Shown here: positions 1-64,000 of the stretch, piece after piece | How the letters are laid out: the number at the start of each line of letters is the position of its first letter | Position numbering within the stretch: the stretch's first letter is position 1 | Assembly (NCBI GenBank): GCA_021650895.1 | Contig: CP091278.1 | Coordinates: forward strand, 2,075,659 to 2,139,658 | Source of the DNA: Candidatus Jettenia sp. | GTDB lineage: Bacteria; Planctomycetota; Brocadiia; Brocadiales; Brocadiaceae | Direction of reading: 5' to 3' | Length of the DNA stretch: 64,000 bases | Position numbers and translations under genes: made by a program | The notes under the pieces: generated by a model | What the model was told of the DNA's origin: nothing | Database searches by the model: none | Seen by the model: only the letters and a program-made list of their open reading frames with translations

Positions 1-181
1 TATTAGCAAAAATTTACGTAAATAATAAGAGAAAGTCAAGGGTAAAGTACTATAATTATAGCCGTTACTATCGGGGAGAAACAGGCGAGAAATAGATTAT
101 TAACGAATATAATAACTCCTGCACCATTGGATTCAGGAGAATATTATTGCATTCTCAATAATAAACCTTTACATTGAGAGT

Positions 182-868
182 ATGATAAACCAAATTACCC
201 GAAACCTAAAAATATTCTTAGTTTTTACCATAATCTTATACCTGTGTAGTAATACGTATGCCGGGGAAGGGAGAAAGTGTGAGCGCCCTGGTCATCTTTT
301 TAGCCCTTTAAAAATACCATTACTTGAAGACGCTGAGCGGGATACATGGCAAAAACCGGAAAAGATATTACATGCCCTGGAAATTGAAAAAGGACAGGTC
401 GTTGCAGATGTCGGCGCCGGTTCAGGGTATCTTACGGTAAGATTATCTGAACGTGTGGGAATAACAGGAACTGTTTATGCTGTTGACATACAACAAGAGA
501 TGCTTAATTATATAAGCAAGCGATTACGGGGTACAGGACTAAAAAATATAATTACCATACTGAGTGACATGAATGATCCAAAACTACCTGCTAAAGCTTT
601 GGATATTGCTATTTTATTAAGCACTTATCATGAAATAGCACAACCAATTGATTTTATGAAAAAAATTAAACCAGCCTTAAAGCCTAATGGGAAATTGGCT
701 ATCCTTGAATTTACTGAGGAAAGTCCCATTGGTCCTCCTTTGCAATTTCGTTTACCTGAAGATATCGTCATACACGAAGTAATGCAAGCCGGTTTTACCT
801 TATCAGAAAAACATACATTTCTTCTTCCTTATCAATACTTTTTGATTTTTACTCCATCCCATGAATAA
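182..868 (+). CDS. exported class I SAM-dependent methyltransferase
   Basis: Residues 1-27 form a basic start followed by a hydrophobic stretch (IFLVFTIILYLCS) ending near TYAG, which looks like a Sec signal peptide. The rest is a Rossmann methyltransferase domain. Motif I is VADVGAGSGYL (about 74-84), an acidic end of strand 2 lies in YAVDIQ, and the post-motif region contains LKPNGKLAILEF. The substrate is unknown. The next gene overlaps it by 8 nt, so the two are probably co-transcribed. A signal peptide on a SAM-dependent enzyme is odd, because SAM is made in the cytoplasm. The family assignment is solid; the location and role are inferred. Confidence 0.85.
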   Translation: MINQITRNLKIFLVFTIILYLCSNTYAGEGRKCERPGHLFSPLKIPLLEDAERDTWQKPEKILHALEIEKGQVVADVGAGSGYLTVRLSERVGITGTVYAVDIQQEMLNYISKRLRGTGLKNIITILSDMNDPKLPAKALDIAILLSTYHEIAQPIDFMKKIKPALKPNGKLAILEFTEESPIGPPLQFRLPEDIVIHEVMQAGFTLSEKHTFLLPYQYFLIFTPSHE

Positions 869-1256
869 GTTACACCAAAGGTTATGTAAGCAAAAGGTCT
901 TATTCCTTTCTCTAGCTTGTCTTTGTATCATCCTCACAAACTCCTGCACACAACTTCCCCGTTACAGGGAAGAACTAAATATTATTGTCAGCCCTCACAA
1001 ACTCAGTGTCTATTCAGGCTCTGAAGACACCGTATTCGTTACCCTGTTAAACAGGCAGGGAGAACCACTTACTGGTATAAAAATCGAGGCTATAAGCACC
1101 TCTCCGACTGTGGCAACTGTTACGCCAGAGGCGTTAACTGATACAGCAGGTAAAGCAATATTTAGCGTAAAAGGTATTTCTCCGGGTACCACCAAAATTA
1201 TCATTTCTGTCAATGGATACAAGGCTGATATGGAAGTCGTTTTTATAGAACACTGA
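861..1256 (+). CDS. small lipoprotein with one bacterial Ig-like (Big-1 type) domain
   Basis: This 131-residue protein has an N-terminal hydrophobic segment (VLFLSLACLCIILTNSC) whose last Cys is a plausible lipidation site, although the lipobox (TNSC) is imperfect. Residues about 38-130 look like a single bacterial Ig-like fold: a strand-rich start (NIIVSPHKLSVYSG), the phrase GEPLTGIKIEA, and the typical LTDTAGKAIFSVKG repeat signature. It starts inside the last codons of the upstream methyltransferase gene (8-nt overlap), suggesting translational coupling. It is probably membrane-anchored on the outer side. No enzymatic function is visible. Confidence 0.7.
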   Translation: MNKLHQRLCKQKVLFLSLACLCIILTNSCTQLPRYREELNIIVSPHKLSVYSGSEDTVFVTLLNRQGEPLTGIKIEAISTSPTVATVTPEALTDTAGKAIFSVKGISPGTTKIIISVNGYKADMEVVFIEH

Positions 1257-1311
1257 AGAAAAACGGTACGAGGGACTTCTCAAATCAAGGTTATAGGGCT
1301 TCTAAAGAGAA

Positions 1312-1340
1312 CCATCTTGTAATCACAGGATGGCTTTTTT
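1312..1340 (+). terminator. intrinsic terminator after the lipoprotein gene
   Basis: CCATCTTGT (1312-1320) pairs with ACAGGATGG (1325-1333) across an AATC loop, with one G-U pair, and is followed by CTTTTTT. It ends the 182-1256 operon. Confidence 0.75.
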
Positions 1341-1526
1341 CGTTAGTAAGGGGTTTGAAATAGGGTACGCTAATTAGAAGCCCAATTTTTTTAAAAGGCT
1401 AAAAATATCTTTGGAATATTAGTAACGAACAACTTCTTTTTTATATATGTATTCTCTATTTTATTATTTCCATGCATCTCAAATTTATTTACTATAGAGC
1501 AATAACTGTACTTTACTACGAGGTTC

Positions 1527-1800
1527 TTAATACCATAAATCTTGTTTTACTTTAGTATTCCCACGCTCCTCAATCGTCTTAATCAGCTTTTCTTTGGTAG
1601 TCCATCCATGATAAAAAACAACTTTTATGGTACTCGTATTGACATCTACGTCGGAATTACACACTCCAAAAACTCCTAAGAGGTATGTCCGTACATCGGA
1701 GTCTCCACTTCAACCATACCTTCTGTTTCAAAGGTAATCGTATCCGTAGGAATATATGCATTAAATCCATTTAAAAATATATTTTGAAAACCTTCAGAGA
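1527..1800 (-). pseudogene. frameshifted HMA (heavy-metal-associated) domain remnant
   Basis: Reading leftwards, one frame encodes a segment including AYIPTDTITFETEGMVEV. The next frame continues as DSDVRTYLLGVFGV, then CNSDVDVNTSTIKVVF, then TTKEKLIKTIEERG, and stops at 1527-1529. Joined by a single -1 shift near 1700-1706, this resembles a ferredoxin-like HMA domain of the MerP/CopZ type. The metal-binding CxxC is absent. No clear start codon is seen upstream, where the sequence runs into the terminator palindrome at 1801-1834. It is best read as a decayed gene; a sequencing error is the alternative. Confidence 0.55.
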
Positions 1801-1834
1801 AAACGAATGGCCCGCTAGAACGGGCCATTCGTTT
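1801..1834 (-). terminator. intrinsic terminator of the cytochrome gene
   Basis: A perfect 14-bp stem: AAACGAATGGCCCG (1801-1814) with its complement at 1821-1834 around a 6-nt loop, followed on the minus strand by TTTTCTC. It lies 8 bp past the cytochrome stop codon. The symmetry could also stop transcription coming the other way. Confidence 0.85.
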
Positions 1835-1841
1835 TAAAACA

Positions 1842-2867
1842 TTATAAAGCCTTCATGAATTCGACTAAATCTTCCAACTCCTGTTGACTCAGATGCGACG
1901 TTCTGCCGTGCATATCCTTCTCATTTACGCTATTGTTGATCGTATCCATCAACGTCCTTGCACTTCCATCATGGAAATAAGTCCCTGATGCATAGATGTC
2001 CCTCAAGGTCGGCGTATCAAACTCCTTTACCAAGTCTAACCCTATGATCGGGGTATCACTTTCTTCCCCATATGGATCCTCACCTGCATCCAATGCCTTC
2101 ATGTTAAATACCTTACCCGGTGTTGACCTAAACCCCTTTACTCCTACCCTGCCAGTTCCTACATCATGCGTCTGTGCATCACTATAGAGTGCCTTCGGAT
2201 CGCTTGACTCACCAGGATGACATTCTACACATCCTACCTTCGGATCATTAAACAGCTTCTCACCCCTCTTCTGTGCCTCGGTCAAACTACCATCTGCATT
2301 CCTGAACGGACTTCCCGTAAACTCCAGTGACCGAATGTAACAGATCAATGACTCTAACCTCTCCGGTGAAAAGTTCTCACTCCTGAACACAAACCCAGGG
2401 TCTCTACCACATACCCTATCGAGTGAACTCGTTGCTCCTACGATCTCATCCGGATGTCCCGTAAATCCCTCATGTCTGAAGGGTGGCAAGTACCTACCTC
2501 CCCGGATATACTTTACATTCTTCCAGCTTCCCCAACCTTCGTCTCCCAAATCCCAGATAAGTCCGGTTGTCTGACCTCTTTCATAATGACAACTCGCACA
2601 TGCATACTCGCCCTGTAATGCCCATGAGGCATCGTTAAACAGGAACTGGCCGTACCTGACCAATTCACTCTTATAGGGTGAGTGCTTTACCCGATAATGC
2701 ACCTCAGGCACCGTTAATGGCTCACCCCTGGGAAGTGGCTCCCACTCAGGCCCCGTCTGTATCGTCGCTACTACCTGTGGCGTCCCTGCCATTATCTCAC
2801 CAGCTGTTACTACCCCTGCTATCCCAAGGGCTGCAACTAATCCGATCCTTAATGTTTTTGTAAACAT
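1842..2867 (-). CDS. secreted di-haem cytochrome c of the CCP/MauG family
   Basis: This 341-residue protein has a signal peptide (MFTKTLRIGLVAALGIAG) and two c-type haem motifs, CASCH in the first half and CVECH in the second, as in di-haem cytochrome c peroxidases and MauG-like enzymes. The C-terminal part holds FDTPTLRDIYASGTYFHDG and a closing helix QQELEDLVEFMKAL, typical of the family. It should act outside the cytoplasm in peroxide reduction or another haem redox reaction. I chose the ATG at 2867 because AGGAGG sits 8 nt upstream; an in-frame ATG at 2909 lacks this. Its leader is long (about 235 nt) and begins at a sigma-54 promoter. The exact substrate is not deducible. Confidence 0.85.
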   Translation of the reverse strand: MFTKTLRIGLVAALGIAGVVTAGEIMAGTPQVVATIQTGPEWEPLPRGEPLTVPEVHYRVKHSPYKSELVRYGQFLFNDASWALQGEYACASCHYERGQTTGLIWDLGDEGWGSWKNVKYIRGGRYLPPFRHEGFTGHPDEIVGATSSLDRVCGRDPGFVFRSENFSPERLESLICYIRSLEFTGSPFRNADGSLTEAQKRGEKLFNDPKVGCVECHPGESSDPKALYSDAQTHDVGTGRVGVKGFRSTPGKVFNMKALDAGEDPYGEESDTPIIGLDLVKEFDTPTLRDIYASGTYFHDGSARTLMDTINNSVNEKDMHGRTSHLSQQELEDLVEFMKAL

Positions 2868-3113
2868 ATTAAACCTCCTTAAACTACATAAAAATTGCAA
2901 AGCTAACATTCAACTAACCATACCAAAAACCCAGACTATACTCTTCCTTCATCAAGATTTTCATGTAAATATTTTTTAGAATCACCTCCTTTATTGTATG
3001 CATATTAATTTATAAAAAAACTTCGTCCTTCTTGTCACTCCATGCATAATAAGCAATTATATTGAATTACTGTACACCTTTATTGCCAGCATGATAATGA
3101 CAATTATTTAAAG

Positions 3114-3129
3114 AGCAATAGAAGTGCCA
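3114..3129 (-). promoter_or_regulatory. sigma-54 (RpoN) promoter for the cytochrome gene
   Basis: On the minus strand the sequence is TGGCACTTCTATTGCT, which fits the consensus TGGCAC-N5-TTGCW at every specified position. The first gene downstream is the di-haem cytochrome, about 235 nt from the expected start site. The next gene upstream encodes a sigma-54 activator. Confidence 0.8.
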
Positions 3130-3159
3130 AAACATATCAACTTAAATAATACCACACAT

Positions 3160-3215
3160 AAGTACTTATAAGTAAAACTCTTAAGTAAGTTTAAAACATT
3201 CTTTATAAAGAACTT
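3160..3215. promoter_or_regulatory. palindrome cluster, possible activator binding sites
   Basis: ACTTATAAGT (3164-3173) and the perfect 14-bp palindrome TTCTTTATAAAGAA (3199-3212) lie 35-100 bp upstream of the sigma-54 promoter, where an enhancer-binding protein would sit. The role is inferred from position only, and AT-rich palindromes arise easily by chance. Confidence 0.35.
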
Positions 3216-3322
3216 AAATTTTTAAATTTGACGGAAATAACCCTGATATGCATTATTAGATGAATTAATTTTCGATTAAAGCTTGCAGTTACTAGACTTA
3301 GAACAATGCCTAAATATGGGCA

Positions 3323-4729
3323 TTATTGCGCCCATTCGCTGGCAGATAAGCAGAGTTTTGTTATATTGTATTTTGCAAGCTTATTTTGAAGTGTTGTGCG
3401 GGGTACACGCAATATCTCAGACATACGTACCTGGTTACCATGTGTTTTTTGGTATGCCCATATGAGGAGCTTTTTTTCTGCCTCACCGAGGGTTTCTTGT
3501 AAATCAATAGAATCAATCGTGGAAAGTTCAATAGGAAATATGCCAGAAGGTATCCCTCCCTCCGCTACATTGGTGGGAAGATTTTTCGGTATAATGGTAT
3601 GAGAAGAACAAAATGCCACAGCATGTTCAATAACGTTTTCTAATTCCCGGATATTCCCAGGCCAATTATATAATAACAGTAAATTGAGCGCCTCTTGTGA
3701 TATTGATTGCACATCAACACGTTGCCGTACGGCATATTTTTTCATAAAATAATTTACGAGGAGAGGTATATCGTCTTTTCTTTCCCTCAGTGGAGAAAGA
3801 TGAATAGTAACTACGTTAAGCCGGTAATACAGGTCTTCGCGAAACTGGCCTTTCTGTACCAGTTTCTTCAGTTCCTTTTTCGTTGCACAGATGACACGGA
3901 CGTCGACAGGGATAGTCTCTTCTCCCCCAACACGCTCAAACTCCCGTTCCTGGAGTACCCTGAGTAGTTTGACCTGCATTTCTAAGGGAATATCATCCAC
4001 ATCATCGAGAAATATAGTGCCTCCATCAGCTAATTCAAAACGTCCACGCCTTGTTTTTATTGCGCCTGTAAAAGAGCCTTTCTCATGTCCAAAGAGTTCG
4101 CTCTCCAGAATTTCTCTATTTAAGGCAGCACAACTCAGTTTTACAAAAGGCATATCGCATCGATTACTATTGTAATGGACTGCGCCAGCTGTCAGTTCTT
4201 TTCCGGTACCACTTTCTCCCTGAATAAGTATCGTAGTATCACGATTAGATACGGTACTGATAATCTCGAACACCCGTTTCATAGCCTCGCTTTTTCCTAT
4301 AATATTGTCATACCCATACTGGCTAAGAACCCGTTGTTTCAACAGGGTATTTTCTACAATCATATTTTTGTGCTTGAGCGCCTTCTGGAGTTTGATAGTT
4401 AATTCTTCCAGGGAAAATGGCTTTGTGACATAATCATATGCACCTTCTTTCATAGCTATAACAGCATTTTCAATGGAACCATAAGCAGTCATAATAATAA
4501 CAACAATATCTGGAGACGCCTTTTTTATTTCTCTCAAGAAATCTATACCATCCATTCTGGGTAGGCGTAAATCAGTTATCACTGCATCGAAGCTTGTGGA
4601 TTGTAATACCTTAAGACCTTCAATGGCATTTGATAGAGAAGTAACCGAATATCCCTCTTTCACTAACTTATCTTCAAGGGAAATACGCATAAGTTTTTCA
4701 TCATCAACTACGAGCACTCTACTCTTCAT
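3323..4729 (-). CDS. sigma-54-dependent response regulator (NtrC/AtoC family)
   Basis: This 468-residue protein has three domains. The receiver (1-120) carries acidic residues in VLVVDDE and a phosphoacceptor Asp53 in VITDLRLP. The AAA+ sigma-54 interaction domain (about 140-375) has Walker A GESGTGKE, the sigma-54 loop as GSFTGA (usual form GAFTGA) and an LDDVDDIP Walker B. The C-terminal Fis-type helix-turn-helix includes MSEILRVPRTTLQNKLAKY. It should activate RpoN promoters when phosphorylated by the kinase encoded 29 bp upstream. The perfect RpoN site 200 bp downstream of its stop, in front of the cytochrome gene, is the obvious candidate target. Confidence 0.92.
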   Translation of the reverse strand: MKSRVLVVDDEKLMRISLEDKLVKEGYSVTSLSNAIEGLKVLQSTSFDAVITDLRLPRMDGIDFLREIKKASPDIVVIIMTAYGSIENAVIAMKEGAYDYVTKPFSLEELTIKLQKALKHKNMIVENTLLKQRVLSQYGYDNIIGKSEAMKRVFEIISTVSNRDTTILIQGESGTGKELTAGAVHYNSNRCDMPFVKLSCAALNREILESELFGHEKGSFTGAIKTRRGRFELADGGTIFLDDVDDIPLEMQVKLLRVLQEREFERVGGEETIPVDVRVICATKKELKKLVQKGQFREDLYYRLNVVTIHLSPLRERKDDIPLLVNYFMKKYAVRQRVDVQSISQEALNLLLLYNWPGNIRELENVIEHAVAFCSSHTIIPKNLPTNVAEGGIPSGIFPIELSTIDSIDLQETLGEAEKKLLIWAYQKTHGNQVRMSEILRVPRTTLQNKLAKYNITKLCLSASEWAQ

Positions 4730-4758
4730 AATAAATGTACCACTATAATATCAATTGT

Positions 4759-6711
4759 TTATCTATCTTCTTTAAAGCAAGGGAGGCATAGTATAAAAGT
4801 GGTTCCTTTATCTATCTTACTTTCAACATGGATTTCTCCACGATGATCTTCTATAATCCTTTTTGAAATAGCTAATCCCATGCCCAGTCCCTTTTCACCC
4901 TCTTTATTCTTGGTAGTAAAAAATGGTTCGAATATCTTATTCGTAATCTCATCCTGGATACCACATCCAGTATCAATAATGTAAACCGTAACACATGCTG
5001 TATGTTTTTTGCAAATATCAGTCTTTATCGTAAGTGTTCCTCCGTTTGGCATGCTCTCAATAGCGTTAACCATGATATTAATAAATACCTGAGAGATATG
5101 GTCAGCATCTACATAAGCAAAAGGAAGAGATTCATTCAATTCTCTCTGAATAAAGATATGATCAGGCTCAATTCTATGCTCTATAAACTCAATAGAACTA
5201 TTCATGATTGTATTAATATTATTTTTGGATACACAAAGAGTATACGGTCTGGAAAAAGTTAAAAGCCGCTTTACTATTATCTCAACTCGTTTCAGTCCTT
5301 CCAACATGAGTGCGGAATATTTCTTTGTCTGGAAGATATTTTCAGGCTCATTTTCCAGCATACTGGCAAAATTTTGTAAGCCTCCCAATGGATTATTGAT
5401 CTCATGAGCTACATCAGCCGCAAGCTCACCCACAGCCGCAAGGCGTTCTGCGCGTAATAATTGCGCCGTCCGGTCTTCCACCTTTTGCTCAAGATTTGAA
5501 TATGATTCCTTTAACTTCACTGCCATTTGATTAAATTCTCGGGCAAGAAGACCAACTTCATTCTGGGAGATAATTGATATGCGATGATTAAGATTTCCGG
5601 CAGCAATAGCTTTTGCCCCTTCTGCTAATTGCAGTATAGGTTTTGTAATTCGGTTGGTAAGCGAGATACCAATAGCAACAACTACCGTAATACAAATCAC
5701 CATCAGAGCAATAACACGGGTCTTTAGCTTTTCAACTGGAGCAAATGCCTCTGTTATATCCTGTTTTGCCACGAGTCCCCATTTGAGAATAGGAATATGC
5801 CGATAGGCAGAAAGCACTTTGGTATTTCTGTAATCCATAGATTCCTTTATCCCCTCCTTACCATCAGAACTTAATACCGAGGGAATATCTGAAGTAGAAT
5901 GGATAGCGCTCGTGAATTTCAGAGCTGCTCCTTGCTTATGACGAAGGTCGTTTAAATAAACGATGTCGTCCCCACTCCTCCTTACCAGGAGCGTTTCTCC
6001 CGTATTTCCCATTCCAGGCCAATTACGAATCAGTGGTTCAATACTATTTTTGACATTAACATCAAGCAATATGATACCAATAATAATATCACTACTCTCA
6101 AGGGTAACGGTATCTGTCATACATACAGGACAAAAATACGTCATGTAATTTTGCCCGGTAAGCTCAGAGGTGTAAATATCCTTTACTGCTACATCTTTTT
6201 TTTGAAGGATATCAATATAATCATTAAATGACTCCAGGGTCTTACCAATAATATTTGGATATGTTGAGATGACAACCTCTCCATTGGCACCATCGATAAT
6301 AGAAATGATATTATAATGTTTGTAAAATTGTTTCAGGATATGAAGATTATCTAAAATTCTTATGTAATTTATCCGGCCGGCCTCTGAACTTACCAGTTGT
6401 TCAACGCTTTCAAATCTTCGCCTTTGTTGTAACAGACTGGTTGCCGCAGCAGCAAGCACTTTATTGCGGGCAATTATCGATGTATCTGTCAATCGTTCTT
6501 CTAGCCAACTGCTCAACTCATTCTTTTTTAAATCAGCAATAGAGGTGAGCTGTTCAACGACTCTTTGTTCTATAGCACTCTTACCACTGTAATATTCCAT
6601 AATACAAACCACCAACAATGGCACAGTAGTCAGGAAACAAATGCAGCAGATAAGCTGTACTTTAATACTCTTGAAGATATTTCTATAATAGTTCATAGCA
6701 TGGCTATTCAT
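4759..6711 (-). CDS. membrane sensor histidine kinase (Cache-HAMP-HisKA-HATPase)
   Basis: This 650-residue kinase has a transmembrane helix at about 18-38 (LICCICFLTTVPLLVVCIM). A large extracytoplasmic sensor of dCache type follows, then a second helix (ALMVICITVVVAIGISL, about 335-352), a HAMP linker, the H box ELAADVAHEINNPLGG (His near 435), an N box (VNAIESMPNGG), and G boxes (DTGCGIQ, GLGMGLAIS). It lies in an operon with the sigma-54 response regulator 29 nt downstream, its likely partner. An in-frame ATG six codons in (MNYYRN) is an alternative start. The signal sensed is unknown. Confidence 0.9.
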   Translation of the reverse strand: MNSHAMNYYRNIFKSIKVQLICCICFLTTVPLLVVCIMEYYSGKSAIEQRVVEQLTSIADLKKNELSSWLEERLTDTSIIARNKVLAAAATSLLQQRRRFESVEQLVSSEAGRINYIRILDNLHILKQFYKHYNIISIIDGANGEVVISTYPNIIGKTLESFNDYIDILQKKDVAVKDIYTSELTGQNYMTYFCPVCMTDTVTLESSDIIIGIILLDVNVKNSIEPLIRNWPGMGNTGETLLVRRSGDDIVYLNDLRHKQGAALKFTSAIHSTSDIPSVLSSDGKEGIKESMDYRNTKVLSAYRHIPILKWGLVAKQDITEAFAPVEKLKTRVIALMVICITVVVAIGISLTNRITKPILQLAEGAKAIAAGNLNHRISIISQNEVGLLAREFNQMAVKLKESYSNLEQKVEDRTAQLLRAERLAAVGELAADVAHEINNPLGGLQNFASMLENEPENIFQTKKYSALMLEGLKRVEIIVKRLLTFSRPYTLCVSKNNINTIMNSSIEFIEHRIEPDHIFIQRELNESLPFAYVDADHISQVFINIMVNAIESMPNGGTLTIKTDICKKHTACVTVYIIDTGCGIQDEITNKIFEPFFTTKNKEGEKGLGMGLAISKRIIEDHRGEIHVESKIDKGTTFILCLPCFKEDR

Positions 6712-6867
6712 ACGTGCTATTATGAATAATTCTTATAAGAAATATATTTTTGGGAAAATCATAATTATTTTAAAGATAGCATTAAAAAAAAGTGAACAGC
6801 TACAGATACCTTAAAGAGAAACGCTCATGGCTATTGTTTTCTTACTCTGTAGTTACATAGACCACCT

Positions 6868-6915
6868 GTAGGGCAAGGCTTTAGCCTTGCCCGGCAACCT
6901 AAAGGGTTGCCCTAC
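6868..6915. repeat. paired-hairpin dispersed repeat (copy 1)
   Basis: Two adjacent palindromes: GGCAAGGC/GCCTTGCC, then GGCAACC-TAAA-GGGTTGCC, bounded by GTAGGG and CCCTAC. A second copy lies in opposite orientation at 13876-13952 with matching flanking bases (GAATTGAA), and a half copy lies at 15622-15644. This is the only organised feature noticed in the gap 6712-7160. Confidence 0.75.
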
Positions 6916-7169
6916 GGAATTGAAATTCTTCAACGTCAACATTAAACGAGGACATACCATAATTCTGATTAAAGTTATCTCTATGAGATATAACCTGTTT
7001 TTAATGATAACAAAATCACTCATTATCTTTCAAGTTTCACTCATATGATCTTATAGAGAATTCTTATCCCTTGAAGAAGCAGGTAGTAAATCTTCATGAA
7101 GATAGAGAAAAAGAAGGTATTTAAAGGAAGCTCTGGAAAGAGATAGGATTGATATACAGAAAAGGAAAA

Positions 7170-7196
7170 GGGGCCACTGTCATTTTTTGTGACCCC
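7170..7196 (-). terminator. intrinsic terminator after the tandem secreted-protein genes
   Basis: On the minus strand GGGGTCAC pairs with GTGGCCCC (one G-U pair) and is followed by TTTTCCTTTT. It lies about 100 nt past the stop of the gene ending at 7296. Confidence 0.65.
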
Positions 7197-7295
7197 ATTT
7201 CTTATCGTTTTACTGATTGTTTAATCTCTTATACCTCTTTGAAAGACTTGAAGAATCTATGTATTTGCAGCCTTAGCATAATAAAGTCATTAGGC

Positions 7296-8282
7296 TTACT
7301 TTTCTAATACAAATGCCACAGGAATAAGACAATCAGCCGTAACACGTATATCAGTATCTGGCGATGTATATATGACAACAGAAGATGTGCCGCTCAATGT
7401 TACTGGATGTGTATGGACATCCCAGAGCTGAGGTAATGGCAAACCTGTACTCCCATCCCAATCACTGGTAACAAGAGGCGGACCGGCTATCTGTGTACCG
7501 TTAAAGGTTGTTTTTTCATTGGATAAATTAAATTCATTTTCATGTGCTTTGAGATAACCCCCTCGTTGCCCATCAGCCCCACACATGGTAAAAAGCCCAC
7601 TACCGGATAAGGCTGGATGGGTGAAAGTAAATGTCCCGGTATGATCAAACTTCGAATCACTGAGCGCGTCATAGATACGTACCTGTTTGCCAGTGGTAGA
7701 CTCATCACTATATACGGCAATAAGTGTTGCACCTTTAAGCATTCTTGAGCCAATATCATCTGTAGACATTGGGTCCCGGCCTTTCGTTGTTGTTGTTCCA
7801 TTAAAGTTAATAACAACCTTATAGTCTATATTGGGATTATTTGCCGGTATGAATGGAGTTACATTTGCCCTATAGGTATGATTTCCAATAAACTGCCAGC
7901 ATGTATCACTATTATCAGCTCTTTTGAAGCCATTCACTCGATTACCATTAAATACTACTGCGGATCCTCCAAAGCCTGTTGCGTTAGTATCCGAAAAATT
8001 CCAGTAAAGAAAAGCCCTCACGATAGTGCTACCATTTGGAACTCCTCTTAAAGAAATCCAGCCTGAGGTTTTATCTGCCAACGCTATTCCATTTGCAACA
8101 TGACCGGCATTAGAAATGGTAACATTTGGAGCAATTGTTTTTTCATTAGGAAGTTTTGGCTCAAGGGCTAAAGATAGTACTCCTGTATCTGTTGCGCCAT
8201 TAGCGGCAAAAATTACTTTGTTGTGTGAAACCAGCATAATACCTATCAAGGCAAAAGTAGATAAGATTAATTTCTTCCTCAC
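7296..8282 (-). CDS. secreted protein, paralogue 1 (DUF3344-like)
   Basis: This 328-residue protein has a signal peptide (KKLILSTFALIGIMLVSHNK, cut near IFAANG). The mature part is rich in Ser, Thr, Gly and beta strands, with phrases such as RGVPNGSTIVRAFLYWNFSD, HTYRANVTPFIP and HPALSGSGLFTMCGADGQRG. It closely resembles the next gene along most of its length, so the pair arose by tandem duplication. The start is GTG with AGGAGGGG upstream. The pattern is reminiscent of DUF3344-type surface proteins, but that link is from memory. No catalytic motif is seen; a structural or surface role is likely. Confidence 0.75.
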   Translation of the reverse strand: MRKKLILSTFALIGIMLVSHNKVIFAANGATDTGVLSLALEPKLPNEKTIAPNVTISNAGHVANGIALADKTSGWISLRGVPNGSTIVRAFLYWNFSDTNATGFGGSAVVFNGNRVNGFKRADNSDTCWQFIGNHTYRANVTPFIPANNPNIDYKVVINFNGTTTTKGRDPMSTDDIGSRMLKGATLIAVYSDESTTGKQVRIYDALSDSKFDHTGTFTFTHPALSGSGLFTMCGADGQRGGYLKAHENEFNLSNEKTTFNGTQIAGPPLVTSDWDGSTGLPLPQLWDVHTHPVTLSGTSSVVIYTSPDTDIRVTADCLIPVAFVLEK

Positions 8283-8327
8283 TATTTCCCCTCCTTTAGA
8301 GACCTAAGCACTTAGATTAAAGTAAAT

Positions 8328-9272
8328 TTATTTTTCTAATACAAATACTACAGGAACAAGGCAGTCAAGATTTGCAGCATTGGGATCTTTTGCTGTGTAG
8401 ACAACAATAGAAGATGTTCCACTAAACGTTACTACATGTGTATGAACATCCCAAAGCTGAGGTAATGGCAAACCTGTACTCCCGTCCCAGTCACCACCGG
8501 CAACAGAAGTACCAGCTATCTGTGTGCCGTTAAAGGTCGTTTTTTCATTGGATGTATTAGCATGAATATCATGCCCGGAACCACGCTGTCCATCAGCACC
8601 GCACATGGTGAAAAGTCCACTGCCGGATAAGGCTGGATGTGTCAGGGTAAATGTCGCGCTACCTGAAAATTCTGAACCGTTTAGCGCATCATAAATGCGT
8701 ACCTGTTTGCCGGAGGTAGACGCATTCCTATACACAACGATAAGTGTTGCCCCTTCAAGCCTTTTCGTTTGAGATTCCGTTGGATCCCATGGGTTTTGAC
8801 CTGTGGTTGATGTTGTTCCATTAAAATTAATAACAACTTCATAATCCTGATTTGGATTATTTGCCGGTATGAATGCAGTTACATTTGCCCTATAGGTATG
8901 ATTTCCCGTCAACCCCCAACATGGGTCAGCACTATCAGCCCTTTTAATACCATTTACTCGATTACCATTAAATACTATTACGGATCCAAGTCCTGTTGCG
9001 TTAGTATCCGAAAAATTCCAATAAAGAAAAGCCTTCACAACAGTACTACCTTCAGGAACCCCTCTCAAAGGAATCCAACCTGAGGTTTTGTTTCTTAACG
9101 CTATCCCGTTTGCCACATGACTTGCGTTAGAAATAACATTAATTGGATCCACTGTTTTTTCTACGGTAGTCTTTGTATCAGTTACACCATTAGCAGCAAA
9201 CATTACCTTGCTTTGCGAAACCAGGATAAAACCTACGAAAGCAAAAGCAGATAAGATTAATTTTTTTTTCAC
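8328..9272 (-). CDS. secreted protein, paralogue 2 (DUF3344-like)
   Basis: This is the upstream paralogue of the preceding gene (314 residues), with the same signal peptide style (KKKLILSAFAFVGFILVSQS) and the same core phrases (LRGVPEGSTVVKAFLYWNFSD, GSGLFTMCGADGQRG, PLPQLWDVHTH). The main differences are a shorter N-terminal mature region and changes around 180-200. It starts at GTG with AGGAGGGG 7 nt upstream. The 45-nt gap to its partner suggests a two-gene operon ending at the terminator near 7170-7196. Both keep a Cys in TMCGADGQ and one near the C terminus (DCLIPV/DCLVPV), which may form a disulfide. Confidence 0.75.
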   Translation of the reverse strand: MKKKLILSAFAFVGFILVSQSKVMFAANGVTDTKTTVEKTVDPINVISNASHVANGIALRNKTSGWIPLRGVPEGSTVVKAFLYWNFSDTNATGLGSVIVFNGNRVNGIKRADSADPCWGLTGNHTYRANVTAFIPANNPNQDYEVVINFNGTTSTTGQNPWDPTESQTKRLEGATLIVVYRNASTSGKQVRIYDALNGSEFSGSATFTLTHPALSGSGLFTMCGADGQRGSGHDIHANTSNEKTTFNGTQIAGTSVAGGDWDGSTGLPLPQLWDVHTHVVTFSGTSSIVVYTAKDPNAANLDCLVPVVFVLEK

Positions 9273-9469
9273 TATTTCCCCTCCTTTAACAAGCCTAAGC
9301 GCTTAACTAAAATAAATATATTTTACTCATGTACTGTAAAAATCGAATCATTTTGCCATACTATCTCCCTTCTTAACTTTAAAATGAGTTTTTGATATGT
9401 AAGTATCAAAATTATGGAGGATTGTATTGACTTCTAAGATGCTATGGAAATTCAATTTTTAATCTTTGG

Positions 9470-9638
9470 CTTTCCAAAGTTTTGATTATTGCATTTTCCA
9501 AAGAAAAGGTATTATCAGGTTTACAATTTGACGTGCTTTTCCATGAAGCTTCAAGTGATGCAAATGCTGTTTTTCAAAATTTACCTTTTGGAAGAGATAG
9601 GAAGATTGTAATTGTAAATCAAACTTTAATATCGTGAG
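9470..9638 (+). pseudogene. possible cohesin-like protein remnant
   Basis: A start-less open stretch reads KVLSGLQFDVLFHEASSDAN, then AVFQNLPFGRDRKIVIVNQT, and stops at TGA. The phrase SGLQFDV followed by a KIVIVN-like strand recalls cohesin-type modules of secreted proteins. It has no start, no ribosome site and no continuation. It is the only coding-like stretch recognised in the 593-bp gap 9273-9865. Confidence 0.25.
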
Positions 9639-9780
9639 CTGCTTACTTTCAACATCCGTTCTTGGCAATTTTGAAACTGTCTTGTATAAGGGCTGATTTA
9701 TACATAAAAGTAAAAATATTGTCAATAAAAAATTAAAAAGGAAATCAGCGCTTTTAGTATTTATACAGCTCAAGCATTTG

Positions 9781-9796
9781 TGGCTTGATGTTGGCT
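9781..9796 (+). promoter_or_regulatory. candidate sigma-54 promoter for the second kinase/regulator operon
   Basis: TGGCTTGATGTTGGCT keeps the essential GG and GC dinucleotides at the correct spacing, but deviates at the AC of -24 and one base of -12. It lies 70 nt before the kinase start codon. Autoregulation by the encoded activator is plausible; the match is imperfect. Confidence 0.35.
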
Positions 9797-9865
9797 ATGG
9801 AGTATAGTAAAATTATGTAATTTAAACTTTAACCTCGCCGTTTTCTCAATTCTGAAAACTACACT

Positions 9866-12352
9866 ATGGTAAAAGGGGTAAATCTTTTTAGCGGTATTGG
9901 CAGAAAATTACTCTGTTGGTTTTTGCTATTATCTATTTTACCTATTATCGTGGTTGCCATTCTTACCTATCGGTATGCGAGGGAAACCATCAAAAGCGAG
10001 CTCCTTAACGAAGAGGCATTCCTTGCAGAGGGAATCAAAAATCATATCCTAACGATACTCAATGCAGGTGAATACTCATCACAGTTTTTTGCATCCGATG
10101 AGTTTATCCGAAAGCATTTAGAGATATTAAATCATGCACCAGATAACAAGCATGTCGTCAAAAGATTTAACGATTACATGGTATATAAAACAAGTCTCAA
10201 TAAAGATTTTCACGAGACTTTTGTTTTAAACTGGGCAGGAATTATTGTAGCATCGAGCAATAAAAATAGTATCGGTAAAATCGAATCTGGCACAGATTAT
10301 TTTACCTATGGTAAGAAAGGACCCTATGTAAAAGATGTCTACATGGACGAGAATACAGGAGAATATTCAATAGCCTTTGCAGCTCCAATTCTAAAAAAAA
10401 GAAACCGAAAGTTTCTTGGTGTACTCGTCATAAGATTTAATGCAAACAAATTAAATGAAATCACAACAGGGAAAAGGCTTGATAGGAAAGAAGGCACAGG
10501 CATGTTCCTGAGAAGAGGCAAGACAAGTGAAGCGTATCTTGTGAATAAAAACCATCTGTTGATTACCAATTCGAGATTTAAGGAAAATGCAATTTTATCC
10601 CAGTCGGTTACTACAGCTCCTGTAACTGCTGCACATAACTTTGGGAAAGAGATCGTGGGTGTATATAAAAATTATATGGGAAAACAGGTACTTGGGGCTG
10701 CACGGTATTTTAAAAAAATGCAGTGGGTTTTATTGGTTGAAACAGATGAATCAGAGGCATATTCTCCAATCTCCAAGTTCAAGTATCGAGCTATTACTGT
10801 TGTAGGCATATGCATTATTGGTGTAGTATTTATTTCATTGTTTATTTCGAGAGGGATTATCAATCCTATTATCCTTCTCGTTAAAGGAATGAAAAGAATA
10901 GCAGAAGGTGACTTAAATTTCCGGGTAGAAACACAGGTAAAAGATGAATTGGGGGAGCTTACAGACTCATTTAACCACATGGCCGATGATATTCAGGATG
11001 CCCGCGAAAAATTGCTCAAGCTAAAGGCTGATCTTGAGGAAAGAAAGGAATATTTAGAAAATATCTTAAAATATGCAAACGAGTTAATATTTACCTTAAA
11101 CATTCAGGGAAATTTCACCTTTATCAACCCAAAAATCAAAGAATGGGGCTATGATGAAGAAGAGTTAATCGGTCAACCGCTGATTTCCATCCTCTTTGAT
11201 AAACGGCAGGAAAATGTAGATCAGCTTATTTACCATGGTTTTAGGAAAATATTTGAGGTTGAGATATTAGACAAACAAAAGAACATTCGAAATGTGTTGC
11301 TCAGTACATCCATCGTAAAAAATAATGAAGGTCAATTAATCAGTATACTAGGGGTTGCCAATGATGTAACAGAATTAAGAAGGTTGGAGCAAAAACTCGT
11401 ACAGTCTGACAGACTCGCTTCTATAGGTCAACTAGTAGCCGGAATTGCCCATGAGATCAATAATCCAATTGGGGTAATCTATCTTTACAGTACAGAAAGC
11501 CTGAAGCTTTTTGAAAGGGTTACGAATGCCTTTCAACACGTCAGCACTCTTCCCATTTCAGAAGATACAAAACGACTAAACGAACTTGTTGCTTACCTGG
11601 ACCAAAAAACATCTGGTACATTGGAAAAGGATACGTTAAAAAAAGAACTTGTGTACATTATCGATGATTTAAATAAGAACTGCAACGAGTTAACTGAAAC
11701 ATATAATGCTATTAGCAAAACGAGATCTTTCTTGTATGAATACCTGGAGGGATCGGTAAAGGAATCTATACGATGCAAAGATTTAATCAGTGGCCTGCTG
11801 GACTTTTCAAGACAAAAGAAACCTGAAATGCGATTATCCAATGTAAATACCCTTATAGATAATGTCCTGAATATTGTAGAGAAACAGTATCGGAAAGAAA
11901 AGATCGAGGTAATCCGTATCTTAGATCCTCATATCCCTGATATTATGATGGATGCCCGTCAAATGGAGCAGGTTATCATTAACATCACGAATAATGCGGT
12001 CTTTGCCATGAGAGAATCCGGAGGAAATAGTGAACATGCCGGAGTACATAGAAAGGGTATGTTGACGGTAGGATCGTGTTTCCATCCGGAGAAGGAATCT
12101 GTGGAAATTTTTATAAAAGACACAGGGGTAGGTATTAATAAACACGAATTGAAGAAAATATTCGATCCCTTTTTTACCACGAGAAAAGATGGAAAAGGAA
12201 CAGGACTGGGTTTAAGTATCAGTTATGGTATTGTAAAGATGCACGATGGCAGCATTGAGGTAGATAGCGAATTCGGAAAAGGAACTATATTTAAAATATT
12301 TTTACCTCTGAAATCAAAAAAAGAACACGATATACGTATCGTTAAGTTATAA
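9866..12352 (+). CDS. membrane sensor histidine kinase (Cache-HAMP-PAS-HisKA-HATPase)
   Basis: This 828-residue kinase has a first transmembrane helix (LLCWFLLLSILPIIVVAIL), an extracytoplasmic sensor of about 270 residues, a second helix (VVGICIIGVVFISLFI, near 310-325), HAMP, a PAS domain (about 395-505; YANELIFTLN...GNFTFINP), an H box (LVAGIAHEINNPIGV, His near 528), an unusually long helical insert of about 100 residues, an N box (NITNNAVFAM) and G boxes (DTGVGIN, GTGLGLSIS). It lies 20 nt upstream of its partner regulator. The arrangement matches the kinase at 4759-6711 but adds PAS, so it senses a different or additional signal. Confidence 0.92.
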   Translation: MVKGVNLFSGIGRKLLCWFLLLSILPIIVVAILTYRYARETIKSELLNEEAFLAEGIKNHILTILNAGEYSSQFFASDEFIRKHLEILNHAPDNKHVVKRFNDYMVYKTSLNKDFHETFVLNWAGIIVASSNKNSIGKIESGTDYFTYGKKGPYVKDVYMDENTGEYSIAFAAPILKKRNRKFLGVLVIRFNANKLNEITTGKRLDRKEGTGMFLRRGKTSEAYLVNKNHLLITNSRFKENAILSQSVTTAPVTAAHNFGKEIVGVYKNYMGKQVLGAARYFKKMQWVLLVETDESEAYSPISKFKYRAITVVGICIIGVVFISLFISRGIINPIILLVKGMKRIAEGDLNFRVETQVKDELGELTDSFNHMADDIQDAREKLLKLKADLEERKEYLENILKYANELIFTLNIQGNFTFINPKIKEWGYDEEELIGQPLISILFDKRQENVDQLIYHGFRKIFEVEILDKQKNIRNVLLSTSIVKNNEGQLISILGVANDVTELRRLEQKLVQSDRLASIGQLVAGIAHEINNPIGVIYLYSTESLKLFERVTNAFQHVSTLPISEDTKRLNELVAYLDQKTSGTLEKDTLKKELVYIIDDLNKNCNELTETYNAISKTRSFLYEYLEGSVKESIRCKDLISGLLDFSRQKKPEMRLSNVNTLIDNVLNIVEKQYRKEKIEVIRILDPHIPDIMMDARQMEQVIINITNNAVFAMRESGGNSEHAGVHRKGMLTVGSCFHPEKESVEIFIKDTGVGINKHELKKIFDPFFTTRKDGKGTGLGLSISYGIVKMHDGSIEVDSEFGKGTIFKIFLPLKSKKEHDIRIVKL

Positions 12353-12372
12353 ACCTTTTTAGGTAGTTTTCC

Positions 12373-13782
12373 GTGAAGGTGAATAGCACAAAAATACTGG
12401 TTGTTGATGATGAAATTGGATATAGAAAAGTACTGCAGAATGCATTAACAGAACGTGGCTTTCTTGTTAAAACGGCAGAATCCGGCGAAGATGCGCTTGA
12501 TGAGCTCAAAAAACAGGAATTCTCCATTGTTATCATAGATATGAAACTCCCTGGAGGCATTGATGGGCTGGAATTACTTCAACGGGTTAAAGGAATGTAC
12601 AACTCCTCTGTATTGATCATGACCGCCTACGGCGGAATAGAAACCGCTGTAGAGGCAATGAGGCGAGGGGCATTTAACTACATTACGAAACCCTTTAATC
12701 TCGATGAAATTATCCTCAACATTGACCGCCTGGTTGCACAACAAAAGATTATTGAAGAAAATAAGTACCTCCACTCGGAATTAGAAAAGGTCTATGGGTT
12801 AAAAAAGATTGTAGGCAGTTCAAGGGAAATACACAAGGTACTGGACATGATCTCTCGCGTAGCTTTTAGCACTGCTACTGTATTGATTACGGGTGAAAGC
12901 GGCACAGGAAAGGAACTTGTTGCCAGGGCAATTCATTTTACGGGAAATAGGAAAGATGAAAAGTTCGTAGTGATCAATTGCGCTACCCTATCAGAAAATC
13001 TCCTGGAGAGTGAATTATTCGGTCATATGAAAGGCGCATTCACCGGTGCTATTAAAGACAAAAAAGGTCTCTTTGAAGAGGCAGATGGCGGTACCTTGTT
13101 TATGGACGAAATCGGTGATATTCCAAAATCGGTTCAGGCGAAGATACTGCGTGTCTTACAAGAAGGAGAATTCATTACTCTTGGGGATACTGTTACAAAA
13201 AAAGTTGATGTGCGAATTATTGCAGCAACAAATCAAGATCTATTAAAGGGTGTACAGGAAAAAGAATTCCGGGAGGATTTGTATTATCGCTTAAACGTAA
13301 TTAATATCAAAATGCCGCCATTACGAGAGAGAAAAGAGGATATCCCGCTTCTGGTAAAACATTTTATCGAGAAATACAATAAAAAAGAAAACAAACAAAT
13401 CAAAGGAATTTCCCCTGAAGTAGAGAAAGAGTTTTACCATTACAACTGGCCTGGTAATGTCCGTGAACTCGAAAATATCATAGAAAGAGCAATTACTTTG
13501 ACACATGAAGACATTATATCGGTACAGGTAATCTTACCCTTGGTAAAAAAAGAAGAAAAGGATGAGATTACGGGAGATGCACTATTTGCTCGGCCTTACA
13601 AAGAGGCACGGAGAAAGGCAATTGATTCTTTTAACATAAAATACATAACAAATATCCTCAATAAAACCAATGGAAATGTAACATATGCAGCAAAGGAGAG
13701 CGGAATAGAGCGTCAATATCTGCAACGTATGCTGAAAAGATACGAAATTAAATCGAGGAATATTATCATGGAAGAGGATTAG
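12373..13782 (+). CDS. sigma-54-dependent response regulator (NtrC/AtoC family)
   Basis: This 469-residue protein begins with GTG at 12373. The receiver domain holds ILVVDDE and phosphoacceptor Asp56 in VIIDMKLP. The AAA+ domain has GESGTGKE, a canonical GAFTGA loop, the Walker B FMDEIGDIP and the sensor segment PPLRERKEDIPLL. A Fis-like DNA-binding helix pair (AAKESGIERQYLQRMLKRY) closes the protein. Its partner kinase ends 20 nt upstream. Targets are unknown: a weak RpoN-like site lies in front of the kinase gene itself, and none was found for the adjacent secreted-protein pair. Confidence 0.92.
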   Translation: MKVNSTKILVVDDEIGYRKVLQNALTERGFLVKTAESGEDALDELKKQEFSIVIIDMKLPGGIDGLELLQRVKGMYNSSVLIMTAYGGIETAVEAMRRGAFNYITKPFNLDEIILNIDRLVAQQKIIEENKYLHSELEKVYGLKKIVGSSREIHKVLDMISRVAFSTATVLITGESGTGKELVARAIHFTGNRKDEKFVVINCATLSENLLESELFGHMKGAFTGAIKDKKGLFEEADGGTLFMDEIGDIPKSVQAKILRVLQEGEFITLGDTVTKKVDVRIIAATNQDLLKGVQEKEFREDLYYRLNVINIKMPPLRERKEDIPLLVKHFIEKYNKKENKQIKGISPEVEKEFYHYNWPGNVRELENIIERAITLTHEDIISVQVILPLVKKEEKDEITGDALFARPYKEARRKAIDSFNIKYITNILNKTNGNVTYAAKESGIERQYLQRMLKRYEIKSRNIIMEED

Positions 13783-13875
13783 GTCAATATCAGTATGCCC
13801 TCTATAGATAAATTCATCAGAATTATGGTATATCCTGGTTTACAATTTAATGTAATGTATAGGAAATTCAATTCT

Positions 13876-13952
13876 GTAGAGCAACCCTTTAGGGTTGTCA
13901 TCCCCGTGCACATATTCAGGCGAGGAGGCAAGGCTAAAGAGCCTTGCCCTAC
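13876..13952. repeat. paired-hairpin dispersed repeat (copy 2, inverted)
   Basis: GCAACCC-TT-TAGGGTTG and GGCAAGGC-TAAAGA-GCCTTGCC in the reverse order of the copy at 6868-6915, separated by about 28 nt not present there. The flank AATTC-AATTCTGTAG matches the other copy's flank in reverse complement. Confidence 0.7.
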
Positions 13953-14025
13953 GCCTTAATAAGAAAAAGGCTGCCGAAGGTTTATTTTAATGTATAGAAA
14001 ATTCAAACAAAATAGAGGTAGTATA

Positions 14026-14116
14026 TAGCGCTAAAAATGTATATTCATACGCTAAAAGAGTAAAACTCTTCCCCTAAAAAGCGAAGACTAAGGGGTTATG
14101 TATATAAACCGAGATA
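14026..14116 (+). promoter_or_regulatory. structured leader upstream of the amino-acid permease
   Basis: Successive hairpins lie within 125 nt of the permease start: TAGCG/CGCTA (14026-14054), AAGAGT/ACTCTT (14056-14070), CCCCT/AGGGG (14071-14095), and GGTT/AACC sharing two G residues with the previous stem. The shared bases make the last two stems mutually exclusive. It matches no riboswitch class I know, and no promoter was identified. Confidence 0.3.
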
Positions 14117-14149
14117 AACTCAGAAGATGAAAGGAAGTTTCCACGTAAA

Positions 14150-15634
14150 ATGAGAAGGCTATTTGCAAAAAAGACATTGCACGATCTTTCCAGGGAATCT
14201 GATCATCACCACTTCAAACGGGTATTAGGGCCTGTCTCATTAACAGCCTTAGGTGTTGGCGCTGTCATTGGCGCTGGTATATTCGTCTTGACTGGTTTAG
14301 CAGCAAAGGAATTTGCGGGGCCCAGCTTGATTCTCTCATTCGTTCTTTCAGGCTTTGCCTGTATCTTTGTAGCCCTCTGTTATGCCGAATTCGCATCAAT
14401 GGTACCCCTGGCAGGCAGCGCTTATACCTATGCCTATGCAGGATTGGGTGAATTTTTTGCCTGGATTATAGGATGGGATCTCATCCTTGAATATTCCCTT
14501 GCATCGAGCCTTGTAGCTGTTGGATGGTCGCATTATTTTTTAAAATTACTAGGGCTCTTTGGAATACATATTCCTCCATGGCTTACCAGTGATTATTGGA
14601 CATTATCTCATCAGGCGAAAGAATTATTTGCTCAAAACGTGCCTTATTTCAATGGGATACCTATTGTATTCAATCTTCCTGCCGCACTTATTATTGTCGT
14701 CATTACTGCCCTGCTCGTCTTTGGTATAAGAGAAAGCGCCCGGTTTAATAATATCATCGTTACAGTAAAATTGTTGGTAATATTGTTAGTAATTTTTGCT
14801 GGTTGGTTTTATGTAAAGGGCGATAATTGGGGAAATAGTTGGGATACTTTTGCACCTTATGGTATGGCCGGCATTGGTACAGGCGCCGCCTACGTGTTTT
14901 TTGCTTATATCGGTTTCGATGCCGTTTCAACAACTTCTCAGGAGGCTAAAAACCCGCAGAGAGATGTACCCATTGGTATCATTGCCTCTTTAGTACTCTG
15001 TACCGTTTTATATATTGCCGTCACCGCAGTTCTCACTGGCATGGTTTATTATAAAGATATAAATATCGATGCGCCTCTTGCAGATGCCTTTACGCGTTTT
15101 GGATTGGTAAAAATATCCTTTTTTATTTCGGTTGGAGCCGTGGCAGGACTTACCAGCGTGCTTCTGGTCTTACTCATGAGCCAGGCACGTATATTCTGGG
15201 CCATAGCCAGGGATGGTCTCCTTTCTGAGCGAATCTTCGCTGCCATCCATCCTCGTTTCGGGACGCCGTATATATCTACCATCATTGTTGGCGCCTGTGT
15301 TGCTCTTACCGCCAGTTGCTTTCCTATAGAAGAGATCGCAAAACTGGTTAACATTGGAACACTCCTGGCATTCTGTCTCGTTTGTGCCGCTGTTATCATT
15401 CTGCGTATTAAGGACCCACATCATCCCCGTGCCTTTAAATGCCCCTTTGTACCGGTAATCCCTATTCTTGGTATTATCTCTTGTGGATATATGATGGTTC
15501 GTCTGGAACTCTCTACCTGGCTCAGGTTAATTGTCTGGTTAGCAATAGGCTCGATCATTTATTTTGCTTATAGCAGGCATCATAGCAAACTTGCAAAGAA
15601 ACATGCATTGGAGAAGCGGAGGGAGCAAGGCTAA
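14150..15634 (+). CDS. APC-family amino-acid permease
   Basis: This 494-residue protein is very hydrophobic, with about 12-13 predicted transmembrane helices. Helix 1 carries the substrate-binding Gly-rich motif GAVIGAGIFVLTG. The consensus amphipathic loop SQARIFWAIARDGLLSERIF follows helix 8, as in YhdG-like and cationic amino-acid transporters. It should import amino acids coupled to protons or act as an exchanger. The last codons and the TAA stop fall within a dispersed palindrome (15622-15644), so the native C terminus may have been altered by repeat insertion. The substrate cannot be inferred. Confidence 0.88.
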   Translation: MRRLFAKKTLHDLSRESDHHHFKRVLGPVSLTALGVGAVIGAGIFVLTGLAAKEFAGPSLILSFVLSGFACIFVALCYAEFASMVPLAGSAYTYAYAGLGEFFAWIIGWDLILEYSLASSLVAVGWSHYFLKLLGLFGIHIPPWLTSDYWTLSHQAKELFAQNVPYFNGIPIVFNLPAALIIVVITALLVFGIRESARFNNIIVTVKLLVILLVIFAGWFYVKGDNWGNSWDTFAPYGMAGIGTGAAYVFFAYIGFDAVSTTSQEAKNPQRDVPIGIIASLVLCTVLYIAVTAVLTGMVYYKDINIDAPLADAFTRFGLVKISFFISVGAVAGLTSVLLVLLMSQARIFWAIARDGLLSERIFAAIHPRFGTPYISTIIVGACVALTASCFPIEEIAKLVNIGTLLAFCLVCAAVIILRIKDPHHPRAFKCPFVPVIPILGIISCGYMMVRLELSTWLRLIVWLAIGSIIYFAYSRHHSKLAKKHALEKRREQG

Positions 15635-15644
15635 AGCCTTGCCC
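15622..15644. repeat. dispersed palindrome (half copy) overlapping the permease stop codon
   Basis: GCAAGGC-TAAA-GCCTTGC, the first hairpin of the element at 6868. The TAA in the loop is the stop codon of the upstream permease gene. Confidence 0.7.
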
Positions 15645-15708
15645 TATGTTTTAACAAGAGATAAGAGGCGCTAAAGACCTAATTTAAAGTAGTTTCCAAA
15701 TTAGACAC

Positions 15709-15753
15709 GGACAAATAATCCCTGTTCAAGATATACGGGGACATGGTTTGTCC
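15709..15753. repeat. 45-nt dispersed repeat with GGACAAA/TTTGTCC ends (copy 1)
   Basis: The termini are inverted repeats and the middle contains AATCCCTGTT. A diverged copy lies at 39712-39756. Most differences keep the ends complementary (GGATAAA/TTTATCC there), which suggests selection on RNA or DNA structure. Confidence 0.6.
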
Positions 15754-15846
15754 ATCCCACCCTTTGGTATGAGATTGTAAGCGTAGATTTAGATTGAATA
15801 TTCACTTTTCTATGTAATATTTTTCTAATTTAATGGATTTAATGGT

Positions 15847-17111
15847 ATGCAGGGCTCTATCATAAAAGCTATATTTAACTGGCGGATACTGGTTACCTTC
15901 TTTTTGGGCATAAGCTCTGGCATTCCTCTTTTAGTTACCGGTTCTACACTTCAGGCGTGGATGACGGATGAGAAGGTAGACCTTGCGGTAATCGGGATGT
16001 TTTCTTTGGTGGGGCTTCCCTACACAGTAAAGTTCCTTTGGTCTCCCTTTTTGGATCGATACGTACCTCCATTCTTTGGTCGCAGACGTGGATGGATGCT
16101 GACTTCTCAAGTACTTCTTATGCTGGCTATTGGGGCGTTTTATCTTGTGAGACTGCAGAATCCCCGTGGATTGTAGCCTTTCTGGCGGTGCTTGTATCAT
16201 TTTTTAGTGCAAGCCAGGATGTTGTTGTTGATGCCTATCGACGAGAACTTTTGAGGGATGAAGAGCTAGGGTTAGGGTCTTCTCTGGCTGTTAATGGGTA
16301 TCGGATAGGCATGCTCATTTCTGGTGCGTTTGCACTCTTTCTAGCTGATCGTATTTCCTGGAATTACGTTTATGTACTACTAGCCGCCTCGCTGCTCATA
16401 GGTATTATTACTACCTGTTTCAGTCCAAATCCTGAAGGGCAGATCATGCCACCCCAATCTCTTCGCGATGCTGTTATAGAACCTTTTATCGATTATTTTA
16501 AGAGAAAAGGGGCTTTTGAGATTCTGGCATTTATCCTCCTCTATAAAATTGGCGATATTATGGCAGCCAATATGATAACCCCTTTTATTTTGAAGATTGG
16601 GTTTACCAAAACGGATCTGGCAGTTATTGCACAAACCTTTGGTATATTTGCTACCATTGCGGGAAGTCTTATTGGTGGCATTCTCATGATAAGAATTGGA
16701 CTTCATAATGCCCTCTGGATTTTTGGAATTCTTCAAGCAATTTCCACCTTATCGTTTTCTACACTCGCATCTATCGGGGCATATTACTCTATCCTGGTAT
16801 CAACAATAACCTTTGAAAATCTAACGAGTGGTATGGGCATTTCTGCTTTTACGGCCTTTATGGCAAGCCTCTGTAATAAAAGGTTTACTGCTACACAGTA
16901 TGCCCTTTTGAGTAGTCTCATGGGTGTTCCACGGGTAATTGTTTCTTCGCCTACCGGATATTTAGCTGAGTATCTGGGTTGGACGTATTTTTTTATCTTC
17001 TGTACAGCGGCTGCTATTCCGGGTCTGATATTCCTCTTTCGTTATAGGGTATGGCAAGGAGAATCTTGTCCTTTGAAACCACAGATTTCACAGATTACAC
17101 AGATACCATAA
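15847..17111 (+). pseudogene. ampG: AmpG-like MFS permease, interrupted by a -1 frameshift
   Basis: Residues 1-105 (frame starting at 15847) and the downstream part (frame of 16038-17111) are two halves of one major facilitator protein of the AmpG/muropeptide type. The first has the DRYVPPFFGRRRGWML loop; the second begins with VAFLAVLVSFFSASQDVVVDAYR. The frame changes at a CCCC run (16162-16165). A fifth C would restore QNPPWIVAFLAV and give about 421 residues, the usual family length. It is either a real inactivating deletion or a homopolymer sequencing error. The last 11 codons are supplied by a dispersed repeat. Confidence 0.8.
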
Positions 17112-17275
17112 GGAAATTTTTTGCTCTGATTCTTAGTAGTACAATATAAAGTGTAAAATAGCAATAGGGGAGAAGCGTTTGCACACGATATGTGGATTAC
17201 TCATTTCATAATCAGCAGATACTTTGCTCTTACAAATAGCTTAAATTATCTGTGTAATCTGTGAAATCTGTGGTT
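17077..17275. repeat. 199-bp element with perfect 28-bp terminal inverted repeats
   Basis: The left end 17077-17104 (starts AACCACAGATTTC, ends TACACAGAT) and the right end 17248-17275 are exact reverse complements, enclosing about 143 bp without a gene. The left end encodes the C terminus (PQISQITQIP) of the MFS gene. It looks like a small non-autonomous inverted-repeat element. Confidence 0.7.
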
Positions 17276-17325
17276 CCCGTATTTGCCTTTTAATGAATAC
17301 TGTATTTAACTTGGAGGTTTGTAAA

Positions 17326-18696
17326 ATGAAGAACTCTATTTTTTTTACTAATCTTTTCTGTCTGTTTTTTTTTCTTTTTCTAGCTTCTGATTCCAGAGCA
17401 CAGGAGAAGCACATCTCTATTACTGTTTACCAGAATAATCTTGGCTTGATTCATGATGTCCGCAAGATAGATTTAAAAGCAGGGGATCAGCAAATTCGTT
17501 TTACCGATGTTCCATCTTCAATTGATCCTACCTCAGTTCATTTTAAATCACTGAGTGCACCGGACCAGGTAGCTGTTCTTGAACAAAACTACGAGTATGA
17601 TCTGATAAGTGCAGAAAAAATATTGCAGAAGTATATCGATCAGGTTATTCAATTATTCACGAAAGAAGGTAAAGTCTTTGAGGGAAAGTTGCTCAGTACC
17701 GGTGGAAATGTTGTGCTGGAGAAGAAGGATGGAAGTATTCAATCTATTGCCATGACGAATGTTCTGAATGTAGATTTCCCTAAATTACCAGCAGGTTTGA
17801 TTACCAGGCCGACCCTTGTCTGGTATCTTTCGAATGAAAAAGCTGGCACACATACGATAGAAACGAGCTACCTGACGGGAGGAATTGGTTGGCATGCAGA
17901 ATATGTTGCGTTGGTAAATAAAGATGAAACAACATTAGATTTGTCTGCCTGGGTTTCCATCCAAAACCAATCAGGCACAGATTACGAAGACGCTAAGCTT
18001 AAACTGGTAGCAGGTGATATTCATCGGATAACCCCGCCTCCACCAGTATATACTGCTTATGAAGAACTGGCAATGGAAAAAGCCGCTTCAGCTCCCCAAT
18101 TTAAGGAAAAGGCCTTCTTTGAGTATCACCTTTATACACTTCAGCGTGCTGCCACAATTAAAAATAATCAAATAAAACAGCTCTCACTTTTTCCAACGGC
18201 AACAACATCCGTAAAAAAGATCTATGAGTATGATGGATCTAAAAACGAGAAGAAGATTAATGTAAAATTAGAATTTATAAACGCAGAGAAAAATGGTTTG
18301 GGATTGCCCATTCCTGCCGGAAAGGTACGGGTTTATAAATCGGATGAAGATCAATCTCAAATCTTTCTCGGCGAAGACCAGGTAGATCACACACCGAAGG
18401 ATGAAAAAATACGGCTGTATGTAGGAGATGCATTTGATATTGTTGGTGAACGAAAACAGATCAATTATAAACAATTAGGTGACCGCGCACGAGAAGAAAC
18501 ATGGCAAATTAAGTTACGTAATCATAAAAAAGAAGATGTCGAGATTCTCGTAATAGAACATGTCTGGGGAGATTTTGAAATTCGTGAATCCTCACATCCG
18601 TATCATAAAAAAGATGCAAATACCCTTGAATTCCTCATTCCGGTAAAAAAAGATGCAGAGACAATAGTGAAATATACGATATTATACCGTTGGTAA
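17326..18696 (+). CDS. secreted DUF4139-domain protein
   Basis: This 456-residue protein begins at the ATG with GGAGG 10 nt upstream; an earlier in-frame ATG at 17293 lacks a site. A signal peptide (IFFTNLFCLFFFLFLASDS, ending RAQ) is followed by an N-terminal strand-rich part with VYQNNLGLIHDVRKIDL. The DUF4139 core shows TSYLTGGIGWHAEYVALV, DLSAWVSIQNQSGTDYEDAKLKLVAGD and C-terminal KLRNHKKEDVEILVIEHV. Members are periplasmic or surface proteins of unknown function. It stands alone in its transcription unit. Confidence 0.8.
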   Translation: MKNSIFFTNLFCLFFFLFLASDSRAQEKHISITVYQNNLGLIHDVRKIDLKAGDQQIRFTDVPSSIDPTSVHFKSLSAPDQVAVLEQNYEYDLISAEKILQKYIDQVIQLFTKEGKVFEGKLLSTGGNVVLEKKDGSIQSIAMTNVLNVDFPKLPAGLITRPTLVWYLSNEKAGTHTIETSYLTGGIGWHAEYVALVNKDETTLDLSAWVSIQNQSGTDYEDAKLKLVAGDIHRITPPPPVYTAYEELAMEKAASAPQFKEKAFFEYHLYTLQRAATIKNNQIKQLSLFPTATTSVKKIYEYDGSKNEKKINVKLEFINAEKNGLGLPIPAGKVRVYKSDEDQSQIFLGEDQVDHTPKDEKIRLYVGDAFDIVGERKQINYKQLGDRAREETWQIKLRNHKKEDVEILVIEHVWGDFEIRESSHPYHKKDANTLEFLIPVKKDAETIVKYTILYRW

Positions 18697-18870
18697 TTTA
18701 TAATGGTTGTAAAATGAGTAAAAATGTATTAAATAGAACCTAAGGCTAATGCAATAGGGTATTTTTTGCTATGAAACATATATGGCAATTTCAAAAAACA
18801 GGAATCGTTTTCACATTTGATAGTACGTAATTATCTTATTTAACAACAGCCGTCGTCTGTTTTTGAAAAC

Positions 18871-19800
18871 ATGATTACCATCTTCAAAAGTACGGATCAA
18901 GGGTTAAAAACTATTCATACCCTGAGCGATGGAAGCTGGATTAACGTTACAGATCCCAGTTCGGAAGAGATTGCGCAGGTAGAAAAATGGGGTATTCTTC
19001 CTGAGTTCGTAACTCATTCTCTGGATATTGATGAACGTGCCCGAACAGAGAGAAACAACAATCTTATCCTGATCGTGCTCCGTCTTCCCTACAAACAGGA
19101 CAAGATAGCAGATATTCCATACATCACTGTGCCGATTGGGATTGTTCTGGCTGATAAATTTATCGTAACAATCAGCCGAAAAGAGACAGTCATTATTAAG
19201 GAATTCGCTGCCGGCCGTATACATGACCTGTCTACTGACAAAAAGAATCGGTTTGTCCTGCAGTTGTTTTTCCACACGGCAAATCAATACCTGAATTATC
19301 TGCGTGATATTGATGCCTCTGTTAGTATACTGAAAGATAAGCTCTACCGGTCGGTACAAAATAAAGAGGTTCTGGAGTTACTCAAGTATCAAAAGAGCTT
19401 GATCTATTTTACCTCTGACTTAAAATCAAATGAATTAATGTTTGAACGGTTGCAAAAAGGTCAGTTGTTTCAGACTTACCCGGAGGATGCAGAACTTCTG
19501 GATGATGCCCTTATTGAGATTCGCCAGGCAATGGAAATGACAAGCATTTCGGAAAATATCCTGAGTCAGATGATGGATGCATTTGCATCTATTATCTCTA
19601 ATAATCTCAATGTAATCCTGAAGTTCCTGGCTTCGATAACGATTGTAATTAGCCTTCCTACTTTGGTTGCCGGTTTTTATGGCATGAATGTACGTCTTCC
19701 GGGGCAGAATTACTCCTTTGCATTTTCATCGATATTGCTTGTTTCCCTTGTAATATCTTTGATAGTAGTAATTATTTTCAAAAAGAAAGACTGGTTGTAA
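18871..19800 (+). CDS. corA: CorA-family divalent cation (Mg/Co) channel
   Basis: This 309-residue protein has a cytoplasmic N-terminal alpha/beta domain, a long helical stalk (about 110-240) and two C-terminal transmembrane helices. The signature YGMN follows the first helix (FYGMNVRLPGQ, near residue 270), and a basic tail (FKKKDWL) closes it. The family forms pentameric magnesium or cobalt channels. No metal-sensing leader was recognised in the 174-nt gap upstream. Length and motif agree with a functional protein; ion specificity is not determined by sequence. Confidence 0.9.
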   Translation: MITIFKSTDQGLKTIHTLSDGSWINVTDPSSEEIAQVEKWGILPEFVTHSLDIDERARTERNNNLILIVLRLPYKQDKIADIPYITVPIGIVLADKFIVTISRKETVIIKEFAAGRIHDLSTDKKNRFVLQLFFHTANQYLNYLRDIDASVSILKDKLYRSVQNKEVLELLKYQKSLIYFTSDLKSNELMFERLQKGQLFQTYPEDAELLDDALIEIRQAMEMTSISENILSQMMDAFASIISNNLNVILKFLASITIVISLPTLVAGFYGMNVRLPGQNYSFAFSSILLVSLVISLIVVIIFKKKDWL

Positions 19801-19858
19801 ATGAAAGCATGAGATGGATGAATATCTTATGTATTATTGATATTCCAGGAGACAAGAG

Positions 19859-21109
19859 ATGAAGCGAGTGGTAATCGTCGGAGTTGGTTTCGCCGGACTT
19901 AGGGCAGCCCGGACCTTAGCAAATAAGGGCTTCGACGTTTTGCTGCTTGACCGGAATAATTATCATCTCTTTCAGCCGTTGCTGTACCAGGTAGCAACAG
20001 CGGAACTGGAACAGGAATCGATTGTCTATCCCATCAGGGAGATTATACGGCACTGGAGGGGAGTACACTTTCGGCTTGCTGAGGTATGGGGTATTGACCT
20101 TGAACGCCATCAGGTGTTAACAGCCAATGGTGTAATTGCATATGACTATCTTATACTTGCCACAGGCAGTGTAACGAATTTCTTTGGTATGGATACTATG
20201 AAACGTTACGGATATGATCTTAAATATCTCAACGATGCAGTCGTACTGCGGAATCAAATCTTGAGTTCTTTTGAATACGCAGCACAAAAGCCAAATTCAT
20301 CCGAACGTTTAGCATTACTTACCTTTATAGTTGTTGGTGGAGGACCGACTGGTGTTGAATTCACTGGCGCACTGGCAGAGTTAGTTCATCATGTCTTATC
20401 GAAGGATTATCCGGAGTTGCAGGTAAAGGATATCAGGATTATTCTTATAGAGGCAGGCGACAGCCTCTTGTCGAATTTCCCCAAAAAGCTGCAGGACTAT
20501 GCGCTTTTAAAACTTCATCGGATGGGTATTGAAGTGCGGCTTAAGACCGCTGTTAGCGGAGCCGAATCTCATCAGGTATTGTTGAAAGACGGAACATCAA
20601 TTCCCTCCCGCACACTCTTTTGGGCAGCAGGTGTTCGTGCCTCATCGCTGGCTGACGCATTACCTGTGATGAAGGTCCGTGGCGGCCGCATTATCGTCAA
20701 ACAGGACCTCACGATTGAAGGCTATCCCAATGTCTTTGTTGTTGGTGACATGGCTTACCTGGAGCAAGATGGACAACCGTTACCTATGATAGCGCCTGTG
20801 GCAATGCAACAGGGAGAATACGCAGGCAGAGCAATTCTTCAGGCCGAGCGTGGACGTCCAATTGGTCCATTTTACTATCGTGATAGAGGTTCAATGGCAA
20901 CGATTGGCCGTGGAGCTGCAGTTGCCCATACAATGGGCTTTAGCTTTTCAGGCTTTAGTGCATGGGTTATCTGGCTAGCACTGCATTTGTTCTTTTTAAT
21001 TGGTTTCCGTAACCGAATTGTGGTGCTGCTCAATTGGGGCTACGAATATTTCCTGTTAAAACGGCAAATTCGTATCATTACACAAGAGAAGAAGGAGATA
21101 AAACGGTAG
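19859..21109 (+). CDS. ndh: type II NADH dehydrogenase (NDH-2), FAD-dependent
   Basis: This 416-residue flavoprotein has two dinucleotide folds: FAD binding at the N terminus (VVIVGVGFAGLRAARTL) and NAD(P)H binding near 155-170 (FIVVGGGPTGVEFTGALAEL). The FAD-contacting VFVVGDMAYL lies near 290. The C terminus has a hydrophobic stretch (AWVIWLALHLFFLIGF) that anchors it to the membrane. The enzyme would transfer electrons from NADH to quinone without proton pumping. It follows corA by 58 nt and faces uppP. Sulfide:quinone reductase is less likely, since the usual Cys motif is not evident. Confidence 0.85.
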   Translation: MKRVVIVGVGFAGLRAARTLANKGFDVLLLDRNNYHLFQPLLYQVATAELEQESIVYPIREIIRHWRGVHFRLAEVWGIDLERHQVLTANGVIAYDYLILATGSVTNFFGMDTMKRYGYDLKYLNDAVVLRNQILSSFEYAAQKPNSSERLALLTFIVVGGGPTGVEFTGALAELVHHVLSKDYPELQVKDIRIILIEAGDSLLSNFPKKLQDYALLKLHRMGIEVRLKTAVSGAESHQVLLKDGTSIPSRTLFWAAGVRASSLADALPVMKVRGGRIIVKQDLTIEGYPNVFVVGDMAYLEQDGQPLPMIAPVAMQQGEYAGRAILQAERGRPIGPFYYRDRGSMATIGRGAAVAHTMGFSFSGFSAWVIWLALHLFFLIGFRNRIVVLLNWGYEYFLLKRQIRIITQEKKEIKR

Positions 21110-21184
21110 AGACATTGAATGCAAGGACACAAAAATGGCCTAAAGTTTCCGATAACTCAAGGCTTTTTTCCCTGAAGGCTCGTT

Positions 21185-21964
21185 TTACATCTGTATCTTT
21201 AATAAAACTGCGACAATAGCCAATACCACACCAACGATAATACGATAATATCCAAACCATTTAAAGCCGTGCTGTTTCAGGAAGCCAACAAAGGCTTTAA
21301 TAGCTAGCATAGCTACAATAAATGCCACAATATTTCCGAACAGGAGAATCTTTATATCATGATGCTGAATGGTTGCATAAGAATCTATTAATTTCTTGGC
21401 GCTGGCGCCAAGCATAGTCGGAACGGCAAGAAAAAATGAAAACTCTGCTGCCGTTCTCCGGTTAAGTCCGGTACTCATTCCACCTATAATGGTAGCCGCT
21501 GACCGCGATACTCCCGGAATCATTGCGATGCACTGGAAGCATCCTATTTTGAAACCCTGAGACCAGGATATTTCCTGTTCTTTAGCCTCATTGGCATGCT
21601 TAAACCATTTGTCCACAAAGATGAGAACAATTCCTCCGAGAAAAAGGGTAGTAATTACTATCCATATATTCATCAATAAGCTATCAATATAATCACCGAG
21701 TAAAACACCTACAACCGCAGCCGGTAGAAATGCAAAGGCTAATTTCAGGTAAAACCGGAAGGAAGTAAAAAACTTTCGCCAGTAAAGTGCTACCACAGAT
21801 AAAATAGCGCCGAATTGGATAACAACCTCAAAATTCTTTACAAAGGTATTTTCGTTGATTCCCATAATCGTAGAAGCAATAATCATATGACCGGTAGACG
21901 AAATAGGCAAAAACTCGGTAATACCTTCGATGATAGCGAGAATCAAAGCTTCTAAATAAGTCAT
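21185..21964 (-). CDS. uppP: undecaprenyl-diphosphatase
   Basis: This 259-residue integral membrane protein with about 7-8 helices shows both catalytic segments of the BacA/UppP family: [15 protein letters not shown] (residues 14-28) and [13 protein letters not shown]. It dephosphorylates undecaprenyl pyrophosphate to recycle the lipid carrier for cell-wall and surface-polysaccharide synthesis. Length is typical (about 260-275). It is convergent with ndh with a 75-nt gap, and no other cell-wall gene is adjacent. Confidence 0.95.
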
Positions 21965-22232
21965 AGGCTAGTTACGATTATCCATGAAGTGAAAAGGATA
22001 GATATATCTTTTAAATCCGCTAGATTATAAGAGAACATATTTTTAATGCAATAGAAAACTTTTGTAGATTTCGTGTTAAACAATAGTGTAAAAGCCGTCT
22101 CAAAACCACAGTTTAACCTATATAAGCATGACTCAGAGATTATTTCGCCTTTGACATTGCAACCTATTAACCGTTAAAAACTCTTTCTTCTGCTCAGCTT
22201 AAAAGAAAACCTCTCGAATGCCAGACAATATG

Positions 22233-22260
22233 GTAGAGACGCAAGATTTTGCGTCTCTAC
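22233..22260. repeat. 28-bp near-perfect palindrome (GTAGAGACGCAA type)
   Basis: The half-site GTAGAGACGCAA is repeated in inverted form with one mismatch. A partial copy lies at 41421-41448. It provides the TAG stop of the RlmI-like gene that ends at 22257 on the minus strand. Confidence 0.75.
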
Positions 22261-23504
22261 GTATGGATTGTGTTCTGATGCACGCTAGCATATTTGGTTT
22301 CACCATGGAATTCTATAACTTTTTTTGTATAGGGAAATACTCTCGCAAAAACGGCTTTGAGATATCTCCCTTCGGGAAAAATAGTAGAGAAGGGATGGTC
22401 GGATGATGCGCCGGTAACTTTGAAAATCTGGAGTACAACTCCTGCTTCTGCGGCTGAACGGGTCAGGATGGAAAGAAAATCCTTCTCTGAGACAAGCCCT
22501 GAGCAAGAACACGTAAGTAGAATGCCGCCTGGCCTAATGACCTGCATACCAAGCCGATTGATATCCCCATAGGTACGATGCGCCCGCTTCATTTCATCCT
22601 TATGGCCAGCAAGTTTGGCAGGGTCGAGGATTAAAACATCAGTCTGCTCTCCTTTTGCATGCATCGTGCGGAGATAATCAAATACATTCACGTGTTGAAA
22701 GGTTACCTTTACAGAGTTCAGTCGTGCATTCTCTTGTGCCATTTCCAATGCCTTTTCATCCAGGTCTATCCCGGTAGCTGATTTTGCGCCCATCAACATT
22801 GCAGAGATAGCAAATCCTCCCGTATAGCAAAAACAATCAAGCACCTCTTTACCGGAGCAGTATTGTGATAGTGTTAGGCGGTTTTCACGCTGATCAAGAA
22901 AAAATCCTGTTTTGTGCCCTGTCTCGAGATTTACTCTCATCTGTAACAAATTTTCTTTAATTTCTACAAAATCCGGACATGGATAATCCTTTGCTACTGA
23001 TAAAAAATCTATTCCTTCTTTTGCTGCGGTTCGTTCATCGGGACGTACTGCGATCCGGGCGCCTGGATAAAGAGACTGTAAAGATGATACGATCCATTCT
23101 ATTGTGCCAACATACCCGGCAGAGTATGGTTCTATAACAAACACATCAGCAAACTTGTCGATAATTAATCCGGATAGACCATCGGATTCTCCATGTATCA
23201 GCCGATAAGAATTCGATATCTTCTGGATTCCCAGGACTTCTTCACGAAGCATCTTGGCTTGCTGAAGTTTTCTTAAGAAGAACTCCTTATTGAGCGGTTC
23301 AGATACATTTTCAGTCAATAGGCGAATGCCAATATTGCTTTTATAATTATAGATACCCCTGCCGATAAATACCCCTTCTTTGGATACCACCTCTACCAAC
23401 GTTCCTGGTTTTAAGCGTTTTTGGGGATGGCGGATCATTCTGTCGAATATCCAGGGATGAAGGGAGTTTCTTTTTGCTTTTAGTGAAATAACGGGTAGTG
23501 TCAT
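22257..23504 (-). CDS. rlmI: RlmI-like rRNA cytosine methyltransferase (PUA plus class I MTase)
   Basis: This 415-residue protein has an N-terminal PUA domain (about 1-75, KRNSLHPWIFDRMI, with GVFIGRGIYNYKSNIGIRLL) and a Rossmann methyltransferase domain with VLDCFCYTGGFAISAMLMGA and GIDLDEKALEMAQENA. The motif IV segment is LILDPAKLAG, where RlmI usually has DPP; this could reflect a diverged target. It probably forms m5C in 23S rRNA. It lies 2 nt from the DUF21-CBS gene and is last in a three-gene operon. Its stop codon falls in a dispersed palindrome. Confidence 0.82.
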   Translation of the reverse strand: MTLPVISLKAKRNSLHPWIFDRMIRHPQKRLKPGTLVEVVSKEGVFIGRGIYNYKSNIGIRLLTENVSEPLNKEFFLRKLQQAKMLREEVLGIQKISNSYRLIHGESDGLSGLIIDKFADVFVIEPYSAGYVGTIEWIVSSLQSLYPGARIAVRPDERTAAKEGIDFLSVAKDYPCPDFVEIKENLLQMRVNLETGHKTGFFLDQRENRLTLSQYCSGKEVLDCFCYTGGFAISAMLMGAKSATGIDLDEKALEMAQENARLNSVKVTFQHVNVFDYLRTMHAKGEQTDVLILDPAKLAGHKDEMKRAHRTYGDINRLGMQVIRPGGILLTCSCSGLVSEKDFLSILTRSAAEAGVVLQIFKVTGASSDHPFSTIFPEGRYLKAVFARVFPYTKKVIEFHGETKYASVHQNTIHT

Positions 23505-23506
23505 AT

Positions 23507-24520
23507 TTACAGTGTTTTTTCTCTCATTTCTCCAAAGATAACCTTTAAAATATCCTTTATCTGGATTAATCCGGAAATCATTCCCTCGGTATTTTTAACC
23601 AGGGCAAAATGTAATTCCTTTTGCTGAAAATCGGTAAGTATCTTACTAATTTTTTCATCCTCGGAGACAAAATAAGGTTCCATCATGAGATCTTCAAGGA
23701 TGAATAATGGATTATTGAGTAGTATGTTGATAACTGTTTTTGCGTGGATTATTCCAATGGTGTTATCAATACAATGCTTGTATATGGGGTACCTTGTATA
23801 GCCTTCTTCTGTAACAATCCTCACGATATGTTCAGGGGACGTATCAACATTTATGGCAACAATCTTATGCCTGGGCACCATAATTTCTTTTACAAGCTTG
23901 TCATTAAATTCAAATACCTTATGTAACAACACATGTTCTCCATCAGCCAATACACCAGTCTTCCCACTTTCATTAATAATATGTTTTACCTCATCACGGC
24001 TGAAAATTATTTTCTTATATTTAATATTTATGCCAAAGAGATTAAAACAAAGGCAGGCAATGTAGGTAATTAACATGACGATAGGTGATAGAATCCATCG
24101 TATCCATTCATATGGTTTGACAATCCATAATGAAAGCTGATCGGGGAACTGGGTTGCAAGTATCTTCGGAAATGTTTCGCCGAAGAACAGCAAAATAAGA
24201 GCAACGATAATGGGAGCCATAAATACACCCCACTCGTGTAAATAATATATTGCAACCGTTGTTCCTATCGTTGATACTACGGTATTAACAATGTTATTTC
24301 CTGTAAGGATGGTACTGAGGAGCTTATCTGGTTCGTTAATAATTTTGTAAACAGAGATGGCTCTTTTATTATTTTGCTTCATGAGGAAATCCAGCCGTAT
24401 CTTATTAATAGAAAAAAGCGCTGTCTCGGATAATGAAAAAAAGGCGGAGACGAAGAGAAGCAGAAAAAAGAGTATCAGCATAAAAATAATTGTTGTGGTT
24501 GAAAAGTGTATCGAATCCAT
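23507..24520 (-). CDS. CNNM/CorC-like DUF21-CBS membrane protein
   Basis: This 337-residue protein has an N-terminal DUF21 membrane domain (four hydrophobic segments; SAFFSLSETALFSINKIRL is the signature) and two CBS motifs (from about residue 190, EIMVPRHKIVAINVDTSPEH, and VSEDEKISKILTDFQQKELH). It ends right after CBS2 (LIQIKDILKVIFGE), so the CorC/HlyC C-terminal domain common in this family is missing. Members are linked to magnesium or cobalt export and membrane stability. It is the middle gene of an operon with ptsN-like and rlmI-like genes. Confidence 0.85.
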   Translation of the reverse strand: MDSIHFSTTTIIFMLILFFLLLFVSAFFSLSETALFSINKIRLDFLMKQNNKRAISVYKIINEPDKLLSTILTGNNIVNTVVSTIGTTVAIYYLHEWGVFMAPIIVALILLFFGETFPKILATQFPDQLSLWIVKPYEWIRWILSPIVMLITYIACLCFNLFGINIKYKKIIFSRDEVKHIINESGKTGVLADGEHVLLHKVFEFNDKLVKEIMVPRHKIVAINVDTSPEHIVRIVTEEGYTRYPIYKHCIDNTIGIIHAKTVINILLNNPLFILEDLMMEPYFVSEDEKISKILTDFQQKELHFALVKNTEGMISGLIQIKDILKVIFGEMREKTL

Positions 24521-24535
24521 AAAAATAACTCTCTT

Positions 24536-24994
24536 TTATTCCTTTTCTTTTTCTCTGATAAGGTTTATGATTTCTTCTGGCGATGTGGATTGAATGATCT
24601 TTTGTTTGAAAGACTCATCAATGAAGAGACGGGCTATTCGGCTTAAAAGTCCGAGGTAGGTATTATTTGTTCGCTCCCTGGTAGCGATTAAAAAAATCAA
24701 ATGTACTGGTTTTCCATCAAGGGAATTGAATTCAACTCCTGATTCTGAAACTCCTAAGCATGCAATAATATCAGTAACTCCAGAGGTCTGGGCATGCGGG
24801 ATTCCAATGCCACCTCCGATTCCTGTGCTTTTAATCTTCTCGCGTTCAAGTACCTTTTTTAAGAGATTTTCAACATCTTTTACCTTCTCTGAAGTTTTTA
24901 CTGCATGTACCATCTTTTCTAAAACATCATATTTGTCCTTCCCATGTATATTGATAAGTATACGGTTTTCCGTTAATACATCTGAGAGTTTCAC
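24536..24994 (-). CDS. ptsN: PTS EIIA-like regulatory protein (PtsN type)
   Basis: This is a 152-residue EIIA fructose/nitrogen-regulatory domain. The phosphorylatable His lies in GGGIGIPHAQ (near residue 67), followed by the family's LIFLIATRE segment. No PTS membrane component is near, so a regulatory role (as EIIANtr) is likely. The chosen GTG at 24994 has AAAGGGG 5 nt upstream; the longer reading from GTG at 25009 would overlap that site. It is the first gene of an operon with the DUF21-CBS and RlmI-like genes, with a 15-nt gap. Confidence 0.82.
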   Translation of the reverse strand: MKLSDVLTENRILINIHGKDKYDVLEKMVHAVKTSEKVKDVENLLKKVLEREKIKSTGIGGGIGIPHAQTSGVTDIIACLGVSESGVEFNSLDGKPVHLIFLIATRERTNNTYLGLLSRIARLFIDESFKQKIIQSTSPEEIINLIREKEKE

Positions 24995-25009
24995 ATTCAC
25001 CCCTTTCAC

Positions 25010-25492
25010 TGTGTAAGCTTCACCTCATCCTGGTTTATTACTGCCAATAGTCTTCTCATTATCATCGGGAAGGATGAAATATTCGAAGCAATCTAGAGAG
25101 ATACCCCCTGTTCACTTTTCATGAAAGTAACGTTGTTATAAGACGATTGATTTTATCTTACAAATAAAGAATTTGAGATATAAACGTAAACGTATAAACT
25201 CTCATCTCAGGAAAGTAAAAATTACGGGCAGGTTAGCTGTCTCACTTATAGGCAAAGATCATCTTTTGCACATATTTTTCTAAAAATAATAGAGCCAAAT
25301 CTGAAATCTCTCATCACAATTTATATTGTAATTTAGGATTAATAAAAATCAATCCTTTTAAATTTTACATATATTCTTATAAAAACTGTGAAATACATAC
25401 TATTGTTGAGTGCAGAAAAGAAGAACAAGTTATAACCAGGTAAGATGGAAAAAGCTATAAGGTGACCTTGCAGGATGTACCTTACATTAAAC
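25010..25492. other. intergenic region without recognised features
   Basis: About 480 bp of AT-rich sequence. The only structure noticed is a weak AGGATT/AATCCT hairpin followed by TTTT near 25336-25360; it serves no identified transcript. Confidence 0.4.
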
Positions 25493-26038
25493 TTATGGCG
25501 CTAAATTGTCAATTGTATCGAGGGAGTTTTTCTGTTCAGATTTGGAATGTTCTATTAACTGAAGAGAGTTGGCTAAAATGGCATTTTCAACACTTGCTGC
25601 AATATAGCTAGCTAATATGGTTAAAAAGAGATTTTCATATTTATTATGTTCAAAGATATCAAACTTCTCAGGCACGGTACTAAATACAGCGCATAAGCCA
25701 ATAAGCTTCCTGTTTTGAATAAAGGGTGTATTCATAAAAGAGGCATATCGTACATCTAAAACTGGATGGGCAAGGATATTCTTTAGCCTTGTAGATGACG
25801 GGAGCTTTGTATCCCTGACCTTAGAGATAGGAATTCCCAGAGAACAAACCGGAGTGAGGTTTTTCTTCGTATCATGTAACATGAGTACAGATGCATCTGC
25901 CTCTGTAAATACCTTAAAATGTTTAGTTGCTGCCCGTAAAACCGCCTTGTAATCCAAATCCTTGGAAGATAGTAAAAAGACATCCGATAGGGTCTTAAGG
26001 CGTTGATATAACTTTTTTTCATATGAAATCGATGACAT
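25493..26038 (-). CDS. GAF-domain protein
   Basis: This 181-residue cytoplasmic protein consists of one GAF domain (about 20-155): LLSSKDLDYKAVLRAATKHF, DASVLMLHDTKKNLTPVCSLG, and a conserved closing strand KLIGLCAVFSTVP, followed by a helix. It has no kinase, cyclase or DNA-binding partner domain, so it may be a stand-alone small-ligand or redox sensor. It lies alone on the minus strand, divergent from the aroF leader with a 574-bp gap. Function is otherwise unknown. Confidence 0.7.
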   Translation of the reverse strand: MSSISYEKKLYQRLKTLSDVFLLSSKDLDYKAVLRAATKHFKVFTEADASVLMLHDTKKNLTPVCSLGIPISKVRDTKLPSSTRLKNILAHPVLDVRYASFMNTPFIQNRKLIGLCAVFSTVPEKFDIFEHNKYENLFLTILASYIAASVENAILANSLQLIEHSKSEQKNSLDTIDNLAP

Positions 26039-26305
26039 TATATACCGAACCGAATATGATAACCGTAAATTAATACTTATCCATCAACACTTAAGTGTTT
26101 CTCTATTTTGAATACCTAATTTATACACTATCATTATAGTTAAAATATTACTCGTTCTCCAAATAAAAATTAAGTAATTAAATTATAAGTATAAAAATAA
26201 CAGCGTTTTTAAAACAAATAGGCTTACCTACTACTTTTTTTCTTCATCCACTCTATCTTTTCAGCGTAAGACTAATAAAATAAATATAATACATTAAAAT
26301 TACAC

Positions 26306-26334
26306 TTGACAATAAATATCCTGTTAGGTAAACT
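26306..26334 (+). promoter_or_regulatory. sigma-70-type promoter of the DAHP synthase leader
   Basis: A consensus -35 TTGACA (26306-26311), a 17-nt spacer and a -10 TAAACT (26329-26334) place the start near 26341, about 270 nt before the DAHP synthase start codon. Confidence 0.65.
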
Positions 26335-26381
26335 CTAACACTTAAATTTCATAACAAACAGAGTATTACTACCGGAAACTA

Positions 26382-26498
26382 ATGCTTGTTAAGATTATTA
26401 ATTACCTTGTAAAGGGTATATCGAGAAATGGTTTTTATGCTTATGAAATCTCTTATAAAGTCTTATTTTATTTTCTGTTATTTTCGATATTATCATAA
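26382..26498 (+). CDS. candidate leader peptide rich in Phe and Tyr (38 aa)
   Basis: ATG at 26382 with GGA about 8 nt upstream; TAA at 26496-26498. The peptide has four Phe and five Tyr among 38 residues, most in one stretch (FYAYEISYKVLFYFLLF). It lies between the promoter at 26306-26334 and the terminator hairpin at 26550-26582, in front of the first gene of aromatic biosynthesis. The layout matches classical amino-acid attenuators. AT-rich DNA favours TTT and TAT codons by chance, so this needs comparative support. Confidence 0.45.
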   Translation: MLVKIINYLVKGISRNGFYAYEISYKVLFYFLLFSILS

Positions 26499-26549
26499 AA
26501 GAGGGCGATCTTAGGATTCGATATTAAAATAATGGAAGTTAAACATATT

Positions 26550-26582
26550 GCCCTAAAACAGTTAGTTTTAGGGCTTTTTTTT
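26550..26582 (+). terminator. intrinsic terminator (candidate attenuator) before DAHP synthase
   Basis: A perfect 10-bp stem GCCCTAAAAC (26550-26559)/GTTTTAGGGC (26565-26574) with loop AGTTA is followed by eight T residues. It lies 30 nt before the start codon at 26613 and downstream of the only promoter seen, so it would stop the gene's own transcript unless countered. AGGGC at 26502-26506 could pair with GCCCT of the stem as part of an antiterminator. Confidence 0.75.
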
Positions 26583-26612
26583 GCCCACAAAATTTGGTGG
26601 AGGTGTAGCTAA

Positions 26613-27629
26613 ATGATTATTGTAATGAAGGCTGAATCTACAAAAAAGGATATCGATCACGTTCTCGATAGTGTAGAAAAGGCCGGCTTAAAAGGGGTCC
26701 TCTTACAAGGAACAAATCGGAATGTAATTGCGATTATTGGGGATGAACGGGTTGTACCGAAAGATTTTTGGGATGTTTTGCCAGGTGTGGAAAAATCCGT
26801 TCCGATTCTTGCACCCTATAAATTAGCCAGTAAAGAGGGAAAAGATTTTAAGACAATCATCCATTTTAATAATGGTAAAAAAATAGGGGGCGATCACATT
26901 GCTGTTATTGCAGGACCGTGCGCTATAGAAAGTAAAGAGCAAATTGTTGAAATCGCCAAAAGGGTAAGAGATGCAGGTGCAACCGCATTACGGGGAGGCG
27001 CATTTAAGCCACGAAGTAATCCCTATACCTTCCAGGGCCTCATGGAAGAAGGTCTCGTACACCTGGCCCGTGCCCGCGAAGCATCAGGTCTGCCCATCGT
27101 TACCGAGGTGCTTACTCCTGAACATGTAAAATTAGTGAGTAAATACAGTGATATATTACAAATCGGAACCCGTAATATGCAAAACTTCCTGCTTTTGCGG
27201 GCAGTAGGTGAGTCGGGAAAACCAGTAATTTTAAAGCGAGGAATGTCCGCTACGATTGAAGAATTCCTTTTAGCAGCAGAGTATATCCTGGCACAGAATA
27301 ATCCGAATGTAATTCTTTGTGAACGGGGAATCCGAACATTTGAGACACACACCAGATTTACCTTATCGTTAAGCATTGTTCCACAACTTAAGGAAATGAC
27401 ACATCTCCCTATCATTGTAGACCCAAGTCATGGAACAGGAAAGAGAAGTCTTATTAATCCAATGTCAAAAGGTTCTATCGCTGTGGGTGCTGATGGTTTA
27501 TTAATCGAAACTCATCCTGAACCTGAAAAGTCGTTCGTGGATGGTCCACAAACAATCACCCTCGAATCCTTTGATGAGCTGATGCAAGAGTTGAAACCTG
27601 TAGCAGAAGCCGTTGGAAGAAAAATATAA
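26613..27629 (+). CDS. aroF: 3-deoxy-7-phosphoheptulonate (DAHP) synthase, type I-beta with N-terminal regulatory domain
   Basis: This 338-residue enzyme commits phosphoenolpyruvate and erythrose-4-phosphate to the shikimate pathway. Residues 1-70 form the ferredoxin-like regulatory domain known from Thermotoga-type enzymes (feedback by Phe/Tyr). The barrel carries AGPCAIES, RGGAFKPRSNPYTFQG, LKRGMSATIEEFL and the metal-site segment IIVDPSHGTGKR. GGTGGAGG precedes the ATG. Its leader contains a candidate attenuator with a Phe/Tyr-rich peptide, which fits control by the end products. It heads a unit with the genes at 27633 and 28187. Confidence 0.93.
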   Translation: MIIVMKAESTKKDIDHVLDSVEKAGLKGVLLQGTNRNVIAIIGDERVVPKDFWDVLPGVEKSVPILAPYKLASKEGKDFKTIIHFNNGKKIGGDHIAVIAGPCAIESKEQIVEIAKRVRDAGATALRGGAFKPRSNPYTFQGLMEEGLVHLARAREASGLPIVTEVLTPEHVKLVSKYSDILQIGTRNMQNFLLLRAVGESGKPVILKRGMSATIEEFLLAAEYILAQNNPNVILCERGIRTFETHTRFTLSLSIVPQLKEMTHLPIIVDPSHGTGKRSLINPMSKGSIAVGADGLLIETHPEPEKSFVDGPQTITLESFDELMQELKPVAEAVGRKI

Positions 27630-27632
27630 TCA

Positions 27633-28142
27633 GTGAGAAGAAAAGATAAAGAAATAACGGATAGGATTGAGATCGAAGAGGTCCTTTCAACTGCTACTGT
27701 GGGAAGATTAGGGACATGCGCCAATGGGATTCCCTATATTACACCAATGAATTTCACCTATGACAAAGAGACCTCAAAGATTTTTCTCCATTGCGCAAAT
27801 GAAGGAAGAAAGTTAGATAACATACGGGTTAATCAAAACGTTTGTTTTGAAGTAGAAGAGGTTAAAAATGTAATTATAAAGCAGCCTACCTGTGGTTCTT
27901 CTGTTGCTTATAGATCTGTCGTTCTATTTGGCAGTATAAAAATACTTACCGATATACATGCCAAGAACAATGCCCTTCAGAAGCTTGCCGATAAGTACGC
28001 ACCACAAAATCCCAAAGCTCCTTTTACTGATGCAATGCTGAGTAGGACGAATGTGCTTGAGATAGAAGTTAAAGAAATGATTGGGAAAAGAAGTCCTGTT
28101 AAACCGATGGTACCTGCGACTACAGATCCGTCAAAAAAATAG
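27633..28142 (+). CDS. flavin-binding split-barrel protein (PNPOx/NimA-like)
   Basis: This 169-residue protein starts with GTG 3 nt after the DAHP synthase stop. It has a split beta-barrel of the pyridoxamine-phosphate-oxidase-like superfamily: TATVGRLGTCANGIPYITPM, IFLHCANEGRKLDNI and YRSVVLFGSIKIL. The closest memory match is the NimA/5-nitroimidazole reductase branch, which binds FMN (or haem in some). The substrate is unknown. Tight spacing implies co-expression with aroF, though no biosynthetic link is known. Confidence 0.75.
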   Translation: MRRKDKEITDRIEIEEVLSTATVGRLGTCANGIPYITPMNFTYDKETSKIFLHCANEGRKLDNIRVNQNVCFEVEEVKNVIIKQPTCGSSVAYRSVVLFGSIKILTDIHAKNNALQKLADKYAPQNPKAPFTDAMLSRTNVLEIEVKEMIGKRSPVKPMVPATTDPSKK

Positions 28143-28186
28143 AGTAGCAAACCAACACAAAAATTAGAAGAAAGGATGATGTATTT

Positions 28187-29374
28187 ATGGAGATTACGGC
28201 ATCAAAGAGGTTGCAGTCCATTGGTGCGTATGCCTTCGCAGAAGTTGATAAAGAAGTTGAAAAGTTAAAAACGATGGGTATAACCCCCATTGATTTTGGA
28301 GTTGGAGACCCTACGGTACCAACGCCTGAGATTGTACGTAAGGCGGCACAAAAAGGAATATCACTACGTAAATCATCCGGCTATCCTAGCTATATTGGCG
28401 CACTTGAATTCCGGCAAGCTATTGCCCAGTGGATTCAAAAAAGATTTGGTGTGCAGATGGATCCGGCCACAGAAATCTCATCAACCATTGGTTCAAAAGA
28501 AGCTGTATTTAATTTTCCTGAGGGAATTGTCAACCCGGGCGACTATGTGATTATACCCTCTCCTGGCTATCCACCCTATACGCGGGGTACTTTGTTTGCC
28601 GAAGGTATTCCCTATTATGTACCACTTCTTGCTGAAAATAAGTTTCTCATAGACTTGAAGTCCATTCCGGAAGAAATCTGCAGGAAGGCAAGGATTCTCT
28701 GGATTAATTATCCGAACAGTCCCAGTGGGGCTGTAGCTCCTTTGTCGTATTTAAGAGAAGTTGTAGAATTTGGTAAAAAATATAACATCATTATTGCCTC
28801 AGATGAGGCCTATAGCGAGATTTATTTTCAAGAGGCTCCTCATAGTATCCTGGAGGTTACCAGGGAAGGTGTTATCGTATTTAATTCCTTCTCTAAGAGG
28901 AGCGCCATGACTTGCTATCGGATTGGCTGGGTTGCCGGTGATAAGCGGATTATCGATATATTTAAAAAGGTAAAAACCAATATTGATTCTGGTACGGCCA
29001 CATTTATTCAGGATGGAGCTATTGCCGCCCTCAGTGATGAGACCCACGTGGAAAAGATGAGAGCGGAATATAAAATCAAAAGAGACTTGCTGGTTGATGC
29101 ATTTCACTCTATCAATTTCCCAAGTTGTACCCCGGAGGCTACCATTTATTTGTGGCAAAAGGTACCTCAAGGCATGAGTTCTGTAGACTTTGCCAGGAAA
29201 CTGCTTTCGCCTGATATTGCTATTGTAACGACTCCGGGTGCATGGATTAGTGATAAGACAGAAAATGGATTAAATCCCGGTGAGGAATATGTACGTTTTG
29301 CCCTGGTACCAAGCATTAAAAATACCAGGGAGGCAGCACGGCGAATTAGAAAATTATTACCAAAGGTCTTATAA
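28187..29374 (+). CDS. class I/II aminotransferase, LL-diaminopimelate aminotransferase-like
   Basis: This 395-residue PLP enzyme has the fold-type I pattern: IDFGVGDPTVPTPE near the N terminus, SSGYPSYIGALEFRQAIA, WINYPNSPSGAVAP, ASDEAYSEIYF and the PLP-binding Lys in FNSFSKRSAMTCYRIGW. The substrate-contacting Arg lies in EEYVRFALVPS. The pattern fits DapL-type enzymes, which convert tetrahydrodipicolinate directly to LL-DAP in lysine/peptidoglycan synthesis, as in other Planctomycetes. An aromatic or aspartate aminotransferase is an alternative, given the aroF neighbour. GGATGATG precedes the ATG. Confidence 0.8.
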   Translation: MEITASKRLQSIGAYAFAEVDKEVEKLKTMGITPIDFGVGDPTVPTPEIVRKAAQKGISLRKSSGYPSYIGALEFRQAIAQWIQKRFGVQMDPATEISSTIGSKEAVFNFPEGIVNPGDYVIIPSPGYPPYTRGTLFAEGIPYYVPLLAENKFLIDLKSIPEEICRKARILWINYPNSPSGAVAPLSYLREVVEFGKKYNIIIASDEAYSEIYFQEAPHSILEVTREGVIVFNSFSKRSAMTCYRIGWVAGDKRIIDIFKKVKTNIDSGTATFIQDGAIAALSDETHVEKMRAEYKIKRDLLVDAFHSINFPSCTPEATIYLWQKVPQGMSSVDFARKLLSPDIAIVTTPGAWISDKTENGLNPGEEYVRFALVPSIKNTREAARRIRKLLPKVL

Positions 29375-29382
29375 AGAAAAAA

Positions 29383-29511
29383 TTCACCGCAGAGGCAAAA
29401 ATATTCAATAGTATTGTAGGGACAGGTTTTAAACCTGTCCCTGCTCTTAGAAAATATCTGTTATTCATAATTTTCTTATTTCTCTGCGTCCTCTGTGCCC
29501 TCTGCGGTGAA
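29383..29511. repeat. nested inverted-repeat element
   Basis: Outer arms TTCACCGCAGAGG (29383-29395) and CCTCTGCGGTGAA (29499-29511) enclose an inner palindrome with half-site GACAGGTTT (29416-29444). It fills the gap between the aminotransferase and trpS. Confidence 0.7.
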
Positions 29512-29528
29512 AATAATAGGATAGTCTT

Positions 29529-30506
29529 ATGAAAAAGCGTTTATTTAGTGGAATTCAGCCTAGTGGTGATGTGCATATTGGCAACTACTTAGGAGCCATT
29601 AAGAATTGGGTACGACTGATTGATCAGTATGAGTGTATCTTTTGCATTGTAGACTATCATGCAGTTACTATTGAATACAATCCGGGAGATATGCAAAAGA
29701 GAATCCTGAATGCAGCAGCAGTCAATATTGCATCTGGCTTGGACCCTGACCGATGCATTGTTTTCGTTCAATCATACGTGCCAGAACATACCGAGCTTGC
29801 ATGGATATTAAACACGATAACTCCTATGGGCCATCTGGAGCGTATGACCCAATTTAAAGATAAATCAAAACAGAACGCCGAAAATATTAATGCAGGGTTG
29901 TTTACCTATCCTATCTTGCAAGCTGCTGATATTTTAATTTATAAGAGTGAGGCTGTTCCTGTCGGTGAGGATCAGGTTCAGCATATTGAGCTTGCACGGG
30001 AAATTGTGAGAAAATTCAATGCACGGTATGGAGAAACGTTTCCGGAACCGAAAGAAATCCTTTCTGAAGCCTCACGGATTATGGGGCTTGATGGTAAGGC
30101 AAAGATGAGTAAGAGTCTCGGGAATTACATATCGCTGGTAGAAACGCCTGAATCAATAGGGAAAAAACTCTCGACGGCTGTAACCGATGAGAACAGAAAA
30201 AGGCGCACTGACGCTGGTAATCCTGATATTTGTAATTTATTTACCCTGCACAAGCATTTTTCCAAAAAAGAACAGATTGAGACTATCAATGGAGCGTGTC
30301 GTACTGCTGAGATTGGCTGTGTTGAATGTAAAAAGATTTTGTCGAATAATATGGCTGAAGCACTGACTCCTATTCGTCTGAAATACGAGCAGTTGGTCAA
30401 CGACCAGGATTACCTGTTAAGTATCTTACACACGGGTGCCAGAAGATGTAAGGAAATGGCAGGAGATACTATGAGCGAAGTAAAAAGGAAGATGGGTCTG
30501 ATTTAA
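29529..30506 (+). CDS. trpS: tryptophanyl-tRNA synthetase
   Basis: This 325-residue class I synthetase has the HIGH motif as HIGN in SGIQPSGDVHIGNYLGAIKN and KMSKS in GKAKMSKSLGNYI. The Trp-pocket segment (YPILQAADILIYKSEAVPVG) is present. It charges tRNA-Trp with tryptophan. Length is the usual one. The argS start codon follows directly after its stop (ends 30506, argS begins 30507), so the two synthetases are co-translated. Confidence 0.96.
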   Translation: MKKRLFSGIQPSGDVHIGNYLGAIKNWVRLIDQYECIFCIVDYHAVTIEYNPGDMQKRILNAAAVNIASGLDPDRCIVFVQSYVPEHTELAWILNTITPMGHLERMTQFKDKSKQNAENINAGLFTYPILQAADILIYKSEAVPVGEDQVQHIELAREIVRKFNARYGETFPEPKEILSEASRIMGLDGKAKMSKSLGNYISLVETPESIGKKLSTAVTDENRKRRTDAGNPDICNLFTLHKHFSKKEQIETINGACRTAEIGCVECKKILSNNMAEALTPIRLKYEQLVNDQDYLLSILHTGARRCKEMAGDTMSEVKRKMGLI

Positions 30507-32204
30507 ATGGATTACTTTGTAAAAAGTATCGCATCTTTATTAAAAGAAAAAACAAACCTTCAGGAAGATGAGATAGAAAAACAGATCGAAATTCCACCTG
30601 TCTTGAAAATGGGTGATTATGCATTTCCCTGTTACATCCTCTCAAAAATACTCAAAAAACCGCCCAATATCATTGCTGAAGAATTATCCAAAACAATTCC
30701 TGTTATGCGTCCAATTGTAGAGATAAGGGCTATCGGTCCTTATGTAAACTTCTTTGTGGATAAAGCGATATTCTCAGGAACGGTGTTGAGAAATATAAGT
30801 GAATGGCGGGATAGGTATGGGAGTGGGAATATAGGCAGTGGCAAGACAATTGTTGTTGATTATTCTTCACCAAATATTGCCAAGCACCTTGCCGTTCATC
30901 ATCTCCGTTCTGCATTGATCGGAAACGCAATTTACCATATCTATAAAACCCTTGGGTATCATTGTGTTGGGATTAACCACCTTGGTGATTGGGGGACGCA
31001 GTTTGGGCAATTGATTGTAGCATATAAAAGGTGGGGAAGTGAGAATGCCCATAAGTCTTACACAGTTACCGATCTGAACAATCTTTATGTAAAATTTCAT
31101 CAGGAAGCGGAGAAGAATAAGAGCCTGGAAGACGAGGCAAGGGAATGGTTCAAGAAACTTGAAGCAGGAGACCCCGAGGCGAAAGAGCTATGGCAACACT
31201 TCAAGGATATTAGCCTGAAGGAATTTCAGAAGATCTATGATATGCTCGGAATACATTTCAATGCCTTTATCGGAGAGAGCTTTTATAATACCATGGTCGA
31301 AGATACGATAAAACGGATTAAGGAAAAAGGACTGTCTAGGGTTAGTGAAGAAGCGTTGATTATCGATCTGGAACCTTACAACATGCCTCCATGCCTTTTA
31401 CGAAAAAGGGATGATGCAACCCTCTATGCTACCCGTGATATTGCAGCCGCTGAATATCGGATGATGACCTATAGCTTTGATAAGATGATTTATGTGGTTG
31501 GCGCTGAGCAAAAGCTCCATTTTAGGCAAGTCTTTAAAGCCCTGGAATTAATGGGATATGATTGGGCAAGCCGTTGTGTGCATGTAGACTTTGGTCTTAT
31601 GAAGTTTAAAGATGGTAAGATGTCCACCCGTAAAGGAAAAGTCATTTTATTGGAAGATCTGCTCATTGAAGCCATTGAACGTGTTAGGAAGATTATAGAA
31701 GAAAAAAATCCATCTTTGGAGAATAAAGATACTGTGGCAAAAGAGGTAGGCATTGGTGCTGTTATATTTGCTGATTTAAGCACCAAGCGTAATAAAGATG
31801 TAGTCTTTGATTGGGACACGGTACTCAACTTCGAAGGGGAAACTGGTCCCTATGTTCAATATACCCATGCCCGTCTTTGTAGTATTCTGAGAAAATATGG
31901 TAAACCGGTAACGGTAGATATAAACTATGAATTAGTGAAGGAAGATGAAGCTTTTGCCCTCATCAAGAACCTATCCCAATTTCCCTCTCTTATCCTAAAG
32001 GCTGCAGAATTTTACGAGCCATCGTTGATCTCTAATTACCTTATCGATGTTTGCGGCAATCTGAACAGATTTTATAATACCCACCGGGTTTTATCTGATG
32101 ATGAGGAACTAACGAAGGCTAGAATATTACTAATCGATTCCACCAGACAAGTCATAAAAAACGGTCTGAGTATTCTTGGTATACACTCGCCTGATCGAAT
32201 GTAA
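30507..32204 (+). CDS. argS: arginyl-tRNA synthetase
   Basis: This 565-residue class I synthetase has an N-terminal Add-1 domain, a catalytic Rossmann fold with SSPNIAKHLAVHHLRSALIG in place of the usual HVGH form, and the KMSK-like segment GKMSTRKGKVILLEDLL. A C-terminal DALR anticodon-binding domain (LCSILRKYGK...FYNTHRVL) follows. The first His of HIGH is replaced by Ala and the Gly by His. It is probably functional but diverged, or the alignment is displaced by one residue. It is co-transcribed with trpS. Confidence 0.92.
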   Translation: MDYFVKSIASLLKEKTNLQEDEIEKQIEIPPVLKMGDYAFPCYILSKILKKPPNIIAEELSKTIPVMRPIVEIRAIGPYVNFFVDKAIFSGTVLRNISEWRDRYGSGNIGSGKTIVVDYSSPNIAKHLAVHHLRSALIGNAIYHIYKTLGYHCVGINHLGDWGTQFGQLIVAYKRWGSENAHKSYTVTDLNNLYVKFHQEAEKNKSLEDEAREWFKKLEAGDPEAKELWQHFKDISLKEFQKIYDMLGIHFNAFIGESFYNTMVEDTIKRIKEKGLSRVSEEALIIDLEPYNMPPCLLRKRDDATLYATRDIAAAEYRMMTYSFDKMIYVVGAEQKLHFRQVFKALELMGYDWASRCVHVDFGLMKFKDGKMSTRKGKVILLEDLLIEAIERVRKIIEEKNPSLENKDTVAKEVGIGAVIFADLSTKRNKDVVFDWDTVLNFEGETGPYVQYTHARLCSILRKYGKPVTVDINYELVKEDEAFALIKNLSQFPSLILKAAEFYEPSLISNYLIDVCGNLNRFYNTHRVLSDDEELTKARILLIDSTRQVIKNGLSILGIHSPDRM

Positions 32205-33193
32205 TTAGTATTCACTCTCTTTTGCTTGGGATAATTACTTAAAATTGTGTTGGTAAATCCGTGCATATATAAGTAAGTATAGCCATAGTATCATTACCCA
32301 CCCCTAAATCCCCTCCCAAGAGGGGACAGAGGTGGGTCTTGTTGCAAGTTTCTCCAATTCGATCTATTCACCATAACTTTGCGCAAATATAGTACAATAG
32401 TTATAAGATAATTTAGAAATGAATTCAAATGACATTTGTCATAATAAATTAGGTAAAAATAGAAGTTAGGCCCAAACCTATTGAACCCTATTCAATGGGT
32501 TGAAGCTTCATATACCATTTACTTACCAATACTAGTACACTGTCAACTTAATTTATTATAATAAACTCTCTCGTATGTGTCATTGCGAGGGGTATTTTCC
32601 CGAAGCAATCTCTTTTGAAATATCCAGGGGATTGCTTCGGACACTACCCTCGCAATGACACAGCCCCATGCAGTTGAACCAATACAAATCGTATTATCAT
32701 GAATTATATTGACAGTGTACTAGTTTTCATGAAATACTTTATTTCATAGAAAAGGGGCGTATTAATGTATCATTTCATAGCAGGTTTTCCGAGAATGTAA
32801 AATTCAAAAACCAGGTATTGACATGAAAGGAATTATGACACAAGAATTTGCTAAAACACCTATTCTTGGATAGCCCGGAAAGTCCTCCCTCTCCGTTCTT
32901 CCCCCGGAAAAAAGCTTGCATTCTTCCTCATTTTTGTATTATCATCCTTTTCAAATAAAAAACAATTTCCTATCATCCATTGAAAAGAAGCTTGGCATTA
33001 GATAGGCTTTGAAATGGAACAAGAAGATTTTATGCTGATCCGTATAAGACGACCTGATAACAAGTGCAAAGAGACACAAGTGCCAGTGTCTGAAGTGATT
33101 ATCACGATAGTATTTACCATATCAAAGGTATGTTATATGGACAAAAACCTGTATTCAGTATATTATGTGGATCAATCTAATTAATGTTAGGCA
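32205..33193. other. 989-bp gap with repeats, upstream flank of the integron cassettes
   Basis: No gene is recognised. It holds a palindrome with ACCCACC/GGTGGGT ends and CCCCTC/GAGGGG inside (32296-32337), the nested element at 32531-32724, and an imperfect TTGAACCC/GGGTTGAA repeat near 32480. The first cassette begins at its right edge. No integrase gene or attI site can be supported here. Confidence 0.6.
32531..32724. repeat. 194-bp nested inverted-repeat element
   Basis: Outer arms begin ACTAGTACACTGTCAA (32531-) and end with its complement (about 32702-32724), matching over about 32 bp with a few mismatches. Inside is CATTGCGAGGG...CCTCGCAATG (about 32581-32658), with GAAGCAATC/GATTGCTTC arms. 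It reads as one element inserted within another. Confidence 0.75.
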
Positions 33194-33817
33194 ATGAAAG
33201 GCAACTCAATGGCGAAACTTCGGTCGAATGGCTTTGTACTCGAAATGGCGCTAAGGTGGAATGATAATGAAGGGGTGGTTTATGACCTAACCTTTACCTG
33301 GCAAGGAGTCCCTATAATCAATAACGAAGTGATAAAGAGAGCAAATGACTGGTGGGGGCAAGCGAAGCCGAGCAGCTTTTTCTTTACAGAATACGCCAGA
33401 TTGAGACCGATTCAGTTCTTCAGGGAAATGCTTGATGCAGTTAAGAGCGATTTCTTAGAGCCAGTAGATCCGGATATTCGGATAATCGTCCATCCAATTC
33501 ACGCCTTCCCAGAGGATCGATTAGAAGTTTTATGGGAAGCGGATCATGTAAAGAAAGAAAGAGAAGAACGGGAACGGATGAAAGAAGAGCTTGGAAAACT
33601 ACCTGATGATCTGTTCAAGATCGAGTTTTTCTTGAATATATTCAATTTCAAAGAGTGCGGTGCCTATTCTGGGGATGGCATTACATTTACTTTCCTGGTT
33701 GATAGAGCTGAACTGGAATCCTTTGTTCATCAATTAGAAACTGAGCGAGAAAATATCGTAAGGGAATTTGCAGATAATCCAGAAGGTAATGGGTTGGCAG
33801 ATAAAGATGACCAGTAA
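33194..33817 (+). CDS. integron cassette 1 protein, unknown function
   Basis: This 207-residue cytoplasmic protein starts 1 nt after the core site GTTAGGC. It contains a strand-rich N-terminal half (FVLEMALRWNDNEGVVYDLTF), Trp-containing NDWWGQAKPSSFFFTEYARL, a basic/acidic helix VKKEREERERMKEELGKL and a C-terminal acidic tail. No family is recognised. Base composition is more GC-rich than the neighbouring cassettes. A second ATG at 33209 is an alternative start. The position suggests an accessory or defence-related role, which is only an inference. Confidence 0.7.
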   Translation: MKGNSMAKLRSNGFVLEMALRWNDNEGVVYDLTFTWQGVPIINNEVIKRANDWWGQAKPSSFFFTEYARLRPIQFFREMLDAVKSDFLEPVDPDIRIIVHPIHAFPEDRLEVLWEADHVKKEREERERMKEELGKLPDDLFKIEFFLNIFNFKECGAYSGDGITFTFLVDRAELESFVHQLETERENIVREFADNPEGNGLADKDDQ

Positions 33818-33820
33818 ATT

Positions 33821-33932
33821 GCCTAACGTGCGCATGCAGTCGGACACCAAACCACGAGAGTAAATGTTGGTCGGCATTTCCGCCAAGCTTCTTGGCCGAG
33901 TGGTTTGGTACCGATGATGCGAGGTGTTAGCA
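33821..33932 (+). other. integron attC site 1
   Basis: It begins GCCTAAC, ends GTTAGCA, and is an imperfect 112-nt palindrome: ACACCAAACCAC pairs with GTGGTTTGGTAC, with outer CGCATG/GATGCG pairing. It lies between the cassette 1 stop and the cassette 2 start. Confidence 0.75.
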
Positions 33933-33938
33933 TAAAAA

Positions 33939-34784
33939 ATGAAATATCTAGTAATGTTTGCTCCTGACAGATGGGGAGAATTAGAGAAGTTTTCTCAATT
34001 TTATTCTTCTACTTATCGGTTTAACCATCATACAAGAAGAGCTCTTTCTGGAGCAACAAACCACTTTCACAAAGTAATGACACTTTTTAATTTTGCACAA
34101 AGAATAAAGGCAAACCTCGAAGAAGACAATAAAGAGATAGAGCAACATGGCTATACGCCGGCTATAAGAGGAAAAGAGTTATCAGCAATTATAGAAACTA
34201 TATTTTTAGATTTATACTCCTCAATTGATTGCACAAGACAAGTCATATATTTTATCTTTAAAAATTATCGTGGGGTCTCGGAATCAACTCGTACACTTTT
34301 TGAAAACGCTTCGAAAGATAAAATTGACGAAAGAGTTCCAAAATCAATAAGAATGGCTTTGAAGAATGCTCCTTGGTACAACGAGTTTAGAAAGATTAGA
34401 GATGAGTTAACGCATTCAGACATTGGATCCTGCCATCTTGATAGGAACACAGGAAAAGTATTTTATATGCACAGTGGGCTTGGAACTGTTAGTAAGTCTT
34501 TGGTAATTGAAGATATTTTTGAAAAATTATCAAGTCTGATAAAAGGTGTAGACTTATTTTTGGAACAAGTTTACCATTCTCTTAATTCCCAACTTGTTGA
34601 TAAAGAAGTTGGGCAGATGTGCGGTATCTTTGACGGCAGGATTTATTCTCGCTTTGTAAAACCCAGTGAAGCAAAAGATTTTGATAGCGGAAAATGTGAA
34701 GCATTCCAGTGGTTTGAAAAAGACGAAAATCCAACCTGTCCATTTGTTGATAATTGTGGCGCATATAAAAATTTAAAATGCTAA
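33939..34784 (+). CDS. integron cassette 2 protein: HEPN-like domain with C-terminal Cys cluster
   Basis: This 281-residue protein is mainly helical through residue 200. The segment EFRKIRDELTHSDIGSCH holds an Arg-x4-His motif of the type found in HEPN ribonucleases and toxins. The C-terminal 60 residues carry Cys residues (QMCGIFDG, GKCEAFQWF, NPTCPFVDNCGAYKNLKC) that could bind a metal. No antitoxin gene is adjacent within the cassette. The stop codon overlaps the attC start (TGCTAAC). It could be an RNA-cleaving defence protein; the function is inferred from the motif only. Confidence 0.75.
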   Translation: MKYLVMFAPDRWGELEKFSQFYSSTYRFNHHTRRALSGATNHFHKVMTLFNFAQRIKANLEEDNKEIEQHGYTPAIRGKELSAIIETIFLDLYSSIDCTRQVIYFIFKNYRGVSESTRTLFENASKDKIDERVPKSIRMALKNAPWYNEFRKIRDELTHSDIGSCHLDRNTGKVFYMHSGLGTVSKSLVIEDIFEKLSSLIKGVDLFLEQVYHSLNSQLVDKEVGQMCGIFDGRIYSRFVKPSEAKDFDSGKCEAFQWFEKDENPTCPFVDNCGAYKNLKC

Positions 34785-34836
34785 CAAATCATTCCGGCGA
34801 ATGGGCTGTACCTGCCGCTGAATTTGGTCGTTATGT
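34779..34836 (+). other. integron attC site 2
   Basis: This 58-nt site begins TGCTAAC and ends GTTATGT. The inner arms ATTCCGGCG and CGCTGAATT pair with an unpaired extra base, as in the attC extrahelical-base pattern. The length is typical of attC sites. Confidence 0.8.
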
Positions 34837-34885
34837 GTAAAATAGTGTAAAGTCATAAATAATCGGAATACGGAATCAGGCAAGT

Positions 34886-36490
34886 ATGAATCAACTGACA
34901 TTATTCGGAGAAGAAAAGAAAAAGTTTATCAATTTAAGGGAAGCGGCAAATTGGGCTTCACAATATTTGAACCGCAATATTACAATTTCTAATATTTCAT
35001 ATTTACTCCAGTACGGAAGAATAAAAAAGTATGGAAGTAATGGTAATCCATTGATTAATATCGAAGAATTAAAAGACTATTACGACTCTTATGACAAAGA
35101 GCAACAATGGAAAAGAAAATTAGGGGAAGACCTCAATTGGCACTTATCATTTGTGGAGTACAAAGAATCAGAAAGAACAAAACACGTTCACAGATTACAT
35201 CCGTATAAAGGAAAATTTATCCCTCAATTAGTAGAATATTTCCTCGACTCTCATACCGATGAATTTAAGCAACAAATATATTTTAATAAAGATGATATTG
35301 TCTTGGATCCATTTTGTGGAAGTGGAACAACATTAGTCCAATCAAATGAATTAGGAATGCATGCAATTGGAGTTGATATTTCTGCTTTTAATGCAATGAT
35401 TAGTAATGCTAAAGTTGAGAAGCATAATATCCCAAAGATTAAGGAAGCTACTCGGGAAATCACATTAAAGCTGGAATATTCTCAGAAAACAAAAAGTAAT
35501 ATTGCTTTTGAAGAACATCTACTTGCAGAACTTGCAAAATTTAACTGCAAGTATTTTCCTTCACCAGAATATAAAAGAAAAGTAAGTATGCATGAGATTA
35601 ACGAAAAAGAATATTCAAAAGATAAAGAGCAAGAATTTTTAAGTATTTATAATGACTTAGTTGAAAGATACAAAATTCAAATTAACCAAGATAAAAATAG
35701 CTCTTTCTTGGACAAGTGGTTTTTATCACCGGTGAGAGAAGAAATCGATTTCCTTTTTGATGAATTAAAAAAGATAAACAATACGGATGTTAAAAGAATT
35801 TTAGCAATAATCTTGAGCAGAACCGTTCGTTCTTGTAGAGCGACTACTCATGCTGACTTAGCAACCCTCAAAGAACCTGTCACAACTACATATTACTGCA
35901 AGAAACATGGCAAAGTGTGTAAACCAATATTTTCCATCAAGGGATGGTGGGAAAGGTACACTATAGATACATTGAATCGCCTTAGGCAATTCGATAGATT
36001 AAGGACCGAGACATTCCAAATCTGTTTGACAGGAGATAGCAGAACCATAGATATTTATGAAGAAATCAAAAAGAAAAATCATGATTTTGCAGAATTATTG
36101 CTGAAACAAAAGATTAAGGGGATTTTTTCAAGTCCACCATATGTAGGCCTTATCGATTACCATGAACAGCATGCATACTCATATGAGATATTTGGCTTTG
36201 GCCGAAAAGATGAATTAGAAATTGGTCCTCTTTCTAAAGGTCAAGGGAAAGAAGCAAGAGATTCTTATGTTAAAGGTATAGTAGAATCTCTAAAGAATTG
36301 TAAAAAATATCTTCAAAAAGATTATGATATCTTCTTAGTAGCCAATGACAAATTCAATCTTTATCCCGATATTGCCCTATTGGCTAAAATGAAAATTGTT
36401 AATCGGTTTAAGCGCCCTGTACTCAATAGAGTTGAAAAGGACAGATCGAACGCCTATTCAGAGATAATATTTCATTTAAAGGAAGAATAA
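34886..36490 (+). CDS. type II DNA modification methyltransferase
   Basis: This 534-residue methyltransferase carries the SAM-binding motif DPFCGSGTTLVQSNELG (near 145) and, late in the protein, the catalytic SSPPY in GIFSSPPYVGLIDYHEQH. That motif order is of the beta type (N4-cytosine or N6-adenine). The N-terminal part includes a small helix-turn-helix-like region (NLREAANWASQYLNRN). The stop is immediately followed by the ATG of the restriction nuclease (36490/36491). It protects host DNA from that enzyme. AT-rich codon use supports recent transfer. It is the first gene of integron cassette 3. Confidence 0.9.
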   Translation: MNQLTLFGEEKKKFINLREAANWASQYLNRNITISNISYLLQYGRIKKYGSNGNPLINIEELKDYYDSYDKEQQWKRKLGEDLNWHLSFVEYKESERTKHVHRLHPYKGKFIPQLVEYFLDSHTDEFKQQIYFNKDDIVLDPFCGSGTTLVQSNELGMHAIGVDISAFNAMISNAKVEKHNIPKIKEATREITLKLEYSQKTKSNIAFEEHLLAELAKFNCKYFPSPEYKRKVSMHEINEKEYSKDKEQEFLSIYNDLVERYKIQINQDKNSSFLDKWFLSPVREEIDFLFDELKKINNTDVKRILAIILSRTVRSCRATTHADLATLKEPVTTTYYCKKHGKVCKPIFSIKGWWERYTIDTLNRLRQFDRLRTETFQICLTGDSRTIDIYEEIKKKNHDFAELLLKQKIKGIFSSPPYVGLIDYHEQHAYSYEIFGFGRKDELEIGPLSKGQGKEARDSYVKGIVESLKNCKKYLQKDYDIFLVANDKFNLYPDIALLAKMKIVNRFKRPVLNRVEKDRSNAYSEIIFHLKEE

Positions 36491-37264
36491 ATGCCACTCA
36501 CCGAGGATCAAGTAAAGAAAATTGAGAATACTATCAAGGATAGTCTTAGAAAGAAGTTCCAAACATATAAACCAGAAACGAGCAATATGCCTTTTCACTA
36601 TCGATTATTAGGTCGTGATAGAATGGCTTTATTCTCTTTTATCCATTCTTTGAATACTACATTTGGTACATCTATTTTTGAACCCGTTGCTGAAGCTTTG
36701 GCAAGTTTGAATTTTGAATTTGCACGGAAACAGTATGTTGTTGGTGATTCTATTAGTGAACAAGCCCAATCGGAAATCCAACGTATTATGAATGATCTAA
36801 CAGTGGGAAAAAATCCAAACAAGATAGAAGAAATTGAAAGGATAAGAAGAGTTTGCGATAAGGGTGATATGAACAAGTCGAAAACTGTAAAAGTAGATTT
36901 GTTTGTTCAAGGTTCTGATGGAATAGCTCATTTATTTGATTTAAAAACAGTCAAACCAAATATCAGTAATTTTAAAGATTTTAAGAGAACATTGTTGGAA
37001 TGGATAGCAATTTTTTTAGCACAAAGGCCCAATGCAAAGGTAAACTCATATATTGCTATTCCCTATAACCCATATGAGCCTAAACCTTATGAAAGATGGA
37101 CACTAAAAGGAATGTTGGATTTAGACAACGAGTTAAAAGTTGCAGAAGAATTTTGGGATTTTCTTGGCAATGATGGCACTTATTCAGAATTATTGAATTG
37201 TTTTGAAAGAGCTGGCATAGAGCTAAGACCGGAGATTGATAAGTATTTTCAAAAATTCAAATAA
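36491..37264 (+). CDS. TdeIII-like type II restriction endonuclease
   Basis: This 257-residue nuclease has a PD-(D/E)xK core: KTVKVDLFVQ followed by a strand ending in AHLFDLKTVKP, giving Asp-x(n)-Asp-x-Lys. The overall pattern fits the TdeIII family, for which GGNCC is the site recorded in my memory; this is not checked. It pairs with the methyltransferase that ends one base before it. The stop is 3 nt before the attC-type sequence ACATAAC, so both genes lie in one cassette. Confidence 0.82.
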   Translation: MPLTEDQVKKIENTIKDSLRKKFQTYKPETSNMPFHYRLLGRDRMALFSFIHSLNTTFGTSIFEPVAEALASLNFEFARKQYVVGDSISEQAQSEIQRIMNDLTVGKNPNKIEEIERIRRVCDKGDMNKSKTVKVDLFVQGSDGIAHLFDLKTVKPNISNFKDFKRTLLEWIAIFLAQRPNAKVNSYIAIPYNPYEPKPYERWTLKGMLDLDNELKVAEEFWDFLGNDGTYSELLNCFERAGIELRPEIDKYFQKFK

Positions 37265-37267
37265 AAT

Positions 37268-37349
37268 ACATAACAAAAGTTCAATCTGAAATAACAGCCT
37301 TACTTCAATTTAAAGTTTAGTAGAGAATTTTAAATTTTGTTCGTTGTAT
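37268..37349 (+). other. probable integron attC site 3 (degenerate)
   Basis: It begins ACATAAC, exactly complementary to the cassette 3 core GTTATGT at 34830, and may end with GTTGTAT (37343). The internal pairing is weaker than in the other two sites, so the right boundary is uncertain. Confidence 0.55.
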
Positions 37350-37414
37350 TAGGTTCAGTGCAAAGACTTTACAGGTTAACCTTAACATTATACATTTCCC
37401 GTTTACAGGAAATA

Positions 37415-37707
37415 AGGGTCACCCATAAGAAAGGGGTCAAATCTTTATTGACAAATATTTGAGAGGACAGTCGCAAAGCAGCCTTTTGGATTATATGGGC
37501 GATATCCAAAGATATTGTATTATTAATTATACCAAGATACTTAAGTCATATGGATAAAGCATTGCTGCACCTTGCAAAAAGACGACCGTTTTTCTTAGAT
37601 TATCAAAAGAGTTGGATGTGATTTGTCAATAATAAAGATTTGACCCCCATTTTTCCGCTAGGGAAAATCTTTTTCGCTTGACAAAAGCCTTCTAATGGGT
37701 GACCCCA
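37415..37707. repeat. 293-bp nested inverted-repeat element
   Basis: Outer arms GGGTCACCCAT and ATGGGTGACCC, and inner arms GGGGTCAAATCTTTATTGAC (37433-) and its near-complement GTCAATAATAAAGATTTGAC (37625-), enclose about 165 bp without a gene. It overlaps the first codons of an upstream-extended reading of the next methyltransferase. Confidence 0.7.
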
Positions 37708-37797
37708 ATTTTAGACTTGAATTTTCTTCGTTTTTTAGTTTTAATACATTTTGAGAGAAAAAAAGCAATCTTCTATAGTCGGATGTTTACGGTACGG

Positions 37798-38670
37798 ATG
37801 GAAATGATCGTGATAAAATCCGAAACTAACAAAACCAAAAACCTGCAAGAAGATTTAACGCTAATTGCAGATATGCTTCAGTGCCCTTTTTGTCTGGCCA
37901 AGATTCAAATCCAGGAACAAACGGTCCGATGCACACAATGTAATAACACTTACCCTATTTACCAGGACGTGCCGCTCTTTGCCCGCGCTGGCTCTGCTGA
38001 TTCCTGGGGACAAACACGCGAGCAACTTACCAGTGAATCCTACCAACAAAACTACCAGGAAGTGCAGGAAGCTAAAGATTACAACCTGAAGTACCAAAAA
38101 TACTTTTTAAAACGCTTAAGCACCAAACGGGAGTATCAGCTATTAAACCAGCTTCTGTCCCGGCAAGAACATTGCGCGACCATGCTGGATCTGCCTTGCG
38201 GGGGAGGAAGGTTAAGCCCACAGCTAGCGCCTTTTACTGATTTACTCATTGAAGCAGATATTGCCGTTGGCCAAATTCTCTATGGAAAAGCAAACTCGCA
38301 CGTGCCCACACGCCGCATCTGGATGACCGCCTCAGCGTTCCATATCCCTTTCCAAAATTCGAGCATCGACGCTATAGTTTGCATTCGGCTTTGCCATCAT
38401 TTGCCTACGCCTACAGAGCGTGAGCGGTTGCTTTGCGAATTATTGCGGGTTGCGCGGAAATTCGTAATCATATCCTTCTTTGATTATTATTCGTTCAAGA
38501 ATACGTTGCGTCGCATGCGAAGCTGTCTACGCCACAAAAAACCCAAAAACACTATGACCATCCAGCAAATTGAGGAAATAGCCAGAAAAAATGGAGGCGA
38601 ACTGGTGACGTATCCGTCCTTATCTATTATTGGTTCAGGCCATCGCTATGCATTGATTGTAAAAAAATGA
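37798..38670 (+). CDS. SAM-dependent methyltransferase with N-terminal zinc-ribbon (Trm112-like) part
   Basis: The N-terminal region has CPFC and CTQC pairs in a Trm112-like ribbon (CPFCLAKIQIQ...CTQCNNTYPIYQDVPLF). A methyltransferase type 11 domain follows, with MLDLPCGGGRLSPQL, the acidic strand ADIAVGQ and SIDAIVCIRLCHHL. The substrate is unknown; lipid or sugar targets are possible given the neighbour. The open frame runs back to 37699, but that part lies in an inverted repeat, so an internal ATG (37798 or 37804) is preferred. It overlaps the next gene by 4 nt. GC content is higher than nearby genes, suggesting transfer. Confidence 0.78.
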   Translation: MEMIVIKSETNKTKNLQEDLTLIADMLQCPFCLAKIQIQEQTVRCTQCNNTYPIYQDVPLFARAGSADSWGQTREQLTSESYQQNYQEVQEAKDYNLKYQKYFLKRLSTKREYQLLNQLLSRQEHCATMLDLPCGGGRLSPQLAPFTDLLIEADIAVGQILYGKANSHVPTRRIWMTASAFHIPFQNSSIDAIVCIRLCHHLPTPTERERLLCELLRVARKFVIISFFDYYSFKNTLRRMRSCLRHKKPKNTMTIQQIEEIARKNGGELVTYPSLSIIGSGHRYALIVKK

Positions 38671-39449
38671 TTCAGACTGAAATTCAGATTTTCGCTTGTA
38701 ACTCTTCTTTGAAGTTGGTTGATTCCACTTTGCGATTTTTTTATCCGGAAATATTTTTAAAACAGGAAGACAAAACATTAGTCTGGGAACAAAATATTCA
38801 GGGCGTAGAAGCTGTTATAAAGGTTTATCTCCATCGCAGTTTTCTGACTCGTTGGAGAGAAAAAACATTTCAATTTCGCGTAGAACGGGAATTAGAAGCT
38901 TTGTCCAGGCTGTACCAGATGAATATTCCCACTAGCCAGCCGCTGTTTTGGGGATATGGTAATTGCACCCAATTTGGCCGCATTGAAGCCTTAGCAACGC
39001 GCAAAATACCTAATGCCATTCCGCTCAAAGAGTTTCTGCAAAAAGTTGGCAAAAAAACAGATCTGCTTAAGCTTGAAATTCTGTTCCAGCATATACGACA
39101 TATGCATGAGGTAGGAATCTATCACGGGGCTCTTAGCCCTAAAAATATTCTTGTGACAGCCGCTCCTGCAACTCTACCAACTTTTTACATTATTGATATG
39201 GCGCAATCGATTCTGTTCTCCAAGACGATCACGGGGAAAAAATTCGCGTGGTATGATTTACTGCATATTGCAAGGGGGTTAAAGTTTTATTGTCAGCATG
39301 TCGACATTCCTCCTTTGTTAACCCATTACGGGTTTTCAGAAGCAAAAATCGAGGCCTTTATCCAGATCCAGAACCGGTACAATCCATCCAAACATACACG
39401 TAATTATTTGCGCGGAGAGTTTCTCTTCCGCCGTTTGTTGGGAAGGTAA
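38667..39449 (+). CDS. lipopolysaccharide-kinase-like protein (Kdo/WaaP fold), catalytic Asp lost
   Basis: This 260-residue protein resembles the Kdo/heptose kinase (WaaP/InaA) family: VKVYLHRSFLTRW-like N-terminal lobe, a helix RELEALSRLYQMNIPTSQPL, and a catalytic loop with the form HGALSPKNILV, then FYIIDMAQSIL in the DFG position. The usual Asp of the HGD loop is Ala here. It could be a pseudokinase or use another residue. The ATGA overlap with the methyltransferase gene suggests they act together, perhaps on a cell-surface glycolipid. Confidence 0.65.
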   Translation: MIQTEIQIFACNSSLKLVDSTLRFFYPEIFLKQEDKTLVWEQNIQGVEAVIKVYLHRSFLTRWREKTFQFRVERELEALSRLYQMNIPTSQPLFWGYGNCTQFGRIEALATRKIPNAIPLKEFLQKVGKKTDLLKLEILFQHIRHMHEVGIYHGALSPKNILVTAAPATLPTFYIIDMAQSILFSKTITGKKFAWYDLLHIARGLKFYCQHVDIPPLLTHYGFSEAKIEAFIQIQNRYNPSKHTRNYLRGEFLFRRLLGR

Positions 39450-39711
39450 CATTGACGGAAGACACCGAATTTTTGCCTTCCCTCATCAGATGTCAACTTT
39501 TCTCTCATCTTTTGTAAAAAAGGCTCACGAATATCTAGCAGGAATCTGGAAGAAGAGCAATAAAAGTATCTGAATCCCACTCCTCGTTTACAAAAGGTCG
39601 AGTTTTGTGGGGAATGATAAGTGAAAAATTGGAATGATTTAGCGCACTATGGGAATAACAAATGTAAAACAGGGGAATGGCAGGAAAACACTTAGGGATG
39701 ATACTCTGCAT

Positions 39712-39756
39712 GGATAAACAATCCCTGTTGAAGACATACGGAGACAAGATTTATCC
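39712..39756. repeat. 45-nt dispersed repeat (copy 2)
   Basis: A diverged copy of the repeat at 15709-15753, with compensating changes at both ends (GGATAAA/TTTATCC). It is the only feature recognised in the 463-bp gap 39450-39912. Confidence 0.6.
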
Positions 39757-39912
39757 ATACTATCCCAAAAACCACTCAAAATACTATGAAAACTTCTTAA
39801 ATGCCAGGTGTAGCACCGACGCGCTTTACCAATCGCTCGACTAAGCATCTTCTTAGAAACTTAATTTTCAAATCTTTTTTATCCTTATGGCAAAGCTTAG
39901 GTTAGCTATAAT

Positions 39913-41109
39913 CTATCGAAAAGAACCAGAAATAAGGTGTTCGATTAATCGGTGCCCTTCCTTTATATGGAGACCTGAGGCATGGGCATTGGCCTCAGTA
40001 TAAGGAAGTCCTATACCCTTCTCTATACCGGTTCCGTATACCACAAAAGGAACAGCTTCGGGGGTGTGGGTCCGTTTAACAATTGGTGTGTAATGATCAG
40101 GGAGGACAAGAATGCGCAGGCCGTTAAATTTATCTTTCGCCTCAAAGATTGGTCCTATAATCTTACTATCAATCTGCTCAATAGCTGATACCTTCTCATG
40201 CACATTACCCTCATGCCCCGCTTCATCTGGAGACTCGATGTGTATCTGAACGATATCATAATTTTCTAACGCCTGAATGGCATATTGGCCCTTATTACTA
40301 TAATTCGTATCAAAATAACCAGTAGCGCCAGGCACATCAATGATATCCCATCCAAGATAACATGCAATGCCTTTAATCAGGTCTACAGCAGTAATAACGG
40401 CACCTCTGAGATGAAACCGTTCCTGAAACGCAGGCATATGAGGACGATGCCCTTGCCCCCATAACCAGATCATATTAGCCGGATTTTCTTCCAAATCTAT
40501 ACGGACCTTATTTACGTCATGATTAAGTAAAAGTGTCCGGGAACGCTCCATAAGATCAGCAAGAATCTCACTCCCATTTCCCCTCGGAAGATGTTTTTGA
40601 ATCGACTGCCCCATAATATCGTGAGGCGGAAAACATTTGGCATCCATCTTCTGTGTACCTCTATATACCATAATGTGCCGATAGCTTTTCCCTGTATAAA
40701 ATTGGATAAAATCGTTACCTAACTTTTCATTTAATAATCTAATAAGGATATTCGCCTCTTCTGTCTTTATATGACCTGCACAAAAATCTTCTAAGGTATC
40801 TTCATTGGCCGTAATCAAATTGCAACGAAATGCCCAGTCATTATTATTCAGTTTAATGCCAATACTAGCAGCCTCTAATGGCGCACGCCCTGAATAATAT
40901 TCACCGGGATTGTACCCTACGATCGTAAGATTAGCAACATCACTACCAGGTGAAAACCCGCTTGGAATGGTTCGAACAACACCAAGTTGACCATTTTGGG
41001 CAAGAAAATCCAGATGAGGAGTACGGGCCGTCTCGATTGGTGTCCGGCCACCGAGCTTCTCCAGAGGATAATCAGCCATACCATCAGGAATAATAATACA
41101 ATATTTCAC
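39913..41109 (-). CDS. apgM: ApgM-family protein: phosphoglycerate mutase or homoserine kinase type
   Basis: This 398-residue alkaline-phosphatase-fold protein of the archaeal-type cofactor-independent mutase family has the N-terminal metal-site motif CIIIPDGMADYPLEKLGGRT, a catalytic-Ser segment GFSPGSDVANLTIVGYNP, and metal-binding HIESPDEAGHEG and VLPDHYTP. A subgroup clustered with threonine genes has been proposed as a second type of homoserine kinase (TIGR02535). Here homoserine dehydrogenase lies 600 bp upstream on the same strand, so that role is as likely as glycolysis. Confidence 0.85.
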   Translation of the reverse strand: MKYCIIIPDGMADYPLEKLGGRTPIETARTPHLDFLAQNGQLGVVRTIPSGFSPGSDVANLTIVGYNPGEYYSGRAPLEAASIGIKLNNNDWAFRCNLITANEDTLEDFCAGHIKTEEANILIRLLNEKLGNDFIQFYTGKSYRHIMVYRGTQKMDAKCFPPHDIMGQSIQKHLPRGNGSEILADLMERSRTLLLNHDVNKVRIDLEENPANMIWLWGQGHRPHMPAFQERFHLRGAVITAVDLIKGIACYLGWDIIDVPGATGYFDTNYSNKGQYAIQALENYDIVQIHIESPDEAGHEGNVHEKVSAIEQIDSKIIGPIFEAKDKFNGLRILVLPDHYTPIVKRTHTPEAVPFVVYGTGIEKGIGLPYTEANAHASGLHIKEGHRLIEHLISGSFR

Positions 41110-41711
41110 ACTATCTCCTATTCTGTATAAACCAGAATTAACGGTTCTCTAATTTCAAAATTACCCATGCCAGGCTACACAAACATTCATCACCGAGCCT
41201 ACAACCCCATATGCATCAAGCTAAAATGTGTAAACGATAAGGAATAATGAACCACCCATAATCCCCCTTAGTCCCCCTTTAGAAAACTTGTCCTTACCCA
41301 CATCTTTAAATACCACAGAGAACACGAAGTACACGAAGAATAAGAGAGTTTCAAATCTCAATAAATTCTTTTTATGATCGATCCCTTCTTGAGGCGAAGC
41401 AACACACCCCTACCTCAGTTGTAAAGGCGCAAAATCTTGCGTCTCTACGTTCTTCTTTCTTCGTGTACTTCGTGGTTTACCTTGCTTCTACCTTCGCTCT
41501 CTACCTAACTTGTGGGTAAGATAAGTTTAGAAAAGGGGGAAATCAAATCCCCTTTGATCCCCTTTTAAAAAACGGGGAAAATCCCTTGTCCCCCTTTTCT
41601 AAAGGGAATTAGGGGGAATTAGAGAGGAACATGGACTACGTTGCCTTCACTTTCCACTTATTGACTTATTTGATGCCCAATCCTGAGAATTTAGCACTTT
41701 TCAGTAAAGAA
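41110..41711. other. repeat-rich gap between the ApgM-family gene and hom
   Basis: It holds two diverged CCCCCTTAG/CTAATTCCC-type segments (about 41260-41285 and 41530-41625) around the nested inverted repeat at 41318-41476. No gene is recognised. Confidence 0.6.
41318..41476. repeat. nested inverted-repeat element
   Basis: Outer arms ACACGAAGTACACGAAGAA (41322-41340) and TTCTTCGTGTACTTCGTGGT (41457-41476) enclose the GTAAAGGCGCAA/TTGCGTCTCTAC palindrome (41421-41448), related to the one at 22233-22260. Confidence 0.7.
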
Positions 41712-43007
41712 TTATTCCTCTACGCGGAGAAATTTTGTAGAATCTTTTATGATATCTAATCGCTTAATTTCTGTAAGCGCTTTTTGCAAATTACCCTCTT
41801 CTGCAAGATGGGTCATCATCACAAGAGGAACATTGCCATTCTCTTTGATTTTATGCTGAATAACTGAGGCAATACTGATTTCATAATTTCCCAAAATACC
41901 TGATATCTTTGCGAGTACCCCTGGCTTATCTACAACGGAGAATCTCAGATAATAGCGCGTTTTGATTTGCATAATATCCGCTATGGAAATATGCTCACAG
42001 TTTCCAGAAAAGGTCTTCATCGCATGAAATGTTATGCCTGCTCTTCCAAGTCCAACATCCACAAGGTCTGCAACCACAGCACTGGCAGTAGGCATTTGAC
42101 CAGCTCCCTTACCATAGAGCATAGTTTCACCCACAGCACTTCCATTGACACAGATAGCATTAAAGACACCGTTTACCGAGGAAAGCGGGTGATCATGTGG
42201 CAGGAGTGTTGGATGCACACGTAATTCAATAGCGCTTTTTATCCTTTTTGCCACCGCTAAAAGTTTTAAGGTGTATCCCAACTCGTGTGCATACCAAATA
42301 TCGGAGAGATCCATAGTACTGATACCCTCACAATAAATATCCTTATAATCAAAATCAACACCAAAGCCGATTCTTGCCAAAATAGCAAGCTTGTGCGATG
42401 AGTCTATACCGTCAACGTCCATAGAAGGATCTTTCTCTGCATAACCCATCTTTTGTGCCTCTGCAAGGGCATCGCTGTATTTTACATGCTCTTTGGTCAT
42501 CTTTGTTAAGATATAATTGGTAGTGCCATTTACAATACCAAAAATAGACTCTATCCTATTTGCAATAAAGCCGTCTCTTAATGCTGCAATAACGGGAATA
42601 CCTCCACCTACACTAGCCTCAAAGGAAATACTTTTGCCACACTGCCGTGCCTTACGAAAAAGTTCCAAACCATGAAGGGCCAAAAGCATTTTATTTGCAG
42701 TTACGACATCCTTACCTTTTTCAAGCGCTTTCGTAATAATTTCTTTTGCAGGATGTAACCCCCCAATAAGTTCTATAATGACGTGGATATCCGGATCGTT
42801 TATCAGTATATCCGCATCATCTGCAAAAAGAATATCCGATGGCAAATCTATTCTGTTTCTTACATCGAGATTACGATCGGCAATACCTTTTAATACCGGA
42901 ATACAATCGAGTTTTTCCAGGAGAGGAGAATGTTTTTCTAAAAGGATCTTTACAACCCCTGTCCCAACGGTACCCATACCTACAATGCCGACATTGAATG
43001 TTCTCAT
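41712..43007 (-). CDS. hom: homoserine dehydrogenase with ACT domain
   Basis: This 431-residue enzyme has an NAD(P)-binding fold (VGIVGMGTVGTGVVKILLEK), the homoserine dehydrogenase core (VNGTTNYILTKM and AQKMGYAEKDPSMDVDGIDS, with a catalytic Lys/Asp region nearby), and a C-terminal ACT domain (YYLRFSVVDKPGVLAKISG). It reduces aspartate semialdehyde to homoserine for threonine and methionine. The ACT domain suggests threonine feedback. It is divergent from pyrB with a 242-bp gap. Confidence 0.95.
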   Translation of the reverse strand: MRTFNVGIVGMGTVGTGVVKILLEKHSPLLEKLDCIPVLKGIADRNLDVRNRIDLPSDILFADDADILINDPDIHVIIELIGGLHPAKEIITKALEKGKDVVTANKMLLALHGLELFRKARQCGKSISFEASVGGGIPVIAALRDGFIANRIESIFGIVNGTTNYILTKMTKEHVKYSDALAEAQKMGYAEKDPSMDVDGIDSSHKLAILARIGFGVDFDYKDIYCEGISTMDLSDIWYAHELGYTLKLLAVAKRIKSAIELRVHPTLLPHDHPLSSVNGVFNAICVNGSAVGETMLYGKGAGQMPTASAVVADLVDVGLGRAGITFHAMKTFSGNCEHISIADIMQIKTRYYLRFSVVDKPGVLAKISGILGNYEISIASVIQHKIKENGNVPLVMMTHLAEEGNLQKALTEIKRLDIIKDSTKFLRVEE

Positions 43008-43249
43008 AATTATTATTTCCTATGACTGATAAAGCCGCAAAACACATAAAGCACTGATATTGCTATAAAGAAAATTTACTATAACGGAAGAGTTTGTTTA
43101 TTTCAATAAAATTTGCAAACGAAAGAACTCGTTTTGTCTATCATGTGCCGTTTAATTTTAGTTGTAATATCTTATAAGGTCTGATAAGATTGTTTTGAAC
43201 ATCTATACCTATAAAAGCAATTCTCATATACGATATCATCAAAGAGTAC

Positions 43250-44176
43250 ATGGTAAGTTTTAAACAAAGAGATATTATCTCTATCCGTCATTTCAACAAA
43301 GAAGAGTTATTATACATCCTTGATTTAGCAAAACAAATGGAGCGGATAAACTATACAGATACCCTGAAAGATAAAATACTTGCTTCATTATTCTTTGAGC
43401 CTTCAACACGGACACGGCTCAGCTTTGAATCGGCTATGCAACGGCTCGGTGGAATGGTAATTGGCTTTGCAGATTCCGGTATTACATCAGTAGCTAAGGG
43501 TGAGTCGCTTCGTGACTCTGTAAAAATTATAGAGGGATATTGTGATATCATCGTTTTAAGGCACTACCTTGAAGGTTCTGCACAATTAGCGGCAGATGTT
43601 GTTAATATACCGGTGATTAATGCAGGAGATGGCGCTAACCAACACCCGACACAAACTTTCCTGGATCTCTATACAATCCAAAAAACAAAAGGGGCATTAG
43701 AAGGACTTACCATTGGATTTCTAGGCGATCTGAAATACGGAAGAACAGTACATTCTCTTGCCTATGCCCTCGCATACTTTGGCGCAGAAATGTTCTTCAT
43801 CTCACCACCTGGTTTGAGAATGCCCAGAGATTCTATAGATGAACTTAAGGATAGAAAAGTAAAGTGCTACGAGAATGAATCATTATCAGGTATCAGCAAG
43901 AAACTCGATGTGATTTATTGTACAAGAATCCAAAAGGAACGGTTTGCAGATCCTGTTGAATTTGAAAAGGTTCGTGGTGTATACAGATTGAGCAAGGCGA
44001 CGCTTGAAGAATTAGAAATTAAGAAAGATTTAAAGATATTACATCCTTTACCGCGCGTAGACGAAATGGATGAAAGTCTTGATAAGACTAATTACGCAGT
44101 CTATTTTCACCAGGCACGTAATGGTGTGCCTGTTAGAAAAGCTATACTCTCTGCTGTCTTGGGAGTTATTGAATGA
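43250..44176 (+). CDS. pyrB: aspartate carbamoyltransferase, catalytic subunit
   Basis: This 308-residue enzyme shows the carbamoyl phosphate loop FFEPSTRTRLSFESAMQRLGG, the HPTQTFLDLYTI segment and LHPLPRVDEMDE, all typical. It performs the first committed step of pyrimidine synthesis. Its stop overlaps the start of pyrI by 4 nt, so the two subunits are translationally coupled, as in enterobacteria and archaea. No attenuator hairpin was recognised in the leader. Confidence 0.97.
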   Translation: MVSFKQRDIISIRHFNKEELLYILDLAKQMERINYTDTLKDKILASLFFEPSTRTRLSFESAMQRLGGMVIGFADSGITSVAKGESLRDSVKIIEGYCDIIVLRHYLEGSAQLAADVVNIPVINAGDGANQHPTQTFLDLYTIQKTKGALEGLTIGFLGDLKYGRTVHSLAYALAYFGAEMFFISPPGLRMPRDSIDELKDRKVKCYENESLSGISKKLDVIYCTRIQKERFADPVEFEKVRGVYRLSKATLEELEIKKDLKILHPLPRVDEMDESLDKTNYAVYFHQARNGVPVRKAILSAVLGVIE

Positions 44177-44622
44177 AACATCTCGATGTCTCTGCTATTA
44201 AAGATGGATCGGTAATTGACCACATAGATAATAAAAGCACTCTCAAAGTTGCTGATATACTCAATATCCAGAACGAAGAACAGGTAGTACTTGTGGGAAT
44301 GAATTTAAAGAGTAAACTTCTCGGCAAAAAGGGTATAATAAAAATAGGTGGAAAAATTATTGATCAAAAAGAGGTGAATAAGATTGCACTCATTGCGCCG
44401 AATGCAACGGTCAACATTATTAAGGATTATGAGGTTGTAAAAAAGTTTAAAGTAGCAGTCCCCGAGGTTATAGAAGGTATTGTTAAATGTTTTAATCCCA
44501 ATTGTGTGAGTAATTATAATAATATAACTCCTAAACTGAATGTAGTAAATAAAAATCCTATACGATTAGAATGTCACTATTGTGAACGTATTATGAGTGC
44601 AAAAGACATTTTATTGATTTAA
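44173..44622 (+). CDS. pyrI: aspartate carbamoyltransferase, regulatory subunit
   Basis: This 149-residue protein has a nucleotide-binding N-terminal domain (IDHIDNKSTLKVADIL, NLKSKLLGKKGIIKI) and a zinc domain with Cys in KCFNPNC and ECHYCERIM. It should bind CTP/ATP and control PyrB allosterically. The ATGA overlap with pyrB supports a holoenzyme. Regulatory subunits are common in archaea and enterobacteria and patchy elsewhere. Confidence 0.95.
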   Translation: MKHLDVSAIKDGSVIDHIDNKSTLKVADILNIQNEEQVVLVGMNLKSKLLGKKGIIKIGGKIIDQKEVNKIALIAPNATVNIIKDYEVVKKFKVAVPEVIEGIVKCFNPNCVSNYNNITPKLNVVNKNPIRLECHYCERIMSAKDILLI

Positions 44623-44629
44623 AAGTGAA

Positions 44630-45475
44630 ATGCAGGTAATTAAATCAATAAAAGATACGAAACAAAAAATTAAAACCATCAAAGACAGCCACTTAACGAT
44701 TGGTTTTGTTCCTACGATGGGAGCCTTGCATGAGGGGCATTTAAGTTTAGTAAGGAATGCCAAAAAAGAGCACGATGAAGTTGTGGTAAGTATTTTTGTA
44801 AATCCCTTACAATTCGGGAAAAATGAAGATCTCCAGCACTACCCGCGAACGTTTGACAGAGATTACGAACTGCTCTCAAGAGAAGGAGTAAATCTTGTGT
44901 TTTATCCAGATATAACAGAGATATATCCGGATGGGTTTTGTACCTCTGTTATTATTCATGATCTGGAGGATAAGCTCTGTGGCAAAACACGCCCAGGACA
45001 TTTCAGAGGGGTTGCAGTAGTTGTGCTAAAACTCTTTCATCTTATCAAACCTGATTCTGCATATTTTGGGCAAAAAGACTTCCAGCAAACCGTTATTATC
45101 AAGAGAATGATTTATGATTTGAATTTAGATATTAACGTAAAGATTCTTCCAACAATAAGGAACACAGAGGGTTTAGCTTTAAGCTCCAGAAATGCTTATC
45201 TTACAGAAACAGAAAAAAAGGACGCTCTGTGTTTATACCAGTCGCTGGTAAAAGCACAATACATGGTAACCTTAGGTATTACAGATACTGAAAAAATTAT
45301 ACAGGAAATGAAAAAAATTATCCATACTTGTGAATCGGCAACGATTGATTATATTTCAATAGTTAATCCTGAAACCCTTGAGATAGCTCCGGAAGTACGT
45401 AATGGCGATGTTGTTGCTCTTGCAATAAGAATTGGAAGGACACGACTCATCGATAATGTAATCCTAACTTTCTAA
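44630..45475 (+). CDS. panC: pantothenate synthetase
   Basis: This 281-residue enzyme has VPTMGALHEGHLSLVRNAKK (HIGH-type nucleotide site), VSIFVNPLQFGKNEDLQHYP, PGHFRGVAVVVLKLFHLIKP, FGQKDFQQT and a KMS-like GLALSSRNAYL. It joins pantoate and beta-alanine with ATP, a step toward coenzyme A. It lies 7 nt after pyrI in the same operon. The stop is 31 nt from the convergent der gene. Confidence 0.97.
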   Translation: MQVIKSIKDTKQKIKTIKDSHLTIGFVPTMGALHEGHLSLVRNAKKEHDEVVVSIFVNPLQFGKNEDLQHYPRTFDRDYELLSREGVNLVFYPDITEIYPDGFCTSVIIHDLEDKLCGKTRPGHFRGVAVVVLKLFHLIKPDSAYFGQKDFQQTVIIKRMIYDLNLDINVKILPTIRNTEGLALSSRNAYLTETEKKDALCLYQSLVKAQYMVTLGITDTEKIIQEMKKIIHTCESATIDYISIVNPETLEIAPEVRNGDVVALAIRIGRTRLIDNVILTF

Positions 45476-45506
45476 TTGCAATACAGATTTGTTTGTGGTT
45501 TACCCG

Positions 45507-46844
45507 TTATACATGGCTTAACGGCGTTTTTGTCCTAGCACGGAAATGGAACTTTAGGGGGATCTCCGAGAAAGGAAGCTTGCTGCGTAGCTGATTGGAG
45601 AGATAGCGCTCATAATCGCTATCAAAAAGTTTTGGATCGTTAACAAAAAGAATAAAGGTGGGAGGGGCAACACTTACCTGAGTAGCATAATAAATCCTTG
45701 GTGATTTGGCTTTTTTGCGTGTTGGCCGATGCAAGGATAGAGCTTTTTCCAGCGCCTGATTTAATTCAGAAGTTGAAATACGGGTAGTGGTTTGTTCATA
45801 CAGTTCTGTGGCGAGCTGTACCATTTCTACAACATGTTTGTTATCTTTAGCGCTAATAAAAATGATAGGAGCAAAAGAGAGTCCGGGCAAGCATTTGTAT
45901 ATATAATTATTAAACCTTTCTGTTTCAACACCGTGCACTAAATCCCATTTATTAATCACGATGATGCAAGGTTTACTCTCAGAGATAATATAATCTCCCA
46001 GTTTTTTATCTACCTCGGATACTTTTAATGTAGCATCAATAAGAAAGAGCACCACATCGGCCCTTCGAATAGACCGCTCAGCACGCGCCATACTGTAAAA
46101 CTCTATAGAATCTTTGACCTGCCTCTTCTTCCTTACACCTGCCGTGTCAATAGCCAGGAATTGTTTACCGCCTGTCTCAAACCGTACATCGACAGAATCC
46201 CGTGTAGTACCGGCTACTTCACTAACAATCATCCGTTTCTCTTTTGCTAAGGTATTAATCAGTGTAGATTTTCCTGCATTTCGTTTACCAACGATGGCAA
46301 GTTTTATTATGGAGTCGGCAGGAACCGCTTCTTGAGATGACACTGGTAATAGAGAAACAATTCTGTCCAATAATGCAGACCTTCCAAACCCCTCTAAGGC
46401 GGATATTGATATCGGTTCACCCAATCCCAATTTATTGAAATCTGCTATTAAGTACTCCAGCTTGGGTGTATCTACTTTATTTGCAACAAGGATTATCTTC
46501 TTATTTAAACGCCGTAGCTTTTCCACAACCATTATATCCAGAGGCGTCACACCCTCACGAGCATCCACGACAAATAAAATTATATCTGCTTTATGAATTG
46601 CAATTTCTATTTGGAGCTCTATATCTTCTGTAAGACCGTCTATATCTTTTACACCCATCCCACCCGTATCCACTAACTCAAATACATAATCGTTGTATTG
46701 AATCTCAGTAGAAACACGGTCTCTTGTAACACCGCTTGTAGGTTCTACAATCGAAATTCTACGTTTTGCGAGGCAGTTCAGTAAGGAAGATTTTCCTACG
46801 TTTGGTCTGCCAACAATAGTAACGGTCGGTATAATCATTATCAA
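45507..46844 (-). CDS. der: GTPase Der (EngA), ribosome assembly
   Basis: This 445-residue protein has two tandem GTPase domains, each with a P-loop (GRPNVGKSS and GKRNAGKST), DTGGMG and DTAGVRKKRQ G3 motifs, and NKVD and NKWD G4 motifs, followed by a KH-like C-terminal domain. It acts in 50S ribosome assembly. The double G-domain layout is diagnostic. Several Met codons cluster at the start (MIMIIPTVTIVG), so the exact start is uncertain by a few residues. Confidence 0.96.
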   Translation of the reverse strand: MIMIIPTVTIVGRPNVGKSSLLNCLAKRRISIVEPTSGVTRDRVSTEIQYNDYVFELVDTGGMGVKDIDGLTEDIELQIEIAIHKADIILFVVDAREGVTPLDIMVVEKLRRLNKKIILVANKVDTPKLEYLIADFNKLGLGEPISISALEGFGRSALLDRIVSLLPVSSQEAVPADSIIKLAIVGKRNAGKSTLINTLAKEKRMIVSEVAGTTRDSVDVRFETGGKQFLAIDTAGVRKKRQVKDSIEFYSMARAERSIRRADVVLFLIDATLKVSEVDKKLGDYIISESKPCIIVINKWDLVHGVETERFNNYIYKCLPGLSFAPIIFISAKDNKHVVEMVQLATELYEQTTTRISTSELNQALEKALSLHRPTRKKAKSPRIYYATQVSVAPPTFILFVNDPKLFDSDYERYLSNQLRSKLPFSEIPLKFHFRARTKTPLSHV

Positions 46845-46981
46845 TGAAAAGTAATTGTCCTAATATCAATCTAAAGATCTTAATCCTCGTATGAGGATAT
46901 TATTATTAAATTAGGAAAGGTTTAAAAGGATCGCAGTGTAAGAGAAGATTAGTCTTTCCCGGTTACCTCTTCTCCACCAGC

Positions 46982-48178
46982 TTATAGTCTTGATTCCTTG
47001 TCCGGAGAACTATTATCTTTATTACCTTCTCCTGAAGAGGGGAAGGTCTTTACCTCTGCATTCGATCTCTCAGTCTTCTCCTCTTCTATATACACATCGT
47101 TTATATCTGTACTATCAATGTCCTTCCTTAAGAGAAAATAGATAATCGTTTTTGCAGAAAACAGATATGTTAAAACAAAAGTCCAAACTGTCAATTTAAT
47201 TAAAACTATATAAACAATTAACATACCTGCCAGAAACTTCAATGACCAATTAAGCGAAGCTGTTGATACTGGTGACTGAGGAGAATGCACATTACAAAAT
47301 CCGAGGCAAGCAATATTGCATTTTTGTGATAGAAAGGATTGAATGAGACCAAGCTTTTGTCCCATACCTATACCTATGGTATAGAATGATAGGCGAACCA
47401 CAAGCCATGCTATACATGCAATGAATATCAAACAAACAAATCCATACAGCGTATTTATGATACAATACAAGATAAATTGTTTAGGACGTGAAATGACATA
47501 GCTATAGGCTCGACTCATTGCATCAAAGGCATCAGACCCTTCTGCACTGATTGTAGGAAACATAAAACAGAGGCCTAATGCACCTATTATACCTATAAAA
47601 ACCATTAAAAATCCAGATATCAAAGCAAAGGGAAAACCTAATGCAACCAGGATCTCTCCAAAAACGGGAATTCTTCCTAAAAGTCCACCTATTACGTTAC
47701 ATAAGGCAAAAAAGAAAACGCCAATTACCGGCACTAATGGCGACCAGAAATAAGACCAAAACTTTTTTCTGGAAAATTTCAAGGCATCTATCAAGCAGAT
47801 GCTTTCGTCTTTCGCATAGTCTACTGCAGAAATTCTTGTAATAGCACCACCTGCAAGTGACCAGATAGCAAGGATTCCGAAAATGAGTATCGATAAGGCA
47901 AATAACTCACCAAAGTCCATCGGCATAATAGCCTGTGATACATTTCTTGCAATAACCGGTACACCCTCTCTTGCAGAACACAGGACAAGCCTTATAAAGG
48001 TACAAGGAGTGGTACTGATTAATTTTAATGCTGAAAAGAGTGCAACTACGATCGTACACCAAAATAAACTTGCTAAAAGGGCAGAATACCCAAGGAACAT
48101 CTTCTTAGGGTCAAAAGCCATTTTAAAGGCACGGAAAATATCGCGCCAATCATGCCTTATCGTTTTTACTTCACCCAT
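46982..48178 (-). CDS. multi-pass membrane protein of unknown function
   Basis: This 398-residue protein has about eight hydrophobic helices, for example LLASLFWCTIVVALFSAL, ALSILIFGILAIWSLAGGA and WSPLVPVIGVFFFALCNVI. A hydrophilic acidic C-terminal tail (RKDIDSTDINDVYIEEEKTE) follows. A cytoplasmic or anammoxosome-membrane protein is possible. No family was recognised. It overlaps yacG by 8 nt, so it is probably co-expressed. Confidence 0.75.
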   Translation of the reverse strand: MGEVKTIRHDWRDIFRAFKMAFDPKKMFLGYSALLASLFWCTIVVALFSALKLISTTPCTFIRLVLCSAREGVPVIARNVSQAIMPMDFGELFALSILIFGILAIWSLAGGAITRISAVDYAKDESICLIDALKFSRKKFWSYFWSPLVPVIGVFFFALCNVIGGLLGRIPVFGEILVALGFPFALISGFLMVFIGIIGALGLCFMFPTISAEGSDAFDAMSRAYSYVISRPKQFILYCIINTLYGFVCLIFIACIAWLVVRLSFYTIGIGMGQKLGLIQSFLSQKCNIACLGFCNVHSPQSPVSTASLNWSLKFLAGMLIVYIVLIKLTVWTFVLTYLFSAKTIIYFLLRKDIDSTDINDVYIEEEKTERSNAEVKTFPSSGEGNKDNSSPDKESRL

Positions 48179-48371
48179 TTTCCTCTCCTTTTTTTCCCAT
48201 TCGGCTCAAGACTTCAGGATTCAATGGTTCTTCAATACGATAACTTTCGTCCAGCCATGCTCCAAGGTCAATAAGCTTGCACCGTTCACTACAAAAAGGA
48301 AAATAAGGCAAGTCCTTTATCTTTTGATAAACTAGTTCTTTTTTACAATTAGGACAATTAATTTTGGCCAT
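48171..48371 (-). CDS. yacG: YacG-type zinc-binding protein (DNA gyrase inhibitor family)
   Basis: This 66-residue protein has zinc ligands in CPNCKKEL and CSERCKLIDLGAWLDESYRI, the characteristic C-x2-C and C-x3-C pattern with following LIDLGAW. Members inhibit DNA gyrase in E. coli; the role elsewhere is less certain. It overlaps the membrane protein gene by 8 nt. Confidence 0.85.
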   Translation of the reverse strand: MAKINCPNCKKELVYQKIKDLPYFPFCSERCKLIDLGAWLDESYRIEEPLNPEVLSRMGKKGEENG

Positions 48372-48504
48372 ACTTTTCTCTCATAACAGTTTTCAGTATG
48401 TTGCAGCAAAGACGCAAAGAGATCCTCTTGAAGATTATAACAGGATTTATGTTAACTTCTATTCTTATACCCTCACCACTCATGTACAACAACCTCTTAT
48501 TTCT

Positions 48505-48762
48505 TTATTTCTTTTCAGAAGTTTTTGCTTCGGGTTTTGCGGATTCTGTCTCCTTTTTTGCTTTTGATTTATACTCATCACTTCGGTAATCTGTCTGATA
48601 AAAACCCGATCCTTTAAAAATAATAGCACTTCCCGCGCCTATTACCCTTTCAGCTTTTGGTTTTCCACAAGCGGGACATTCCCTTATTGGCCTTTCTGTA
48701 ATATGCTGAAACAACTCAAATGAATGATCACACTCACTACATCTATAATCATATGTTGGCAT
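48505..48762 (-). CDS. FmdB-family zinc-ribbon protein
   Basis: This 85-residue protein begins MPTYDYRCSECDHSFELFQ, with a second Cys pair CPACGKPKAERVIG, which is the FmdB-type zinc ribbon. The tail is basic and Lys/Glu-rich (KSKAKKETESAKPEAK). Function in this family is poorly known; it may regulate transcription or bind RNA. It lies between dnaJ and yacG on the same strand. Confidence 0.85.
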   Translation of the reverse strand: MPTYDYRCSECDHSFELFQHITERPIRECPACGKPKAERVIGAGSAIIFKGSGFYQTDYRSDEYKSKAKKETESAKPEAKTSEKK

Positions 48763-48879
48763 CTTCCCTCCTTATTTATAGATAATCCATAGATTGAGTT
48801 AAATTTCAATTCAACCTATATTAAGCTCATCTTTAATCCTATTTAGATATTTAGTTATGAGAATTTTTTTCAACAAGAT

Positions 48880-50001
48880 TTATTCAAAAAAATTCTTCAT
48901 CTTTTCGAAAAATTTCTTTTGCCGGGGAGAAACATTTTTTTTCTCTAATTCAGCAAATTCACGTAATAAATCCTCTTGTCTGGTAGTCATCTTTGTAGGC
49001 GTTTCAATAACTACCTGTACCAGGAGGTTACCCTTTCCATATCCATGCAGATTAGGAAACCCTTCCCCACGAAGAGGAACAACCTCATTATTTTGTGTTC
49101 CTTTTGGTATTTTTACCTGAATAATATTACTGGTAAGTGTAGGCACCTCAATCGTACAACCTAAAGCTGCCTGCGCAAAAGTAATAGGAACCTCACAAAG
49201 AACGTCATCTCCCTGTCTCTTAAAGATAGGATGTGGTTTGATATGTATGTCGCAATATAAATCTCCAGGGGATGCTCCATTTTCTCCTGGCTCTCCCTGA
49301 CCTGATAACCTCAGCCGCATACCATCTTCTACACCGGCTGGAATCTGGATAGAAATAACTGATTTTTTTGGATAACGGCCAGAGCCACCACATTTAGTAC
49401 AGGGCGATTCTATAATTTTGCCATTGCCCCGGCATTTCGGACACGTAGTGCGCAAGGTGAAAAAACCTTGCGATTGCTGAACCTCTCCCCGGCCTCTACA
49501 ATACGGGCAATTTACCGGAGAGGTTCCTTCCCGAGCGCCAGTCCCCCGACATACATCACAGATCTCTCTCCGTGTTAGTTCAATCTTTTTTTCAATCCCT
49601 GTAGCTACATCCTTGAAATCAACCTCAATATCACACTTTAGACTTGCCCCTCGCCGTTGAGCCTTTCCACGACCCCTTCCTCCACCAAAGAAGTCTTCAA
49701 AGATACTTCCACCACCAAAAATATCCCCAAAAGCATCAAAAATATCTTCAAAAGTACTATAGCCGCGAGACTCAGTACCCTTTAAGCCATCAACTCCAAA
49801 CTGGTCATAGCGCCTTCTTTTTTCAGGATCACCTAGTACACCATAGGCCTCAGCAGCCTTCTTAAATATATGTTCAGCCTCTTTATTTTCCGGGTTTCTA
49901 TCCGGATGGTATTTTAAAGCTATCTTACGATATGCTTTCTTTATGTCTTCTCCACTTGCACTTCTATCAACACCTAATACTTGATAATAATCTTCTTCCA
50001 T
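48880..50001 (-). CDS. dnaJ: chaperone DnaJ
   Basis: This 373-residue co-chaperone has the J domain with HPD ([16 protein letters not shown]), a Gly/Phe-rich linker ([18 protein letters not shown]), four CxxCxGxG zinc repeats ([32 protein letters not shown]) and a C-terminal substrate domain. It stimulates DnaK and folds proteins. The dnaK and grpE genes are not in the window. A terminator at 50177-50210 separates it from groEL1. Confidence 0.97.
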
Positions 50002-50176
50002 GTATAGAGTCTGTAAATTAAGTAATGGTTTTATAATGGGATACTATGAAATACGAATGTTATAATAGTGAAATTATAGTATATAAAACTGCATAAAATC
50101 AAGGGTGTTTTAAGTATCCACGAAAAGCAAGGGAAATAGTCATCGGCCACAATTCCTTACGTATTTTTTGGTATAA

Positions 50177-50210
50177 AAGTAAAAAGGCTACTTGCGCAGC
50201 CTTTTTACTT
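50177..50210 (-). terminator. intrinsic terminator after groEL1
   Basis: A perfect 13-bp stem AAGTAAAAAGGCT/AGCCTTTTTACTT around an 8-nt loop, followed on the minus strand by TTTATACC. It sits 38 nt past the groEL1 stop. Confidence 0.75.
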
Positions 50211-50247
50211 CCCAGGGTATTTACATTTTTATTCAATGTTCAGTTAG

Positions 50248-51918
<1,671 letters not shown>

Positions 51919-52209
51919 TTACTCAATCTTGGCCAAAATATCACTTTCCCTCATAACCAGATATTCCTTACCGTCAACAACAACCTCGGTCCCCGCATAC
52001 TTTCCGTAAAGCACCTTGTCTCCCTTTTTTACCAAAAGCTCAGCCCTTTTCCCATTCTCCAACATCCTTCCTTCACCCACAGCCACAATTTTACCCCTCA
52101 TAGGCTTTTCCTTTGCAGTATCAGGCAACAGAATACCACCCTGCGTTTTTTCTTCAGCTTCTATAGGTTCAATAACTACTCTATCATCTAATGGCTTGAT
52201 ACTTACCAT
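51919..52209 (-). CDS. groES: 10-kDa co-chaperonin GroES
   Basis: This 96-residue protein has [20 protein letters not shown], the mobile loop with [13 protein letters not shown] and the C-terminal [17 protein letters not shown]. It caps GroEL rings. It lies between two groEL genes (70-nt gap after groEL2, 51-nt gap before groEL1), so one GroES may serve both. Confidence 0.97.
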
Positions 52210-52279
52210 ATCTTTACATTTAACCTCCTCAAGAAAACAATTAAAATTCTAAACATTACAATAAGTGAAAGCGCGGGGA

Positions 52280-53986
<1,707 letters not shown>

Positions 53987-54161
53987 TCATAATAACAGAG
54001 AAATAAAAATATAATTTTACTTAATTTGATTCACCATAAACTTAGCAAACATAATGCCGTTAAATACTTTCAAACAACAAAACGCCTTAACCAATTAAAG
54101 TTTATAGTGTTATATTCATAGGTATTATCCAATATAAAACAAAAAATATTTACCTTGAATA

Positions 54162-54216
54162 TGCCATTGTGGCAGCTTTGAAACTTTGCTTTAAACAATA
54201 TCTGCCACTATGGCAG
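54162..54216. promoter_or_regulatory. two tandem palindromic operators, TGCCA-N3-TGGCA
   Basis: TGCCATTGTGGCA (54162-54174) and CTGCCACTATGGCAG (54202-54216) have centres 41 bp apart, about four helical turns, so both would face the same side of the helix. They lie between the divergent groEL2 (start 53956) and birA (start 54390). The binding protein is unknown, and HrcA/CIRCE is absent. The gap 53957-54389 has no other recognised feature. Confidence 0.6.
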
Positions 54217-54389
54217 AAACTTATTATCTTACACCTTTAAGATTAAAAGAAAATTAGTTTATCTTTAATATTGACTTTTAAATTATTTATGACATATATT
54301 AAAAACATTGTCAGCCTAATGTTTTTGGCTAAATTCATCTATTTCACATTGAAAACTGAATAGAATTTGATACAAAGTTATTTGCACAT

Positions 54390-55184
54390 ATGCTAGATTA
54401 TCTGGTTTCCGAAGAAATCATTAAGGGATTAAAAACAAAAATCATTGGAAGCACTGTAGTTATTCACGACCGAATAACCTCAACAATGGATGTTGCCAAA
54501 AAAATTGCCCATAGGAGTTTTAAAAATGGCATGGTAATTTTTACAGAAGAGCAAACTCATGGAAGGGGACGTTCAGGCAAATCATGGTCTTGCCAAAAAT
54601 CTAAAGGGTTACTATTTACAATCTTAATAAGGCATACTATCCAGCCAGACCATTTATGCCTATTAACCGGTACTATAGCTGTTTCAATCACAGAGACAAT
54701 TCGCGAGACTTTAAAACTCCCGGCAGTAATTAAATGGCCTAATGATATTTTAATCTATGGAAAAAAGGTGGGAGGTGTATTGGTAGAATTGGAAAAAGGA
54801 CCTAAAAAACAACCAATATTTTTAGTTGGCATAGGTCTGAATGTCAATACCTCTGAGAAAGAGTTACCAAAACAAACACGTTTACCCGTAACATCTTTAG
54901 CTATCGAAAAAAATGAGCTTATAGATCGCACAACCCTTGCAACTGCATTACTTCAAGATATCGACAAATGGTATTTAATTTTAAAAGACGAACACTTTAG
55001 GTATATTGCTGAACGATGGAGGGAATTTTGTATTACAATTGGAGAGAAGTTAACTATTGCCGATTGTGGTAAAGACTATTCTGGCAAGGTAATCGATATT
55101 TCTAATAATGGAGGCTTGATGTTGAGATTAGATAACGGTGAGATAAAAATATTCCGTGGTGAACATGCCACGATCAAATATTAG
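54390..55184 (+). CDS. birA: biotin-[acetyl-CoA-carboxylase] ligase, short form
   Basis: This 264-residue ligase has the biotin-AMP loop GRGRSGKSWSCQKSKG, the KWPNDILIYGKKVGGVLVELE catalytic segment and a C-terminal SH3-like domain. The N-terminal helix-turn-helix of bifunctional BirA is absent, so it should be only an enzyme. It attaches biotin to carboxylase subunits. It is divergent from groEL2. Confidence 0.93.
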   Translation: MLDYLVSEEIIKGLKTKIIGSTVVIHDRITSTMDVAKKIAHRSFKNGMVIFTEEQTHGRGRSGKSWSCQKSKGLLFTILIRHTIQPDHLCLLTGTIAVSITETIRETLKLPAVIKWPNDILIYGKKVGGVLVELEKGPKKQPIFLVGIGLNVNTSEKELPKQTRLPVTSLAIEKNELIDRTTLATALLQDIDKWYLILKDEHFRYIAERWREFCITIGEKLTIADCGKDYSGKVIDISNNGGLMLRLDNGEIKIFRGEHATIKY

Positions 55185-55326
55185 CAAAACACTACCTTAA
55201 ATATATACTATTTTGAGACTACGGAAAATGGGAATCAAAAGGGTGGGAGCCTAAAAAACCGCCTCTTCCCATCTTTACAGCTTTTGTTTCATAAAATCTT
55301 CTTGCTTTTACATTCTCAACTTACCA

Positions 55327-55875
55327 TTACTTTAATCGTAACACCTTCTCAATAGCAAACAACCTTGCTTCAATCCTGCTCGTCTGTTTTGAAAGATCGT
55401 TGTACACAAGATATCCCAGAACAAGCATAAGTGCTGTATAGGCTATTATGATATAAGTAGAAATGGGTATACGGCTCATTTCTGGTTCTTTCTTTTTCTG
55501 TTGTATTCTTGATCCAGAAAACGATGTTTCGGTATAGTTCTTTGATCCTTGAAATACAATCTCACGGCTCTGCATTGATTTTACTTTTTCCGTAGGTTTT
55601 TCATACAAACGTCCAATCAAGACTTTTTGCTTAGGCATTATAATGCTACCGGAATCATCGTTAACCTCACTTATAGGTTGTTGTATCTGAGTATCTGAAA
55701 TCTCTTTACTATTTGCCGAAATAGGTATTTGTTGTTTTATTGTTATTTGCTGGTTACTTTTCTCATTATTCAGATCAACAGTATTTTCGTTCTCTAAGGG
55801 AAACAATTTTTTATTTTCATTTGCAATCTTCATCCAACCCAATGGGTCATTCCCAAGCACACTACCCTTTCCCAT
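55327..55875 (-). CDS. membrane-anchored protein of unknown function
   Basis: This 182-residue protein has a charged, Gln/Ser-rich N-terminal region (1-130) and a single transmembrane helix near 138-160 (STYIIIAYTALMLVLGYLVY), followed by a short basic/coiled C-terminal part (SRIEARLFAIEKVL). It lies about 157 nt downstream of the parA-like gene on the same strand and could act with it. No family was recognised. Confidence 0.65.
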   Translation of the reverse strand: MGKGSVLGNDPLGWMKIANENKKLFPLENENTVDLNNEKSNQQITIKQQIPISANSKEISDTQIQQPISEVNDDSGSIIMPKQKVLIGRLYEKPTEKVKSMQSREIVFQGSKNYTETSFSGSRIQQKKKEPEMSRIPISTYIIIAYTALMLVLGYLVYNDLSKQTSRIEARLFAIEKVLRLK

Positions 55876-56032
55876 ATTTTCTCCTAATGTAGATTTTATA
55901 GTAATAACATATTACAATCACTTACATTATATTTTAATGAGATTCACGGCGGAAACACATTTCCCCAATCTTCTTCACTACAACAAATATTCCCTTTTAT
56001 CATCAAAATAAATAACTTATATTTTCAATAAA

Positions 56033-56806
56033 TTAAGATTTTTTGTTATTTTCTTGCTGTACGACTTCCTTTGCAAGGGCCATGTAATCTGCAGAACCGT
56101 AAGAATCAGGCGCATAAGATGTAATTGGCTTACCATGACTGGGAGATTCTGAAAGTTTCACATTTTTCCTGATAATTGTATTAAATACCCTATCTTCAAA
56201 GTGTTCCTTAACCTTTTCAACAACTTCCTTGCTAAGTCGGGTGCGACTAATATACATACAAAGAATTATTCCGGTAATCTCTAAATTATTATTTAATCTT
56301 TTTCTAACAACCTCAAATGTATCCAGCAACTTACCCACCCCTCGTAATGCGAAAAATTCAGTTTGTACGGGAATAAACATCTCATGTACTAACGTCAAGA
56401 CATTAAGAGTCAATAAGCCAAGAGAAGGAGGACAGTCAAAGAGAATATAATCATATCGATCTAATACATTTCCCAAATGTTCTTTTAGCACCGTCTCTCT
56501 TCCAACAACACCGACAAGCTCAATTTCTGCGCCCGAGAGGTCAATATCTGCAGGAATAATATCGAGATCTTTAATATGGGTAGGTAAAATTACTTCGTCT
56601 GGTTTACATTCTCCTTTAATGAGGTTGTATACGGAACATTTTAGATTGTAAATGTCTACCCCAAGATGTACACTTAAATTGGCCTGTGGATCCATATCGA
56701 CAATCAACACTCTTTTCCCCAGCATCGCAAGGCATGCGCCCAAATTTGCTGTTGTAGTAGTTTTCCCTACTCCTCCCTTCTGGTTAAGTAATGCTATACT
56801 TCTCAT
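56033..56806 (-). CDS. ParA/Soj-type ATPase
   Basis: This 257-residue ATPase has the deviant Walker A KGGVGKTTTTANLGA, VLIVDMDPQANLSVHLG and DYILFDCPPSLGLLT, as in ParA/Soj/MinD proteins. It should act in chromosome or protein positioning. GGGAGG lies 9 nt before the ATG at 56806; the upstream ATG at 56815 abuts that site. No parB is adjacent, so the partner may be elsewhere, or the downstream membrane protein may be the effector. Confidence 0.88.
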   Translation of the reverse strand: MRSIALLNQKGGVGKTTTTANLGACLAMLGKRVLIVDMDPQANLSVHLGVDIYNLKCSVYNLIKGECKPDEVILPTHIKDLDIIPADIDLSGAEIELVGVVGRETVLKEHLGNVLDRYDYILFDCPPSLGLLTLNVLTLVHEMFIPVQTEFFALRGVGKLLDTFEVVRKRLNNNLEITGIILCMYISRTRLSKEVVEKVKEHFEDRVFNTIIRKNVKLSESPSHGKPITSYAPDSYGSADYMALAKEVVQQENNKKS

Positions 56807-56984
56807 TACGTACATCCTCCCACTAAAGGTAAGTTTTAAATCAATAAAATAGGTATGTTTTATTGTTCATTATCAACGAGAGTTTGTATCCATGTAAGAA
56901 CATGAGAATATTCGATATAAATCACCCGAAAGTTTAGCATGTATAATAGAAATTTCAAGCTATAAATTTAATAGCACTGACTAC

Positions 56985-57581
56985 TTAATCTTTCTTCTGG
57001 CTTTTAAAAAACTCCTCAATACAACGATATTTTTCTGCTATCGCAGCTTCCCTTTGTTGTAGGGCATATGTGTGGGTAAAAATCTTTGATATTAATTCGG
57101 TTGTTGAAAACACCTGTCCCCTCGCCATCTTCAAGATCGGTTTTAGCATGGGAGGTGTTTTTTTTACCGCATCCCAAAGAATATGAGCATCAATATTAAA
57201 ATGAGCAGCAATATCGTATATACAGAACTTTGAACGCCTGGGGTTGGAAATCGCCACACAATGGGCACCCATTACCGTATTATCACAAAGATATATCGGC
57301 ATTGAAAGAAGAGTTAAACCTCCTGGGCAAACATCCTCAAAGGGTCTTTTAAAATGGATAGCACTTTTTGATAACTCCCAGCTATAGGACTGACAGAGGT
57401 CTTTACGTTCACTGACAAAACGTAGTGTCTTACAATACGATGAAGCATTAATTTCATTAATTATACTTCCATTCACATCATATATAACGCCATGTGTGTT
57501 TAAAATATCCATGAGGTAGATTTGAATACTTGAAATGAGTTCTTTTTCGGCGTTAACCTTTAATTGGCCAGTCTGTTCCAT
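56985..57581 (-). CDS. PocR-domain sensory protein
   Basis: This 198-residue protein is a stand-alone PocR-type domain. It has Cys residues in SYCKTLRFVSERKDLCQSY, CPGGLTLLSMPIYLC and the closing SNPRRSKFC, as in PocR sensors thought to bind small hydrocarbon-derived ligands. A helical C-terminal extension (QREAAIAEKYRCIEEFFKS) could form a coiled coil. No DNA-binding or kinase domain is present, so the signalling partner is unknown. Confidence 0.75.
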   Translation of the reverse strand: MEQTGQLKVNAEKELISSIQIYLMDILNTHGVIYDVNGSIINEINASSYCKTLRFVSERKDLCQSYSWELSKSAIHFKRPFEDVCPGGLTLLSMPIYLCDNTVMGAHCVAISNPRRSKFCIYDIAAHFNIDAHILWDAVKKTPPMLKPILKMARGQVFSTTELISKIFTHTYALQQREAAIAEKYRCIEEFFKSQKKD

Positions 57582-57746
57582 ATAACGTAAAGTATTTCAG
57601 AATAGGTAGTATCTGGGTAGGCAAGACAAAGGGGATTATTAGTTTCTCACACTATACATAACTTAAGATAAGTTTCCAGTAAAATTCAAAAAATATTTCT
57701 GCTGATTGTATCACTAAAATGTTCTTAATAACTATTAAAAATATCA

Positions 57747-57814
57747 CCGTATCAGACTACGGTAAAGACATCCATCGATTCTGGCAAAATCGACTTTTAA
57801 AATACTACGGTAAA
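57747..57814. promoter_or_regulatory. direct and inverted repeats, possible operator
   Basis: ACTACGGTAAA occurs twice (57756-57766 and 57804-57814, 48 bp apart). The first is part of CCGTA-N6-TACGG (57747-57762), and CGATT/AATCG arms lie between them. The region is about 250 bp before the aminotransferase and 170 bp before the PocR gene. The rest of the 486-bp gap 57582-58067 holds no supported gene. Confidence 0.35.
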
Positions 57815-58067
57815 TATTTCTTAGACACTTCTCTTTATAAGGAAGTATAATATGAAAAATTACACCTATAAAATCTCATACATTCTGCAAAGAATGAAAT
57901 AGTTAACCCGGATCAATAGAAATCATCGACAAAGATTACAAGATGGAAGGTATTCCTGATATCTCAAAAAACTACGAGTTTCATTGCACAGCATATTTAC
58001 TTATCGGCTGTCCTGTCAAATTTAGCATTAATGCATTTTTAATACACGCAGGGAGGTTTGAATAGTC

Positions 58068-59294
58068 ATGAAATTGTTAATCCCATCTGCCGGTATGCCT
58101 GTTTCTTTTTCAAATATATTAAAAGGGCTGTTAGTATCCCTTAACCAGCCCATCAATACCTTTGAATCAGCCATAAGGGTTTATACAAATAAAAAATATT
58201 GTTATTTTACCAACTCAGGCATCACCGCCTTTTATATCATCCTGAAGGCCCTCAGGAATATCTCAGAGAAAACAGAGGTAATTATTCCCGCATATACATG
58301 CCCTTCCCTGGTTATTGCTATAAGAAAAGCGGGATTGAAGCCGGTATTATGTGATATTTCCCTCAAAACATTCAATATGGATATCCAATCTATTAATACT
58401 TATACACAGGAAAATACCCTCTGCATAGTTCCTGCACATACGTTTGGATTACCTATTGATATGGAAGCTATAATAAATATTGCCCAAAAAAAATCTTTAT
58501 TGGTAGTTGAGAATGCGACATCTTCATTAGGTACAACCATTCACCAACGCCCGACAGGAACTTTTGGTGATGTCGGCTTTTATAGCTTTGATCAGGGAAA
58601 AAACTTTTCTACACTTTCCGGCGGATGTATTATTACCGATAGAGAGGACATTGCAAAATTCATTGAAACAGAATGTGCTTCACTGCCACAACCAGGATTG
58701 ATTTCAAAATTAAACATTACTACCAGGCTATTTGCATTAGCCTTTGCCGCATATCCCTTCTTTTACACAGTTTTTTATAATCTGGCCCCTAAATTAAAAA
58801 GCACTACCCTGCATGCTGATTTTCATAGTTTCGCCTACACAAAATTTCAAGCAGGTATTGGATATACATTATTTAAACATGCATTTGAGCTTTTCAACAA
58901 ACGGTTCGACCACGGCATTTTCTTATTTGACATGCTCAATGGAATAAAAGGAATTAAAATTCCAGAGTTACATCCATACGCTGTTCCCGTATTCAATCAG
59001 TTCCCTATTCTATTCGATAACAAAAATATTAAAGAAACTTTTCTTAAAAGAATTAATGATACAGGCATTAAGATCGTATTACCTTATCATAATCCAATCC
59101 ACAGAATGTATGACTTAGGATATGATTTATATGAAGACCCATTTCCGAATGCTACCTATTTCTCCCGAAGATTATTATTGATCCCTACACATCCAATGAT
59201 GAATATTGAAAAATTATCGAAGATCGTAAGTATTATAAAAACGGGCTTAGAAGATGATCTTAATGACAAACTCATGTATCCATCTCAATTATAA
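58068..59294 (+). CDS. DegT/DnrJ/EryC1/StrS-type aminotransferase
   Basis: This 408-residue PLP enzyme of fold type I has the sugar-aminotransferase pattern: YCYFTNSGITAFYIILKAL, VIIPAYTCPSLVIAIRKAGL, VPAHTFGLPIDMEAI, VVENATSSLGT and the PLP-Lys segment FYSFDQGKNFSTLSGG. GGGAGG sits 8 nt upstream of the ATG. These enzymes put an amino group on nucleotide-linked sugars for surface polysaccharides. It is isolated from other sugar genes here, so the target sugar is unknown. Confidence 0.85.
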   Translation: MKLLIPSAGMPVSFSNILKGLLVSLNQPINTFESAIRVYTNKKYCYFTNSGITAFYIILKALRNISEKTEVIIPAYTCPSLVIAIRKAGLKPVLCDISLKTFNMDIQSINTYTQENTLCIVPAHTFGLPIDMEAIINIAQKKSLLVVENATSSLGTTIHQRPTGTFGDVGFYSFDQGKNFSTLSGGCIITDREDIAKFIETECASLPQPGLISKLNITTRLFALAFAAYPFFYTVFYNLAPKLKSTTLHADFHSFAYTKFQAGIGYTLFKHAFELFNKRFDHGIFLFDMLNGIKGIKIPELHPYAVPVFNQFPILFDNKNIKETFLKRINDTGIKIVLPYHNPIHRMYDLGYDLYEDPFPNATYFSRRLLLIPTHPMMNIEKLSKIVSIIKTGLEDDLNDKLMYPSQL

Positions 59295-59390
59295 GCGTTA
59301 ACTACACTTCCATGCTGCCAAAAAGGAATCTCGGATAAATCATAAGAAGAGCAAGAAAATATTCTTGTTAAATTATCAGGCTATTTAAAC

Positions 59391-61202
59391 TCAAAGTGTC
59401 AACAAACGCATGATGTCATTTCGCGTAGCATAAATAACTAAGGTAATAATAATAGCAAAACCAATGTATTGTGCTATGGAAAGGGTCCTCTGGCTTACAG
59501 GGGATCCTTTGATTCGTTCAATAGCTAAGAACATTAAATGGCCTCCATCGAGTACTGGAATAGGCAAAATATTCAAAATTGCAAGCTGGAGACTCAAAAT
59601 ACCCAAAAAGTAGACCAGTTTGCCAAAACCAACTTTTGCCGATTCATAAGATGCCTGGGCAATCAAAATAAAGCCTCCGACATTTTTTGGAGAAAGTCTT
59701 TGGGAGAAAAAGCCTTTTATTGTCAGATAAAGTCTTTGTACATTAATGATGGCTTTTTTTGTGCCAACGACACATGAACCCAAAAGACCGTATTTTTTTA
59801 CTACTGTTTTCTCTCTAAATTTTACTCCGATACTTCCTACAGCATTTTTTTCATTTTTTTGAGGTTCTATGGTAGATACAAACCTTTCATTACCGCGCAT
59901 CCACTCAATCACCATAGGCTTCCCTTGGCTCGCCATTATCATCTGAAGCAGGGTGTTCCAGTCTTTTACCTCATCCTCGTTAAGAGAAGTAATTCTATCA
60001 CCTGGTTTTAATCCAATCTTTTCTGCAGGGAATCCTTCAACAATAGAATCAACCTTCAGCCCATAAAAAGGAGTGATACTATTAAGAAACTCTTCTTTCG
60101 CTTTGCTATCACTCAGTGGGACAGAAACTAAGGTTACGATACCATCCCTTTTAATGGTAAAGACACAGGTTTCCTCTTCTGAATTTATAACTAAATTCTT
60201 AATGTCAGTAAATCCTGTAACAGGTTTAGAATTGACTTCAAGAATCTCATCTCCTTCTTTTAAGCCTGCCTTCCTTGCACTACTATCATCCTTTACCCCT
60301 TCTAAAATAGTACTTGCACAAGAAATACCAAGCATCCATCGGGTAGCTTTGGAAGGTGTCACCTTCAACTCTACTTCTTTATTATCTCGTAATACGGTAA
60401 CAGATATCTCTTTGCCCGGATTACTCGCTTCTATTTCTCGGAATTCATCTTCTGTAGAAATTCGCTTACCATTTACAGCAACTACAACATCTTTAACCTG
60501 AAGATTAGCATCTCTGGCTGGGGAATTGTTATTTTCAAACGCAAATATTTTATCAACTTCCAAGCTCGTTGCAGGCATGATACCAATACGCTGTATACCA
60601 TTCTCGTTATCATATCTAGGTATAACATTTACATCAAAAGTCTTATTATCCCGATCAACTTTAAGATTTACACCAGTCGCTGGGTTGCTCAGGGCAACAA
60701 CCGTAAAGAGATCTTCGAAATCAATATCTTTATCTCCATCAACTGCAACAATTTTATCACCTCGCTGAATTCCTGCATCCCATGCTGGCCATCCGGGCAT
60801 AACTTGCCCTACTTCCGGAGTAATAAAAGGCACACCGATTTGAAAGGCAACAATAAAAGCGAGAAAAGCTAAAACAGCATTTAATGCTACACCCGCTACA
60901 AGTACAGAGGCACGCTGCCCGGCAGACTTGGATGAGAATTCCCAAGAAGCGCCTGTCTTTTCCTCTTCCGGACCTTCTCCGGCCAATTTAACATAACCTC
61001 CAAGAGGAAACAGAGAAAGTCGGTACTCAGTTTCTCCCCATTGTTTTTTTAATATCGCAGGCCCAAAACCCAATGAAAAAGCGAATACACGGACTCCTAT
61101 CTTTTTTGCCATAAGGAAGTGGCCAAGTTCATGAATAAAGATAAGCAAACCGATGCCGATAATAACAAGAATAACATTAGTTGATACGTTTAAATAAGGC
61201 AT
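59391..61202 (-). CDS. rseP: RseP-type site-2 membrane metalloprotease with four PDZ-like segments
   Basis: This 603-residue protein is longer than the usual 420-450. The zinc-binding HExxH lies in LLIFIHELGHFLMAKKIG near the N terminus; the second metal motif LDG is in LPIPVLDGGHLMFLAI near 550. In between are four PDZ-like segments: AWDAGIQRGDKIVAVDGD, PARDANLQVKDVVVAVNG, SARKAGLKEGDEILEVNS and PAEKIGLKPGDRITSLNE. It cleaves transmembrane substrates. It overlaps the dxr stop by 26 nt. Confidence 0.93.
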   Translation of the reverse strand: MPYLNVSTNVILVIIGIGLLIFIHELGHFLMAKKIGVRVFAFSLGFGPAILKKQWGETEYRLSLFPLGGYVKLAGEGPEEEKTGASWEFSSKSAGQRASVLVAGVALNAVLAFLAFIVAFQIGVPFITPEVGQVMPGWPAWDAGIQRGDKIVAVDGDKDIDFEDLFTVVALSNPATGVNLKVDRDNKTFDVNVIPRYDNENGIQRIGIMPATSLEVDKIFAFENNNSPARDANLQVKDVVVAVNGKRISTEDEFREIEASNPGKEISVTVLRDNKEVELKVTPSKATRWMLGISCASTILEGVKDDSSARKAGLKEGDEILEVNSKPVTGFTDIKNLVINSEEETCVFTIKRDGIVTLVSVPLSDSKAKEEFLNSITPFYGLKVDSIVEGFPAEKIGLKPGDRITSLNEDEVKDWNTLLQMIMASQGKPMVIEWMRGNERFVSTIEPQKNEKNAVGSIGVKFREKTVVKKYGLLGSCVVGTKKAIINVQRLYLTIKGFFSQRLSPKNVGGFILIAQASYESAKVGFGKLVYFLGILSLQLAILNILPIPVLDGGHLMFLAIERIKGSPVSQRTLSIAQYIGFAIIITLVIYATRNDIMRLLTL

Positions 61203-62331
61203 TTTTTATCTCCTGCCTTGCCCAGATATCAGCTGCTAAAACATCCTCCAGACAAGGGTTTTTAATAAAGTGATGATCATTTACCATCTTTTCTACATAG
61301 GATACTATCTCGGTAAATCGAATATGGCCATCCAAGAAGGCTTGAACTGCAACTTCATTAGCGGCATTAAGAATCGCACCAATCGTACCGCCTTCCCGAG
61401 CGGCTTGATACCCTAATTTCAGAGCCGGAAATTTTTCCATATCGGGCTTTTTGAATGTAAGATTCCCTATACTTGATAGATCAAATGATTTTACACTCAA
61501 AGCTTTTCTTTCAGGGTATGTTAAAGCATATTGAATCGGAACCTTCATATCAGGCATCCCCATCTGCGCAATAACCGACCCATCACAAAATTCCACCATA
61601 GAATGAATGATTGATTGCGGATGTATCACGACATCAATTTGCTCTATCTTCAAATCAAATAACCATTTAGCCTCTATAATCTCCAGCGCCTTATTCATCA
61701 GAGTAGCTGAATCTATTGTTATTTTCTGTCCCATTTGCCATGTTGGATGTTTGAGTGCCTGTGCCGGACTTACATCAGGAAGCTTTTCTCGAGGATAATC
61801 ATAAAAAGGACCACCTGATGCTGTAATAATAACACGCTTGATTTCACTCGGCTTACCAGACTGAAGAGATTGAAATATTGCGCTATGCTCACTATCTACG
61901 GGTAAAATTTGATTTTTTTTTGCCAACGACATTACTATATGCCCGGCCATAACAAGTGATTCCTTATTAGCCAACGCAAGAACCTTCCCCTGTTGTAAAG
62001 TCGCAATAGCTGCCGGCAAACCCACAGCCCCTACCACAGCGGAAACCACAATGTCTACTTCTTTTTTTAGAACAATTTCTTCCAAACAATTGTTTCCCGT
62101 AATTACTTTTACATTATTGTTTGGAAAGCGACTTTTTATCTTTTCAACTAATTTGCTATCGTTTAAGGCAATATATGTTGGCTTGAATTCTTCAATTTGA
62201 TCGGAAAGCAATTCCCATCGTGAATTTGAGGAGAGACCAATAACTCGAAACTTGTCTTTTAAATTTCGAGCAACTTCAAGAGTGTTTTTACCAATCGAGC
62301 CTGTAGAACCAAGAATAACAATATTTTTCAT
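61177..62331 (-). CDS. dxr: 1-deoxy-D-xylulose 5-phosphate reductoisomerase
   Basis: This 384-residue enzyme has the NADPH fold MKNIVILGSTGSIGKNTLEV, metal-binding LPVDSEHSAIFQSLQSG and NAANEVAVQAFLDG. It catalyses the first committed step of the MEP isoprenoid pathway. The ATG at 62331 is preferred (it follows one base after the ispG TAA, overlapping nothing); a longer reading begins at 62349. It is in an operon with ispG and rseP. Confidence 0.96.
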   Translation of the reverse strand: MKNIVILGSTGSIGKNTLEVARNLKDKFRVIGLSSNSRWELLSDQIEEFKPTYIALNDSKLVEKIKSRFPNNNVKVITGNNCLEEIVLKKEVDIVVSAVVGAVGLPAAIATLQQGKVLALANKESLVMAGHIVMSLAKKNQILPVDSEHSAIFQSLQSGKPSEIKRVIITASGGPFYDYPREKLPDVSPAQALKHPTWQMGQKITIDSATLMNKALEIIEAKWLFDLKIEQIDVVIHPQSIIHSMVEFCDGSVIAQMGMPDMKVPIQYALTYPERKALSVKSFDLSSIGNLTFKKPDMEKFPALKLGYQAAREGGTIGAILNAANEVAVQAFLDGHIRFTEIVSYVEKMVNDHHFIKNPCLEDVLAADIWARQEIKNALFKRIN

Positions 62332-62332
62332 T

Positions 62333-63385
62333 TTAGGACATCTGGGCAATTTCTTCTAGGAGTTCCTCTACCATACGATCTTCCGGTATTTTCCGCACCT
62401 TCTCACCTTTCTTAAAAAGGAATCCAAATCCCTTTCCTCCAGCAATACCGATATCAACTTCACGCGCTTCGCCAGGACCATTAACAACACAACCCATAAT
62501 CGCTATTTGGAGATGTTTTTTATCCTTTGGTAAACGCTGTCTAACTTTTTCTACGATATTTACTAAATCGATCTCACAACGACCGCATGTAGGACAAGAT
62601 ATAAGTTCTGTCTTTTCGCTTTTATAAAGGCCAAGCGCTTCAAGAATATCATAACCAGCCTTAATCTCTAGTTCGGATGCACCAGTATAAGAAACCCTTA
62701 AGGTATCCCCAATACCCTCAGAAAGTAACGCTCCAATACCAATAGCTGATTTAATAGCAGCAAGGCTTGGCGGCCCTGCAGCGGTAACACCTAAATGCAG
62801 TGGATAATCACACAGGGCAGCTATAGATCTATAGGCGCTTAAGGTTGAAGGAACATCTGAAGCCTTGAGAGATAATACAATATCCTTAAATCCGATTGAT
62901 TCAAAATGCTCACAATAATTCAGGACTGTTTTTACCATCAACATTGTTAAATCCTCGTGTTTATCTTCATTACCACGAACAGATCCTGAATTAACTCCAA
63001 TACGAATTGGAATGCCCTTATCTTTAGCAGCACGTACAACCTCCTCCAGCTTCTCTTTATCCTTCATATTTCCAGGGTTAATTCGTATTTTATCAACCCC
63101 TTGCGCAATAGATTCCAATGCTAAGTGATGACCGAAGTGGATATCAGCAACGATTGGAATTCGTATCTGCCTTTTAATAGCGCCGAGACATCTAGCCACA
63201 ACAATAGTGGGTACTGCAACACGTACGATGTGACATCCTATCGCCTCAAGCTCCTTAATTTGCTGAACCGTAGCATCAATATTCTCTGTGTGGGTTTTAG
63301 TCATAGTCTGCACAGAGATTGGATTTTCTCCACCAATTAATACACCACCAACATTAACTACCCTTGTTTTCCGCCTTTGAATCAT
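62333..63385 (-). CDS. ispG: (E)-4-hydroxy-3-methylbut-2-enyl-diphosphate synthase
   Basis: This 350-residue enzyme has VGGVLIGGENPISVQTMTKT, VADIHFGHHLALESIAQGVD and IRINPGNMKD barrel segments, and Fe-S ligands in SCPTCGRCEIDL and MGCVVNGPGEA. It forms hydroxymethylbutenyl diphosphate in the MEP pathway. It is first in the operon with dxr and rseP. Confidence 0.96.
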   Translation of the reverse strand: MIQRRKTRVVNVGGVLIGGENPISVQTMTKTHTENIDATVQQIKELEAIGCHIVRVAVPTIVVARCLGAIKRQIRIPIVADIHFGHHLALESIAQGVDKIRINPGNMKDKEKLEEVVRAAKDKGIPIRIGVNSGSVRGNEDKHEDLTMLMVKTVLNYCEHFESIGFKDIVLSLKASDVPSTLSAYRSIAALCDYPLHLGVTAAGPPSLAAIKSAIGIGALLSEGIGDTLRVSYTGASELEIKAGYDILEALGLYKSEKTELISCPTCGRCEIDLVNIVEKVRQRLPKDKKHLQIAIMGCVVNGPGEAREVDIGIAGGKGFGFLFKKGEKVRKIPEDRMVEELLEEIAQMS

Positions 63386-63497
63386 AATCTTATGATAAAT
63401 TTTATATTTACAGTAATTTTAGGATACAAAGCATCTATAGACTAGCAATTATATTAGCATCTTATTGATTTTGTCAAATGTAAACTTACTATTAACC

Positions 63498-64000
63498 TTA
63501 GTTACCAGACAACGTTGCACGCCAATTCGTTGAAAGAAGATGGCAAGAAGCAAGTTCAGCAGCAGCATCTTTATCCTCGTACCGGCTATGCATAATTTTA
63601 TTGGCACAAGCAATAGTCCACTGTGGAAATGGCCGATCAAGAAGGATTAATGGAAGGCCTCTTTCGACAAATCCCTCGTAAATAACCCTAAAATACCAAC
63701 CTGTCCGACCACTGAGTTTAACCCTTTCAGCTAAATCTTGAATCCTCCATCTGTTTGATATCTTCCAGCATGGCTGCCGAGGTTGAGAAACTTGTAATTG
63801 GCTATCTCCAATAGCATACATATCACCGATACAAACAGACTCCTCGGTAAGCCCCTTCACAGTAAAGTTTTCTCCGAATGCTCCGTAGGGTAACTTAACA
63901 CTTACGATTTCATTATGCCAGGCGGTATAGTGATCAGCAGAATATCCAAGAACTGCCTTATCAGCACCACCGTGATGTTTCAGATCAGCTTGACCATCAC
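63498..64000 (-). CDS. MOSC-domain protein (YiiM-like), partial at the window edge
   Basis: The open frame continues past the end of the window. The visible part begins DGQADLKHHGGADKAVLGYS and includes YGAFGENFTVKGLTEESVCIG, QPRQPCWKISNRW and GRTGWYFRVIYEG. The conserved Cys in RQPCWK is the MOSC catalytic residue. These enzymes handle sulfur from molybdenum cofactor or reduce N-hydroxylated bases. The stop is at 63498; the 5' end is missing. Confidence 0.85.
   Translation of the reverse strand, partial: DGQADLKHHGGADKAVLGYSADHYTAWHNEIVSVKLPYGAFGENFTVKGLTEESVCIGDMYAIGDSQLQVSQPRQPCWKISNRWRIQDLAERVKLSGRTGWYFRVIYEGFVERGLPLILLDRPFPQWTIACANKIMHSRYEDKDAAAELASCHLLSTNWRATLSGN

Follow-up and report, generated by a model that had tools for sequence, protein, structure and literature searches.

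A putative Tyr/Phe-responsive transcription attenuator preceding the DAHP synthase gene aroF in anammox planctomycetes

Introduction

The attenuator of the trp operon (RF00513) works through 1:2, 2:3 and 3:4 helices, and its leader stop codon is close to region 2. The enterobacterial pheA and pheST leaders present the order leader peptide, protector, antiterminator and terminator, and are dominated by Phe codons.

In Corynebacterium glutamicum, a leader peptide with Phe-Tyr-Phe precedes aroF (PMC4046766); this leader is named aroR, and Phe limitation raises read-through there (PMC11802643, citing Neshat et al. 2014). A wide survey of terminators published in 2010 stated that leader peptides had until then been demonstrated in Proteobacteria and Actinobacteria alone, and extended the list to Firmicutes (PMC2965389); its main text contains no words starting with “Planctomycet-” or “Rhodopirellula”. 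For Planctomycetes, anammox bacteria or Kuenenia, no report on attenuators or on leader peptides was found in the literature searched, in which subscription journals were mostly not covered; a preliminary description of the locus analysed here had called this type of control little described in Planctomycetes.

Results

The window (the whole 64,000-nucleotide stretch of Candidatus Jettenia sp. DNA analysed) belongs to a complete genome of 3.82 Mb, whose relatives are Brocadiaceae, anammox planctomycetes, with Candidatus Brocadia and Candidatus Loosdrechtia among the named matches. The ATG of aroF (Table 1) is preceded by the Shine-Dalgarno sequence GGAGGTG, and profile scores of 473 bits (NF006421) and 378 bits (TIGR01361) upheld its previous assignment as a DAHP synthase. 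Next on this strand come genes for a PPOX-like protein and a PLP aminotransferase, then trpS and a gene which we take, by eye, to be argS-like. The four genes from aroF to trpS occupy positions 26613-30506; because trpS follows aroF on this strand, the attenuator may also affect the tryptophanyl-tRNA synthetase. The gene 5' of the leader (25493-26038, minus strand) is divergent, so that the gap of about 575 nt upstream of aroF belongs to two diverging promoters, and the terminator serves the leader transcript only.

Table 1. Features of the aroF leader region in the window (positions counted from its first nucleotide).
Feature	Position	Strand	Basis
Sigma70-type promoter, TTGACA-17-TAAACT	26306..26334	+	Sequence; TTGACA kept in 26/29 related leaders
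Conserved leader ORF, stop TAG 26512-26514	26428..26514	+	Frame test (n=29), codon-position diversity, in-frame indels
Regulatory codon run Y-F-I-F-C-Y-F-R-Y-Y (candidate sensor)	26464..26493	+	Sequence; Tyr and Phe invariance
Protector (1:2) hairpin, sensor codons with post-stop region, -16.3 kcal/mol	26467..26543	+	Folding, conservation
Antiterminator 5' arm AGGGCGAU, window's genus	26502..26509	+	Folding
Antiterminator 5' arm, form in most relatives (UUAGGG; here UUAGGA), includes leader stop	26511..26516	+	Comparison
Antiterminator 3' arm AUUGCCCU, common to terminator 5' arm	26547..26554	+	Comparison, folding
Intrinsic terminator, 10-bp stem, 5-nt loop, eight U, -15.3 kcal/mol	26550..26582	+	Sequence, conservation
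aroF, DAHP synthase	26613..27629	+	Profile and domain matches, ferredoxin-like N-terminal domain (PF18152 + PF00793)

The comparison was based on 29 non-identical loci upstream of aroF, 27 from the Brocadiaceae family and two from sister-family genomes. The promoter and the strong terminator of the preliminary description were both recovered. A promoter match of this quality is by itself at chance level in AT-rich DNA (19 found vs. 17.6 expected); among the related leaders, TTGACA was found at a variable distance from aroF, usually together with a -10-like TANNNT. The terminator, GCCCTAAAAC-AGTTA-GTTTTAGGGC followed by eight T, is located between the leader ORF and the structural gene, 30 nt before the aroF ATG. 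A CCCT...AGGG-T(5+) terminator was present in all 29 leaders, starting 48-66 nt ahead of aroF, and 96.9% of the alignment cells were paired (vs. 67.9% at most in slid registers).

The conserved leader ORF is short and rich in codons for end products of the pathway. Three ATG codons are candidate starts in the window: 26428, 26437 and 26443 (28, 25 and 23 amino acids respectively); the peptide read from the last of these, with the other two upstream, is MKSLIKSYFIFCYFRYYHKRGRS, and the start codon and Shine-Dalgarno sequence are weak. Nearly all relatives have a short frame whose peptide ends like FYYFRYYYKRGGS and whose stop falls within the motif UUAGGG or directly ahead of it, as in MKHYAVFYYFRYYKRGGS (L005), MNILSNNPKHCRFYWVIYYFRYYYKRGGS (L012) and MYFKYCYYQIRRS (L029), the last being one of the shortest. 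Summed over the 29 leaders, which are not independent because the species are related, the conserved frame contained 192 F/Y/W codons, vs. 88 (sd 7.5, maximum 115) in 2000 composition-preserving shuffles; in the 20 codons before the anchor, the mean number of aromatic residues was 6.6 for this frame, against 2.7 and 2.3 for the other two. Diversity at the three codon positions was 0.14, 0.17 and 0.31, highest at the third, and gaps within the frame were of 3 or 6 nt, those after the stop not being so restricted. One Tyr codon and one Phe codon were invariant in 22 of 22 aligned leaders. Altered leaders were also found: L013 is without the FYYFR motif, L034 has an early stop right after the run, and L020 has lost its stop, reading continuing for 10 codons. 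Leaders of the Brocadia-like genus g11 (e.g. L012, L015, L019 and L021) carry an extra Trp codon (e.g. FYW[VI]FYYFRYYY), and since this joins the Tyr and Phe codons, their run holds all three aromatic amino acids.

The antiterminator of the family consists of GGUU-UUAGGGU paired with GCCCUAAAACC and of an apical stem, AUAUU/AAUAU. Its 5' arm lies just 3' of the regulatory codons and overlaps the leader stop codon, and the helix competes with the terminator, the two being mutually exclusive. Pairing was seen in 84.4% of the cells (52.1% at most in slid registers). Double changes occurred in 4 of the 5 pairs of the apical stem, which are absent from the terminator; covariation was modest, because the helices share bases with conserved sequence. 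A third helix, the protector hairpin, includes the regulatory codons and joins those for Tyr-Phe-Arg to the very arm that the antiterminator uses, which sits in its upper part (ACUUUAG with UUAGGGU, 94.8% paired vs. 69.5% at most in slid registers, 22 leaders). This hairpin was strong in the window's genus; in most others it comprised 7 bp, several of them weak.

The window's genus has UUAGGA in place of UUAGGG, and its antiterminator is shifted upstream to AGGGCGAU/AUUGCCCU; in the protector, the A that replaces G still has a partner, owing to a synonymous change of a Tyr codon (TAC to TAT). A weak AGGGC/GCCCT pairing had been suggested before as part of an antiterminator: the helix was found, and it is not weak (8 bp, -11.8 kcal/mol, in the region that a stalled ribosome would expose). 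AGGGCGAU/AUUGCCCU was also tried as a register for the whole family and rejected, because only 74% was paired, no better than in shuffles, which makes it a lineage-specific variant. UUAGGG is broken as well in genus g4 (L013, L035), where AGGGU/AGGGC is used instead; in all five leaders of genera g1 and g4 with a broken motif, arms of the AGGGC/AGGGU type pair with the same CCC. In the sister-family outgroup G034, the terminator arm is changed to CCCUAUCCGCC and the upstream arm to GGCGG..UUAGGG, both structures being retained. The antiterminator register has changed during evolution, with terminator and protector kept.

A ribosome usually covers about 15 nt beyond the first base of the P site. 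In the window, the aromatic codons end with 26491-26493, and the arm of the antiterminator starts at 26502; with the usual footprint, a ribosome holding the Tyr codon 26488-26490, or an earlier aromatic codon, in its A site leaves the arm free, and the arm is covered once the ribosome has reached the stop codon (26512). When the exposed RNA was folded from starts 26477-26503, the antiterminator formed; starts 26507-26512 left only weak structure, and a start at 26525 left none. For a leader free from 26470 onward, the best fold was protector plus terminator (-29.6 kcal/mol).

A covariance model built from the 29 leaders gave exactly one match, just before aroF, in 29 of the 33 genomes of the family. 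The other four have no aroF start in the assembly (residues 226-338 only in G003, no orthologue in G006, G008 and G027), so that every Brocadiaceae genome with an aroF start (29/29) carries the element, and relatives lacking leader or terminator, which would have spoken against the preliminary description, were not encountered among them. Two sister-family genomes (G034, G048) also had a single match, just before aroF. The model gave no match in other members of the class; most relatives of the order outside the family (f2, f5 and most of f4) are without the element, and G046 and G055 showed terminator-like remnants. No second copy was detected in the window genome by DNA pattern or covariance model, and inspection of 450 nt upstream of its pheA and two trpE paralogues revealed no aromatic leader with terminator. 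A long inverted repeat (gcaaggctttagagcttgtgcaaaaagt ... actttttgcacaagctttttagccttgc) was seen 5' of trpE in this genome (L145, about 1150-1400) and may represent a palindromic mobile element.

In other phyla, 74 aroF loci were scanned quickly, and Phe/Tyr-rich ORFs with terminators were again seen before aroF. Five Desulfobacterota-like loci (L048, L070, L072, L077 and L080) have such an ORF, then a terminator and then aroF (e.g. MHTGLYCFYYFYFYPGEGTASGMLSFR in L072 and MNGGLFYYCFYYYPLRGAASGTLGY in L077), and apparently constitute a second, separate group of candidate attenuators. Most of these leaders end alike (YYYP.GEG.ASGML-like), with GCCGTG..CACGGC terminators. The test of pairing between arm and terminator was not significant for them; a pairing of GAGYGCCCUG with CAGGUAYGCUC, which adjoins the Tyr run, can be drawn by eye. 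In the Poribacteria loci L042 and L046, the Tyr codons are followed after a short distance by arms (CCCAATGATGGGCT and GTGATGGGCA) with complementarity to the terminator, and duplexes of equal strength arose in 0 and 3 of 200 shuffles respectively. Neither group shares obvious sequence with the anammox leaders beyond the Phe/Tyr run; both are probably separate or strongly diverged inventions, to be taken as leads rather than as tests of homology. In a planctomycete locus (L040), aroF is preceded by a candidate leader with Trp and Phe (..GWAAAGWFWFDFGSR..) and by a strong terminator.

Discussion

The leader frame, its codons, the three helices and the position before the gene are conserved. This anatomy points with high probability to a classical ribosome-mediated transcription attenuator, which would tie the expression of aroF to charged tRNA-Tyr and tRNA-Phe; ribosome stalling, termination and the response to Tyr and Phe are what we infer from it. 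The comparison of relatives, proposed previously, revealed conserved Phe/Tyr codons and conserved alternative pairings; the earlier conclusion of a Phe/Tyr attenuator of DAHP synthase is now strongly backed by comparative evidence, with the leader peptide named at that time being in the wrong frame.

Transcription would begin after the promoter and a ribosome would translate the short leader ORF up to its TAG. With ample Tyr- and Phe-tRNA, the ribosome at the stop codon would cover the antiterminator arm, GCCCUAAAAC/GUUUUAGGGC would pair and transcription would end before aroF. A ribosome stalled within the Y-F-R-Y-Y run would block the 1:2 hairpin; the downstream arm (AGGGCGAU here, GGUUCUUAGGG in relatives) would then pair with AUUGCCCU/GCCCUAAAACC, the terminator would be excluded and aroF transcribed. 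If the leader were not translated, the 1:2 hairpin and the terminator would be favoured, so that the default state is predicted to be off.

Control by a ligand or protein (riboswitch, T-box-like element or RNA-binding protein), with the aromatic-rich frame incidental, would be compatible with the weak start site of the leader, and alternative terminator and antiterminator structures are no proof of ribosome control on their own. This explanation is nevertheless very unlikely: the Rfam search of the window at gathering and relaxed E-value thresholds returned no family, T-box and riboswitches included (Phe_leader, RF01859, scored 15.9 bits, below its gathering score of 55), conservation is codon-like and centred on the Tyr/Phe codons shortly 5' of the arm, and the region 5' of the leader ORF is free to vary among relatives in both sequence and length (promoter distance 192-317 nt).

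The sensor might also be the 38-residue frame of the preliminary description (26382-26498), the end of which overlaps the conserved ORF in another frame. It does exist as an ORF, with an ATG and nine aromatic residues, and the two nearest genomes have it open too, but its conservation is confined to the window's genus. Stops close the same frame in nearly all other relatives (its last 15 codons are open in just 5 of 29 leaders), it is aromatic-poor (2.3 aromatic codons per 20 on average), and its own stop (26496-26498) lies ahead of the antiterminator arm; it was thus rejected as the conserved sensor, and we regard its involvement as extremely unlikely. That the strong terminator is merely constitutive, or belongs to a small RNA, and fixes the level of aroF by constant read-through is hardly credible, since this would explain neither the conservation of mutually exclusive antiterminator and protector helices nor that of the Phe/Tyr frame.

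For anammox bacteria, a conserved Tyr/Phe attenuator at the entry to aromatic synthesis would be a concrete regulatory input. Since ribosomes must closely trail RNA polymerase for it to work, it would also offer a direct test of transcription-translation coupling in planctomycetes. The chances seem about even that Phe/Tyr attenuation of DAHP synthase is old and widespread (Brocadiales, Desulfobacterota, Poribacteria and Corynebacterium), implying such coupling in the compartmented anammox cells.

The mechanism is a classical one and control of aroF has precedent; it is the occurrence in planctomycetes for which no earlier report was found in the literature searched. The helix logic resembles that of the trp attenuator, which has Trp codons and precedes the trp operon, and whose Rfam model has no match here. 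The order of elements is that of the pheA and pheST leaders, which control different genes and are Phe-dominated. The closest functional precedent is aroR-aroF of the actinobacterium C. glutamicum, likewise a short Phe/Tyr leader peptide before a DAHP synthase gene; compared with aroR, the anammox run is longer (FYYFRYYY) and Tyr-dominated, and in most anammox relatives the leader stop lies inside the antiterminator arm.
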